Assembly: GCA_018304025.1 (NCBI GenBank)
Contig: JAGVXA010000011.1
Coordinates: 1-36,399, forward strand
Origin: Candidatus Pacearchaeota archaeon
Lineage (GTDB): Archaea > Nanobdellota > Nanobdellia > Pacearchaeales > GW2011-AR1
Direction: 5' to 3'
Length of the DNA stretch: 36,399 nt
In this document: one piece after another, positions 1 through 36,399 of the stretch
Layout of the letters: each line of letters starts with the position of its first letter
How positions within the stretch are numbered: the first letter of the stretch is position 1
Translations under genes and position numbers: made by a program
The notes under the pieces: generated by a model
Database searches by the model: none
Seen by the model: the letters and a program-made list of their open reading frames with translations, nothing else
What the model was told of the DNA's origin: nothing

Positions 1-33
1 AAATCAGAAAGTTCATCATGCAATTTAAGGACG

Positions 34-87
34 CCGTCCTCCGCCGAAGGCGGATTTTTTGCGAAGCAAAAAACCTTTAGGGGACGG
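34..87. repeat. Compact two-hairpin inverted-repeat element
   Basis: An outer stem CCGTCC (34-39) / GGACGG (82-87) encloses two perfect hairpins, each with a GAA loop: TCCGCC/GGCGGA (40-45, 49-54) and TTTTTTGC/GCAAAAAA (55-62, 66-73). The layout, one closing stem plus two hairpins with 3-nt loops, is the same as in other intergenic elements of this window (8000-8067, 8754-8844, 14281-14547). It is seen directly in the sequence; its function is unknown. It could be a mobile palindromic repeat, a structured RNA or a terminator. Confidence 0.7.
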
Positions 88-102
88 AGGATGTCACATG
101 AA

Positions 103-173
103 ATTTTATTTTATTAGTTCTGTTAATTGAAAATTAATTTAATTAATATTTTATTTTATTAGTTCTGTTAATT
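103..173. repeat. Perfect 26-bp direct repeat in AT-rich DNA
   Basis: The same 26 bases occur at 103-128 and 148-173; they begin ATTTTATTTTATTAG and end TTCTGTTAATT. The copies are 45 bp apart in a stretch (about 100-260) that is almost entirely A and T. Upstream of orc1/cdc6 such DNA is a natural candidate for the duplex-unwinding part of an origin; that role is inferred. Confidence 0.75.
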
Positions 174-262
174 TTTAGTCTTTATCTTATTTATTCGTTT
201 AATTTTTGTTAGATGTTTTGAATTATTTTGAATTTTAGTGTTTTAGAAAAAAAGGGACCGAG

Positions 263-414
263 ACAAACTTAATTAATTGGGGTAAATTTAATTTCGTGAG
301 GTAAACTTAATCTAGCGGGGTAAGCTTAATTCAATGAGGTAAACTTAATCTAGCGGGGTAAGCTTAATTCAATGGGGCAAACTTAATTCAATGAAATAAA
401 TTTAACTCCAAGAG
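263..414. repeat. Eight tandem 19-bp repeats upstream of orc1
   Basis: Eight consecutive 19-bp units start at 263, 282, 301, 320, 339, 358, 377 and 396. The core is GTAAACTTAATCTAGCGGG with variants such as GTAAGCTTAATTCAATGAG. Units at 301 and 339 are identical, and those at 320 and 358 differ at one base, so two 38-bp double units are stacked. The array ends about 130 bp before orc1. Iteron-like arrays beside an initiator gene suggest protein binding sites or an origin part (inference). Confidence 0.85.
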
Positions 415-473
415 AAACAGAGGTGTTGGGGTTTTTTTGTCTTTTTTTGGTTTTCCCTCTGTAAAACTCTGCG

Positions 474-495
474 GTTCAGTGGAAATAAAGGTTGG
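474..495 (+). promoter_or_regulatory. ORB-like Orc1/Cdc6 binding motif
   Basis: GTTCAGTGGAAATAAAGG at 474-491, followed by TTGG, closely resembles the archaeal origin recognition box (core around CCAGTGGAAAC followed by AAA and a G-rich run). It lies about 55 bp before the orc1 start. A degenerate inverted version may lie at 446-466. The match is by eye from memory of the consensus; Orc1 binding is inferred. Confidence 0.5.
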
Positions 496-503
496 ATAAC
501 GGA

Positions 504-516
504 TAAGTTTATAATG
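504..516 (+). promoter_or_regulatory. TATA box of the orc1-polD operon
   Basis: AAGTTTATAATG lies about 35 bp before the orc1 ATG at 549. Transcription starting about 25 bp downstream would give a very short leader. It overlaps the downstream side of the ORB-like motif, so Orc1 could repress its own operon (inference). Confidence 0.5.
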
Positions 517-548
517 TCGAAGAAATTAATTGATGGAGAAGAGGGAAA

Positions 549-1754
549 ATGGAGAAACTAAACAAAATCTTTGATTCGTTTGTTGGCAATAATTTGTTTA
601 AGAGTAAGAGTGTTTTGCAGTCGAATTACTCTCCTGAAACGATTCTTCACAGGTCCAAGCAAATTGAGACAATGGCGTCTATTTTGGGGCCGTGTTTAAG
701 GGGCGAGAAGGCAAGCAATCTTTTTTTGTATGGAAAAACAGGAACTGGAAAAACATTAAGCGCTAAGTATCTTGGAGAAAGGCTAGAGAAAAAAGTTAAG
801 GAACTGGGAGAAGATTATCTTAAATTTTTATATATTAATTGCAAATTAAAAAAAGTGAGCGATACAGAATACAGGATTATTGCAGAGTTAATCGGCGAGC
901 TGGGCGGAAAAGTTCCAGCTACTGGTTTGCCGACTGGTGATGTTTATTCTAAGTTTGTTGAATTAATCGACGTGAAAAAACAAGTTGTTGTTGTTGTTTT
1001 GGATGAAATCGACCAAGCTGTAAAGAAAATTTCTGATAGTTTTATCTACAATCTGACGAGAATAAATTCAGAATTGAAAAATGCGCAAGTCAGCCTGATA
1101 GGAATAAGCAATAGTTTAACTTTTATGGATAATTTGGACCCGAGGGTTCGGTCGAGCTTGGGAGAAGAAGAAATTGTTTTCCCGCCATATAACGCTATTC
1201 AGCTGGGTGATATTTTGAAAGAGAGATGCGATCACGCATTTGTCGAGGGAAGTTTAGAGGAGGGATTGATTGCCAAGTGCGCTGCTTATGCTGCGCGCGA
1301 GCATGGAGATGCTAGACGCGCCTTGGATTTGCTGCGAGTTGCTGGTGAAATTGCAGTTCGAGAAGGAAAGAGCAAAGTTTTAGAAAAGCATATTGACGAA
1401 GCAAACCAAAAAATAGAGAGGGACAAAATGCTGGATGTTATCGAGGCAGAGCCTGCGCAGTTTCAGCTAATCTTGTACGCTATTATGGAGCTAGACGGGC
1501 GGAAAGGATTTGAAACGATTTATACCGGCGATGTTTTTAATAAATACCAAGAAATTTGCACGGCAACAAAGAACGAAATTTTAACTCAGCGCAGGATTTC
1601 AGAGTTATTGGGCGAGTTCGATATGCTTGGTTTGATTAATGCGCGCGTAATAAGCAAAGGAAGGCAAGGAAGAACAAGAGAGATTAAGTTAGCGCTGCCT
1701 TCAAACATAAAAGAAAAGGCAAAAGCAATTCTTGAAAAGGGCCTTGGTTTATAA
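549..1754 (+). CDS. orc1/cdc6: Orc1/Cdc6 replication initiator
   Basis: This is an AAA+ initiator that binds origin repeats and helps load the MCM helicase. Walker A GKTGTGKT is at residues 62-69, Walker B LDEID at 151-155, sensor 1 GISNS at 185-189 and sensor 2 GDARRALDL at 253-261. A C-terminal segment of about 100 residues (300-395) fits the winged-helix DNA-binding domain. At 401 residues it has normal family length. It is the first gene of an operon with both PolD subunits and lies beside repeat-rich non-coding DNA with an ORB-like motif, as in many euryarchaeal origins. Only one orc1 gene is in the window. Confidence 0.95.
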   Translation: MEKLNKIFDSFVGNNLFKSKSVLQSNYSPETILHRSKQIETMASILGPCLRGEKASNLFLYGKTGTGKTLSAKYLGERLEKKVKELGEDYLKFLYINCKLKKVSDTEYRIIAELIGELGGKVPATGLPTGDVYSKFVELIDVKKQVVVVVLDEIDQAVKKISDSFIYNLTRINSELKNAQVSLIGISNSLTFMDNLDPRVRSSLGEEEIVFPPYNAIQLGDILKERCDHAFVEGSLEEGLIAKCAAYAAREHGDARRALDLLRVAGEIAVREGKSKVLEKHIDEANQKIERDKMLDVIEAEPAQFQLILYAIMELDGRKGFETIYTGDVFNKYQEICTATKNEILTQRRISELLGEFDMLGLINARVISKGRQGRTREIKLALPSNIKEKAKAILEKGLGL

Positions 1755-1761
1755 TCAAGAA

Positions 1762-3342
1762 ATGAATGAAGAAATTTTGAAAACAATCAGGGAAAGAGGA
1801 TTACTTTTAGAGAAAGAAATTTACGAATTAGTTGAAAATTTCGGGAGTCCTGCGATGGGCAAAGAGTTTTTAGAGAATTTAGAGAAAGTTTCCGGGCAAA
1901 AATTCATCACGAAGAATATTCTGAACAAAAATTATGAATATGTCAGAGGGGCAATTAGCGACATGCCGGGCGACAAGAATGTTTTGGAAAAAGTTTTTGT
2001 TAAATTGGGCTTAAGTGTTGAGGTAATAAAGGAAAAAATTGTAGAACAACCGGTAGAAAATAGAAAAATGGATTATCAGTTGTTTTATTCTGACACTAAA
2101 TTCGGGAAGAAATTGGAAGTTAAGGATTTTGTAGGACATTTTAGATCAAGATACCAGCAATTGCAAAAAATTTTGATGCAGCGTCCGGAATTAAAAGAAA
2201 ATTTAGTCTCGATTGGAAAAATCGGGTCTGACAGAGCGACTTTAGCGATAATAGGAATTGTAACTGAGAAGAGGATTACTAAAAATAAGAATTTAATTAT
2301 CCGGCTTGAAGATTTAACTGGGGAGGTTAATCTGCTGGTTAAGTTTGACAAAGAGTGTTTTAGCAAAGCAGAGGAATTGCAACTAGACGATGTCGTCGGC
2401 GTGAGAGCTTCAGGGAGCAGAGATATTCTTTTTGCGCACGATATTTTTTTCCCTGACTCTTTCAAGTTTGAAAAAGTTCGATTTGAAGAAGACATCAGCG
2501 TCGCTTTTCTTTCTGACTTGCACGTAGGAAGCGGGAGGCATTTGAGAAAAAGTTTTGAAAGATTTTTGGAATGGGTGAGCAGCGAGGACGAGCAGGCGAA
2601 AAAAATAAAATATATTTTTTTTGTTGGCGATAATGTGGACGGGACTGGGATTTTTCCAGGGCAGGAAGAATGGCTTGAATTAAAAAGCATGAATGTACAG
2701 TATGAAAAACTTGCTGAATACTTGAAAAAAATTCCTTCGCGGATTACGATGTTTATGTGTCCTGGGCAGCACGACGCCAGCATTGTATCAGAGCCGCAGC
2801 CGATAATCAGCCAGAAATATGCCCCGGAACTTCATGAGCTTGAAAATTTGGTTTTGGTTACAAATCCCTGCATGGTTAAATTAATTGAGGGAGAGAAAGA
2901 GTTTAAGATTTTGATGTATCACGGGGCGAGCCTGCATGTTTTGATTAACGAGATTAAAGAACTTAGAGAGATAAAAGCTGCAACTTGCCCTGCTAAATCT
3001 GCAAAGCATTTGCTGAAGCGGAGGCATTTGGCTTCAAGCCATGGCGTCAGTACAAGCATTGTTTACACGCCGAATGGAAAAGAAGACCCTTTGGTTATTT
3101 CTGAAGTTCCGGATGTTTTCACGACGGGAGAAATGCACAGGGCTGATATCGAAAATTATAATGGGGTTTTGATTATTTCAAACAGCTGCTGGCAGGCGCA
3201 GACGCCCTTTGAAGAAAAAACAGGAAATTTTCCGAATCCGTGCAAAGTTCCGATTTTGAATTTGAAGACGCGAGAGTTGAAAATTTTAGATTTTAGAGAT
3301 GACAGCGAAGTGGACGATAGCGGGACTTGGAGGGAAAAATGA
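1762..3342 (+). CDS. polB: DNA polymerase D small subunit (DP1), 3'-5' exonuclease
   Basis: DP1 is the proofreading and processivity subunit of the archaeal replicative polymerase D. A central OB-fold region (about 140-230) precedes a calcineurin/Mre11-like phosphoesterase domain with SDLHVGS (residues 251-257), GDNVDG (from 289), PGQHD (334-338), a later YHG and TGEMH. These metal-ligand motifs look intact, so exonuclease activity is expected. I chose the ATG at 1762, just after the orc1 stop; a start at 1732 would overlap orc1 by 23 bp. The 3' end overlaps the next gene by ATGA. At 526 residues it is on the short side for DP1, mainly through a small N-terminal region. Confidence 0.95.
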   Translation: MNEEILKTIRERGLLLEKEIYELVENFGSPAMGKEFLENLEKVSGQKFITKNILNKNYEYVRGAISDMPGDKNVLEKVFVKLGLSVEVIKEKIVEQPVENRKMDYQLFYSDTKFGKKLEVKDFVGHFRSRYQQLQKILMQRPELKENLVSIGKIGSDRATLAIIGIVTEKRITKNKNLIIRLEDLTGEVNLLVKFDKECFSKAEELQLDDVVGVRASGSRDILFAHDIFFPDSFKFEKVRFEEDISVAFLSDLHVGSGRHLRKSFERFLEWVSSEDEQAKKIKYIFFVGDNVDGTGIFPGQEEWLELKSMNVQYEKLAEYLKKIPSRITMFMCPGQHDASIVSEPQPIISQKYAPELHELENLVLVTNPCMVKLIEGEKEFKILMYHGASLHVLINEIKELREIKAATCPAKSAKHLLKRRHLASSHGVSTSIVYTPNGKEDPLVISEVPDVFTTGEMHRADIENYNGVLIISNSCWQAQTPFEEKTGNFPNPCKVPILNLKTRELKILDFRDDSEVDDSGTWREK

Positions 3343-3920
3343 AAATAGGAATTGATGTGGATGGAGTTATAGTTGATACATTCGGAGGATTTCTGGAATT
3401 TTATAATGAAAGATTTAACTCAAATTTTAAGACAGAAGATCTTATAGATTATCACATTTGGCCAATCCTCGGGATTAGCAGAGATAAAAACGACGAATTA
3501 ATAGAAGAGTTTATGCTTTCTAAATCTTTTGGCTTGATGGAACCTGCTGACGGAATGAAAGACGCGATTGAAAATTTATCAGGAAATGAATTTTTTATAA
3601 TTACTTCAAGACCTAAAAAATTGAATAAACTGACTTCGGCATTTTTGAAAAGGCATTTTGATAAAGTTGATTTTAGAATTTTTCATACAAATGATTTTCA
3701 TTCGGAAAACAGAGGACAAAGCAAAGCAGAGATTTGTTTAGAAAAGAGTTTAGACATTTTTATAGAAGACTGTGCTAAATATGCGAATGAGTGCGCCGAG
3801 AAGGGCATAAGGGTTTTTTTGATCAATAAGCCATGGAATAAGAATGAAGAAATTATTGACGGAGTTGTCAGGGTAAGCGGGTGGAAGGAAATTTTGGAGA
3901 AAATTAAAAATGAACATTGA
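3339..3920 (+). CDS. HAD-family 5'-nucleotidase-like phosphatase
   Basis: The protein has 193 residues. The N-terminal DVDGVIVD carries the nucleophile aspartates of HAD phosphatases, FIITSRP is motif II, and FIEDCAKYANE fits the acidic C-terminal motif. The overall form resembles deoxyribonucleotidases of the NT5C type, so a role in nucleotide clean-up is possible; the substrate is unproven. The ATG at 3339 overlaps the DP1 stop (ATGA) and follows GGAGGG, a good ribosome binding site. A TTG at 3327 is a weaker alternative. The gene lies between the two PolD subunits and overlaps DP2 by 11 bp, so it is co-transcribed with the polymerase. Confidence 0.85.
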   Translation: MKIGIDVDGVIVDTFGGFLEFYNERFNSNFKTEDLIDYHIWPILGISRDKNDELIEEFMLSKSFGLMEPADGMKDAIENLSGNEFFIITSRPKKLNKLTSAFLKRHFDKVDFRIFHTNDFHSENRGQSKAEICLEKSLDIFIEDCAKYANECAEKGIRVFLINKPWNKNEEIIDGVVRVSGWKEILEKIKNEH

Positions 3921-6900
3921 ACAATATTTCAAGATGATTCAGGAGAAAGTTAATGAGAATTACGCGATTGCTGAGACGGCGCGGGCGAAGGGGCTGGATC
4001 CTATTGCGAAAGTCGAGATTCCGATTGCGCTGTCTTTAGCTGAAAAAGCAACAGGGCTGATCAGCTCGCTGTACCCCCAAATTGCAGACAAAAGAATTGT
4101 CAATAGAATTTTAGAATTAGAAAAACAATTCGGCTCTCTGGATCCTGCTGTCGCTTTGTCAATTGCCGAGGAAATTGCCAAAGAAAAATTTTGCAAGTTT
4201 AAAAATCATCACGAGGCGATTGAGGCAGGAGTGAGAGTTGCAGTTGCATACATGACTTTAGGTGTTGTTTCGTCGCCTATTGAAGGATTTGTCGAGTTGA
4301 AAATTGCCAAGACGCGGGACGGAAAAGATTATTTTTCTCCGTTTTACTCAGGGCCGATTCGTTCAGCAGGAGGAACAGAGGCTGCTTTTTCTTTAGTTGT
4401 TGTTGATTATCTGAGAGAAATTTTTGGCTATGCTAAATACGACCCTACCGAAGACGAGGTTAAGAGGTCTGTGCACGAGAGTTATATGTATCACGAGAGA
4501 ATCACAAACTTGCAATATCTTCCGACTGAACAAGAGATTGATTTTTTGGCCAGGAATATTCCTGTTCAAGTATCTGGAGATCCGAGCGAAGATAAAGAAG
4601 TTTATAATTACAAAGATTTAGACAGAATTGAAAGTAATTTTATAAGGAGCGGTTTTTGCCTGACTTTGAATGAAGGGCTTGCGCAGAAAGCGCCGAAGAT
4701 TTGGAAGAGAATTCAGAAGTTGAGAGAAAAGGGATTTAAGATGAGCGACTGGGATTTTCTTGGAGAGTTTGTTTCCCTGCAGAACGACTTGAAGAAAAAA
4801 AAGAAGGCAGATATTTCAGGGGGCGCTGTTTACATAAGAGATTTAGTTGCAGGGCGTCCTGTATTCGGGCATCCTTCTGTTTCCGGCGGATTTAGGCTTA
4901 GATACGGGCGAGCTAGAAATACAGGATATTCTGCTTTAGGATTGCATCCCGCGACAATGGAGATTTGCGGAGGATTTATCGCGTCCGGCACGCAGTTGAA
5001 AATTGAAAAACCAACGAAAGGGTGCGCTGTTGCCTCGTGCACTTCTGTCGACGGGCCGATTGTGAAGTTTAGAGATGGTTCTGTGAAACAAATCTTCGAT
5101 GTTGACGAAGCAAAGAAAAGATATAAAGAAGTTGAAGAAATAATTTATCTGGGGGATTTGCTGGTGCCTTATGGGGATTTTGCAAACAGAAATCATAAGC
5201 TTGAAAAACAAGGATACATTGAGCAGTATTGGCTGGCTGAGGTTCGCGAAAAAGGGGGAGATTCTGAGTTGTTTGTTGATTTTGACAAAGCTGTTGAGAT
5301 TTCAAAAAGATTAGGTGTGCCCCTGCATCCGAAATTTATTTATTATTGGAAAGAAATAACAAATGATAATTTTTTAGGATTATTAGACTGGCTGGCAAGA
5401 GGGGAAATTACCGACGGAAAATTGGTTTTGCCGTTTGGTGTTTCTGAGAGGAAAAGATTTGCTAATGGAAAAAGAGCTTTGGAATTGATTGGCTGCGAAC
5501 ATAAAGTTGTTTTGGATAATGTTGTTGTTAGTTCCGGAAGAGAGCTGCTATTTAATCTTGGCGCAGATGTCAGTGACGGATTAGAAAACGGGATTGATGT
5601 TGTAATTAGAAAAGTCAAGGCGATGGGTGAAAAAACTGTTTTGGAGATAATTAACGGGCTGTGCTCTTTAGAGATTAGGGATAAGTCTGGGACATTTATT
5701 GGAGCGCGAATGGGGCGTCCTGAGAAAGCAAAACTTCGAAAGTTGACTGGAAGCCCGCATGTTTTGTTTCCCTGCGGAGAGGAAGGAGGGCGCTTGAGAA
5801 GTTTCCAAGCTGCTTACGATGTTGGAAAAGTAAAATCAGATTTTTCTGTTTATTACTGCGACAAATGCTTTCGAGATGAAATTTCTCCTACATGTTTGAA
5901 GTGCGGGGGAGTGTGCAAGAAAATGAATTACTGTCCTGAATGCGACAAGAATTACGACGGAAACTGCTTGATTCACGAGAAAGTTTTTGCATATAGGAAA
6001 AAAGGATTAGATATTAGAGAATATTTTGAAGCGGCTAAGAAATTGGCAAAGGTTTCCGGGGATGAGATACCACTTGTTAAGGGAATAAGGGGAACGAGCA
6101 GTGCTGAGCATACTTGTGAGCTGCTTGCAAAGGGTTTGCTGAGAGCAAAGTATAATCTAAACGTTAACAAAGACGGAACAATACGATATGATATCAGCGA
6201 GATGCCTCTCACACATTTTAAACCGAAGGAAATTGGAACATCTATTTCTAAACTGATAGAACTAGGCTATGAAAAAGATGTTTACGGCAAGGATTTGTCG
6301 TCGGATGAGCAAATTCTGGAAATATTTCCGCACGATGTTGTTCTGCCTGCGTGCCCGGAGACATTAGATGAACGGGCTGATGATGTTTTTGTTAAAGTTG
6401 CGAAGTTTGTTGATGACGAACTGGAAAATATTTATTCTATGGGTAGATTGATGAAAATTAATTCGCGGGAAGATTTAGTCGGACAATTGCTGGGATGCAT
6501 GGCTCCGCATAATTGTGCTGCTGTTGTTGGGCGGTTGATTGGGTTTTCAAAAACGCAGGGAATGCTGTGCAGTCCGTATATGCATGCTGCGATGAGGAGG
6601 GACTGCGACGGTGACGAGGCGGCTGTTATGCTTTTGATGGATATGCTGGTTAATTTTTCGAAGAAATTTTTGCCAGCTCATCGAGGAGGAACACAGGACG
6701 CACCTCTTGTCTTGAACGCGCGAATGAAACCGGGGGAAGTGGATGATATGATTTTTGACGTCGATACTTCGCGGGAGATTCCTCTGGAACTATTCCGCGC
6801 TGCTGAACTTGGAAAAAGCCCGTATGATATTAAGATGGAACAAGTTCGGGGAAAATTGGGAAGCGATGACGCTTTTCTGAATGTTTGGTTCAGCTACGAT

Positions 6901-7350
6901 ACTTCGGATATTAACTTGGGACCGATTTGCTCTTCGTACAAGTCTTTGCCGTCGATGCAGGAGAAAGTTGATGCGCAGATGATTTTGTGCAAAAAGATTC
7001 GGGCTGTCGACACGAGTGACGTGGCTCGCCTGGTTATTGAGAGGCATTGGATTAGAGACACTAAAGGAAATCTTCGTAAATTTTCGATGCAAGGATTTAG
7101 GTGCGTGGCGTGCAATTCAAAATACCGCCGTCCGCCGCTTGCAGGGAAATGCACACATTGCGGCGGGAAAATTATTTTCACGATTTCAGAGGGTTCGATA
7201 ATGAAGTATATGGCTCCTGCTTTGGCTTTGGCGAGAGAGTATAATGTGAGTGATTATTTAATGGAGTCTTTGGAATTAACAGAGATGTATATTCAGTCGA
7301 TATTTGGGAAGGAGAAAGAGAAACAAGAGGCTCTTGGAAAATGGATTTAA
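3910..7350 (+). CDS. polC: DNA polymerase D large subunit (DP2), catalytic
   Basis: This is the catalytic subunit of the archaeal replicative polymerase (1146 residues). The active-site block DCDGDE is at residues 898-903, followed by the conserved RGGTQDAPLVLN region. A zinc-binding cysteine cluster begins at C650 (CDKC...CLKC...CPEC), and a second C-terminal one begins at C1065 (CVAC...CTHC). No intein interrupts the catalytic block, a site where inteins are common in other archaea. The last eight residues, QEALGKWI, fit a PCNA-interacting peptide. It overlaps the HAD gene by 11 bp and ends the operon. Confidence 0.96.
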   Translation: MNIEQYFKMIQEKVNENYAIAETARAKGLDPIAKVEIPIALSLAEKATGLISSLYPQIADKRIVNRILELEKQFGSLDPAVALSIAEEIAKEKFCKFKNHHEAIEAGVRVAVAYMTLGVVSSPIEGFVELKIAKTRDGKDYFSPFYSGPIRSAGGTEAAFSLVVVDYLREIFGYAKYDPTEDEVKRSVHESYMYHERITNLQYLPTEQEIDFLARNIPVQVSGDPSEDKEVYNYKDLDRIESNFIRSGFCLTLNEGLAQKAPKIWKRIQKLREKGFKMSDWDFLGEFVSLQNDLKKKKKADISGGAVYIRDLVAGRPVFGHPSVSGGFRLRYGRARNTGYSALGLHPATMEICGGFIASGTQLKIEKPTKGCAVASCTSVDGPIVKFRDGSVKQIFDVDEAKKRYKEVEEIIYLGDLLVPYGDFANRNHKLEKQGYIEQYWLAEVREKGGDSELFVDFDKAVEISKRLGVPLHPKFIYYWKEITNDNFLGLLDWLARGEITDGKLVLPFGVSERKRFANGKRALELIGCEHKVVLDNVVVSSGRELLFNLGADVSDGLENGIDVVIRKVKAMGEKTVLEIINGLCSLEIRDKSGTFIGARMGRPEKAKLRKLTGSPHVLFPCGEEGGRLRSFQAAYDVGKVKSDFSVYYCDKCFRDEISPTCLKCGGVCKKMNYCPECDKNYDGNCLIHEKVFAYRKKGLDIREYFEAAKKLAKVSGDEIPLVKGIRGTSSAEHTCELLAKGLLRAKYNLNVNKDGTIRYDISEMPLTHFKPKEIGTSISKLIELGYEKDVYGKDLSSDEQILEIFPHDVVLPACPETLDERADDVFVKVAKFVDDELENIYSMGRLMKINSREDLVGQLLGCMAPHNCAAVVGRLIGFSKTQGMLCSPYMHAAMRRDCDGDEAAVMLLMDMLVNFSKKFLPAHRGGTQDAPLVLNARMKPGEVDDMIFDVDTSREIPLELFRAAELGKSPYDIKMEQVRGKLGSDDAFLNVWFSYDTSDINLGPICSSYKSLPSMQEKVDAQMILCKKIRAVDTSDVARLVIERHWIRDTKGNLRKFSMQGFRCVACNSKYRRPPLAGKCTHCGGKIIFTISEGSIMKYMAPALALAREYNVSDYLMESLELTEMYIQSIFGKEKEKQEALGKWI

Positions 7351-7392
7351 TGTAAAAGAATAATTTATAAGTATCTTCTACGTCGAGATTAT

Positions 7393-7500
7393 ATGGGAAA
7401 GAAATATATAAAATTGTTGTATTGGATATTTTTTGTTGCGGGAATTTTAGTAATCTGCGCGGGAATTTATTTGATACTGAGGAATCTAGGAGTTTTTTAG
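7393..7500 (+). CDS. 35-residue single-span membrane protein
   Basis: The short ORF starts MGKKYIKLLYWIF and has one hydrophobic segment (about residues 8-28) after a lysine-rich N-terminus, which suggests a cytosolic N-terminus. A TATA-like TTTATAAGT at about 7364 lies at the right distance for a leaderless transcript from the ATG at 7393. Its stop codon directly abuts the next ATG at 7501, so both are probably one transcript. No family is recognised. Confidence 0.55.
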   Translation: MGKKYIKLLYWIFFVAGILVICAGIYLILRNLGVF

Positions 7501-7692
7501 ATGGACTCCAGAGTTTTGGAGTTATTAAATCAATTGATAGTTTTGGTTATTTACGGAATAGTAATGTCTAGAGAAATAACTCATCAAACCTTAGACGCTC
7601 TTAATACTTTAATAACTCTCGGAGGAATTATATTCAGCGTGCTGCTTATGTTTTTTACTTGGTATTTGAAATCTGAAAATAAAATAAGATGA
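7501..7692 (+). CDS. Small two-span membrane protein, unknown
   Basis: The 63-residue protein has two hydrophobic stretches (about 8-21 and 37-54) linked by a polar segment with a conserved-looking SREITHQTLDAL, and a charged C-terminus. The start follows the stop of the 35-residue membrane protein with no gap, indicating translational coupling. I do not recognise the family. The pair may be partners in the membrane; nothing in the sequence shows a function. Confidence 0.6.
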   Translation: MDSRVLELLNQLIVLVIYGIVMSREITHQTLDALNTLITLGGIIFSVLLMFFTWYLKSENKIR

Positions 7693-7774
7693 TACTTAGA
7701 TATGGAAGATAGTTCTTGATTTTATTTTCACAAGCGATTTATTAGAGATTTAATTAGATTTTCTGGAGGTAAAA

Positions 7775-7957
7775 ATGCAAATAGAAATAATGATGCCTTG
7801 CAATCACTGCGGCGTTGATGTTGCGACTGCGTATTGCAAGAGCTGTAATCTTTGGCTTTGCGGGGAATGCATGGCTGAGCATGTCAAATACAAACACATG
7901 AGAAGACATGTTGACGTCGAGGGGTCTAGAGATTATTTAAGAGTTAAGAGGATTTAA
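7775..7957 (+). CDS. Small B-box-like zinc finger protein
   Basis: The 60-residue protein consists mostly of Cys/His ligands: C9, C12, C21, C24, C29, C32, H36, H41 and H45. This cross-brace spacing resembles B-box zinc fingers. The tail VDVEGSRDYLRVKRI is basic. The ATG follows a clear GGAGGT ribosome site (7765-7770). A stand-alone B-box could mediate protein or RNA contacts; the partner is unknown. Confidence 0.75.
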   Translation: MQIEIMMPCNHCGVDVATAYCKSCNLWLCGECMAEHVKYKHMRRHVDVEGSRDYLRVKRI

Positions 7958-7999
7958 CGAGATTTATTTTGGCCGCGATATTTTTCAGAAATAGCGAAA

Positions 8000-8067
8000 G
8001 CCTCTAGACGTGTTTGCTACGCAAACCGTCGCGAGTCTTTTTGCCGGAGGCAAAAAGCCTCTAGAGG
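8000..8067. repeat. Two-hairpin element at the 3' end of tRNA-Thr
   Basis: A closing stem CCTCTAG (8001-8007) / CTAGAGG (8061-8067) holds two hairpins: GACG-T-GTTTGC/GCAAACCGTC with loop TAC (about 8007-8030), and TTTTTGCC/GGCAAAAA with loop GGA (8038-8056). The right arm of the closing stem is the 3' acceptor end of tRNA-Thr, and GCCTCTAGA at 8000-8008 repeats it at 8057-8065. The layout matches the elements at 34-87 and 8754-8844. It may also end the tRNA transcript. Confidence 0.65.
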
Positions 8068-8127
8068 GATTCGAACCCCCGACCTTTAGTTTACAAAACT
8101 ACTGCTCTACCCCTGAGCTATAGAGGC
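8057..8127 (-). tRNA. trnT: tRNA-Thr (anticodon UGU)
   Basis: Read on the minus strand it folds as a cloverleaf: acceptor GCCUCUA/UAGAGGC, D arm GCUC...GAGC, anticodon loop UUUGUAA (anticodon UGU), variable loop AGGUC and T arm with UUCGAAU. The base after the acceptor is U, the usual discriminator for archaeal tRNA-Thr. No CCA is encoded and there is no intron. Both ends of the gene are duplicated in the flanking DNA. Confidence 0.95.
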
Positions 8128-8171
8128 GTGACTACACGCCTAAACTGTCCAAGCGTGGCCAGTTTAGAGGC
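8125..8171. repeat. Two-hairpin element at the 5' end of tRNA-Thr
   Basis: GGCGTG/CACGCC with loop ACTA (8125-8140) is followed by TAAACTG/CAGTTTA (8141-8147, 8160-8166), whose loop contains CCAAGCGTGG. TAGAGGC, the 5' acceptor arm of tRNA-Thr (8121-8127), is repeated at 8165-8171. The loop motif CCAAGCGTGG recurs at 12254-12263 inside another element. This lies where a tRNA-Thr leader or promoter would be expected. Confidence 0.55.
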
Positions 8172-8286
8172 ATACTTATTATCAGGAAAAATCCACCTGT
8201 TAAAAACTTTGCTACTGTTGTGTTTATTTCAAATAATTAATTTTATCTTGCGAAATTATATAAACACAGATTTATTCAAACAATTA

Positions 8287-8547
8287 ATGGTGTGGCAAGA
8301 CATTGTAATTGCTGTTTGTACTGTGCTGTTTGGATATGCGTTGATTCCGCAAGTTGTAATGGGCTTTAGGAAAAAGAAAGGGCTGATTAATCTGCAGACA
8401 GCGGCGATTACTACTGCTGGCTTGTATTCGATTGCAATTTGTTTTCTTACTCTTAAAATGTATTTTTCTTCTGCAGCAAATTTTATCAGCGGAACTTTCT
8501 GGCTTATTCTTTTGCTACAGAGAATTAAATACGGGAAGATGAATTAG
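8287..8547 (+). CDS. PQ-loop-like small membrane protein
   Basis: The 86-residue protein has about three membrane spans. ALIPQVVMGFRKKKG near residues 18-33 carries the PQ pair followed by a basic loop typical of PQ-loop/SWEET half-transporters, and a hydrophobic C-terminal hairpin follows. Such proteins work as dimers or trimers; the substrate cannot be told. An upstream in-frame GTG at 8128 would give 139 residues but begins at the tRNA edge and inside a hairpin repeat. A TATA-like ATTATATAAAC at about 8254-8264 supports a leaderless start at 8287. Confidence 0.65.
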   Translation: MVWQDIVIAVCTVLFGYALIPQVVMGFRKKKGLINLQTAAITTAGLYSIAICFLTLKMYFSSAANFISGTFWLILLLQRIKYGKMN

Positions 8548-8876
8548 AGAGCAGAGACTGTCAAGATAGAGAGATATGACAAAACTTTCAGTTTTATTAA
8601 TAATTCAAAATAATTATCTGAATTTGATTTCTCTTCGTTATGATGTGCCTTGGAGGTTTAAGACAAATTAAAAATATAACAAATTGAAGGGTTTACCCTG
8701 AGAAGTTTACAGTATCTAGAGAGCATATAATTTTTAGTATATAAATTCTATTCATTTAGGCACGCAATTGGACTTGCCAATTCTAGTTGCTGGCAAGTCT
8801 TATCGGTAAAAAATTTGCTTCGCAAATTTTCTGCGTGCCTAAATAAATATTTAAATAGAATATTCTTTTGAATTAA
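8548..8876. other. 329-bp intergenic region
   Basis: This gap holds no ORF I can support. It contains an imperfect palindrome at about 8603-8621 (TTCA...ATAATTAT...TGAA), a short AGGG-TTTA-CCCT hairpin near 8688-8699, the three-way-junction element at 8754-8844 and a TATA-like AATATTTAAATAG near 8846-8858 for the next gene. Confidence 0.6.
8754..8844. repeat. Three-way-junction inverted-repeat element (reference copy)
   Basis: A perfect 13-bp outer stem ATTTAGGCACGCA (8754-8766) / TGCGTGCCTAAAT (8832-8844) encloses two perfect 9-bp hairpins: GACTTGCCA/TGGCAAGTC (8771-8779, 8791-8799) and AAAATTTGC/GCAAATTTT with loop TTC (8810-8818, 8822-8830). The linkers are AATTG before the first hairpin and TTATCGGTA between them. 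The three nested units at 14281-14547 share these linkers and stem edges. The element ends only about 33 bp before a gene start, next to its TATA box. Confidence 0.85.
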
Positions 8877-9119
8877 ATGTCAGCAGGCAAGCAAAGGATT
8901 ATCGACGATAAGGAAGCAAGAGCAATTTTATCAGCAAGGGAGAAATTCAGAACTCCCGAAGGAAAGACAAATGTAAGGAGACTTGCGCATTATCATAATG
9001 AAACTTATCATCGGGGCAGAGCCATGAGAAGCTATGAGATTATTTCTGGTTTTTTAAGATATGCTGATTGCAGGGAATTAACGATAAGAGATTTTAGGGA
9101 GACGGTTAGAACTTCTTAG
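8877..9119 (+). CDS. Unknown 80-residue basic protein
   Basis: The protein is rich in Arg and His (for example NVRRLAHYHNETYHRGR) and mostly helical by appearance. The helical run from about residue 35 to 65 might be a helix-turn-helix, but I recognise no family. A TATA-like TATTTAAATAG about 25 bp before the ATG supports this start. The last 4 bp overlap the convergent GINS gene. Confidence 0.6.
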   Translation: MSAGKQRIIDDKEARAILSAREKFRTPEGKTNVRRLAHYHNETYHRGRAMRSYEIISGFLRYADCRELTIRDFRETVRTS

Positions 9120-9676
9120 TTTTCGTCAATTAATTTTGCCTTGCCGCTTTCAATTAATATTTTTGCTACGTCTGCGTTGAGATTGGCGACGACGCCTGTT
9201 TTGAACGGGCCGATTGTTTTTCCTTGATGGTCTATGAATTGCTCTATGTCCTGGACGAAAAGGAGAAGCTTGTTTTTTGGCTGTTCCAATTGTTTTTTAT
9301 TGTTCAGGATTTTGCTCAGCTCTTTGTCGTTGTCTTCGAATGCCTTGGTTAATTTTTCGAATGTTTGTTTTTCCAGAGGAAGCATATTTTCATAATCTCT
9401 TTTCATGACTCCTGTTTCTGTTGCTACGAAAACGAGAGAAAGAATTTTCTTTTTTCTTCTGAGGATTAATTCTTTGAAGAGAGAGACTGCGTTTTCAAGT
9501 TGTTTTTTTGATTTTGCGGCTGACTCTGCGAATAAGTCCTGCTGCTGCGAGCGAGACGGTGTTTTGTCTGACAAGTATTCTGAGAATTCTTCGAGGAATT
9601 TGTTGGAGAGGGGCTGGAGTTGTTCTGAATATTTTTCTTTTCTGAGGATTTCATAGAGGTCGTTGTAGGATATCAT
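9116..9676 (-). CDS. gins51: GINS complex subunit, AB type (Gins51)
   Basis: GINS joins MCM and the RecJ/Cdc45 protein in the archaeal CMG helicase. The 186-residue protein starts with YNDLYEILRKEK, typical of the helical A domain of Gins51/Sld5, and has a helical middle with a basic ELILRRKKKILSL segment. It ends with a small beta B domain (about 138-184, VVANLNADVAKILIESGKAKLI). The A-then-B order marks Gins51 rather than Gins23. A RecJ-like DHH protein, its likely partner, is at 24601-25926. It overlaps the convergent upstream gene by 4 bp. Confidence 0.85.
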   Translation of the reverse strand: MISYNDLYEILRKEKYSEQLQPLSNKFLEEFSEYLSDKTPSRSQQQDLFAESAAKSKKQLENAVSLFKELILRRKKKILSLVFVATETGVMKRDYENMLPLEKQTFEKLTKAFEDNDKELSKILNNKKQLEQPKNKLLLFVQDIEQFIDHQGKTIGPFKTGVVANLNADVAKILIESGKAKLIDEN

Positions 9677-9715
9677 ATTAGAAGAATTTGTTGGGAATAT
9701 ATAAAATTAGTTGTT

Positions 9716-10954
9716 CTAGAAGAAATTTTCTTCCAAGAGTTTTCTTCCTATTATTTTTCTTCCTTTTTTTGCGTCTTCTTCTGTGAATCTTTGCTCTTTT
9801 TGTTTTGGGTTAAATGGATAGGTCAAGACAGGAACAGGGTCTGCTGTGTGAACTTTTTGCTGGCAGGATGTTGTGTGGTCTGCTGTTATGATTAGCTTGT
9901 TGTTTTGAATCCATTTTTTTAGGTAATAGAAAAAATAGCTGTCTATATATTCTATCATTTTGACTTTTTCGTTTGGCTTGTTGTCGTGCCCCGGAATGTC
10001 TGTTTCCTTGAGGTGGATGTAAAAATAATCGTATTTTTTTCTGTATTTTTTTATCATTTTCAAAGAATATTTTACTGCCTGCTTTAAACCATAATGGAGA
10101 TTTGCGTAGACGTCGGTGCTTTTTAATTTTGGATACCAGAATCTGTAGACGTCCATGCCTGCTGCTTTTGCGATTCCGATTTCTAAGGGCATATAACCGA
10201 GAGCAAGCCATTTTCCTTTTAATTTTTTGAATTTAACTGGGAAATTTCCAGGGTCTCGGCAAAGAAGGACATTTGCGCGATGGTATCCTTTTTTTGCTCT
10301 TGCGATATTTATCGGATTTGAGTCCAGAACTTTGAAAGACTGCCTAACGAAATTATTAAGCAATTCTGAAGAGAGTTTTGAATCTTCTTCGTCGTCTATT
10401 GGGTGAGAGAATTTTAGTTTTGAGTTTAGTGCTGAGCGAGCCAAGCCTGTGCCGTAGGCTGGGTCTACATTTGTTATGTTGTCTGAGAATCCGCCTCTGA
10501 AAACCAAGACTCCGCGATGCTGAACTGTTGCGTAGAATTCAAATTTATATGGGAGTTTGACTTCTGAATTAATTGCTCTTGCTAAAAGTTTTGCTTCTTT
10601 TGTCGAGAGTGTTCTGCCTGCGCGCCTGTCTAAAATTGCTAGTGAAGAAAGATCTTTGAGTGTTGCGAAATTTGTTCTTAGCGCCAAATCTCCCCTCTTT
10701 AATTTGATTCCTGAGCCTGCTGCTTCGAGGGGGCCTCGCGGGGCGAATGCAGGGTCATACCCTAATAACGAGACAACTGCATTTGATGACTGGGGAGCTA
10801 CGTTTTCTTTTACAGGATAGCAATAATCTATTTTTGATTTTCTTGCGATTTCGTCGAGGTTCGGGGTGTTTGCTGCTTCGAGGGGAGTTTTATTACCCAA
10901 GAACGGGCAAGGCGTGTCTGACGCTCCGTCGAGAATTACGAATATTCCTTTCAT
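9716..10954 (-). CDS. apgM: 2,3-bisphosphoglycerate-independent phosphoglycerate mutase
   Basis: This enzyme interconverts 3- and 2-phosphoglycerate in glycolysis and gluconeogenesis. It is of the archaeal ApgM type, in the alkaline phosphatase superfamily. Metal and active-site motifs are ILDGASD at the N-terminus, APQSSNAVVSLLGYDP with the nucleophile serine near residue 57, HLKETDIPGHD, and ITADHTTSC followed by HTADPVPVL. At 412 residues it has the normal length. The start lies 50 bp from the divergent ftsY start, and the two share a palindromic TATA box. Confidence 0.93.
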   Translation of the reverse strand: MKGIFVILDGASDTPCPFLGNKTPLEAANTPNLDEIARKSKIDYCYPVKENVAPQSSNAVVSLLGYDPAFAPRGPLEAAGSGIKLKRGDLALRTNFATLKDLSSLAILDRRAGRTLSTKEAKLLARAINSEVKLPYKFEFYATVQHRGVLVFRGGFSDNITNVDPAYGTGLARSALNSKLKFSHPIDDEEDSKLSSELLNNFVRQSFKVLDSNPINIARAKKGYHRANVLLCRDPGNFPVKFKKLKGKWLALGYMPLEIGIAKAAGMDVYRFWYPKLKSTDVYANLHYGLKQAVKYSLKMIKKYRKKYDYFYIHLKETDIPGHDNKPNEKVKMIEYIDSYFFYYLKKWIQNNKLIITADHTTSCQQKVHTADPVPVLTYPFNPKQKEQRFTEEDAKKGRKIIGRKLLEENFF

Positions 10955-10975
10955 CCTGATATTAAGAGAGAGAAA

Positions 10976-10983
10976 TTTATAAA
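10976..10983. promoter_or_regulatory. Shared bidirectional TATA box of apgM and ftsY
   Basis: The palindrome TTTATAAA lies exactly 21 bp from the ATG of ftsY (11005) and 21 bp from the ATG of apgM (10954). The purine-rich AGAGAGAGAAA on one side is a good BRE for the ftsY direction; the other side (GGTTCTT) is weaker. Both transcripts would be leaderless or nearly so. Confidence 0.6.
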
Positions 10984-11004
10984 GGTTCTTGAAGTGGGGT
11001 AACT

Positions 11005-12186
11005 ATGTTTGAGTCGTTAAAGAAGAAGATTGGCGGATGGTTCAAGAAAGAGCCGGAAGGATTGAAAGAGTTTGGGGAAGAAGATAAGAAGCCCAAGAAA
11101 GAGGAAAAAAAAGGAAAAAAAGTTATCAAGGTTAGCAAACCTGTTTCTGAGGAAATGCCTTCTGCGCTTACGAAAGCTTTGGAGAAGAAAAAGTTAGATG
11201 AAGAGACGAAAGCGAAAGAAAAAGAAGAGACGAAGAAAGAAGAAAAGAAAGCGGAGAAGGGGGAAGAGAGAGCGGAAGAGAAAAAAGAAGGGATTGTTGA
11301 AGAAGAGTCCGGCGGATTTTTTGCGAGGCTGGCGAAGAAGATTACGACTTCTGCGTTGAGTGAGGAAGATTTTGATTTGTTTTTTGACGAGTTTGAAATG
11401 GTTTTGCTGGAAAACAATGTGGCTTTGGAAGTTGTTGACAAGATTAAAATCGGATTGAAAGAGAGTTTGGTTGGGAAGCTGTTCAAGAAGTCAGAAGTTC
11501 AGGATAAAATTAAGGAGAGCTTGAAGAAAGCGATTTCTTCTGTGCTGATTGAAGGGATTGATTTGATTTCAGAGATTAAGAAAAAGAAAGGAGTTTATGT
11601 TATTGTTTTTTTCGGTGTTAATGGTTCTGGGAAAACGACTTCGATTGCGAAGGTTGCTTATTACTTGAAGAAAGAAGGGATTTCTGCTGTGCTTGGGGCT
11701 GCTGATACTTTTCGTGCTGCGTCGATTGAACAGTTGAAAACTCATGGAGAGAGAATTGGCGTCGACGTTATTTCTTCGAATTATGGGGCTGACCCTGCGG
11801 CTGTTACGTTTGACGCGATAAAACACGCGGAGAAGAAAGGGAAGAAAGTTGTTTTGATTGATACTGCCGGGAGAATGCATACTGCGAAGAATTTGATGAA
11901 AGAGATGGAGAAGATTATCCGCGTTGCTAATCCTGATTTGAAGATTTTTGTCGGGGAGGCGATCACGGGGAATGACGCGACAGAGCAGGCTCGAGCGTTT
12001 AATGAATCTGTTGGAATTGACGGGATTGTTTTGGCTAAAGCTGATGTTGATGAAAAGTCAGGGGCTGTTTTGTCGGTTGGTTATGTTACTTCAAAGCCGA
12101 TTTTGTTTTTGGGGGTTGGGCAGGGGTATGGGGATTTACGTCGGTTCAAAAAAGAGGATGTTTGGAAGGGATTAGGGCTTGAGTGA
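11005..12186 (+). CDS. ftsY: FtsY, SRP receptor GTPase
   Basis: FtsY docks the SRP-ribosome complex at the membrane. After a highly charged Lys/Glu-rich region (about 15-100) comes the NG domain: G1 GVNGSGKT at residues 204-211, DTFRAASIEQL, G3 DTAGRMH, then ITGNDATEQARAF and LAKADVDEKSGA. The G4 box reads AKAD where TKAD is usual. The charged N-terminal part likely binds lipid or translocon. Its partner SRP54 is at 19818-21182. GTGGGG just before the ATG could be a ribosome site, though the TATA distance suggests a very short leader. Confidence 0.95.
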   Translation: MFESLKKKIGGWFKKEPEGLKEFGEEDKKPKKEEKKGKKVIKVSKPVSEEMPSALTKALEKKKLDEETKAKEKEETKKEEKKAEKGEERAEEKKEGIVEEESGGFFARLAKKITTSALSEEDFDLFFDEFEMVLLENNVALEVVDKIKIGLKESLVGKLFKKSEVQDKIKESLKKAISSVLIEGIDLISEIKKKKGVYVIVFFGVNGSGKTTSIAKVAYYLKKEGISAVLGAADTFRAASIEQLKTHGERIGVDVISSNYGADPAAVTFDAIKHAEKKGKKVVLIDTAGRMHTAKNLMKEMEKIIRVANPDLKIFVGEAITGNDATEQARAFNESVGIDGIVLAKADVDEKSGAVLSVGYVTSKPILFLGVGQGYGDLRRFKKEDVWKGLGLE

Positions 12187-12278
12187 TTCCATACGCCCGA
12201 CGCAGCAGCGTCGGTCGAAGGGCTTTGGACTTGAGGAGTAAGCCCACGTCCGCCCAAGCGTGGTCGGTCGAATGGATC
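12185..12278. repeat. Structured multi-hairpin element after ftsY
   Basis: The flanks GATTCCAT and ATGGATC pair (one bulge). Inside are CCGACGC/GCGTCGG with loop AGCA (12197-12214), GGGCTT/AAGCCC (12220-12225, 12240-12245) and CCACG/CGTGG (12244-12248, 12259-12263). GTCGGTCGAA is directly repeated at 12210-12219 and 12263-12272. It is far more GC-rich than its surroundings. It starts at the ftsY stop codon and could serve as a 3' end or be a mobile repeat. Confidence 0.6.
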
Positions 12279-12341
12279 GGATCGGATTAAATAAATAATG
12301 ACTATAGATATATTTTTAATTTTGTTTTTACTTTGAGATTT

Positions 12342-12965
12342 ATGGATTGTCCTTATTGCGAGGAACTGGAAAAAGGTTATTTTGAAGTCGAAGGCGAAAA
12401 ACTTGGACGTAGAATCCTTTTTGAGAGTTCTAATTTTGTAGTATTTCCTTCTCTTGGTCAAATTGTCGAAGGATATTTAATTATTGCCACAAAAAATCAC
12501 TATATTGGACTTGGAGAAATTCCGACGGAATTAGTTGGGGAGTTAGAGAAAATTAAAAATAAAGTTAAAGAGGTTCTTTCTAGATTTTATGTGGCTCCGA
12601 TATTTTTTGAGCATGGGACTGTATCCGAGAACAAAAAAGGAGGTTGTTGTATTGAACATGCGCATTTACATGCTATTCCTGTCAGCGTCGATATATTCGA
12701 AGATTTAACTAAAAATTTTAAGCCGATAAAGATTAGTAATTTTTTTAGTCTGAAGAATCAATTCGAAAAGAAAGTGCCTTATTTTTACTACGAGAATCAA
12801 AAAGGAGAAAGATATTTGTTTGAATTGTTCAATATCGTTCCTTCGCAGTATCTCAGACAATTAGTCGCTGTTAAAATAAATTCTAAAGATAAATGGGACT
12901 GGAAAAATTATTTTGGATTGGACGAGATGAAAAATACTCTGGATAAGTTAGCAGGACAGTTTTAA
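12342..12965 (+). CDS. HIT-family nucleotide hydrolase/transferase
   Basis: The 207-residue protein begins with a CPYC zinc pair and carries the histidine triad EHAHLHAIPV at about residues 105-114 (H106, H108, H110). HIT proteins hydrolyse or transfer nucleotidyl groups on substrates such as AMP-amides or dinucleoside polyphosphates. The roughly 95-residue C-terminal part is longer than in minimal HIT proteins and contains an unrecognised F/Y/W-rich region. A TATA-like ATATATTTTTAAT lies about 30 bp before the ATG at 12342; an upstream TTG is less likely. Confidence 0.85.
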   Translation: MDCPYCEELEKGYFEVEGEKLGRRILFESSNFVVFPSLGQIVEGYLIIATKNHYIGLGEIPTELVGELEKIKNKVKEVLSRFYVAPIFFEHGTVSENKKGGCCIEHAHLHAIPVSVDIFEDLTKNFKPIKISNFFSLKNQFEKKVPYFYYENQKGERYLFELFNIVPSQYLRQLVAVKINSKDKWDWKNYFGLDEMKNTLDKLAGQF

Positions 12966-12967
12966 TT

Positions 12968-13213
12968 TTAGCAATATTTTCTGAATGAATGTTCTTTGAC
13001 TGGTTTTATTTCTTCTTTGATTTGCCTGACTTCTTCTTTTATCGGGAGATTTAATTTGGAGAGTTCTTCTTTGATGAAGTTTTCGATTTTTTTTGACATT
13101 GAAATTCCGTTGGTTTTGCAGTGGTGGGAGAATTGGTTGTAGGCTTGTTCATCTAAATTGAATGTTTTCAGTGTTTTTTTAGATTGGACTGATTGGACAC
13201 TCTCTTTTTTCAT
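12968..13213 (-). CDS. Ribbon-helix-helix-like DNA-binding protein
   Basis: In this 81-residue protein a short beta strand KTLKTFNLDEQ is followed by two helices, AYNQFSHHCKTNG and SMSKKIENFIKEEL, the pattern of CopG/Arc-type ribbon-helix-helix repressors, and then a charged tail. No toxin-like partner is adjacent. It runs convergent to the HIT gene with a 2-bp gap. Its role is probably transcriptional regulation of unknown targets. Confidence 0.6.
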   Translation of the reverse strand: MKKESVQSVQSKKTLKTFNLDEQAYNQFSHHCKTNGISMSKKIENFIKEELSKLNLPIKEEVRQIKEEIKPVKEHSFRKYC

Positions 13214-13347
13214 GTTAAATAATATTATTTAAGATTAATAAACTTGATGGTTTTTTGGTGGTTTTGCTGGGAGATTGGGAGTTATTTAATGTTATTTAAG
13301 TTTTAATAGAAAGTAAAGTTTAAATAGATGTTTCTTCAAGAAAAATT

Positions 13348-14001
13348 ATGGTTTTAGAACAAAGCAAGCGGGGAAATTGGGCGTGCTGTTTGAGTCAACT
13401 CGGCGGGCGGGGAGTTGCTTCGACTGCGGATGTAATTAAGGATGCAATATCTGACTACAAAGGGCATTGTCTAGGAAGTATATGGACTTCTGAAAATTTT
13501 AATGTTGTCGGCGGCAGAATTTTGTCCGCAAGAAAAGAGTTTAATCCTTTGATTAAATATGCAAGACAGGCTGTTGAGTCTCAAATGTCCAGAGAATTTT
13601 ATTTGACTCCTGAAATAGTTGACGCGAACGGAAAGCCTTACGCGCAGCTGCTTGAGGAAATTGCAGAAGAAGACGCTGGCAAACCATTTGGGGAAAAAAG
13701 AGTTGCAGATTTTGGAGAGACAATTACGCACTCTGTTCCTACAGATAGTTTTGCAGATGACGACGCGATTGTATTTTTGACAGGGGGAGAGAGATTAGCT
13801 AATAAATTTGGATTGTTCTTGAGAAACAAACTTCCGGAAGAGTTGAGATTGCCAAGTGTAATGGTTTATTTTATGCAGTTATCTGACAGAGATTATTCCA
13901 GAGGAACTTCGTTGTGCTCGCTTGGAAAATACAGCAAGTCTGATATTAACTGCGGCAGTAATGTTTATTTGCAAGACGACGGCGTTATTTTCATGGCTTA
14001 G
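13348..14001 (+). CDS. Unknown 217-residue protein
   Basis: The protein appears soluble, with no membrane segment or signal peptide and scattered cysteines (residues 12, 13 and others). It opens with NWACCLSQLGGRG, has an acidic middle and ends with VYLQDDGVIFMA. No catalytic motif is obvious. A TATA-like GTTTAAATAG about 25 bp before the ATG supports the start and a leaderless transcript. I recognise no family. Confidence 0.65.
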   Translation: MVLEQSKRGNWACCLSQLGGRGVASTADVIKDAISDYKGHCLGSIWTSENFNVVGGRILSARKEFNPLIKYARQAVESQMSREFYLTPEIVDANGKPYAQLLEEIAEEDAGKPFGEKRVADFGETITHSVPTDSFADDDAIVFLTGGERLANKFGLFLRNKLPEELRLPSVMVYFMQLSDRDYSRGTSLCSLGKYSKSDINCGSNVYLQDDGVIFMA

Positions 14002-14047
14002 ATTTTTCAATCAATAGTTATTTAAACTTCTATAATTTTTAGACTGG

Positions 14048-14221
14048 ATGAAATTTGAGATGAATGCTTATCCGAAGTGCAATTGCGGGGGCGAGCTTGT
14101 GCCTGTTTATCAGCGACGGAAATTCAAGGAGCCTGAAATGCATGACGAGGACAAACTGGCTGAAGAAGAAGTTATGATTTGGAGATGTTCTAAGTGCAAG
14201 GAAGCTGTTGATTTTCCATAA
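14048..14221 (+). CDS. 57-residue zinc-ribbon protein
   Basis: The ORF encodes MKFEMNAYPKCNCGGELV followed by a charged linker and MIWRCSKCKEAVDF. The pairs CNC and CSKC form a likely zinc ribbon. A TATA-like GTTATTTAAAC near 14019 sits about 25 bp upstream of the ATG. The size and pattern fit small archaeal zinc-ribbon proteins of unknown function. Confidence 0.6.
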   Translation: MKFEMNAYPKCNCGGELVPVYQRRKFKEPEMHDEDKLAEEEVMIWRCSKCKEAVDFP

Positions 14222-14631
14222 ATAATTTTGTTTCTGAATGTAATTGGATGCTAATTGTAATAGATAAAATATAGTTGTTTTCGGCACGCAATTGGATTCG
14301 CAATTTTTTGTGGCGCGAGTCTTATCTTTAAAATTCGCTTTTGATGCGTCGCAATTGGACGCACTAAATCAATTTTCTCGGTGCGCAAATTGGACTTGCC
14401 TGTTCTTGTGGCTGGCAAGTCTTATTATTAACAGCTCACTCCGTTCGCTGGTGCGCACCGAGTAATTGCGTTCGGCTGTGCGTCTTTTCTTTAAAATTCG
14501 CTCCGCGAATTTAGCGACGCATCAACTCCGCAAATTTAGCGTGCCGAAGTGAATTTTCTGCGTCGCTGAAAATAATTTTGAGAGCGTGCTGAAGAACATA
14601 GTTTTATTAATTATCTTGAATAAATTTTGTT
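14222..14631. other. 410-bp intergenic region
   Basis: No gene is supported here. Most of it (14281-14547) is a nested inverted-repeat array. The remainder holds fragments related to the array (GCGTCGCTG near 14560, AGCGTGCTG near 14583) and ATTAATTATCTTGAAT just before the next gene, similar to the AAGATAATTATCTT palindrome at 28819-28832. Confidence 0.6.
14281..14547. repeat. Three nested three-way-junction inverted-repeat units
   Basis: Unit 1 has outer stem TCGGCACGC/GCGTGCCGA (14281-14289, 14539-14547), hairpin GATTCGC/GCGAGTC (14295-14301, 14315-14321) and a second stem AAATTCGC (14331-14338) / GCAAATTT (14530-14537). Unit 2 lies inside the loop of that second stem: GATGCGTCGC/GCGACGCATC (14343-14352, 14514-14523), GACGCAC/GTGCGTC (14358-14364, 14478-14484) and AAATTCGC/GCGAATTT with loop TCC (14494-14512). 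Unit 3 lies in the loop of unit 2's first hairpin: CTCGGTGCGC/GCGCACCGAG (14377-14386, 14453-14462) and GACTTGCC/GGCAAGTC (14393-14400, 14414-14421). All share AATTG and GTCTT linkers with 8754-8844. Confidence 0.85.
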
Positions 14632-15657
14632 ATGAGAATTTTGTATGGTGTTTGTGGGGAGGGATTTGGGCACAGCTCCAGAGCTGGAAAAGTTATTGAG
14701 CATTTGCTGAAAAAAGGGAATGAAGTTTTGGTTGTTACATACGGACAGGCGTATGATGTTTTGAAAAAATATCCTGTTGTGAGAGTTCCTGGGTTGAAGA
14801 TGGTTTTTGAAAAAGGCAGATTGTCGACGCGCAAAACAATTATTGACAACTTAAAAGAATTTTTGAAAGATTACAAACCTTTTTTGAATTTAAAGAGGCG
14901 AGTTGAGAAATTCGAGCCAGAGATTTGCATAACTGACATGGAGCCGCTTGTTCCGATAATTTCCAATTGGTATAAGATTCCTCTGATTAGTTTTGACAAT
15001 CAGCATAGGATAACTCATTTGAAATTAAATGTTCCCCGGAAGTATGCGAAAGATTATCTCCTTGCGAAAGGAGTTGTTAACAGAGTTGTATCGCGCGCAG
15101 AGGCGTTTATTATTCTGTCGTTCGCTAAACAAAAAACTACAGGAGGTGTTTTTGTTGTTGAACCTTTGTTGAGAGAAGAGATTATTAAACTTAAGCCGGA
15201 GAAAGGAAAGAAAATTTTGGTTTACCAGTCGAGAGTCAACGAAGATTTAATCGGGGTTTTGAGAAAAATTCCAGAAGAGTTTGTTGTTTACGGATATGAG
15301 AAAGAAAAGAAAGAAGGCAATTTGGTTTTTAAGAAATTCGGGGAGGGATTTTTGAAAGATTTGTCGACGGCAAAAGCAATAATCGGGACTGCGGGGTTTT
15401 CGCTGATGTCTGAGGCTGTTTATTTGAAGAAGCCGTATTTTGCGATTCCTTTGAGGGGGCAGTTTGAGCAAGTTTTGAATTCTTTGTTCTGGAAGAAATC
15501 TGGATTTGGAGAGTATAGTGAAATTCCTTCAGAGGCGGAGATTAAATTTTTCTTGGGGAGGCTTAAGAAATATGAGAGCAAATTGAGAAAGAATAAAATT
15601 AATCCTGGCGAGGCGCTGGAAGTTTTGGACGGGGCTTTGAGGAAAATTGGGAAATGA
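14632..15657 (+). CDS. Family 28-like glycosyltransferase
   Basis: The 341-residue GT-B protein opens with ILYGVCGEGFGHSSRAGKV, the glycine-rich N-terminal loop with GFGHSSR found in archaeal MurG-like transferases. The C-terminal half has AIIGTAGFSLMSEAVYLKKP and PLRGQFEQ, the nucleotide-sugar binding pattern (sugar-donor loop plus a Gln/Glu pair). It likely transfers a sugar from a nucleotide donor to a lipid or glycan; the acceptor is unknown. The following gene encodes a large secreted protein that could be a glycosylation target (inference). Confidence 0.85.
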   Translation: MRILYGVCGEGFGHSSRAGKVIEHLLKKGNEVLVVTYGQAYDVLKKYPVVRVPGLKMVFEKGRLSTRKTIIDNLKEFLKDYKPFLNLKRRVEKFEPEICITDMEPLVPIISNWYKIPLISFDNQHRITHLKLNVPRKYAKDYLLAKGVVNRVVSRAEAFIILSFAKQKTTGGVFVVEPLLREEIIKLKPEKGKKILVYQSRVNEDLIGVLRKIPEEFVVYGYEKEKKEGNLVFKKFGEGFLKDLSTAKAIIGTAGFSLMSEAVYLKKPYFAIPLRGQFEQVLNSLFWKKSGFGEYSEIPSEAEIKFFLGRLKKYESKLRKNKINPGEALEVLDGALRKIGK

Positions 15658-15700
15658 TAATTAGAGAAGGATATAAAAATAAAGAAAGAGTAGAAATATT

Positions 15701-18700
15701 ATGAAAAAGCAGGTGACGAGGAATTTAACTGTTGCGCTGTTAGCGGTTGCTATTATTATATTGGTTTTTTTAGTGTTGATTTATTTTTTTCCTGAGCTGG
15801 GACTTTCTCCGACTAACAGAGAATTTTACAGAGTTTTTGTAACTTCACAGACATTCGACGGTAAATTTGGCGGAGTTGAAGGGGCTGATGCGAAATGTTT
15901 GGCTGCTGCGAATAGCGCTGGGCTTGGAGGAAACTGGAAAGCGTATGTTGGAAAAACAGGAGTAACTCCAGAATCAAGAATTTTTCAATCGACTGTTCCT
16001 TACAAAAGATTAGATGGCGTTACTATTGCGAATAATTATAATGATTTGATTGATAGGAGTATTACTGCGCAGATTGATGTTAACGAGTTCGGGCAGAAAT
16101 TAGTTTTGCCGAAATATTCTCCATCTTGGACTGGTTCTACTGGTTCCGACGGCAAAATAACTAATTGTAAGGACTGGACTTCTAATAATTTAGTTTATTT
16201 AAATGGAAAGTGGATTCTGCCGACTTTGTGGAAAGATTATGGTGGCGCGGGAATTGTTAACTGGAAAGATAGCGGACGAAGCGGTGCTGCGTGGTTTAGC
16301 GGAGTGTCTTCGGGGTGTCATGCAAAAAATAGATTGTATTGTGTTGAGCAGCCAATGTGCGGGAATGGTTATTGTGATGTTGGAGAAGAGGATTGTTCAA
16401 GTTGTGCTGGTGATTGCGGGGCGTGTGCGCCTGTTTGCGGAGATGGAATATGCAGTGGAGATGAAACTTGTTCTGAATGTTCGCAAGATTGTGGAGTGTG
16501 CATAACTATTGGTGAGTGTGGGAAAGGGCATACGAAGAATGCGGATGGCTCTTGCACAGCAAGAATTGCAACGGTGCTTGAAGATGGTTATATCGCTTAT
16601 GATAAGAATTCACATTATTACGAAAGAAATAATCAGTTGAGTGATATTTATGTTGGGCAGATAACTGCTGCGATTTTTAGAGGATATATCGAATGGGATA
16701 TTAGTTCAATTCCAGATAGGGCAAGCATTCTTGAAACTTCTTTAGTCTATAGTGGAAGCAACACATTAAATTCAAACAGCGGAATTGGGGCATTAGGGAT
16801 AAGACCTTCAAAAACAATTTCTTCCAGCGAAGATCATAAGAAAATTTATGATTCTGTTGAACAAGGAGTTGCTTTGTCGTTTTCCGAGGGGCAGTTTCCG
16901 ATTTCTGGAGACAATCAAAAAATAACTTTTGGAGAAAATGAAAGATTTAATTTGCAAATTCAGTTATTTGATAATTGGTATACGATTGGATTTATGGACA
17001 AAGAAGAGAGCACCATTAGAGAACAACCTGCGACGATAAAATCTAATGAATATTCAATAACTACGTCGAGACCTATTCTTGAAGTAAACTATCTTCCTCC
17101 TTTGCATTTCTGCGGAGATGGATATTGCGAGAATGAAGAAACTTGTTCGAATTGCGCTGGTGATTGTGATATTTGCGAGCCCGAATGTGGAAATAGAATA
17201 TGCGGGGCGGGAGAGACTTGTTCTGATGATTGTGTGTTTGAAATGCATTGTTTTGATGGAATTGATAATGACGGAGATGGACTTGTTGATTTTTCAGATA
17301 GTTCGGATTGTAAATACGGGGCTGCTGCAGGAGAGTATTGTACTTTGCAGATTTTTGGGAATGCGAAGGATGGCTATGTTTCGATGAATGGAGAAAGTTG
17401 GTTTAGTGCCATAATGGGCAATCTTAATTATAATGTTGTCAGTAATACAAATGATTTAATAGCAGGAGCAGAATCTACATCGGGCGGATATAAAATAACA
17501 AGGGGAACTGTTCAATTTGATACAAGAAGTATTCCTGACGATGCAGAAATTGTTGACGCTTCGGTTTTTATGTACGTTCAGCCGGATGGAGTTAAATTAG
17601 AGGATGATGACGAGCAGGCATATCTTGCTTTGGTGAAACAGGGAGGTTCATGTTACACTGATTTTAATATGGGAAGTATGACTGCGAAATGTTATTCTTC
17701 TACAAATGAAGTTGTAAGTGAAAAGATGTTTTTATCAGATATTGGGCAAGGAGCATGGTTAGAATTTCCGATTACTGTCAAGGACGTGACAGCTATTAGG
17801 AAATGGGATGTTGGAAATGTTGGAACTTTATTTGGAGTTAGAGAAGGGCATGATTTAGACACGATTTCTGAACAGGAGCAATATCCAATTGATTCATCGA
17901 GCTACAAATCAAATACTGTAAAGTTTTATTCTGCGGAAGCAGGAGCAGATAGTCTTGCTCGTTTGACTGTTAAGTATACGTCTGATAAACTAAAAACTGA
18001 ATCAGAGTGCACTAATAGATTTGATGACGACTGTGATGGTTTGATTGACGTCGCTGATCCTGATTGTAAATGTGGTAATGGGGTTTGTTCATATGGAGAG
18101 AAGTGCGCTACCGACTGCACGAAAGAAACTTGGTGTTGGGACAGAGTTGATAATGACGGCGATGGAAACAAAGACGCGAGTGATTATGCTGATTGCTCGT
18201 GCGGAGATGGAAGATGCGACTTTTTGGAGACGTGTGAGGGGGATTGCACTACTGAAAAATATTGCGGGGATTTGGCGGACAATGATATGGATGGAAGAAT
18301 TGACGGGGCTGACGATGATTGCGGATGTCCAACTCAAAGATTGCGTAATTTACAATGCTCATTGCTTAAGCCATATTTATGTTCTGCTGGAAAATATTTT
18401 GAGAGCTGCACTGCTTGTGGCTGTCCAGAGGGAGAGATTTGCACACAGAGTGGAATTTGTGTACAAGCATGTACTCCGAATTGCGACGGCAAACAGTGCG
18501 GAAGTGACGGGTGTGGAGGGAGTTGTGGAGAGTGCAGCGAGGACAAGATTTGCGATTATCATTTTGGGCAGTGTGTTGATAAAGAGTGTAGTGATGAGGA
18601 TGGTGGCGCAAATATTTATCAAAGAGGTTTTACTTTGGATTCGAGTTTTCCCTATTTCTTAAGAGATAGTTGTGTTGGGGACTATTTAGTGGAATATTAT

Positions 18701-19768
18701 TGCGATGAGAATGAAGAATTAAATGTCAAGCCAATACTATGCAGATATGGGTGTATTTTAGGAAAATGCAATCAATGTGAAACTGATTCTAACTGCATAC
18801 AAGGAGCATGTCAAGGGAATGTATGCTGGGATACTTGTGTTGATGGCACATTAAAATCTACATGCGCGAGCGATAAACCATACTATTGCGGTGCTGACAG
18901 AATAAGAAGGGAAGATTGCGGGAAATGCGGTTGTCCTGAAAACATGTACTGCCATTCTAATTCAGGTGTTTGTCTTCCAGAGAGCGAAACATGTGTGGCT
19001 ATAGTAAAAAATGGAAATTCTGTTGATAAGGTTGATATTTTATTTGTTGCTGATGATTATGATAATATTAATGAATTTAAACAAAATGTTGAAGGAATAA
19101 TTGACTACAATGAACAATGTCCTCCTACGTATAAGTTTTATAATTTTGGCGAAATAAGTTATCAACCAGGGTTTTTCAGCAGAACGCCTATTAAGGAGAA
19201 TAAACAAAAGTTTAACGTTTGGATAATTCCAAAGTCATATAGTTTAAACATGAAAGATTATTGGTTTATCCCGGGAACAATGAAAAATTTTGTGCCTGGC
19301 CAAATTAATGAATTTAGAAAAATTTGTCCTCAAGCTGAGCTAGTAGCTGTTTTATCAAAGAAGGATTTTAGAGCTCATGCCAGCCTTATATTAAGCAATT
19401 TGTATTTATCGGTATGTCCGTATGGAGATAATTGCGATACATTTGGTTGCAAGTTAGCGGGGACTTTTACACACGAATTTGGACATGCTTTTGGGAAATT
19501 GGCAGACGAGTATACTGAAGAGGGAATGGGAAGAAGGCCATGGTATCCTAATTGTGCGCCTAATATGGCCATTGCTAAATTATGGTGGGGAGATTTAGTT
19601 GGACAAGGTGAGGGACAAACGTATGTAGGATATTACAATGGATGTAGTTATGTTGAAGATAATATTAGATCGACTGAAAATTCAATTATGAGATATCACA
19701 ATGCAGGAGACGATTTCGGTCCAGTAAATGAAAGGCAGTTACTTTCGAGGTTAGCGGAATATTCTTGA
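15701..19768 (+). CDS. Large secreted M64-like metallopeptidase with Cys-rich repeats
   Basis: The 1355-residue protein is exported. Residues 9-30 are a membrane anchor or signal. About 41-214 resembles DUF1554 (FVTSQTFDGKFGG, WKAYVGKTG, CHAKNRLYCVEQ). Then come CGNGYC/CGDGIC modules of the type CG(N/D)G-C-E-C, two beta domains (about 285-460 and 545-765, each with an SIPD motif) and four Ca-binding-like segments such as IDNDGDGLVD. The C-terminal part (from about 1085) is a peptidase: zinc motif HEFGH at 1258-1262, then AFGKLADEY, as in family M64. It probably acts at the cell surface on host or neighbour protein (inference). Codon use resembles its neighbours. Confidence 0.85.
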   Translation: MKKQVTRNLTVALLAVAIIILVFLVLIYFFPELGLSPTNREFYRVFVTSQTFDGKFGGVEGADAKCLAAANSAGLGGNWKAYVGKTGVTPESRIFQSTVPYKRLDGVTIANNYNDLIDRSITAQIDVNEFGQKLVLPKYSPSWTGSTGSDGKITNCKDWTSNNLVYLNGKWILPTLWKDYGGAGIVNWKDSGRSGAAWFSGVSSGCHAKNRLYCVEQPMCGNGYCDVGEEDCSSCAGDCGACAPVCGDGICSGDETCSECSQDCGVCITIGECGKGHTKNADGSCTARIATVLEDGYIAYDKNSHYYERNNQLSDIYVGQITAAIFRGYIEWDISSIPDRASILETSLVYSGSNTLNSNSGIGALGIRPSKTISSSEDHKKIYDSVEQGVALSFSEGQFPISGDNQKITFGENERFNLQIQLFDNWYTIGFMDKEESTIREQPATIKSNEYSITTSRPILEVNYLPPLHFCGDGYCENEETCSNCAGDCDICEPECGNRICGAGETCSDDCVFEMHCFDGIDNDGDGLVDFSDSSDCKYGAAAGEYCTLQIFGNAKDGYVSMNGESWFSAIMGNLNYNVVSNTNDLIAGAESTSGGYKITRGTVQFDTRSIPDDAEIVDASVFMYVQPDGVKLEDDDEQAYLALVKQGGSCYTDFNMGSMTAKCYSSTNEVVSEKMFLSDIGQGAWLEFPITVKDVTAIRKWDVGNVGTLFGVREGHDLDTISEQEQYPIDSSSYKSNTVKFYSAEAGADSLARLTVKYTSDKLKTESECTNRFDDDCDGLIDVADPDCKCGNGVCSYGEKCATDCTKETWCWDRVDNDGDGNKDASDYADCSCGDGRCDFLETCEGDCTTEKYCGDLADNDMDGRIDGADDDCGCPTQRLRNLQCSLLKPYLCSAGKYFESCTACGCPEGEICTQSGICVQACTPNCDGKQCGSDGCGGSCGECSEDKICDYHFGQCVDKECSDEDGGANIYQRGFTLDSSFPYFLRDSCVGDYLVEYYCDENEELNVKPILCRYGCILGKCNQCETDSNCIQGACQGNVCWDTCVDGTLKSTCASDKPYYCGADRIRREDCGKCGCPENMYCHSNSGVCLPESETCVAIVKNGNSVDKVDILFVADDYDNINEFKQNVEGIIDYNEQCPPTYKFYNFGEISYQPGFFSRTPIKENKQKFNVWIIPKSYSLNMKDYWFIPGTMKNFVPGQINEFRKICPQAELVAVLSKKDFRAHASLILSNLYLSVCPYGDNCDTFGCKLAGTFTHEFGHAFGKLADEYTEEGMGRRPWYPNCAPNMAIAKLWWGDLVGQGEGQTYVGYYNGCSYVEDNIRSTENSIMRYHNAGDDFGPVNERQLLSRLAEYS

Positions 19769-19817
19769 GGGAATCAAAACACAAAACCTTTAATACCTTT
19801 ATTCTGCTTGAAATTTA

Positions 19818-21182
19818 ATGATATTAGAGAAACTGGGAAGCAGTTTGAAGAAAGCGACTGACAAAATAGCGAATGCTGTTTTTCTGGACAAGAGTTTGGT
19901 TGATTCTGTTGTTCGGGATTTGCAGAGGGCGCTGATTGAGGCGGATGTTAATATTCAATTAGTGAAAGAGATTTCTGAGAAGATAAAACAATCTGCTTTA
20001 GACGAGAGGATTAAGGGGATTGAGAAGAAGGAACACATAATCAAATTGATGCACGATTCTTTGATTAAGATTTTGGGGAAGGGTCGTGAAGTTGAGCTTG
20101 GAAAGAAAAATGTCTGGCTGTTTGTCGGGCTTTATGGTGCGGGAAAAACTACGACGATTGGAAAAATTGGGGCGTATTACTCTAAACGAGGAAAGAAAGT
20201 TTGCGCTGTTGGACTGGATGTTCATCGTCCTGCTGCGATGGAGCAGTTGAAACAAGTTTGCGCTAATGTTAAAATTGATTGTTTTGTCGACGCTAACGCG
20301 AGCGATGCTCTTGTTGTCTGGAAAGAGTTTAAAGAAAAGACAAAAGATTATGACTTGGTTTTGGTTGACTCTGCTGGACGAGATGCTCTTGACGCGGACT
20401 TGATTAAAGAAATTAAATCTGTCGGGAAATTAGTGGGGGCTTCAGAGAGATTTTTAGTTATACAGGCGGATATTGGGCAGACTGCGAAAAAACAAGCTGC
20501 TGCTTTCAAGGAAGCTGTCGGGATTACTGGTGTTGTGATTACGCGAATGGATTCTACTGCCAAAGGGGGCGGCGCTTTAACTGCGTGCGCTGAAGCTGGC
20601 GTCGGTGTTGTTTGGATTGGCGTCGGAGAAAAGCCAGTTGATTTGGAATTGTTTGAACCAGAAGGATTTTTGTCGAGGATGCTGGGGATGGGAGATTTGA
20701 AAGCTCTGATGGATAAAATTCATTCTGTAGTTGACGCGAAAGATATTAAAGCTGCGCAGGCGCGGTTAGCTGAGGGGAAATTTACGATGGATGATTTTAA
20801 AACGCAGTTGGATTCAATGGGGCAGCTTGGTTCGTTTGACAAGATTATGGGGATGGTTCCTGGGATGAGCAAGATTAAAGAGAAAGTTGGAGAGGATGTT
20901 TTGGAAAGCCAGCAGGAAAAAACAAAGAGATGGAAATATTGCATCGAGTCAATGACTCCTGCTGAAAGAGAAAACCCTTCTTTATTAGAAAAAGAAACTT
21001 CAAGGATACAAAGAATCGCTCATGGTTCGGGTTGCACAACTTCTGACGTTCGGGCTTTATTGAAACAATTCAAGATGCTGAAGGAAATGATTGGGATGCA
21101 ATCTGGTTTGGCGGAGGGGGGAATTGATAATAAGATGATGATGAAATTGGCGAGGAAGTTTGGGAAGAAGATGCGATTCTGA
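19818..21182 (+). CDS. srp54: SRP54, signal recognition particle GTPase
   Basis: SRP54 binds signal peptides and 7S RNA and delivers ribosomes to FtsY. The 454-residue protein has an N domain, G1 GLYGAGKT at residues 104-111, DVHRPAAMEQL, DSAGRDALD, then a G4 region with ITRMDSTAKGGGAL and GVGEKP. A linker leads to the M domain (about 300-450) with GMGDLKALMDKI and Met-rich helices, including KIMGMVPGMSKI and a GSGCTTSDVRALLKQF segment. All parts look intact. No SRP RNA was found in the window. Confidence 0.96.
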   Translation: MILEKLGSSLKKATDKIANAVFLDKSLVDSVVRDLQRALIEADVNIQLVKEISEKIKQSALDERIKGIEKKEHIIKLMHDSLIKILGKGREVELGKKNVWLFVGLYGAGKTTTIGKIGAYYSKRGKKVCAVGLDVHRPAAMEQLKQVCANVKIDCFVDANASDALVVWKEFKEKTKDYDLVLVDSAGRDALDADLIKEIKSVGKLVGASERFLVIQADIGQTAKKQAAAFKEAVGITGVVITRMDSTAKGGGALTACAEAGVGVVWIGVGEKPVDLELFEPEGFLSRMLGMGDLKALMDKIHSVVDAKDIKAAQARLAEGKFTMDDFKTQLDSMGQLGSFDKIMGMVPGMSKIKEKVGEDVLESQQEKTKRWKYCIESMTPAERENPSLLEKETSRIQRIAHGSGCTTSDVRALLKQFKMLKEMIGMQSGLAEGGIDNKMMMKLARKFGKKMRF

Positions 21183-21225
21183 TGAATCGCGCAATTGTCG
21201 CGGCTGCGCCAATTTAGAGGTTTTA

Positions 21226-21861
21226 ATGAAAGAAAAAATAATTCAACAGGGAGCTGAGGCTGTTTTGATTAGACGCGGAGAATTGGTTTTGAAGAGACGC
21301 GTTAAGAAAGGATATCGGTTGGCTGAAATAGATGAGAAAATTCGTAAATTGCGGACGCGGGGCGAAGCACGATTGATGGAGAAAGCTGGAAAATTAATTT
21401 CTGTCCCCCTTGTTAAAAGAGTTGATGAAAAAGGCAAAGAGATAGAGATGGAATTTGTTGATGGGTTGAAGCTGAGTGAAAGTTTGGATTCTATAAAAAA
21501 TTGGCGTGAAGTTTGCTTGAAGATTGGGGAGAATATCGCTAAATTGCACGATGCTGGAATTATTCATGGGGATTTGACGACGTCAAATATGATTTGGGTT
21601 GAGGGTGGCGCGCAAATTGGACGCAATGGAAAATTATATTTTATTGATTTTGGATTGGGATATGCGAATGGGAGAGCTGAAGACAAAGCTGTTGATTTGC
21701 ATTTGATTAAGCAGGCGCTTGAGGCAAAGCATTTTGAGAAGTGGGTGGAATATTGGAAAGAAATTGAGGGAGGATATTTGAAAACTTCTAAAAATTCTGG
21801 CGAAGTTTTGAAGAGATTGGAGAAAGTTGAGAGGCGAGGGAGATACAAAGAGCAATTTTAA
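21226..21861 (+). CDS. bud32: Bud32/PRPK kinase of the KEOPS complex
   Basis: The 211-residue small kinase functions with Kae1 in tRNA t6A synthesis. The motifs are EARLMEKAG, IGENIAKLHDAG, catalytic loop HGDLTTSN (residues 114-121), metal motif DFGLGY (from 141), and EDKAVDLHLIKQAL. It is not fused to Kae1. The ATG at 21226 fits Bud32 starts; an in-frame upstream start at 21160 would overlap SRP54 and encode an unlike N-terminus. Between catalytic loop and DFG lies GGAQIGRNGK (127-136), encoded by DNA matching the intergenic repeat. It abuts taw1. Confidence 0.92.
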   Translation: MKEKIIQQGAEAVLIRRGELVLKRRVKKGYRLAEIDEKIRKLRTRGEARLMEKAGKLISVPLVKRVDEKGKEIEMEFVDGLKLSESLDSIKNWREVCLKIGENIAKLHDAGIIHGDLTTSNMIWVEGGAQIGRNGKLYFIDFGLGYANGRAEDKAVDLHLIKQALEAKHFEKWVEYWKEIEGGYLKTSKNSGEVLKRLEKVERRGRYKEQF

Positions 21862-22872
21862 ATGGAAGAGAAAAAATTTTCTGAGGAGAGGATTGAAAGA
21901 TATGAAAAAGCAGGATACAGAATTTTGGGAGAGCAAAAGCATTCGGCGATAAAAGTTTGCAGATGGGCGAAGGAATCTTTGAGGGGAAAAGGAGATTGCT
22001 ACAAGAAAATTTTTGGCGTGAAATCGCATAGATGCATTCAGATGACACCGACACTTAATCTTTGCAATTTTTCGTGCGGATTTTGCTGGAGGCCGTTTGC
22101 AGAGAATAGGCACAAAGCAATTCTGGATTGGGATTCTCCGAGCGCGATAATTGAAGATGCAATTAAATTTCATAAGGATGTTCTTGCTGGATTTGGAGGA
22201 AGCAAGTATGTTGCAAAGAAGAAATTGAAAGAAGCGATGCAGCCAGCGCATTTTGCTATTTCACTTGATGGAGAGCCGACACTATATCCACATCTTGCTG
22301 AATTAATAAATGAAATTAAGGCGAGGGGCTTTTCTGTTTTTATTGTCACGAATGGGACGATGCCTGAAAAGATTAAAGAAATTTTTTCTAAAGATGCGAT
22401 TCCGGATAATTTGTCTGTTAGTATTTATGCGACGACTCAAGAAGGATACCAGAATGTTACGAATTGCTCTGACGGAGATGTGCTTGAAAAAGTAAAAGAA
22501 TCTTTGAGTTTGCTCAGAAAATTTGAAAATTGCAGGACGAACATTCGGCTGACTTTGGTGAAGGATTTGAACATGGATGATGTTGAAGGTTATGCTTCGC
22601 TGATTAAAATTGGCGAGCCGAAATTTGTTACGATAAAAGGATATTCTCATTTGGGACATTCGCAGAAAAGATTGAAATTTGAACAAATGCCGACGATGGA
22701 AGAGCTTAGGGATTTTGCTCGGGAGATTTCTGAGAAGAATGGCTACTTGATTAAATACGAGGATGAATTGCGCAGGGCGATAATTTTAGTTAGAGATGAA
22801 GAAACTTGGGAGTGGAATAAAAAGAAGATTGCGGAGCAGGAAGAGAGATTTTTAGCTAGCGGAAAAAATTGA
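21862..22872 (+). CDS. taw1: Taw1, tRNA 4-demethylwyosine synthase (radical SAM)
   Basis: Taw1 uses pyruvate and SAM to build the tricyclic imidazopurine on m1G37 of tRNA-Phe. The radical SAM cluster is C68-X3-C72-X2-C75 in NLCNFSCGFCWR. A second set C33, C46 and C58 matches the extra 4Fe-4S cluster of this family. SLDGEPTLYPHLAELI and IKGYSHLGHSQKRL are characteristic. The length of 336 residues is normal. It starts directly at the bud32 stop, so the two tRNA-modification genes are one transcript. Confidence 0.93.
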   Translation: MEEKKFSEERIERYEKAGYRILGEQKHSAIKVCRWAKESLRGKGDCYKKIFGVKSHRCIQMTPTLNLCNFSCGFCWRPFAENRHKAILDWDSPSAIIEDAIKFHKDVLAGFGGSKYVAKKKLKEAMQPAHFAISLDGEPTLYPHLAELINEIKARGFSVFIVTNGTMPEKIKEIFSKDAIPDNLSVSIYATTQEGYQNVTNCSDGDVLEKVKESLSLLRKFENCRTNIRLTLVKDLNMDDVEGYASLIKIGEPKFVTIKGYSHLGHSQKRLKFEQMPTMEELRDFAREISEKNGYLIKYEDELRRAIILVRDEETWEWNKKKIAEQEERFLASGKN

Positions 22873-22883
22873 TTTGGGCAGAT

Positions 22884-22937
22884 AATTAGCGTGAAATTTT
22901 CGAGAAATTGCTTTCGCAATTTCCGAGAATTTATTCT
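22884..22937. repeat. Dispersed hairpin repeat, copy 1
   Basis: AATTAGCGTGAAA leads into GAGAAATTGC. The stem GAAATTGC/GCAATTTC (22904-22911, 22916-22923) has a 4-nt loop, followed by CGAGAATTT, which can pair with AAATTTTCG upstream. Two further copies are at 33151-33203 and 35242-35295. All lie between genes. This copy follows taw1 by about 12 bp. Confidence 0.8.
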
Positions 22938-23055
22938 AACAAATTTCTTTTTAGATTAGTTAAGATTTTAAACTCTCTTTTTGGTTTATATTTGTCAGCC
23001 TGTAGTTTAAATCGGACAAAGTCCTCAAAAGACTATAGGAAAAACAAACAGACCA

Positions 23056-23127
23056 GCCCTATAGTCTAGTGGTCAAGGACGCAGGCCTTTGGCGCCTGAA
23101 ACCGCGGTTCGAATCCGCGTAGGGCTA
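23056..23127 (+). tRNA. trnQ: tRNA-Gln (anticodon UUG)
   Basis: The acceptor AGCCCUA/UAGGGCU starts with A as in archaeal tRNA-Gln and is followed by discriminator A. The anticodon stem CAGGC/GCCUG has loop CUUUGGC, giving UUG. The T arm has GCGG-UUCGAAU-CCGC. There is no intron and no encoded CCA. TATA-like sequences lie at 22985-22993 and 23006-23012, so a leader of up to about 40 nt is possible. Confidence 0.95.
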
Positions 23128-23133
23128 TTCAGT

Positions 23134-23712
23134 TTATTTTTCAGAAGATTTTTCCTGGTACTTTTCAATCGGCTTCACGACGTCAAAAACTCGGATTTCA
23201 AAAAGCGCGATGGGATAAACTTTTTTTAATTTAGGAACAATCTGCTTTGAGAGCTTGTTTGTTATGATGTCTGAAATTATCTCTTCTACTGCTCTCGTCT
23301 TGGCGTAAGCTTCGATATTTTTTCTGGCGGTTTCTCTAAGCAGCCTTAAAACTGTGCGGGAGACTTTTCTTCTTGTTATTATGAACGGCTTGATTTTTAC
23401 TCTTGAGTTCTGGCATTCTGTCTCGAATGAATCTTCAACATAGTCTGTTCCTCTCCGCATTACTCTTCTGATATAGGAGCTAAGGAGCTCGAGGGATTCT
23501 GGGACTCCAGAAAGTTTTCCTTCTGATTCTTTTATTCTCAGTTTGAGGACGAGACTTTTTCCCCGCAGCGATTTTGTCAAGTCTATTTTTACTGTTTTAT
23601 TATTGAGGTCTTCTGCTGACGTCGAGTAGAGCTGAATTTTTGACGCTGTGATTGGAGCTTCAACTGTGTAAAAGCTTTTTTTTATGTTCTTTTTTGATTT
23701 TTGGTCTACCAT
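23134..23712 (-). CDS. rps3ae: Ribosomal protein eS1 (S3ae)
   Basis: A small-subunit protein at the mRNA exit region. The 192-residue sequence contains family signatures KSFYTVEAP, GKSLVLKLRI, FETECQNSRVKIKPFIITRRKVSRTVLRLLR (read in parts) and YPIALFEIRVFDVVKP. Its length is normal for archaea. It follows eL42 by one base and shares its promoter. The gene ends only 6 bp from tRNA-Gln on the opposite strand. Confidence 0.94.
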   Translation of the reverse strand: MVDQKSKKNIKKSFYTVEAPITASKIQLYSTSAEDLNNKTVKIDLTKSLRGKSLVLKLRIKESEGKLSGVPESLELLSSYIRRVMRRGTDYVEDSFETECQNSRVKIKPFIITRRKVSRTVLRLLRETARKNIEAYAKTRAVEEIISDIITNKLSKQIVPKLKKVYPIALFEIRVFDVVKPIEKYQEKSSEK

Positions 23713-23713
23713 T

Positions 23714-24043
23714 TTATTTTGCTACTTTTTCTCCGATTTCGATTCTTCCTGCTCTTATCGCCTTGGATAACTGATGAGTTTTTTTGCAGATTTTGCAGGT
23801 GTATTCTATTGTTATTCTTTTTGTGACTTTTGTTTTTCTTTTCCAAGATTTTACTGCAGGCTTGCTGAATCTTCCGAGATTTCCAGAGCCAGATTTGTAA
23901 CTTCTTAATTTTATGCGCTGAGCTCCCCAACGGGACATTGGATGAGCGGAAGAACGCGATCTTTGTTTTGCAGCTCTTACTAAATGGGCTGTGTGTTTCT
24001 TACACGTCGGGCAATATCTGTTTGTTTCTTTAGGTAATTTCAT
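23714..24043 (-). CDS. rpl44e: Ribosomal protein eL42 (L44e)
   Basis: A large-subunit protein near the E site, with a zinc ribbon formed by CPTC at the N-terminus and CKIC near residues 81-84. Signatures are NRYCPTCKKHTAH and a basic QRIKLRSYKSGSG centre. The 109-residue length is slightly above the archaeal norm. It is the first gene of the eL42-eS1 unit, preceded by an unusually long leader of about 80-100 nt. Confidence 0.94.
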   Translation of the reverse strand: MKLPKETNRYCPTCKKHTAHLVRAAKQRSRSSAHPMSRWGAQRIKLRSYKSGSGNLGRFSKPAVKSWKRKTKVTKRITIEYTCKICKKTHQLSKAIRAGRIEIGEKVAK

Positions 24044-24157
24044 TTTGTCAGATGCACTTATCTATGGACAAGTGTCACAGTTGTGAAAAGCTCGCCTCGT
24101 TTTGACGGTGAGGGTCTTTGCTTATTGTTTAGTTGGGAGAATACGGTTTTTAAAGTT
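24044..24157 (-). promoter_or_regulatory. Promoter and structured leader of eL42-eS1
   Basis: A TATA-like CTTTAAAAAC (minus strand, about 24148-24157) would start transcription around 24125, giving a leader of about 80 nt, long for this window. The leader has CACTT/AAGTG (24055-24059, 24070-24074), TCACA/TGTGA (24075-24086) and CCTC/GAGG (24095-24098, 24110-24113). It could be a ribosomal-protein autoregulatory site (inference) or simply a long leader. Confidence 0.4.
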
Positions 24158-24217
24158 TGGGGTTGCAGATTCATTTGACAGCAAAAGGTTTTTAAGCCAG
24201 GATTTCAAAGATAAAAT

Positions 24218-24580
24218 ATGGCAGAAGAAAATTTGGAGAATAAAGAAGAGATTAAACCGGCTAGTTGGGTGAAGATGAAGCCTGCTGAACTGGAAAGCAA
24301 GGTTGTTGAACTTGCCAAAGAAGGAAAGGCTCCTGCTGAAATTGGAATGATTTTAAGAGATAAATTCGGCATTCCGAAAACAAAACTTTTTGGGAAAAGA
24401 ATAAACCAGATTTTGAAGGAAAAAAATATTAGTATAAAGAGCGAGAAAGAAATTACCGACGAGAAGATTGTACATTTGAAAGAACACATTGTTAAAAATA
24501 AAAAAGATTATCCTGCGGCGAGGTCTTTAACAAAGATGCTTTGGAACTTGCACGGAATTGAAAAGGCGCTAGAGCATTAG
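24218..24580 (+). CDS. rps15: Ribosomal protein uS15, short divergent form
   Basis: The core matches archaeal uS15: WVKMKPAELESKVVELAKEG, IGMILRDKFGIP, KRINQILKEK and HLKEHIVKNKKD. At 120 residues it is about 30 shorter than usual. The N-terminus is acidic (MAEENLENKEE) rather than the normal basic HARKRGKSGS type, and the C-terminus ends HGIEKALEH without the usual RLVKYYKR and W-K-Y tail. No frameshift is evident downstream. A TATA-like TTTTTAAG about 25 bp upstream supports the start. It is followed by the RecJ-like gene. Confidence 0.88.
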   Translation: MAEENLENKEEIKPASWVKMKPAELESKVVELAKEGKAPAEIGMILRDKFGIPKTKLFGKRINQILKEKNISIKSEKEITDEKIVHLKEHIVKNKKDYPAARSLTKMLWNLHGIEKALEH

Positions 24581-24600
24581 AATAATCTAATTCGATAAAA

Positions 24601-25926
24601 ATGGGAATGATTAAAAAAATAAAAGAGGCTATTGAAAAACTTGACGAATTAAGCAAGGATAAAACTATCAAAGTTATAAGTCATTTTGATACTGACGGCA
24701 TTTGTTCTGCTGCGATTTTTTCGAGGGCGATGGAAAGATGGGAAAAAGAGTTCAGCATAAAAATTGTGAAAAATTTAGACGAGCAGTTTGTAAAGAGTTT
24801 AGACGGCGAAGATATTTTGATTTTTTTGGATTTGGGTTCCGGGAGCTTGAATTACTTTAAGGAAATGAAGAATAAGATATTTGTTTTTGACCATCATGAA
24901 ATTTGCGACGAAGTTCCTTCAAATGTTTTTCTGATTAATCCTGTTTTGCATTCGGGAATGGAGCCATTGTCAGGGGCAGCGATTTGTTATTTGTTTGCGA
25001 AGGAATTATCGTATGAAAATAAAGATTTGTCCGGATTAGCTGTCATTGGAATGGTGGGCGACTTGCACGAAAAAAACATAGGGAGAATTTTTGATGAGAT
25101 TATCAAGGATTCGGAGACGAAAATCAAGAAGGGGCTGTTGATTTATCCGTCGACAAGACCCTTGGACCGGGCTTTGGAGTATTGCTCGAACCCGTTTATT
25201 CCGGGTGTTACCGGAAATAGAAACGGGGTGCTTGGATTATTGAGGGATGCTGGGATTAATTTTGACGACGGGCGCTATAAAGCGCTTTACGAGTTAGATG
25301 AAAAAGAAATGCAAAAGCTGATTACTACAGTCATGATCCGGTGCGCGAACGGCTCCAAGTCAGAAGACATGATTGGAAATTTATTTTTGATTAAGTTTTT
25401 TAACAAGCTGGAAGATGCGCGCGAATTGTCGGCTTCTATAAATGCGTGCTCAAGAATGGGCTATCCGGAAGTTTCTTTGGGTTTTTGCCTGGGAAATAAA
25501 AAGTTCAGGGAGGAGGCAGAGAAAATTTATATTGAATACAAACAAAGTCTTGTCAGCGCTTTAAGATACGTCGATAATCTGGACAAGATTAACGGGAAGG
25601 GGTATGTGATTATCAACGGGCAGGATAAAATTAAAGATACGATTATAGGGACTGTCGCTTCAATTATTTCGCATTCGCCTTCGTGCTCTGAAGGGAAGAT
25701 AGTTATTGCGTTGGCGTATAATGAATCGGGAATTAAAGTCTCTGCGCGCCTTAGCGGCAGTGAAGGAAGAAATGTGCGAGAGGTTCTGAGCAAAGTAGTT
25801 ATTCCTCTCGGCGGCGAAGTTGGAGGACATCCCCGCGCTGCAGGGTGTTTGATTTCACGAGAGAAAGAAGAGGAATTTATTTCAGAGGTTCAGAAAGTTT
25901 TGGATGTGGAGATAGTGAAAGTATAA
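24601..25926 (+). CDS. RecJ-like DHH phosphoesterase (GAN/Cdc45-like)
   Basis: The 441-residue DHH/DHHA1 protein has SHFDTDGICSAAIF (motif I), FLDLGSGS (motif II), VFDHHE (motif III, intact), GAAICYLF and a GMVGDLHE motif IV region. The C-terminal DHHA1 domain has RLSGSEGRNVREVL and GGEVGGHPRAAG. Archaeal members bind GINS and are nucleases or Cdc45 counterparts in the CMG helicase. Here the catalytic residues are kept, so nuclease activity is likely. Its position 20 bp after uS15 matches a neighbourhood seen in many archaea. A likely partner, Gins51, is at 9116-9676. Confidence 0.9.
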   Translation: MGMIKKIKEAIEKLDELSKDKTIKVISHFDTDGICSAAIFSRAMERWEKEFSIKIVKNLDEQFVKSLDGEDILIFLDLGSGSLNYFKEMKNKIFVFDHHEICDEVPSNVFLINPVLHSGMEPLSGAAICYLFAKELSYENKDLSGLAVIGMVGDLHEKNIGRIFDEIIKDSETKIKKGLLIYPSTRPLDRALEYCSNPFIPGVTGNRNGVLGLLRDAGINFDDGRYKALYELDEKEMQKLITTVMIRCANGSKSEDMIGNLFLIKFFNKLEDARELSASINACSRMGYPEVSLGFCLGNKKFREEAEKIYIEYKQSLVSALRYVDNLDKINGKGYVIINGQDKIKDTIIGTVASIISHSPSCSEGKIVIALAYNESGIKVSARLSGSEGRNVREVLSKVVIPLGGEVGGHPRAAGCLISREKEEEFISEVQKVLDVEIVKV

Positions 25927-26020
25927 TCACTTGTTTTCTGGCCGAATCGTCGTGAGCAAGTGAATTTATGGCGACGCATCAACTTCGTGTCGCAATTTCC
26001 TTCGCGGCGAATGAGTTAGT
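25927..26020. repeat. Inverted-repeat element related to the nested array
   Basis: TCACTTG/CAAGTGA (25927-25933, 25957-25963) is followed by GCGAC/GTCGC (25971-25975, 25989-25993). GCGACGCATCAACT at 25971-25984 is identical to 14514-14527 in the nested array, which links this copy to that family. Its remaining structure is less clear and may be decayed. Confidence 0.55.
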
Positions 26021-26054
26021 AAAAGTTTAAAAGTCTTGTTTGATGTTATTTTTT

Positions 26055-26228
26055 ATGGAGAATAAGGAAAGCAAGTTCTTGAAAATATCATGCCCGAGAT
26101 GCAGGAAAACGCAGATTGTATTTGGAAAATCAGCGACAAGAGTCAAGTGCTCCAAGTGCAATAAATTGTTAATTAAAAATACCGGCGGAAAGGCCAAGAT
26201 TAAAGCGCGAGTTCAGGAGATTTTGTAA
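26055..26228 (+). CDS. rps27e: Ribosomal protein eS27 (S27e)
   Basis: A small-subunit zinc-ribbon protein. SKFLKISCPRCRKTQIVFG and VKCSKCNKLL give the CPRC/CSKC zinc site, followed by the family GGKAKIKARV tail. I chose the ATG at 26055, which gives 57 residues and the typical start shortly before SKFL. The upstream ATG at 26043 would add a hydrophobic MLFF. TTTAAAAGTC lies 25-30 bp upstream. The stop overlaps the aIF2alpha start by one base. Confidence 0.93.
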   Translation: MENKESKFLKISCPRCRKTQIVFGKSATRVKCSKCNKLLIKNTGGKAKIKARVQEIL

Positions 26229-26926
26229 TGAACTGGAAGGAAGATGATCTTGTTTTATGCACTGTTAAGAAAATAGAAGGGACGACTGTTTTTTTGGAAC
26301 TGGAAGACGGGACTTCTGCGAGTATGGTTTTGTCGGAGGTGGCTGCAGGGCGCATAAGAAATTTGAGAAGCTATGTCTCTCCGGGAAAAAGAATTGTCTG
26401 CAAGGTTTTGAGAATTAGCGGGGACAGAATTGAGATGAGTTTCAGGAGAGTTACTGGAAAGGAAAGAGACAGAGTTTTGGAAGTCAACAAAAAAGAAAAG
26501 ATATTGAAGGGGATGCTGAAAACAGTTGCTGAAGAGCCGGAAAAGATTATTGAAAAAATAAAAAAAGAGTATGATATCCTGGACTTTTTTGAGTCGATTC
26601 AGGAAAATCCGAGGATTTTTGAAAGATTTTTGCCGTTAAAGGATGCTGAGAAGATTATGAAGATTTTTTCTGATAAGAGAGAAAAAGAAAAATTTGTTGA
26701 AAAAAACTTTTTTCTAAAGTCGCTCGGCGAGAATGGCGCAGAGGATATTCGGAATATTTTAAATGTCGGCGCTGAAATTCGCTACCTCGGCTCTTCCAAG
26801 TTTCTTATTTTAATTAAAGGAAAGGATTTCAAGGAAGCGGATAATAAAATGGGGGAAATTTTAAAGGAGATTGGACGGAGGGCTAAGGAGAAGGGGGCGA
26901 TTTTTGAATTGGTGAAGGAAAAATGA
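26228..26926 (+). CDS. eif2a: Translation initiation factor aIF2 alpha
   Basis: The alpha subunit of the factor that brings Met-tRNAi to the ribosome. The N-terminal S1/OB domain (about 6-85) includes MVLSEVAAGRIRNLRSYVSPGK in the usual place, though without a Ser51-type phosphosite that I can confirm. A helical middle (about 90-165) and an alpha-beta C-domain (170-228) follow. The 232 residues are slightly short of the usual 260-275. The order eS27-aIF2alpha-Nop10 is a classic archaeal cluster. Confidence 0.92.
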   Translation: MNWKEDDLVLCTVKKIEGTTVFLELEDGTSASMVLSEVAAGRIRNLRSYVSPGKRIVCKVLRISGDRIEMSFRRVTGKERDRVLEVNKKEKILKGMLKTVAEEPEKIIEKIKKEYDILDFFESIQENPRIFERFLPLKDAEKIMKIFSDKREKEKFVEKNFFLKSLGENGAEDIRNILNVGAEIRYLGSSKFLILIKGKDFKEADNKMGEILKEIGRRAKEKGAIFELVKEK

Positions 26927-27057
26927 AACTTCGTAAAACTGCCGACGGGAAATATACTTTGAAGGAAAAGGATGAGAAAGGCAGAGAGACGAAAGAGGCG
27001 CATTATAAATTTGTGAAGATAAGAGATGTAAAAGAATTGGACAGGAAATTAAAATAA
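26923..27057 (+). CDS. nop10: Nop10-like protein without zinc cysteines
   Basis: The 44-residue ORF overlaps the aIF2alpha stop by ATGA, the normal Nop10 position in archaea. The core KYTLKEKDEKGRETKEAHYKF matches Nop10 in its pattern (YTLK, D-x-x-G, T-x-x-AH, F; given here as a pattern only), and the tail is basic and helical. Archaeal Nop10 normally has a CPxC...CPxC zinc ribbon. Here no cysteine is present, and the core looks more like the zinc-free eukaryotic form. Nop10 supports Cbf5 in H/ACA RNA-guided pseudouridylation. The 3' end overlaps the convergent PHP gene by 9 bp. Confidence 0.7.
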   Translation: MKLRKTADGKYTLKEKDEKGRETKEAHYKFVKIRDVKELDRKLK

Positions 27058-28257
27058 GGTCGCTTGTTTTTTTGGAAGAAGAATCTGCCCGTATTCACCG
27101 TCGTAACCTGGGATTAACTCCAATTTGTTTTTTCTGTTTAGCAAGATTAATTCTGCGAGTTGTTCTGGAATTTCTTTTTGGAGGAGTTCTTCTTTTTCAG
27201 AATGCAGGAGAATTTGAAATTCGTTCGGGAATTTTTTGATTATTTCGTCATATAACGCAGACACTTTTTTTGAGGAGAGAGATACTGAGAGGTAAAGAGA
27301 TATTATCTCGTGAAGGGGGACGAGCTCATAAAATTCTTTTGCTGATTCCGGCTTGTTGAGGGTTTTTGCGAGTTGTTCTACACGATAATCAACGCCGATT
27401 GTCAGAGGTTTTTTGCAAACAGGGCAGATTCCATTTAATTTTTTTGTTTGTTCTGGTGATGAAGAGAAATTGCATTTTCTGTGCCCGTCGTAATGATATT
27501 TTCCGTAGCTCGGAGGGGTTTCGATTGTGCCTTTTAGCCCGATGCCTTCTCGAATTGCCTTGATTATATTGCTGTATGTTAGTTCTGGAATGTCGAAGAC
27601 AGTTGCTTCACGGCCCAAGCGCCACGGCCAGAAGGAGTGCGCGTCTGAAAATGACACGATGTTTATTTGTTCGTTTAGCTTCCAGAGCATTTTCGGGTCT
27701 GCTGACATTCCGGATTCTACTGCGTAGATTTTATCTGCTTGGTCCTGGAAACATTCTTTCAAAGAGCTAAATCCTGATTTGCTTCCGAAGATTCCGAAGA
27801 ATGGAGTCATGCAATGCGCGGGAATTATTTCAATTTCTTCGGAAATTGCCTTGAGGTTTTTTGTAAATTCTACGGCTGAGATTCCGAAGATAGGGCGGCC
27901 GTCGTAGTCTACTCTTCCTTTTGATTTTAGATAATCTGTGATTTTGTCTGATGTTTCTTTGTTTGGCGAGAGAACAACCAGATGAACTGCTCTGCCTTTT
28001 TGATTTTGCGAATACATTAAAGAAATTTCTGTCTGCCAGACGAATGGGAAGTTGGATTTTGTTCTGAGGATTCCTTCGCTGTCTTCGGTTAGAAATTCGT
28101 CGATTTCTTTTCTGTAGACTGGATGCTGGAAATCGCCTGTGCCGAGGAGATGAATTCCTTTTATTTTTGCATATTTTTCCAGATTTTCTATTGAGAGATT
28201 TTTTGATGTTGCTCTCGAATGTCTTGAGTGAATGTGAAGATCTGCGATTATTTCCAT
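27049..28257 (-). CDS. PHP-domain phosphoesterase (UvrD-helicase-associated type)
   Basis: The 402-residue protein begins MEIIADLHIHSRHSRATS, motif I of PHP domains. Further ligands are LLGTGDFQHP, IIPAHCMTPFFG and SFSDAHSFWPWRLGREAT. A CPVCKKPLTIGVDYRVEQLA segment plus KCNF forms a likely zinc site. It resembles the conserved PHP family annotated as DNA helicase UvrD-related. A longer frame runs upstream but lies antisense to ndk and has no PHP similarity. The start at 28257 fits the TATA region between the divergent genes. Confidence 0.85.
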   Translation of the reverse strand: MEIIADLHIHSRHSRATSKNLSIENLEKYAKIKGIHLLGTGDFQHPVYRKEIDEFLTEDSEGILRTKSNFPFVWQTEISLMYSQNQKGRAVHLVVLSPNKETSDKITDYLKSKGRVDYDGRPIFGISAVEFTKNLKAISEEIEIIPAHCMTPFFGIFGSKSGFSSLKECFQDQADKIYAVESGMSADPKMLWKLNEQINIVSFSDAHSFWPWRLGREATVFDIPELTYSNIIKAIREGIGLKGTIETPPSYGKYHYDGHRKCNFSSSPEQTKKLNGICPVCKKPLTIGVDYRVEQLAKTLNKPESAKEFYELVPLHEIISLYLSVSLSSKKVSALYDEIIKKFPNEFQILLHSEKEELLQKEIPEQLAELILLNRKNKLELIPGYDGEYGQILLPKKQATLF

Positions 28258-28308
28258 ATTCTTTTTTACTGCAGGAATATTTAAAACCTCTTTTTTTGAT
28301 AGATTGTG

Positions 28309-28809
28309 ATGGAGAAGGAAAAGACATTGGTTTTGATTAAGCCTGATGGTGTTGTAAGGGGTTTGGCGGGAAAAATTATAATGAGATTTGAAGATGCCGG
28401 CTTGAAGATTATCGGGATGAAGATGGTTTGGGTTGATGATGAATTTGCCGGGGAACATTATCGGATGGATATTGAGGAAAGACACGGGAAGAGAGTTCGT
28501 GATGGTTTGATTAAATATATTCGGGAAGGGCCTGTAATTGCGATTGTTCTTGAAGGTGTTGATGCGATTCGCGTGACGCGGAAAATCGTCGGGAGCACTT
28601 ATCCTAACGATGCTTTGCCTGGTACGATACGGGGAGACTTTGCGCATATATCCAGAGATTATGCAAATGCCAAAGAAGTTAATGTTCGAAATTTGATTCA
28701 CGCTTCTGCCGACGAGAAGGATGCTTCTGTAGAGATTCCTCTGTGGTTTGACGGCGGAGAATTGCATTCGTATAAGACTGTGCATGATATTGTTTGTTTT
28801 GAAGAGTAG
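28309..28809 (+). CDS. ndk: Nucleoside diphosphate kinase
   Basis: The enzyme transfers the gamma phosphate between NTPs and NDPs. TLVLIKPDGVVRGL opens the 166-residue protein. Catalytic His131 lies in NLIHASAD (usually NxIHGSD), and RGDFAHI precedes it. ATATTTAAAACC about 25-30 bp before the ATG at 28309 indicates a leaderless start; a GTG at 28306 is adjacent. The length is slightly above the bacterial norm, as in archaea. It runs divergent to the PHP gene with a 51-bp gap. Confidence 0.95.
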   Translation: MEKEKTLVLIKPDGVVRGLAGKIIMRFEDAGLKIIGMKMVWVDDEFAGEHYRMDIEERHGKRVRDGLIKYIREGPVIAIVLEGVDAIRVTRKIVGSTYPNDALPGTIRGDFAHISRDYANAKEVNVRNLIHASADEKDASVEIPLWFDGGELHSYKTVHDIVCFEE

Positions 28810-28812
28810 GAT

Positions 28813-28832
28813 TCTATTGAAGATAATTATCT
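28813..28832. repeat. AAGATAATTATCTT palindrome after ndk
   Basis: A perfect 14-bp palindrome at 28819-28832 starts about 10 bp after the ndk stop. The 18 bases TCTATTGAAGATAATTAT (28813-28830) recur at 30871-30888, also just after a TAG stop codon. The role is unknown; a 3'-end signal or protein site is possible. Confidence 0.55.
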
Positions 28833-28910
28833 TGAATTTGAACTTTTTGTCTTGATATGTTTTGGAAAATTTAAAATGCTAATTTTTCCTTATTTAAAAT
28901 AGGGGATAGA

Positions 28911-28920
28911 TTTTAAAAAG
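28911..28920 (+). promoter_or_regulatory. TATA box of tRNA-Arg
   Basis: TTTTAAAAAG lies 25-34 bp before the first base of the tRNA, with purine-rich GGGGATAGA upstream as a BRE. Confidence 0.55.
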
Positions 28921-28944
28921 ATGTTCTTGGTTGTTTATTGAGCT

Positions 28945-29115
28945 GCCCCTATAGTTCAGCCCGGATAGAATAATTCCTTGCGGAGAAGGCCTTCTCTTTT
29001 CAGAGAAAAGAGAACCCCTGGCTAGAGAAAAGCTAAGAGACTCTGGAAATCAGAGAAGACTAAGATTGCCAGAACGTGAAAAGGAATCGACCGCGGTTCA
29101 AATCCGCGTGGGGGC
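28945..29115 (+). tRNA. trnR: tRNA-Arg (anticodon GCG) with a 98-nt intron
   Basis: Exon 1 is 28945-28983 and exon 2 is 29082-29115. The acceptor GCCCCUA pairs with UGGGGGC, the D stem is GUUC/GAAU, the anticodon stem AUUCC/GGAAU, the loop UUGCGGA (anticodon GCG) and the T arm CGCGG-UUCAAAU-CCGCG. The intron (28984-29081) lies at the canonical 37/38 position. UUGC of the anticodon loop can pair with GUGA near the intron end, leaving 3-nt bulges as in a bulge-helix-bulge splice site. The next base, G, fits an Arg discriminator. No CCA is encoded. Confidence 0.88.
28984..29081 (+). other. Structured tRNA intron
   Basis: Within the 98 nt, TTCTCTTTT (28992-29000) pairs perfectly with AAAAGAGAA (29006-29014). 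CTGGC/GCCAG (29018-29022, 29068-29072) encloses TAG/CTA and CTCTG/CAGAG (29041-29045, 29051-29055). This is much longer and more structured than most archaeal tRNA introns. It may carry a guide RNA, but I see no clear box C/D pair. Confidence 0.7.
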
Positions 29116-29116
29116 G

Positions 29117-29125
29117 TTTTTTTTT
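29117..29125 (+). terminator. Oligo-T terminator after tRNA-Arg
   Basis: Nine consecutive T residues follow the discriminator base by zero bases, the usual archaeal intrinsic termination signal. Confidence 0.6.
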
Positions 29126-29206
29126 AAAGACGATAAAAAGAATTTTGGAAAAAGGAGGCGTATGAATTTTAATTATATTTATAAGTTGATTTTTCATTAA
29201 TTTTCT

Positions 29207-29641
29207 ATGAAAGAACTGATTAAAATAAGAGCCCATCATCTTTTATGCATTCCAAGATTCTATCATGGAGGATATGATAAAGAGTTTGCTAAAAATATGA
29301 AAAATGTTGTTCAAGATATAAGAAAGAATCCAAATCAAGAAATAAAAATTGTTGTAGGTAAAGATGATATTTTATGTGACTCATGTCCCTATTGGTATAA
29401 AAATGAATGTGTTCAAAGTAAACAAATAGGCAGATGGGTTGTAAGCCAGGATAAAAAAATTGCAAAATATCTAAATCTTAAATCAAACTCAATCCATAAA
29501 GCAAAAGATATTTTTAATATTTCTATGAATAGTATTAATTCTGATAATTTGAAAGATATTTGCAGTGGTTGTATCTTCTTGGATAATTGTATCAAGGTGG
29601 GAACAAATAATTCATTCAAAAAAGACTTAAATAAAAAATAA
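29207..29641 (+). CDS. DUF1284 family protein
   Basis: The 144-residue protein opens with IKIRAHHLLCIPRFYHGGY, the DUF1284 signature. Conserved cysteines follow in DILCDSCPYWYKNEC and DICSGCIFLDNC, which suggest an iron-sulfur or zinc site. The family function is not established. The coding sequence is clearly more AT-rich than its neighbours. It lies alone between tRNA-Arg and a repeat of that tRNA's 3' end, so it may have arrived by integration. Confidence 0.85.
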   Translation: MKELIKIRAHHLLCIPRFYHGGYDKEFAKNMKNVVQDIRKNPNQEIKIVVGKDDILCDSCPYWYKNECVQSKQIGRWVVSQDKKIAKYLNLKSNSIHKAKDIFNISMNSINSDNLKDICSGCIFLDNCIKVGTNNSFKKDLNKK

Positions 29642-29679
29642 CTAGTGTCCCTCAAAATAATCCCTTGGGGATTGCATCT

Positions 29680-29690
29680 CGTGGGGGCGT
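29680..29690. repeat. Repeat of the tRNA-Arg 3' end (att-like)
   Basis: CGTGGGGGCGT here is identical to 29107-29117, the last bases of tRNA-Arg. Upstream similarity continues weakly (ATC before both). The segment between holds only the DUF1284 gene. An attL/attR pair is the simplest reading, although 11 bp is short. Confidence 0.5.
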
Positions 29691-29716
29691 CGCTTCGCGA
29701 CTTCAAGATTCAAAAA

Positions 29717-29953
29717 TTAATAACCTTTGGAATATAATTCAAAACCTTTTTCTGTAACTTTCACGCTTTCTATTTTTCCGTCCCTGCGAATCGCATTAAT
29801 GAGTCCTCTGGATTCAAGCCCTTCAAATCCCCTTACAACGGCGTCTTCAGAAGCGTGCGTTACGTCAATCATTTTTTCAACTGTGTCTGCATAATCTTCT
29901 AATATGTAATACACTCCCATGAAATCATCTCCGTGTTCTTTTTCTTCTGCCAT
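29717..29953 (-). CDS. Small winged-helix-like protein
   Basis: The 78-residue protein (ATG at 29953; another at 29962) has helices followed by ASEDAVVRGFEGLESRGLI and a beta hairpin AIRRDGKIESVKVTEKGFELY. This fits a winged-helix DNA-binding fold of MarR-like shape. No ligand domain is present. It is probably a regulator; the target is unknown. Confidence 0.55.
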   Translation of the reverse strand: MAEEKEHGDDFMGVYYILEDYADTVEKMIDVTHASEDAVVRGFEGLESRGLINAIRRDGKIESVKVTEKGFELYSKGY

Positions 29954-30079
29954 AATGTTCAATAGTCTAATTTAGTTAATTGTTTTATCAATATGTATTC
30001 TAAAGAGGATATGGAGTATATTCGTTGTAATTTAATTAGGATTAAAAAGATTTTTAAAATTGAATTAATTAGAATTATT

Positions 30080-30868
30080 ATGAAAAAGCGCGTGATGATT
30101 GAAATTGTTATAGCGATTGTTTTATTTATCTTTGCTGTTTGTTTTTATCTTGGCTTTTTTGATAAATTGACGGGGCAGGCTGTTTCTAATCAAGGGATTG
30201 ATTTTGAAGAACATGCGATTGGACCGAGCGCATCGGAGCAGTCTTGCATGATGCAATGCATGGGCTGTTCGTCTCCAGGAGTTGGATGCACGGGGGATTC
30301 TGCGCAATGCCAGGCGCAATGCAATGTGGCAAAGCCAGAAGAAACAGAAGAGACTTCTTGCATGGAAGATTGTGTTGCAAAAGGATGCGGAGAGTTTGAT
30401 TTTGCCTGTCAGCAGAAAAATCAAGAGATATGCGACAAAGAGTGCGGGATGATAAAAGAACCAGAAGCAAAATCAGAAGAAGAACAATGCATAAGGGATT
30501 GCGTTAACGCCGAGAGTCCTGGATTAATTTGCCGGGCGGGAGAGGGAGGAGAAAAAGGAGATGAAATATGCCAAAGATGTGCGGAGTCATGCGAGCATTT
30601 GTATGCCGGACCTTGCTTAACTGAGATAAAACTTGAGGAAGCAAAGAGCGCTTGCAATACTTGCGAGCATTGCTATGGAAAACCTGTGATGGGAGATTCT
30701 GGAGAAGGTTACGAATGTATCGTTAGTGTTGAATGCGCGGATGCTTCAGCTGAATTTGGGGATGAGCCTGGAACGGGAGAGGGAATTGCTGCGGCAATTG
30801 GAAATGTTTTTGAAGGGGTGGGGGATTTCTTTAGGGGGATTTTCGGCGGAGAGAGTTCAGAACAGTAG
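30080..30868 (+). CDS. Secreted Cys-rich membrane-anchored protein
   Basis: The 262-residue protein begins MKKRVMIEIVIAIVLFIF, a signal anchor, followed by TGQAV, a segment common after the anchor in secreted proteins of this group. About 24 cysteines follow, mostly in C-x3-C and C-x2-C patterns (SCMMQC, SCMEDC, CIRDC, CQRC, CNTCEHC). The tail is glycine-rich and amphipathic. The upstream in-frame ATG at 29993 lies before a TATA-like TTTTTAAAAT, so 30080 is the better start. The role is unknown; it is probably a disulfide- or metal-stabilised surface protein. Confidence 0.7.
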   Translation: MKKRVMIEIVIAIVLFIFAVCFYLGFFDKLTGQAVSNQGIDFEEHAIGPSASEQSCMMQCMGCSSPGVGCTGDSAQCQAQCNVAKPEETEETSCMEDCVAKGCGEFDFACQQKNQEICDKECGMIKEPEAKSEEEQCIRDCVNAESPGLICRAGEGGEKGDEICQRCAESCEHLYAGPCLTEIKLEEAKSACNTCEHCYGKPVMGDSGEGYECIVSVECADASAEFGDEPGTGEGIAAAIGNVFEGVGDFFRGIFGGESSEQ

Positions 30869-30870
30869 AA

Positions 30871-30888
30871 TCTATTGAAGATAATTAT
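30871..30888. repeat. Second copy of the 3'-flank 18-mer
   Basis: TCTATTGAAGATAATTAT is identical to 28813-28830 and again begins 2 bp after a TAG stop. The palindrome is broken here (AATTATGTT instead of AATTATCTT). Confidence 0.6.
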
Positions 30889-30950
30889 GTTGGATTCGTA
30901 TTGCTCGGCGGTATTTAATAACGAGAAGTAATTTGATACTCCTTAACTGA

Positions 30951-31967
30951 TTATCCTTCGTCTTTAATGCCTGCTTCTGTGAGCCAGAACTGGCATTCGT
31001 TTTCAGGGAGATTTGGAGAGTCAATTAATTTCGCGACTCTTGAACCTGCTTTTCCACGACGGAGATAAAGACGGTATGTGCTTGCGTGCCCTAAAATGTT
31101 TCCGCCGATTGCTGTTGTAGGGTCGCCGAACATTACAGCTGGATTTGACATTACCTGATTTGTGACAAAAACTGCTAAGTTATGCTGTTCTGTCATTTTC
31201 ATTAAATTGTGAAGATACCTGTTTAATTTTTGCTGCCTGTCTGCTAACTGCCCCCTGCCTGCGAATTCTGCGCGGAAATGAGCTGTTAACGAGTCTATAA
31301 TCATTAATCTGATTGGCTCGCCGTCTTTTACCATTTCGTTTACTTTGTCTAACAGAAGGATTTGATGGTCTGAGTTGAATGCCCTCGCGACTAAAATATT
31401 TTTCAAAACTTTTTCAGGGACAGCGCCCATTGCTTCTGCGATTTGTTTTATTCTTTCGGGGCGGAAGGTTCCTTCTGTGTCAATGTAAACTGTTTTTCCG
31501 TTTGCTCCGCCCTTTTCTTTTGGGAGCTGGGCGTTGACTGCTAATGTCAAAGCTAACTGGGTTTTTCCTGAACCGAATGCGCCGTATGCTTCTGTAATTG
31601 CCTTTGTCTCAACGCCTTTTCCTCCGAGGAGATTGTTTAATTCTTCTGAACCGGTTGTTATGTGGAGGACGTCTTCTCTTTTTTTTGCGAATTCCATTCC
31701 GTCCATAAAGCCGAGATTCATCATTCCTCTTGCTGCTTGGATTGCTTTTCTGGCTACTGCTTCTCCGACGCCTGCCATGTCTGACAAAGCAGGAGGGGAC
31801 ATTACAGCTAGGCCCATTAAATCGTAGACGCCTGCTGCTTCTAACTTCGCAGCTATTCCCGGGCCGATGCCGGGAACGTCTGTTAATTTTAATTCTTCTG
31901 TTTTTTCTTCTGCTTCTTCTATAACTTCTTCAGAAATTTCCTCTTCGATTGCCTCTTCTTCCAGCAT
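30951..31967 (-). CDS. radA: RadA recombinase
   Basis: The archaeal RecA/Rad51 homologue that forms filaments on single-stranded DNA for strand exchange. An acidic N-terminus (1-26, Glu-rich) precedes helix-hairpin-helix VPGIGPGIAAKLEAAGV. Walker A GAFGSGKT is at residues 129-136, with IDTEGTFRPERI, Walker B LMIIDSLTAHFR and an L2-like VFVTNQVMSNPA region ending IGGNILGHASTYRLYLRR. The length of 338 is normal. The TATA CTTATAAAC lies about 25 bp upstream of the ATG. Confidence 0.96.
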   Translation of the reverse strand: MLEEEAIEEEISEEVIEEAEEKTEELKLTDVPGIGPGIAAKLEAAGVYDLMGLAVMSPPALSDMAGVGEAVARKAIQAARGMMNLGFMDGMEFAKKREDVLHITTGSEELNNLLGGKGVETKAITEAYGAFGSGKTQLALTLAVNAQLPKEKGGANGKTVYIDTEGTFRPERIKQIAEAMGAVPEKVLKNILVARAFNSDHQILLLDKVNEMVKDGEPIRLMIIDSLTAHFRAEFAGRGQLADRQQKLNRYLHNLMKMTEQHNLAVFVTNQVMSNPAVMFGDPTTAIGGNILGHASTYRLYLRRGKAGSRVAKLIDSPNLPENECQFWLTEAGIKDEG

Positions 31968-32145
31968 TATGTTTTTTGGCGGGGGAGGTTTATAAGTTTT
32001 GTAGGGCTGGAGAATATGTTTTGTTTCGGAATAATCTATTTGAAAAAGAGATAATCATCTTAGAAACGATTATTAGTTATTAATAATTTTATAGTAATTT
32101 GCTTGTTTTGTAAGGATTAATTTTTGAGGAATGTGTAAGCAATTT

Positions 32146-33084
32146 TTATAAATTATTTTTAGATTCCAGTTGTTTTATCAATTCATTCGGGTCTACGGGC
32201 GTGATTTGCTGTATGACGAAATCAGTTGTGTTGTATAACTGATTGTTTCTGACTTGTCCTGCGAAGAATTTTTCTTCTCCCAGAAGAGAGAGTTTTATTT
32301 TGTTGAATTCTTCGAGGGAGAAAATTTGCTCGTTTGTCAAGCCTAACTGATTGATTTGCTCGCCGAATAAAACTGAGCGGATTGTTTCTGTTCCGTCGTC
32401 GAGAACGATTGAAAGAAGGGCTCTCTTTACTGGTTTTATTTTAGGATTTTGCCTGTCTTCTTCTGTTAATTTCTTTCCTGTTTCAGGATGAACTTCGAAA
32501 TATCTTGGCTCGAATGTCTGGACAATTACTGCTCTTGTCTGAATTGTCTGCCCTGGTTGAATTTGATTTAGTTTTTTATTTGGAAAAACCTGGGTTTCTA
32601 CGACGTCTTTTATTTTTTCTTTGCTTTGTTTTATGTCACCGAACGAAGACAAATGAATTTCGTTGTTTCTTAAATTTGCTCCAGAGATTTCTATTATGTC
32701 TCCTTGTTTCAGCTTGTTTTTTTCTATCAGTTCTATGTGGTGGGTGTCCCAGAGGACAACTCTGCAGTTGGATGTTTCATCCGCGATTGTCAGGTTTGCG
32801 ACTTTGCCCTGCCGGTTGTTTTTGTTGAATTCTCTTATCGGGCCCAATTGAATTATTTTTCCGATTACATTCACTTTTTTCATTCCCTGAACCAGCTCGG
32901 AAATTTTCATTTTCTCGTCGTCAAAATTTATTCCTAGTTCTGCTGCTATAATTTGGGCTGCGCCTTCTTTTGAAACTAAGTGAGAGAGCTTTGCTCTTTT
33001 TGCCTCGACTTTTCTTTCAAGCTCTTCTATCGGGAGGTTTGAAGATTTGGAAATTCTTTCTATGAGCTGAAGATAGTTGTCCAT
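32146..33084 (-). CDS. rpa: RPA-like single-stranded DNA binding protein
   Basis: The 312-residue protein has an N-terminal helical segment (1-60, with LSHLVSKEGAAQIIAAELG as in archaeal RPA41), then OB folds. The first has NVIGKIIQLGPIREFN...NLTIADETSNCRVVLWD (given in parts) and ends GDIIEISGANLRNNEIHL. The second, from about 170, has TIQTRAVIVQTF and ALLSIVLDDGTETIRSVLFGE. No zinc finger is seen. It would coat single-stranded DNA at forks and for RadA, which follows on the same strand. TTTTATAAAC lies about 25 bp before the start. Confidence 0.88.
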   Translation of the reverse strand: MDNYLQLIERISKSSNLPIEELERKVEAKRAKLSHLVSKEGAAQIIAAELGINFDDEKMKISELVQGMKKVNVIGKIIQLGPIREFNKNNRQGKVANLTIADETSNCRVVLWDTHHIELIEKNKLKQGDIIEISGANLRNNEIHLSSFGDIKQSKEKIKDVVETQVFPNKKLNQIQPGQTIQTRAVIVQTFEPRYFEVHPETGKKLTEEDRQNPKIKPVKRALLSIVLDDGTETIRSVLFGEQINQLGLTNEQIFSLEEFNKIKLSLLGEEKFFAGQVRNNQLYNTTDFVIQQITPVDPNELIKQLESKNNL

Positions 33085-33150
33085 TTTTTATTTTCGGAAG
33101 GAGAGTTTATAAAAATTGTTGTTGTTTTATTTCTTGTTATTAGAGGAGAG

Positions 33151-33203
33151 AATTAGTGTGATATATTCGAGAAATTGCTTGCGCAATTTCCGAGAATTTT
33201 GTG
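33151..33203. repeat. Dispersed hairpin repeat, copy 2
   Basis: AATTAGTGTGATA precedes GAGAAATTGC. The stem GAAATTGC/GCAATTTC (33171-33178, 33183-33190) has loop TTGC and ends CGAGAATTT. It lies between the divergent rpa and aEF1B genes, outside both promoters. Confidence 0.8.
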
Positions 33204-33271
33204 ATAGTTAAGTAATTTTATTTTTTAGACATGAGGGGTAATTTTAAAAACCCGTTTTTCTACCAGAGAAG

Positions 33272-33547
33272 ATGGCAGGAATAGCAGCTGTTATTGCGAA
33301 GATTATGCTTTCGGGTCCGGATGCGGATTTGGAAGAAGTTAAGGAAGAAGCGACGGAAATTTTAGAAGCAGAAGGAGCTATGAATATTTCTTACGAAGTT
33401 GAGGAGCTTGCGTTTGGATTGAAGGCGCTGATGGTTAAGATGGCTTGGCCTGAGGAGAAAGAGACTGACTTGATTGTTGAGAGATTGAAGACGATTGAGG
33501 ATATTTCGGAAGTTGATATTGTGGATTACAGAAGAGCTTTTGGATAA
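33272..33547 (+). CDS. ef1b: Elongation factor aEF1B (EF-1 beta)
   Basis: The guanine nucleotide exchange factor for aEF1A. The 91-residue protein has the compact archaeal alpha-beta fold: AAVIAKIMLSGPDADLEEV, YEVEELAFGLKALMVKMAWPE and a C-terminal VDIVDYRRAFG that matches the conserved end. TTTTAAAAACCC about 25 bp before the ATG suggests a leaderless mRNA. Confidence 0.93.
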   Translation: MAGIAAVIAKIMLSGPDADLEEVKEEATEILEAEGAMNISYEVEELAFGLKALMVKMAWPEEKETDLIVERLKTIEDISEVDIVDYRRAFG

Positions 33548-33577
33548 TTATATAAATTCTGTTTGTTCTAATTATTT

Positions 33578-34171
33578 ATGGCACTAACAAAAAAACAAAT
33601 TGCAGAGGCTAAATCGCAGTTGTCTGCACAAATTCAGAATTTGACGCCGAGCCAGAGGGAAGAGGCGCAGAAGCAGATTGATTCTTTGTCTGACGAAGCG
33701 ATTGAAGAAATGATTGCGCAGCAGACGGGGAAGCAGGAAATTTTTAGGATGATTGCTTCTAAGAAAGTTGATTCTGTAATTGTCGACGAGAATTCTGATG
33801 CGATTGCTGTTCTTTCTATTCGGGCTTTGTCGAAAGGGCATTGCTTGGTTATTCCGAAGGAAGTTGTTCGGGAGAAAGATAAAATGCCCAAGAAGATTAT
33901 TGATTTTGCTGTTGCTGTCGGGAAAAAAATTCAGGATAGTTTGAAGCCGAAAAAATTGGATGTGAAAAAAGAGGAGAAATTTGGAGAAATAGTCTTGGAA
34001 GTTGTGCCGGATTATGGCGAGAAACTGGCAGAGAAGGAAGTTAGCAAGAGCGAATTAGAGAATGTGCTGAAGGAGATTAATGTTATCAAGATAGAAAAAA
34101 AAGTTGAGAAAATAAGGAAGAAAAAATCTGCTCCGGTGAAACTGCTGAAGTTAAAAAGAAGGATACCATAA
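33578..34171 (+). CDS. HIT-fold protein lacking the histidine triad
   Basis: After a helical N-terminal extension (1-50, Q/E-rich) residues 54-145 follow the HIT fold: EIFRMIASKKVDSVIVDEN, LSIRALSKGHCLVIPK. Where HIT enzymes have HxHxHxxPR, this protein reads VLEVVPDYG, so all three histidines are missing and catalysis is unlikely. The C-terminal part is Lys-rich (KIRKKKSAPVKLLKLKRR) and may bind nucleic acid. It follows aEF1B by 30 bp. Its last 86 bp overlap the convergent prepilin peptidase gene. Confidence 0.7.
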   Translation: MALTKKQIAEAKSQLSAQIQNLTPSQREEAQKQIDSLSDEAIEEMIAQQTGKQEIFRMIASKKVDSVIVDENSDAIAVLSIRALSKGHCLVIPKEVVREKDKMPKKIIDFAVAVGKKIQDSLKPKKLDVKKEEKFGEIVLEVVPDYGEKLAEKEVSKSELENVLKEINVIKIEKKVEKIRKKKSAPVKLLKLKRRIP

Positions 34172-34946
34172 GAATCAGTGCGAGGAGGAATGCTGGGGTG
34201 AAAGGGATTCCTGTTTTGATAAGGATTTTCCTTTTTGATTTTCTTAATAGTTTAATGTCATTTGATGAAAGTCCGTGAACTGTTTTTCTTATGGTTTTAC
34301 TTTTTGAAATTTTGACGTCGGAGATTAACCAGTCGCCTTCTGTTAATTTGCTTGGCGGAGTAAGGATTATCATGCAGGAGTCTACTGATTTTGTGTAGAT
34401 GTAGATTATTAAGATTAGGAAAAGAAGAGCGAAGAATAACGAGAGAGTTGTGAATTTTATCGTCGCCAGAGAGAGCAGCAAGAGAATGATTGAGATTAGC
34501 TTGTATTTTTTAAATAGGATGTAAAATTCTTTCTTGAATTTTTCTTTGTTTTTTGCTGCTATGAATGCGCTGTAGACTAAAGAGTAGAGCGCACCTATTG
34601 TGAAGAGGAGAAGGATGAATGTTATTGTGAAGATAGGAAGAGAGGAATAATTTTGGTAGGGGAGAATTATTCCGTAGCCCATCAAGAGTTTTGCGTCGCC
34701 GCCTGCGAATGCTTTTGAATAATATAGCAAATGAGCTAATGCGAAGAAGATTACAAAACCTGCTATTCCTAACGCGAAGAATTTTATCTGGGAGATTTGG
34801 ATTGCGTAGAATGCTCTGTATGCTAATGCAAAGGCGATGAAGGAGAAATTAATCCAGTTTGCGACTTCGCGGGATTTTAGGTCTTGGATGACTGCTGCTG
34901 TTGTGAAGATGAATGCTAGGATGAAAAGGAAATAGTATTCTTGCAT
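34086..34946 (-). CDS. Prepilin peptidase, A24 family
   Basis: An integral membrane aspartic protease that cuts class III signal peptides of archaeal pilins and archaellins. The catalytic aspartates are D22 in VIQDLKSREV and D84 in the GGDAKLLMG motif (the family GxGD). About six to eight hydrophobic spans are visible, plus a cytosolic segment (about 190-245) and a C-terminal hydrophobic hairpin. Two pilin-like genes lie 400-1300 bp upstream on the same strand, its likely substrates. The 3' end overlaps the convergent HIT-like gene by 86 bp. Confidence 0.88.
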   Translation of the reverse strand: MQEYYFLFILAFIFTTAAVIQDLKSREVANWINFSFIAFALAYRAFYAIQISQIKFFALGIAGFVIFFALAHLLYYSKAFAGGDAKLLMGYGIILPYQNYSSLPIFTITFILLLFTIGALYSLVYSAFIAAKNKEKFKKEFYILFKKYKLISIILLLLSLATIKFTTLSLFFALLFLILIIYIYTKSVDSCMIILTPPSKLTEGDWLISDVKISKSKTIRKTVHGLSSNDIKLLRKSKRKILIKTGIPFTPAFLLALILMVSFFLTSAVSPEQIFSSLFSQLFFLS

Positions 34947-34971
34947 TTGTTAATTTGGGGGGAGGAGTTTA

Positions 34972-35106
34972 TTAATTTTGAGGTTTGCTTGTTAAAATTA
35001 TTTTTGTAGAGCGTTGAGTGCCACCTTTTTTGTATTTGTTGTATCTGGCTTTCGCTCTTTTGTCGTTTTTTGTTTTTCTTCTGCTTGAGTAGTCTTGGGA
35101 GGGCAT
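34972..35106 (-). CDS. Small basic protein, 44 residues
   Basis: The ORF encodes MPSQDYSSRRKTKNDKRAKA and continues RYNKYKKGGTQRSTK, about one third Lys and Arg. Such a charge suggests RNA or ribosome binding. It starts one base after the stop of the 29-residue membrane peptide and ends 25 bp before the prepilin peptidase start. No family is recognised. Confidence 0.5.
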   Translation of the reverse strand: MPSQDYSSRRKTKNDKRAKARYNKYKKGGTQRSTKIILTSKPQN

Positions 35107-35107
35107 T

Positions 35108-35197
35108 TTATTTTGCTTGAGATACTAAGAATAGTATCAAGATTATTATTAGTATTATTGGCCAGTTGCTTTTTATAAATTTTATAATTTTGTTCAT
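35108..35197 (-). CDS. 29-residue membrane peptide
   Basis: The ORF encodes MNKIIKFIKSNWPI followed by a run of Ile and Leu and the end LVSQAK. One hydrophobic helix follows a lysine-rich start. TATA-like ATTATAAAC about 20-25 bp upstream on the minus strand (near 35218-35226) supports expression. It overlaps nothing and abuts the 44-residue gene. Small size limits certainty. Confidence 0.45.
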   Translation of the reverse strand: MNKIIKFIKSNWPIILIIILILFLVSQAK

Positions 35198-35241
35198 TTT
35201 ATTATAGTGGAGCGGAAGTTTATAATTTTTTTGTTTGGGAT

Positions 35242-35295
35242 AATTAGTGTGATAGAATAGAGAAATTGCTTGCGTAATTTCCGAGAGTTTAATTA
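35242..35295. repeat. Dispersed hairpin repeat, copy 3
   Basis: AATTAGTGTGATA precedes GAGAAATTGC; the stem is GAAATTGC/GTAATTTC (35262-35269, 35274-35281). The one changed base turns a G-C pair into G-U, so pairing is kept. It lies between minus-strand genes, downstream of the pilin-like genes. Confidence 0.78.
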
Positions 35296-35358
35296 ATGGG
35301 CAGGATAATTAAGATTGGATAGATGTTAATTGGCTAATAAGATTTTGCTGAATAAAGA

Positions 35359-35673
35359 TTAATCAGCCAAGCAAGAAGTATCTGCGCAGGTTAGATCGCA
35401 TTGGATTCCTAATCTAGAGTCTGTGCATTTTATTTCTTCTTTTTGGATGGGATATTTTTCGCAGCAGAATGTTAATCTGTCGGCATTGTCGCAGGCTAAC
35501 TGACAGCCTGCTTTAATTGAAGAGGATTGGGTTGTGTCTAGAAATGGTTTTGTCGAGGACTTGAATGTTTTGAAGCCGTCTGTTATGAAGTAGATTAGCC
35601 CGATTAGGACGAGGATTCCCAAGACTAATATTACTAAGGTTGATATTGCGAGTTCGATTGCTTTTCGGTTCAT
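35359..35673 (-). CDS. Pilin-like protein with Cys-rich head
   Basis: The 104-residue protein starts MNRKAIELAISTLVILVLG, a short charged leader directly followed by a long hydrophobic helix, the class III (pilin-like) form. Cysteines in GCQLACDN, TFCCEKY and CDLTCADTSC suggest a disulfide-rich head. I chose the ATG at 35673, which lies one base beyond the upstream gene's stop; the longer frame would overlap it. It is likely processed by the nearby prepilin peptidase. Confidence 0.72.
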   Translation of the reverse strand: MNRKAIELAISTLVILVLGILVLIGLIYFITDGFKTFKSSTKPFLDTTQSSSIKAGCQLACDNADRLTFCCEKYPIQKEEIKCTDSRLGIQCDLTCADTSCLAD

Positions 35674-35674
35674 T

Positions 35675-36241
35675 TTAGAATTTGCAACAAACTTGTGGAT
35701 CTTTGACATCAGAGAATGTTCCGGGAACAACTTTTCCTTTTACACTATCAGAACCAGATGTAGCTGCGAGACAGGTTGCTTCGTTGGCTTTTACGACTTG
35801 AGTGCCTACACCAGCACATTGTGTGGATGACGTTGCAGGACAGTCTGCGTTATTTACTTTAACTTTTGTCCTATCTGCAGCGCTTAAGGAATCGCATTTT
35901 GCTTCGATATATTGTGCTGTTGTTTTATCACAAGTTAGTTTGCTGTTTAAATTAGGTTCTACTCTTCCGTCTTGGCAATTTAGATATTCTGTTTTTCCGT
36001 CTATTTTTATTTTTTGGAAATTTTCACAGTAAGAATATTTTGAGTTCGAAGTGACTGCTAAATTACAAGCTGAGATTACGCTTTCGATTGACGAGCCGCC
36101 TCCGCCGAAGATGTTAATTTTTTCCCAGAGATTTCCCCAGCCCATTGAAAAGCCGAGAATTAATAGAACCAAGACGATTATTCCGAGGACAATTAGGATT
36201 AATGTTCCGATAGATAAGTCCTGAGCTTTTTTGTTTACCAT
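35675..36241 (-). CDS. Pilin-like secreted protein
   Basis: The 188-residue protein starts MVNKKAQDLSIGTLILIVLG, a charged leader with a KKAQ-like cleavage context and then a 20-residue hydrophobic helix, typical of archaeal type IV pilins. After a GGGG linker the head has about ten cysteines and ends CCKF. TATA-like ATTTATATAT lies about 30 bp upstream (near 36270-36284). It forms an operon with the next pilin-like gene. Confidence 0.75.
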   Translation of the reverse strand: MVNKKAQDLSIGTLILIVLGIIVLVLLILGFSMGWGNLWEKINIFGGGGSSIESVISACNLAVTSNSKYSYCENFQKIKIDGKTEYLNCQDGRVEPNLNSKLTCDKTTAQYIEAKCDSLSAADRTKVKVNNADCPATSSTQCAGVGTQVVKANEATCLAATSGSDSVKGKVVPGTFSDVKDPQVCCKF

Positions 36242-36399
36242 CTTTTTTATGATATCTTTAGAGATTGGGGATATATAAATATTTTGTTGAGCGCTTTTTG
36301 GTGTAGTGTCCGCTATTAATGTCCTCTCGATTATTTGAGTTGCTCATTGTTTTTATTTCTTTCTCTGTTTTTCTAGGAAAGCTTGAGAGGGAGTTCTAA

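Follow-up and report, generated by a model that had tools for sequence, protein, structure and literature searches.

Mobile palindromes without a known enzyme are a long-standing puzzle, studied mostly in organelles; the family described here is archaeal. The organelle repeats (Volvox, Allomyces, the sponge RHE repeats and the yeast GC clusters) resemble it, in the descriptions drawn on here, as short, non-coding, intergenic palindromes whose structure is kept while the sequence varies (PMC2670323, PMC2800124, PMC4478555), and those of Volvox are described as inserted within one another (PMC2670323). The present elements differ in being three-armed, in having conserved unpaired motifs, in being archaeal and in being locked to the G-rich replication strand. 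A further difference lies in what is conserved: according to the sponge and yeast descriptions the stems are more conserved than the loops, whereas here the stems vary, both arms together.

Two described systems of transposition offer other parallels. The orientation of IS200/IS605 elements is reported to follow replication direction, with a folded single strand as the likely substrate (PMC5371812, PMC6006769). The archaeal family resembles these elements, and the miniature elements derived from them, in both respects, and differs in three: no Y1 transposase was found in the genome, there is an outer terminal inverted repeat, and copies are placed in hairpin loops. REP/REPIN sequences with TnpA-REP (RAYT) likewise reach many intergenic palindromic copies per genome, but the present element is a three-way junction of ~85 bp, no RAYT was found in its genome, and the GT[A/G]G foot is present in none of 33 un-nested copies (one of 33 if the element boundary is crossed).

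Integron attC sites are recognised by their fold more than by their sequence, and one strand is preferred. Both features recur here; in contrast, the R-box motifs are absent (consensus RYYYAAC / GTTRRRY, in 0 of the 33 un-nested copies on either strand), and no gene cassettes were noted. In behaviour, the closest described systems are the organelle palindromic repeats, with IS200/IS605 as the published precedent for an orientation set by the replication fork (PMC5371812).

Fold and distribution of the element

The DNA analysed (the window, 36,399 nucleotides) is contig C20 of a 992,424-bp, 29-contig archaeal genome (G000) with coding sequences for PolD DP2, an SRP54-type GTPase and a protein with a Gins51 domain. 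The element at 8754-8844 lies between a tRNA-Thr and the Gins51 gene. On the + strand, its outer stem pairs two 13-nt arms, 8754-8766 and 8832-8844, in 13 perfect base pairs. These enclose two hairpins. Hairpin A (8770-8800; arms 8770-8779 and 8791-8800, 11-nt loop 8780-8790, all +) comprises nine Watson-Crick pairs, 8771-8779 with 8791-8799, and a basal G8770.T8800 pair. Hairpin B (8810-8830, +; arms 8810-8818 and 8822-8830) has 9 bp and a TTC loop, and is the preferred position of nested insertions in other copies. Between the hairpins runs the unpaired linker TATCGGTAA (8801-8809, +); of the linker first read as GTCTTAT, the GTC belongs with the G.T pair to the stem.

The minimum free energy of 8734-8864 is -42.9 kcal/mol, against -20.9 +/- 3.0 in 200 dinucleotide shuffles (z -7.4). 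The fold thus bears out the perfect 13-, 9- and 9-bp stems with TTC and 11-nt loops of the original prediction, and none of the shuffles (0/200) folds as well, in agreement with its view that such an arrangement is very improbable in unselected DNA. The element had also been placed just before a TATA box. This holds for the TATA-like TTTAAATA at 8850, downstream of the element and 27 nt before the ATG of an 80-aa ORF; a second box, TATAAA, lies upstream (8740-8745, +), 26 nt before the AATTGG motif. No Rfam 15 family matched the junction element at its gathering score.

Searches of G000 gave 29 matches with blastn and 64 with a covariance model (E up to 0.1), the latter merging to 50 loci. The seed of this model (A3) was eight hand-picked units with 28 pairs, 12 of them changed on both sides. 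The search reaches copies beyond those named at the outset, with strong covariation. Of 61 matches, five were dropped by the E-value limit before alignment (A5), being weak antisense hits to palindromic copies; setting aside 17 of the 50 loci by eye (nested, truncated or cut) left the 33 un-nested copies. The family, ~80-90 bp long, has the three-way-junction architecture in tens of copies. The copy at 8754-8844, taken originally as the reference that defines it, belongs to a real family with this architecture, but scores 81.7 bits and ranks 13th of 64, the best reaching 105.

Matches are confined to 13 of the 29 contigs (C1, C3, C4, C6, C7, C10, C13, C15, C19, C20, C21, C22, C25), and six 20-kb stretches of C9, C11, C12 and C24 gave none. 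Two junction elements, at C21:22073 and 22683, lie within one 575-aa ORF on the opposite strand, so intergenic placement is not absolute. Beyond this genome the distribution is narrow. Searches of 132 genomes across the order and 371 across the phylum returned matches only in G000 and a congener, G002; as they scored 34 and 13 candidates per genome, respectively, absence elsewhere is soft. When 84,980 species genomes were scanned with a pattern, eight matches came up; the only convincing one (L119, 44.3 bits with model R2) is in a Nanoarchaeota MAG. Two others (L118, L124) were rejected as family members at only 19.3 and 17.5 bits with model R1, and the remaining five gave no match. In the G002 and L119 copies CAATTGGAC-hairpin A-GTCTTA is retained and the outer stem is still complementary, with other stem letters. 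In the open-licence PMC literature, no report of this palindrome family was found.

Covariation, strand and nesting

Among 56 aligned copies (A5, an alignment fitted to model R1 and so leaning toward the R1 structure), 24 of 28 pairs have changed on both sides. Such changes fill 267 of 1398 cells, against a shuffle mean of 73.5, with few one-sided intermediates. An RNA fold is expected to tolerate G.U and not A.C. Outside one conserved G.T pair, the stem cells hold 1239 Watson-Crick, 26 G.T, 27 A.C and 71 other combinations. As G.T and A.C are equally rare, nothing indicates selection on an RNA fold, with the caveat that a fold important on both strands would also give this equality. For contrast, 16 tRNAs gave 28 G.T and 0 A.C, a comparison biased by the pairing rule of ARAGORN.

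The stems also combine freely: the outer arm GCACGC occurs with six types of hairpin A, and the 56 copies hold 36 combinations. Together with the joint change of the arms, this means that whole stems are exchanged or that one arm serves as the template for its partner. Joint change of the arms seems to take place at the DNA level, with the stems shuffled as modules. The covariation does not have the appearance of RNA evolution: there is no excess of G.T over A.C, and stems are exchanged whole. The basal G.T pair beside GGA/TCT persists in 50 of 53 copies; like the unpaired CAATTGGA and TCTTATC, it has the look of a part recognised by its sequence. The family makes it testable whether DNA-level processes can produce strong covariation with no functional RNA involved, and is a caution for covariance-based RNA discovery.

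Within each contig all copies share one strand, the G-rich one (13/13 contigs; nine +, four -). The sign of the GC skew agrees with the element strand in all 13 contigs, and local skew agrees at 49 of the 50 loci; the remaining one has a skew of -0.01. Genes flanking the 50 loci lie on both strands relative to the element (same/same 18, same/opposite 11, opposite/same 9, opposite/opposite 8; four loci lack one neighbour), so transcription does not set its orientation. Rather, orientation tracks replication direction, as read via GC skew with the origin unmapped, and the rule repeats in G002 (4/4 fetched contigs) and in L119. By convention the G-rich strand is taken as the leading one, and the element sequence would then be presented by the lagging-strand template.

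The nested array of the window has three units, all on the + strand. Unit 1 (14280-14548) has outer arms 14280-14289 and 14539-14548, and its hairpin B is interrupted by unit 2. Unit 2 (14341-14525; arms 14341-14352 and 14514-14525), lying in that loop, has its own hairpin A interrupted by unit 3 (14377-14462; arms 14377-14386 and 14453-14462), which occupies the hairpin A loop. The linkers reported as common to 8754-8844 and the array are confirmed for these units. Elsewhere, units with the arm TTGATGCG[T/C]YGC are in 13 of 13 cases preceded by the 5' arm of a hairpin B, and a matching 3' arm follows at least nine of them. Their right flank is CTC in most, their left flank CTC in some and CTT or CTG in others. 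Other units sit in the loops of hairpin A and of a second repeat, D2, and at C4:8650 the inner and outer units have an identical hairpin A. IS200/IS605 elements insert 3' of a fixed tetra- or pentanucleotide without target duplication; the flanks of the present elements are AT-rich or T-rich, with no fixed tetranucleotide seen, and CTC is possibly duplicated in the nests. That the un-nested copies are themselves insertions into older palindromes was rejected: over 24 copies, the two flanks pair no better than permuted ones, with 23 of 200 permutations doing as well.

D2 is a second one-strand hairpin family, with three copies in the window (22872-22932, 33139-33199 and 35230-35290, all +); elsewhere in the genome its loop hosts junction units. 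It follows the same strand rule (paired motif CGAGAAATT..AATTTCCGAG, 19 vs 0). The junction family has the dispersed similar copies, terminal inverted repeats and nests that characterise a palindromic mobile repeat or MITE-like element. The family and architecture first proposed are borne out; the replication-strand rule and insertion into hairpin loops are additions to that interpretation.

Movement, transcription or growth in place

The family is real, dispersed, strand-locked and nested, and most likely mobile at the DNA level. In the account judged probable, if modestly so, it consists of non-coding mobile palindromic elements whose insertion is coupled to replication and whose arms are kept complementary by fold-back copying. 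This account is supported by the single orientation per contig, by nesting in hairpin loops and by the six congener stretches without a match at this locus (below). Against it stand the divergence of the species that hold the 'empty' sites, a CTC duplication that is not uniform, the restriction of copies to 13 of 29 contigs, the lack of a Y1 match in G000 and a fixed-spacing TATA that a DNA element alone does not explain.

Fourteen of the 33 un-nested copies have TATAWA in the interval -19..-15 relative to the outer stem, where ~0.17 would be expected (genome-wide rate 0.001 per position), and one more un-nested copy has it elsewhere within 60 nt. In genes of G000, TATAWA lies 27 nt before the ATG; in the element, the implied start is the A of AATTGG, just past the outer 5' arm. 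Such a flank could serve as a promoter or reflect target choice; of all the evidence it speaks most strongly against a pure DNA element, and it keeps alive the reading of the copies as multicopy non-coding RNA genes, in which un-nested copies would be transcribed from their own TATA and hairpins A and B, perhaps with the junction, would fold under selection. The confinement of TATAWA to a 5-nt window, its recurrence at about the same spacing in three of seven G002 copies, the fit of AATTGG to the gene spacing and the strong covariation all agree with such genes. However, the predicted start would yield an RNA without the outer stem; the stems show none of the wobble preference seen, with its stated bias, in the tRNAs; nested copies have no TATA; no Rfam family matches; and RNA genes would not be expected to keep to one replication strand as strictly as all 50 loci do, the window's two tRNAs being on opposite strands. 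Balanced in this way, RNA genes are an unlikely explanation.

Growth in place would need neither movement nor transcription. In E. coli, template switching with quasipalindrome correction is described as strand-biased and as making inverted repeats more perfect (PMC7202029). Slippage and template switching during replication could build palindromes on the spot and copy one hairpin into another, which would suit the shared hairpin A at C4:8650 and the joint change of arms with few one-sided intermediates. Such growth is nonetheless distinctly unlikely as a full account: it explains neither why 50 dispersed loci share the conserved unpaired CAATTGGA and TCTTATC nor the TATA spacing, and arm correction should have removed the basal G.T pair. 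Very unlikely, too, is a non-autonomous derivative of a known system, whether IS200/IS605 or REP (Y1 HUH) or integron attC (tyrosine recombinase). Replication-strand orientation and structured single-stranded ends are a hallmark of IS200/IS605 in the published accounts (PMC5371812, PMC6006769), archaeal integrons have been reported (PMC9668308), and the enzymes are at hand in the genus: Y1 genes in 8 of 10 genomes, G002 included, and tyrosine recombinases in all 10. Yet Y1 (PF01797) has no match in G000 (genome 88% complete), no R2 match adjoins the eight Y1 loci examined in relatives, including that of G002, and the foot and boxes of the REP and attC systems are lacking from the 33 un-nested copies. 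On the first two of these grounds Y1 was rejected as the mobiliser. Reverse transcriptase was rejected likewise: the sole RVT_1 gene looks, from its translations, like part of a diversity-generating retroelement, and its contig holds no element.

If the elements move by replication-coupled insertion, the process would involve: folding of the G-rich strand into the junction when exposed as lagging-strand template at the fork; action in trans of a putative enzyme on the folded junction, through the unpaired CAATTGGA and TCTTATC; joining of the element into single-stranded DNA at the fork, preferentially in the loops of hairpins already folded; and the copying of one arm from its partner by fold-back (template switching). 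Within such a mechanism, joining into folded loops would fix the orientation and produce nests, and fold-back copying would keep the arms complementary and let them covary without selection on an RNA. A fuller version is put forward tentatively, being doubtful as a whole: a replication-coupled mobile palindrome would form its three-way junction on the lagging-strand template, be inserted into loops by a putative enzyme outside the Y1, attC and REP systems, and carry a built-in promoter; the junction RNA that this promoter fires could use its 3' arm to pair with the strand of its own promoter. Whether a folded single strand moves at the fork becomes testable in an archaeal family that is fully strand-locked to replication, nests loop within loop and shows, by count, a lack of wobble pairs.

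Sites in relatives and neighbouring repeats

Six of six congener stretches with the tRNA-Thr and the Gins51 gene gave no R2 match; the congeners are diverged species, with proteins 31-78% identical, and the sites count as candidate empty sites. A second comparison was possible at C13:21001. Here, the corresponding gap is short in G001 and G008 (~150 bp), contains an element of its own in G002 and a different multi-hairpin block in G006. The G002 element in the same gap could be due to a hot spot or to vertical inheritance.

The block in G006 belongs to a modular multi-hairpin repeat family (L110:1275-1430) with 37, 23 and 4 matches in G006, G009 and G005, respectively. The gap it occupies is the one in which G000 and G002 have a junction element, and the block is repetitive in G006 and G009. 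The strand rule does not extend clearly to the G006 family and was dropped for it: strand and skew are discordant in C3, C18 and parts of C8 and C14, and the short matches are near-palindromic.

Several other repeats were seen in passing. In the window, a dispersed repeat of ~160 bp without a strong palindrome (8559-8717) lies directly upstream of the element, with copies 78-84% identical in C9 (two), C10, C11 and C16, and an array of 19-bp tandem repeats occupies 246-416. A ~345-bp repeat, 83-92% identical (L068:11609-11955), has further copies at C13:72306 and in C15 and C24. A probable diversity-generating retroelement (L087, G000 C11:26564-30055) comprises two adjoining ORFs: one is that of the reverse transcriptase and contains a template-like stretch rich in Asn, the other ends in a variable-region-like match. 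In G002, near position 1500 of L064 (C13), hairpin A units (TTGGAC..GTCTTAATT) stand in tandem without a full junction.

Follow-up and report, generated by a model that had tools for sequence, protein, structure and literature searches.

Nested small palindromes in a Candidatus Pacearchaeota genome, probably copies of a non-autonomous mobile element

The window, by which we mean the whole 36,399-nt stretch of a Candidatus Pacearchaeota contig analysed here, contains at positions 14280-14548 three three-way-junction units nested one inside another, with paired stems and recurring linkers. We consider these to be nested copies of a non-autonomous mobile element that most likely moves as folded single-stranded DNA during replication, a reading to which we would give a probability of about 0.6, and we propose to call the element a self-nesting small mobile palindrome. 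Its copies are dispersed through the genome, occupy fixed positions in loops, have invaded protein-coding sequence in frame, covary with no excess of G.T, and are biased to the G-rich strand in five species. The protein encoded at 19818-21182 of the window has its nearest relative in a Pacearchaeota genome (69% identity).

Each unit reads, from 5' to 3', outer stem, AATTGG, hairpin 1, GTCTTNTNNTTAA, hairpin 2 and the closing arm of the outer stem. As an earlier note on this DNA had described, unit 2 lies in the hairpin-2 loop of unit 1 and unit 3 in the hairpin-1 loop of unit 2, and the linkers that it regarded as conserved do recur, AATTGG following every outer stem and GTCTTNTNNTTAA separating the hairpins. 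Its description of the stems as mostly perfect also holds, with the correction that one mismatch (AAATTCGC/GCAAATTT) occurs within hairpin 2 of unit 1, but its size range of 7-10 bp was too narrow, the longest stem being 12 bp. The features of the window are as follows.

14280..14548, + strand: unit 1, outermost, type A, with all nested parts; stem TTCGGCACGC/GCGTGCCGAA, inverted repeat I16
14280-14289/14539-14548, + strand: outer stem of unit 1, 10 bp, perfect; covariance-model match of unit 1 at 14279-14354
14290..14321, + strand: linker AATTGG and hairpin 1 of unit 1, GATTCGC...GCGAGTC with one T.G; repeat families D1 and D3
14331..14340, + strand: 5' arm AAATTCGC of hairpin 2 in unit 1 with the first part of its loop, which unit 2 splits; read from the sequence, compare the 37 uninterrupted loops
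14341..14525, + strand: unit 2, type D, in the hairpin-2 loop of unit 1; stem TTGATGCGTCGC/GCGACGCATCAA, inverted repeat I5; junction as in 14/14 type-D copies
14341-14352/14514-14525, + strand: stem of unit 2, 12 bp, perfect
14374..14465, + strand: unit 3, type C, in the hairpin-1 loop of unit 2; stem CTCGGTGCGC/GCGCACCGAG, inverted repeats I4 and I9; 54.6 bits
14374-14387/14452-14465, + strand: stem of unit 3, 13/14 paired
14392-14421 and 14432-14450, + strand: the two hairpins of unit 3 itself
14526..14537, + strand: remainder of the hairpin-2 loop of unit 1 and its 3' arm CTCCGCAAATTT; read from the sequence; repeat family D8
14262..14279, + strand: AT-rich 5' module of unit 1, AGATAAAATATAGTTGT, a weak form of TATATAAA
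8755-8843, with its module 8736..8849, + strand: fourth unit, type A, un-nested; model match of 78.3 bits
8736-8751, + strand: AT-rich module AGTATATAAATTCTAT of the fourth unit
25935..26010, + strand: degenerate remnant with the type-D 3' arm GGCGACGCATCAACTTCG, between two genes; pattern match, fold not significant

Folded as DNA, the segment 14280-14548 reaches -71.2 kcal/mol against a mean of -37.7 for shuffled sequences (z -9.5; 0/200 shuffles as good), and the RNA fold of the same segment gives a z of -6.9. DNA comparison of the segment with its own genome returned 61 partial matches. Since a MAFFT alignment of mixed units placed their 3' outer arms wrongly, a covariance model was built from eight single units with matching linkers, and this model identifies 63 copies at E<0.005 in the 992-kb (0.99-Mb) assembly; the genome-wide search for further copies that the earlier note had proposed thus yielded dozens. 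Applied to nine other genomes of the genus, the model finds 22 copies in four of them (12 in G002, 7 in G008, 2 in G003 and 1 in G001) and none in the other five species; the relatives do not show a single conserved RNA, the outcome that the note had set against its own reading. No units were found outside the genus among 112 genomes of the family under stricter filters. An Rfam search of the window matched only two tRNAs and no family corresponding to the units. A search for viral carriers gave no hit to the strict pattern, and its 45 loose pattern matches held no unit by the model. The strand and helix analyses below cover about 404 kb of the own genome (G000, whose contigs are given as C numbers without prefix) distributed over 10 contigs, together with short pieces of another three; these 404 kb contain 44 merged loci, or approximately one per 10 kb. 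Units are about 75-110 bp long with outer stems of 9-12 bp, have no coding capacity and are nearly all intergenic. They fall into several subfamilies that differ in stems and sites and have defined edges within unrelated flanks.

The positions at which units occur within one another are highly regular. Type D, defined by its TTGATGCGYYGC stem, is found only in hairpin-2 loops, and all 14 of the 14 type-D copies with an intact 5' end follow AAATTYGCT, with a constant junction and in the orientation of the host. The uninterrupted hairpin-2 loop occurs 37 times in the genome, so that filled and empty loops coexist, and type C (CTCGGTGCGC stem) is located in hairpin-1 loops. At the type-D junctions (GCT^..^CTCCGC) a 2-bp CT duplication is indistinguishable from no duplication. 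The P-type loop provides an empty and filled pair, with ACAAAATTACTTCGTAATTTTGT empty at C6:57841 and filled at C6:13585 and C6:9064; here a 77-bp unit lies between ACAAAATTACTTCG and TAATTTTGT, that is between CTTCG and TAATTTTG, and target duplication is absent. Repeated insertion of the element into its own loops, as first suggested in the note, finds support in the presence of both filled and empty loops and in the constancy of their junctions. That the insertions at the window locus were stepwise is less clear, as units 2 and 3 may have come in as a single block. This block recurs, about 93% identical, at G000:C15:7008-7254, where the hairpin-2 loop that houses it belongs to another outer unit, with a hairpin 1 unlike that of unit 1 in the window; nested blocks are therefore also copied as such. 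Local copying contributes as well, because at C4:8645-8818 hairpin 1 is identical in host and guest and C6:42676-42812 is a tandem array of 58-bp period. Part of the nesting thus looks locally copied, and independent insertions may be mixed to some extent with the spread of nested blocks. In the wider region C6:42676-42850, the 58-bp tandem on the 5' side has its counterpart on the 3' side in truncated 16-bp repeats (TTTAGCGACGCATCAA), equal in number, which gives the impression that 5' and 3' arms were copied jointly. No orthologous empty site was obtained for the window locus, the one locus tried, where gene order differs in the relative G005.

Two further features of the hairpins were observed. 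A second conserved segment, GTAAGAACCCTTCTCGGTTTCTTACCAACTTCCCCTTGCAATACGTTCAAGGCTGAT, comprising two small hairpins, lies within hairpin 1 of several units (C1:10951, C13:14391, C21:36200, C21:52790 and C4:16350), and its 3' part is also present in G002 (C11, ~4139-4278). Hairpin 2 of many units has the loop GCTTCGC, which reads GCGAAGC on the opposite strand; GCGAAGC is an unusually stable DNA mini-hairpin.

Within each contig of the own genome, every copy lies on one strand. This is the G-rich strand at 43 of the 44 merged loci, the exception having a local skew of -0.005. Neighbouring genes are oppositely directed in 12/41 cases upstream and 15/43 downstream, and on contig C6 minus-strand coding predominates, yet the copies are all on the plus strand. 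With neighbours mixed and C6 coding mostly on the minus strand, gene direction does not explain the orientation of the units. The GC skew retains its sign, at least approximately, whichever strand the genes lie on, as expected of replication skew, and we use it here as a proxy for replication direction. Of 19 copies in the four other species, 17 lie on the strand expected from the skew, and both exceptions are on one 7-kb contig with a skew of ~0.

The pairing of the units is strongly conserved in spite of variable sequence. In an alignment of 69 rows (8 of them reverse-strand duplicates of included units), 26/26 model pairs changed on both sides, with a covariation score of 0.51 compared to 0.15 for shuffled alignments (0/500 as high). 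The relatives' units, treated separately, gave 19/26 pairs and a score of 0.43 compared to 0.16 (again 0/500). These alignments were fitted to the structure and hence lean towards it, and the signal is lost on sliding the partners. The 82 distinct helices collected without the covariance model comprise 748 Watson-Crick pairs and 25 interior mismatches (6 G.T, 8 A.C and 11 other). RNA under selection would be expected to retain G.U and lose A.C. G.T shows no excess over A.C, and this favours palindromes at the DNA level over RNA. Compared with a structured non-coding RNA family, the units show strong covariation, no tolerance of G.U and no corresponding Rfam family. The symmetry of the arms fits perfection at the level of DNA, through recent copying, arm-to-arm correction or selection on the folded DNA; the upkeep of stems by selection or copying, which the note left as alternatives, appears to act on DNA, as G.T is not tolerated.

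Units also occur within protein-coding sequence. The 574-codon gene at C21:21602-23327 contains two units on its opposite strand, with the reading frame unbroken. Its product matches the YgiQ family (TIGR03904) with 523 bits in two stretches; once the two unit-bearing segments are removed, a single stretch scores 549 bits, and what is left of the protein aligns in three parts with profile positions 17-205, 210-400 and 400-557. Judging by their lengths, the inserted segments exceed the junction and take in the upstream AT-rich module. No ortholog of this YgiQ gene was found in the genus, and hence no relative's empty site is available for it. A third unit lies in frame in the small ORF C13:43793-44164, which has no Pfam or NCBIfam match. 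We take this ORF to resemble MazG-like proteins.

The AT-rich module accompanies many free-standing (type-A) copies, in which TATATAAA is found in a longer context ~17 nt upstream of the stem; it is also present in the relative G002, and nested type-D copies are without it. In the 404 kb, 6/6 occurrences of TATATAAATTATAT and 4/4 of TATATAAAATATAT directly precede a unit, and the module is element-specific. It resembles an archaeal TATA box, which at the usual spacing would place a transcription start inside the unit, past its first arm. A transcription-oriented RNA reading based on this module was considered but dropped in view of the G.T/A.C comparison and the strand test.

No resident enzyme for mobilisation was recognised. 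The own assembly, which is 88% complete, has no match to Y1_Tnp (PF01797), and for TnpB only a sub-threshold match was obtained, so this candidate was rejected. Y1 genes are present in 8/10 genomes of the genus, among them those of all four other species that carry units, and the end hairpins that flank these genes differ from the units. The only neighbourhood of the two kinds that we found is at G008:C76:3521-4144, where a unit lies ~300 bp upstream of a degraded Y1 gene. Given the lack of a Y1 gene in the own assembly and the differing ends in relatives, a Y1 transposase was rejected as resident mobiliser. A transposase gene flanked by the repeats, as in the REPtron arrangement, was not found. 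With respect to the traits of PATEs, the units show a replication-arm bias (by the skew proxy), and neither a resident Y1 gene nor ends in common with an autonomous Y1 element. The own genome also has an RVT_1 match at C11:28064-28555; the gene adjoins two near-identical repeats of ~80 bp whose differences fall at T (on the opposite strand, A). These look like the template and variable repeats of a diversity-generating retroelement to which the gene would belong, for which reason the reverse transcriptase was rejected as mobiliser.

We suggest the following mechanism for the mobile element. Each copy would be a DNA palindrome folding into a three-way junction made up of outer stem, unpaired AATTGG, hairpin 1, unpaired TCTTATCNGTAA and hairpin 2. 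From the strand bias we suppose that the element moves in folded, single-stranded form while exposed on one arm of the replication fork, the lagging-strand template being the simplest choice; there a single-strand nuclease acting in trans, such as a Y1/HUH transposase, could cut and join it. The unpaired loops of hairpins would be preferred targets, and repeated rounds of insertion, together with the copying of nested blocks, could build up the nesting. A more specific version, in which DPANN archaea would harbour a hairpin element of single-stranded DNA that is coupled to replication, prefers loops of its own kind, depends on an enzyme not recognisable as Y1 and grows by nesting, can be put forward only tentatively.

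Several other explanations deserve consideration. Nested units could arise in place by replication errors, meaning hairpin-primed template switching, slippage and quasi-palindrome correction, and be spread by homologous recombination with no transposase. This would account for the identical hairpin 1 in host and nested copy at C4:8645-8818, the 58-bp array at C6:42676-42812 with its matching truncated 3' arms and the perfection of stems on both arms, and the strand bias is compatible with errors linked to the fork. However, the type-D stem is unlike the stems of its hosts and confined to hairpin-2 loops in 14/14 cases, and copies lie in unrelated intergenic sites and in the YgiQ gene, with subfamily edges defined in unrelated flanks, making such an origin rather unlikely. 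We regard it as improbable that the units are a family of structured small RNAs, each transcribed from a promoter of its own, with nesting as incidental duplication: G.T is no commoner than A.C, Rfam offers no match, orientation tracks GC skew and not transcription, copies lie antisense in a protein gene, and the established TATA-to-start spacing would begin the transcript inside the unit, beyond the 5' outer arm. These objections outweigh, in our view, the covarying three-way junction with its conserved unpaired linkers and the fixed placement of the TATATAAA module ~17 nt upstream of type-A copies, G002 included.

The near-total orientation bias in five species and the spacing of about one locus per 10 kb might instead suggest polar chromosomal signals, kept in one orientation by selection and serving replication, segregation or repair. 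It is hard to see why, within a single genus, one species should have 63 such signals and others none, nesting and in-frame invasion of a gene would be senseless for a signal, and there are several subfamilies whose flanks differ; we therefore think this very improbable. Least credible is a retro-element, with a folded RNA reverse-transcribed and inserted at nascent fork strands. Group II introns do show a replication-strand bias and an RVT_1 gene is present at C11:28064-28555, but this reverse transcriptase looks associated with a diversity-generating retroelement, G.T is not tolerated, and the AT-rich module travels along despite lying upstream of the putative start.

IS200/IS605 elements insert as single-stranded DNA into the lagging-strand template (PMC6006769), and a 2018 survey found IS200-like elements to be the only TnpA-Y1 subclass in Archaea (PMC6006769). 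The units share with these elements and with PATEs, as far as the accounts compared describe them, subterminal hairpins, the lack of target duplication (here at the P-type loop) and, on our reading, insertion as lagging-strand-template single-stranded DNA (PMC6006769, PMC3119063). They differ in that no Y1 or clear TnpB was detected in the own genome, in their long outer inverted repeats, and in that the Y1 elements of relatives have other hairpins. Like REP/REPIN sequences with TnpA-REP (RAYT), they are short, dispersed, mostly intergenic palindromes presumably mobilised in trans as single-stranded DNA; unlike them, the Y1 genes here are not flanked by units, two unlike hairpins lie inside a third stem, and the units nest in themselves. 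Rickettsia palindromic elements are of similar size and occur in frame in protein genes (PMC10969869), as do the two units in YgiQ, whereas the present family, compared with them by description and not by sequence, is mostly intergenic, self-nesting and strand-oriented. A MITE of a DDE transposon was rejected, as unit stems vary at every position and duplication is absent from the P-type junction. Mitochondrial GC clusters, double-hairpin elements and repetitive hairpin elements are described as mobile hairpin DNA with no coding gene (PMC4478555, PMC2800124); GC clusters merge and shuffle into composites (PMC4478555), and those of yeast are flanked by AG or ACT duplications (PMC4478555, PMC2800124). 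They differ in being organellar, and the parts of these papers compared here describe no orientation to the replication strand (PMC4478555, PMC2800124).

The nearest known kind, going by the sections of its description used here, is SMR-A of Haloquadratum walsbyi (HqIRS42, HqIRS43 and HqIRS55), which behaves similarly and qualifies the earlier statement that no named archaeal element has this form (PMC3119063). SMR-A elements are ~110 bp long, present in tens of copies and too short for a transposase, with terminal inverted repeats unrelated to known transposons and no target duplication; their three families share no sequence similarity with each other, and they insert within palindromes of other elements, namely PATE and IS605 targets (PMC3119063). 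Both kinds are archaeal, non-coding and of similar size, have inverted repeats and insert within palindromes, and target duplication is absent at the P-type loop here, the type-D junctions fitting a 2-bp CT or none. SMR-A hit its own kind once in 114 events (PMC3119063), whereas the recurrent targets here are the hairpin loops of the family itself, and neither the three-way-junction form nor the replication-strand orientation is described for SMR-A in those sections (PMC3119063). The combination of self-nesting with near-absolute replication orientation is, as far as we have searched, undescribed in the literature. On a comparison of descriptions, we file the family as an archaeal small mobile palindrome and not as a member of SMR-A. 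The discoverers of SMR-A called its mobilisation enigmatic (PMC3119063), and on this question of how tiny transposase-free archaeal palindromes spread, the family, which shows nested palindromes building up in a genome of ~1 Mb and entering a protein gene in frame, gives two handles: an almost absolute orientation to GC skew, suggestive of fork-associated single-stranded DNA, and the constancy of the insertion position within the loop.
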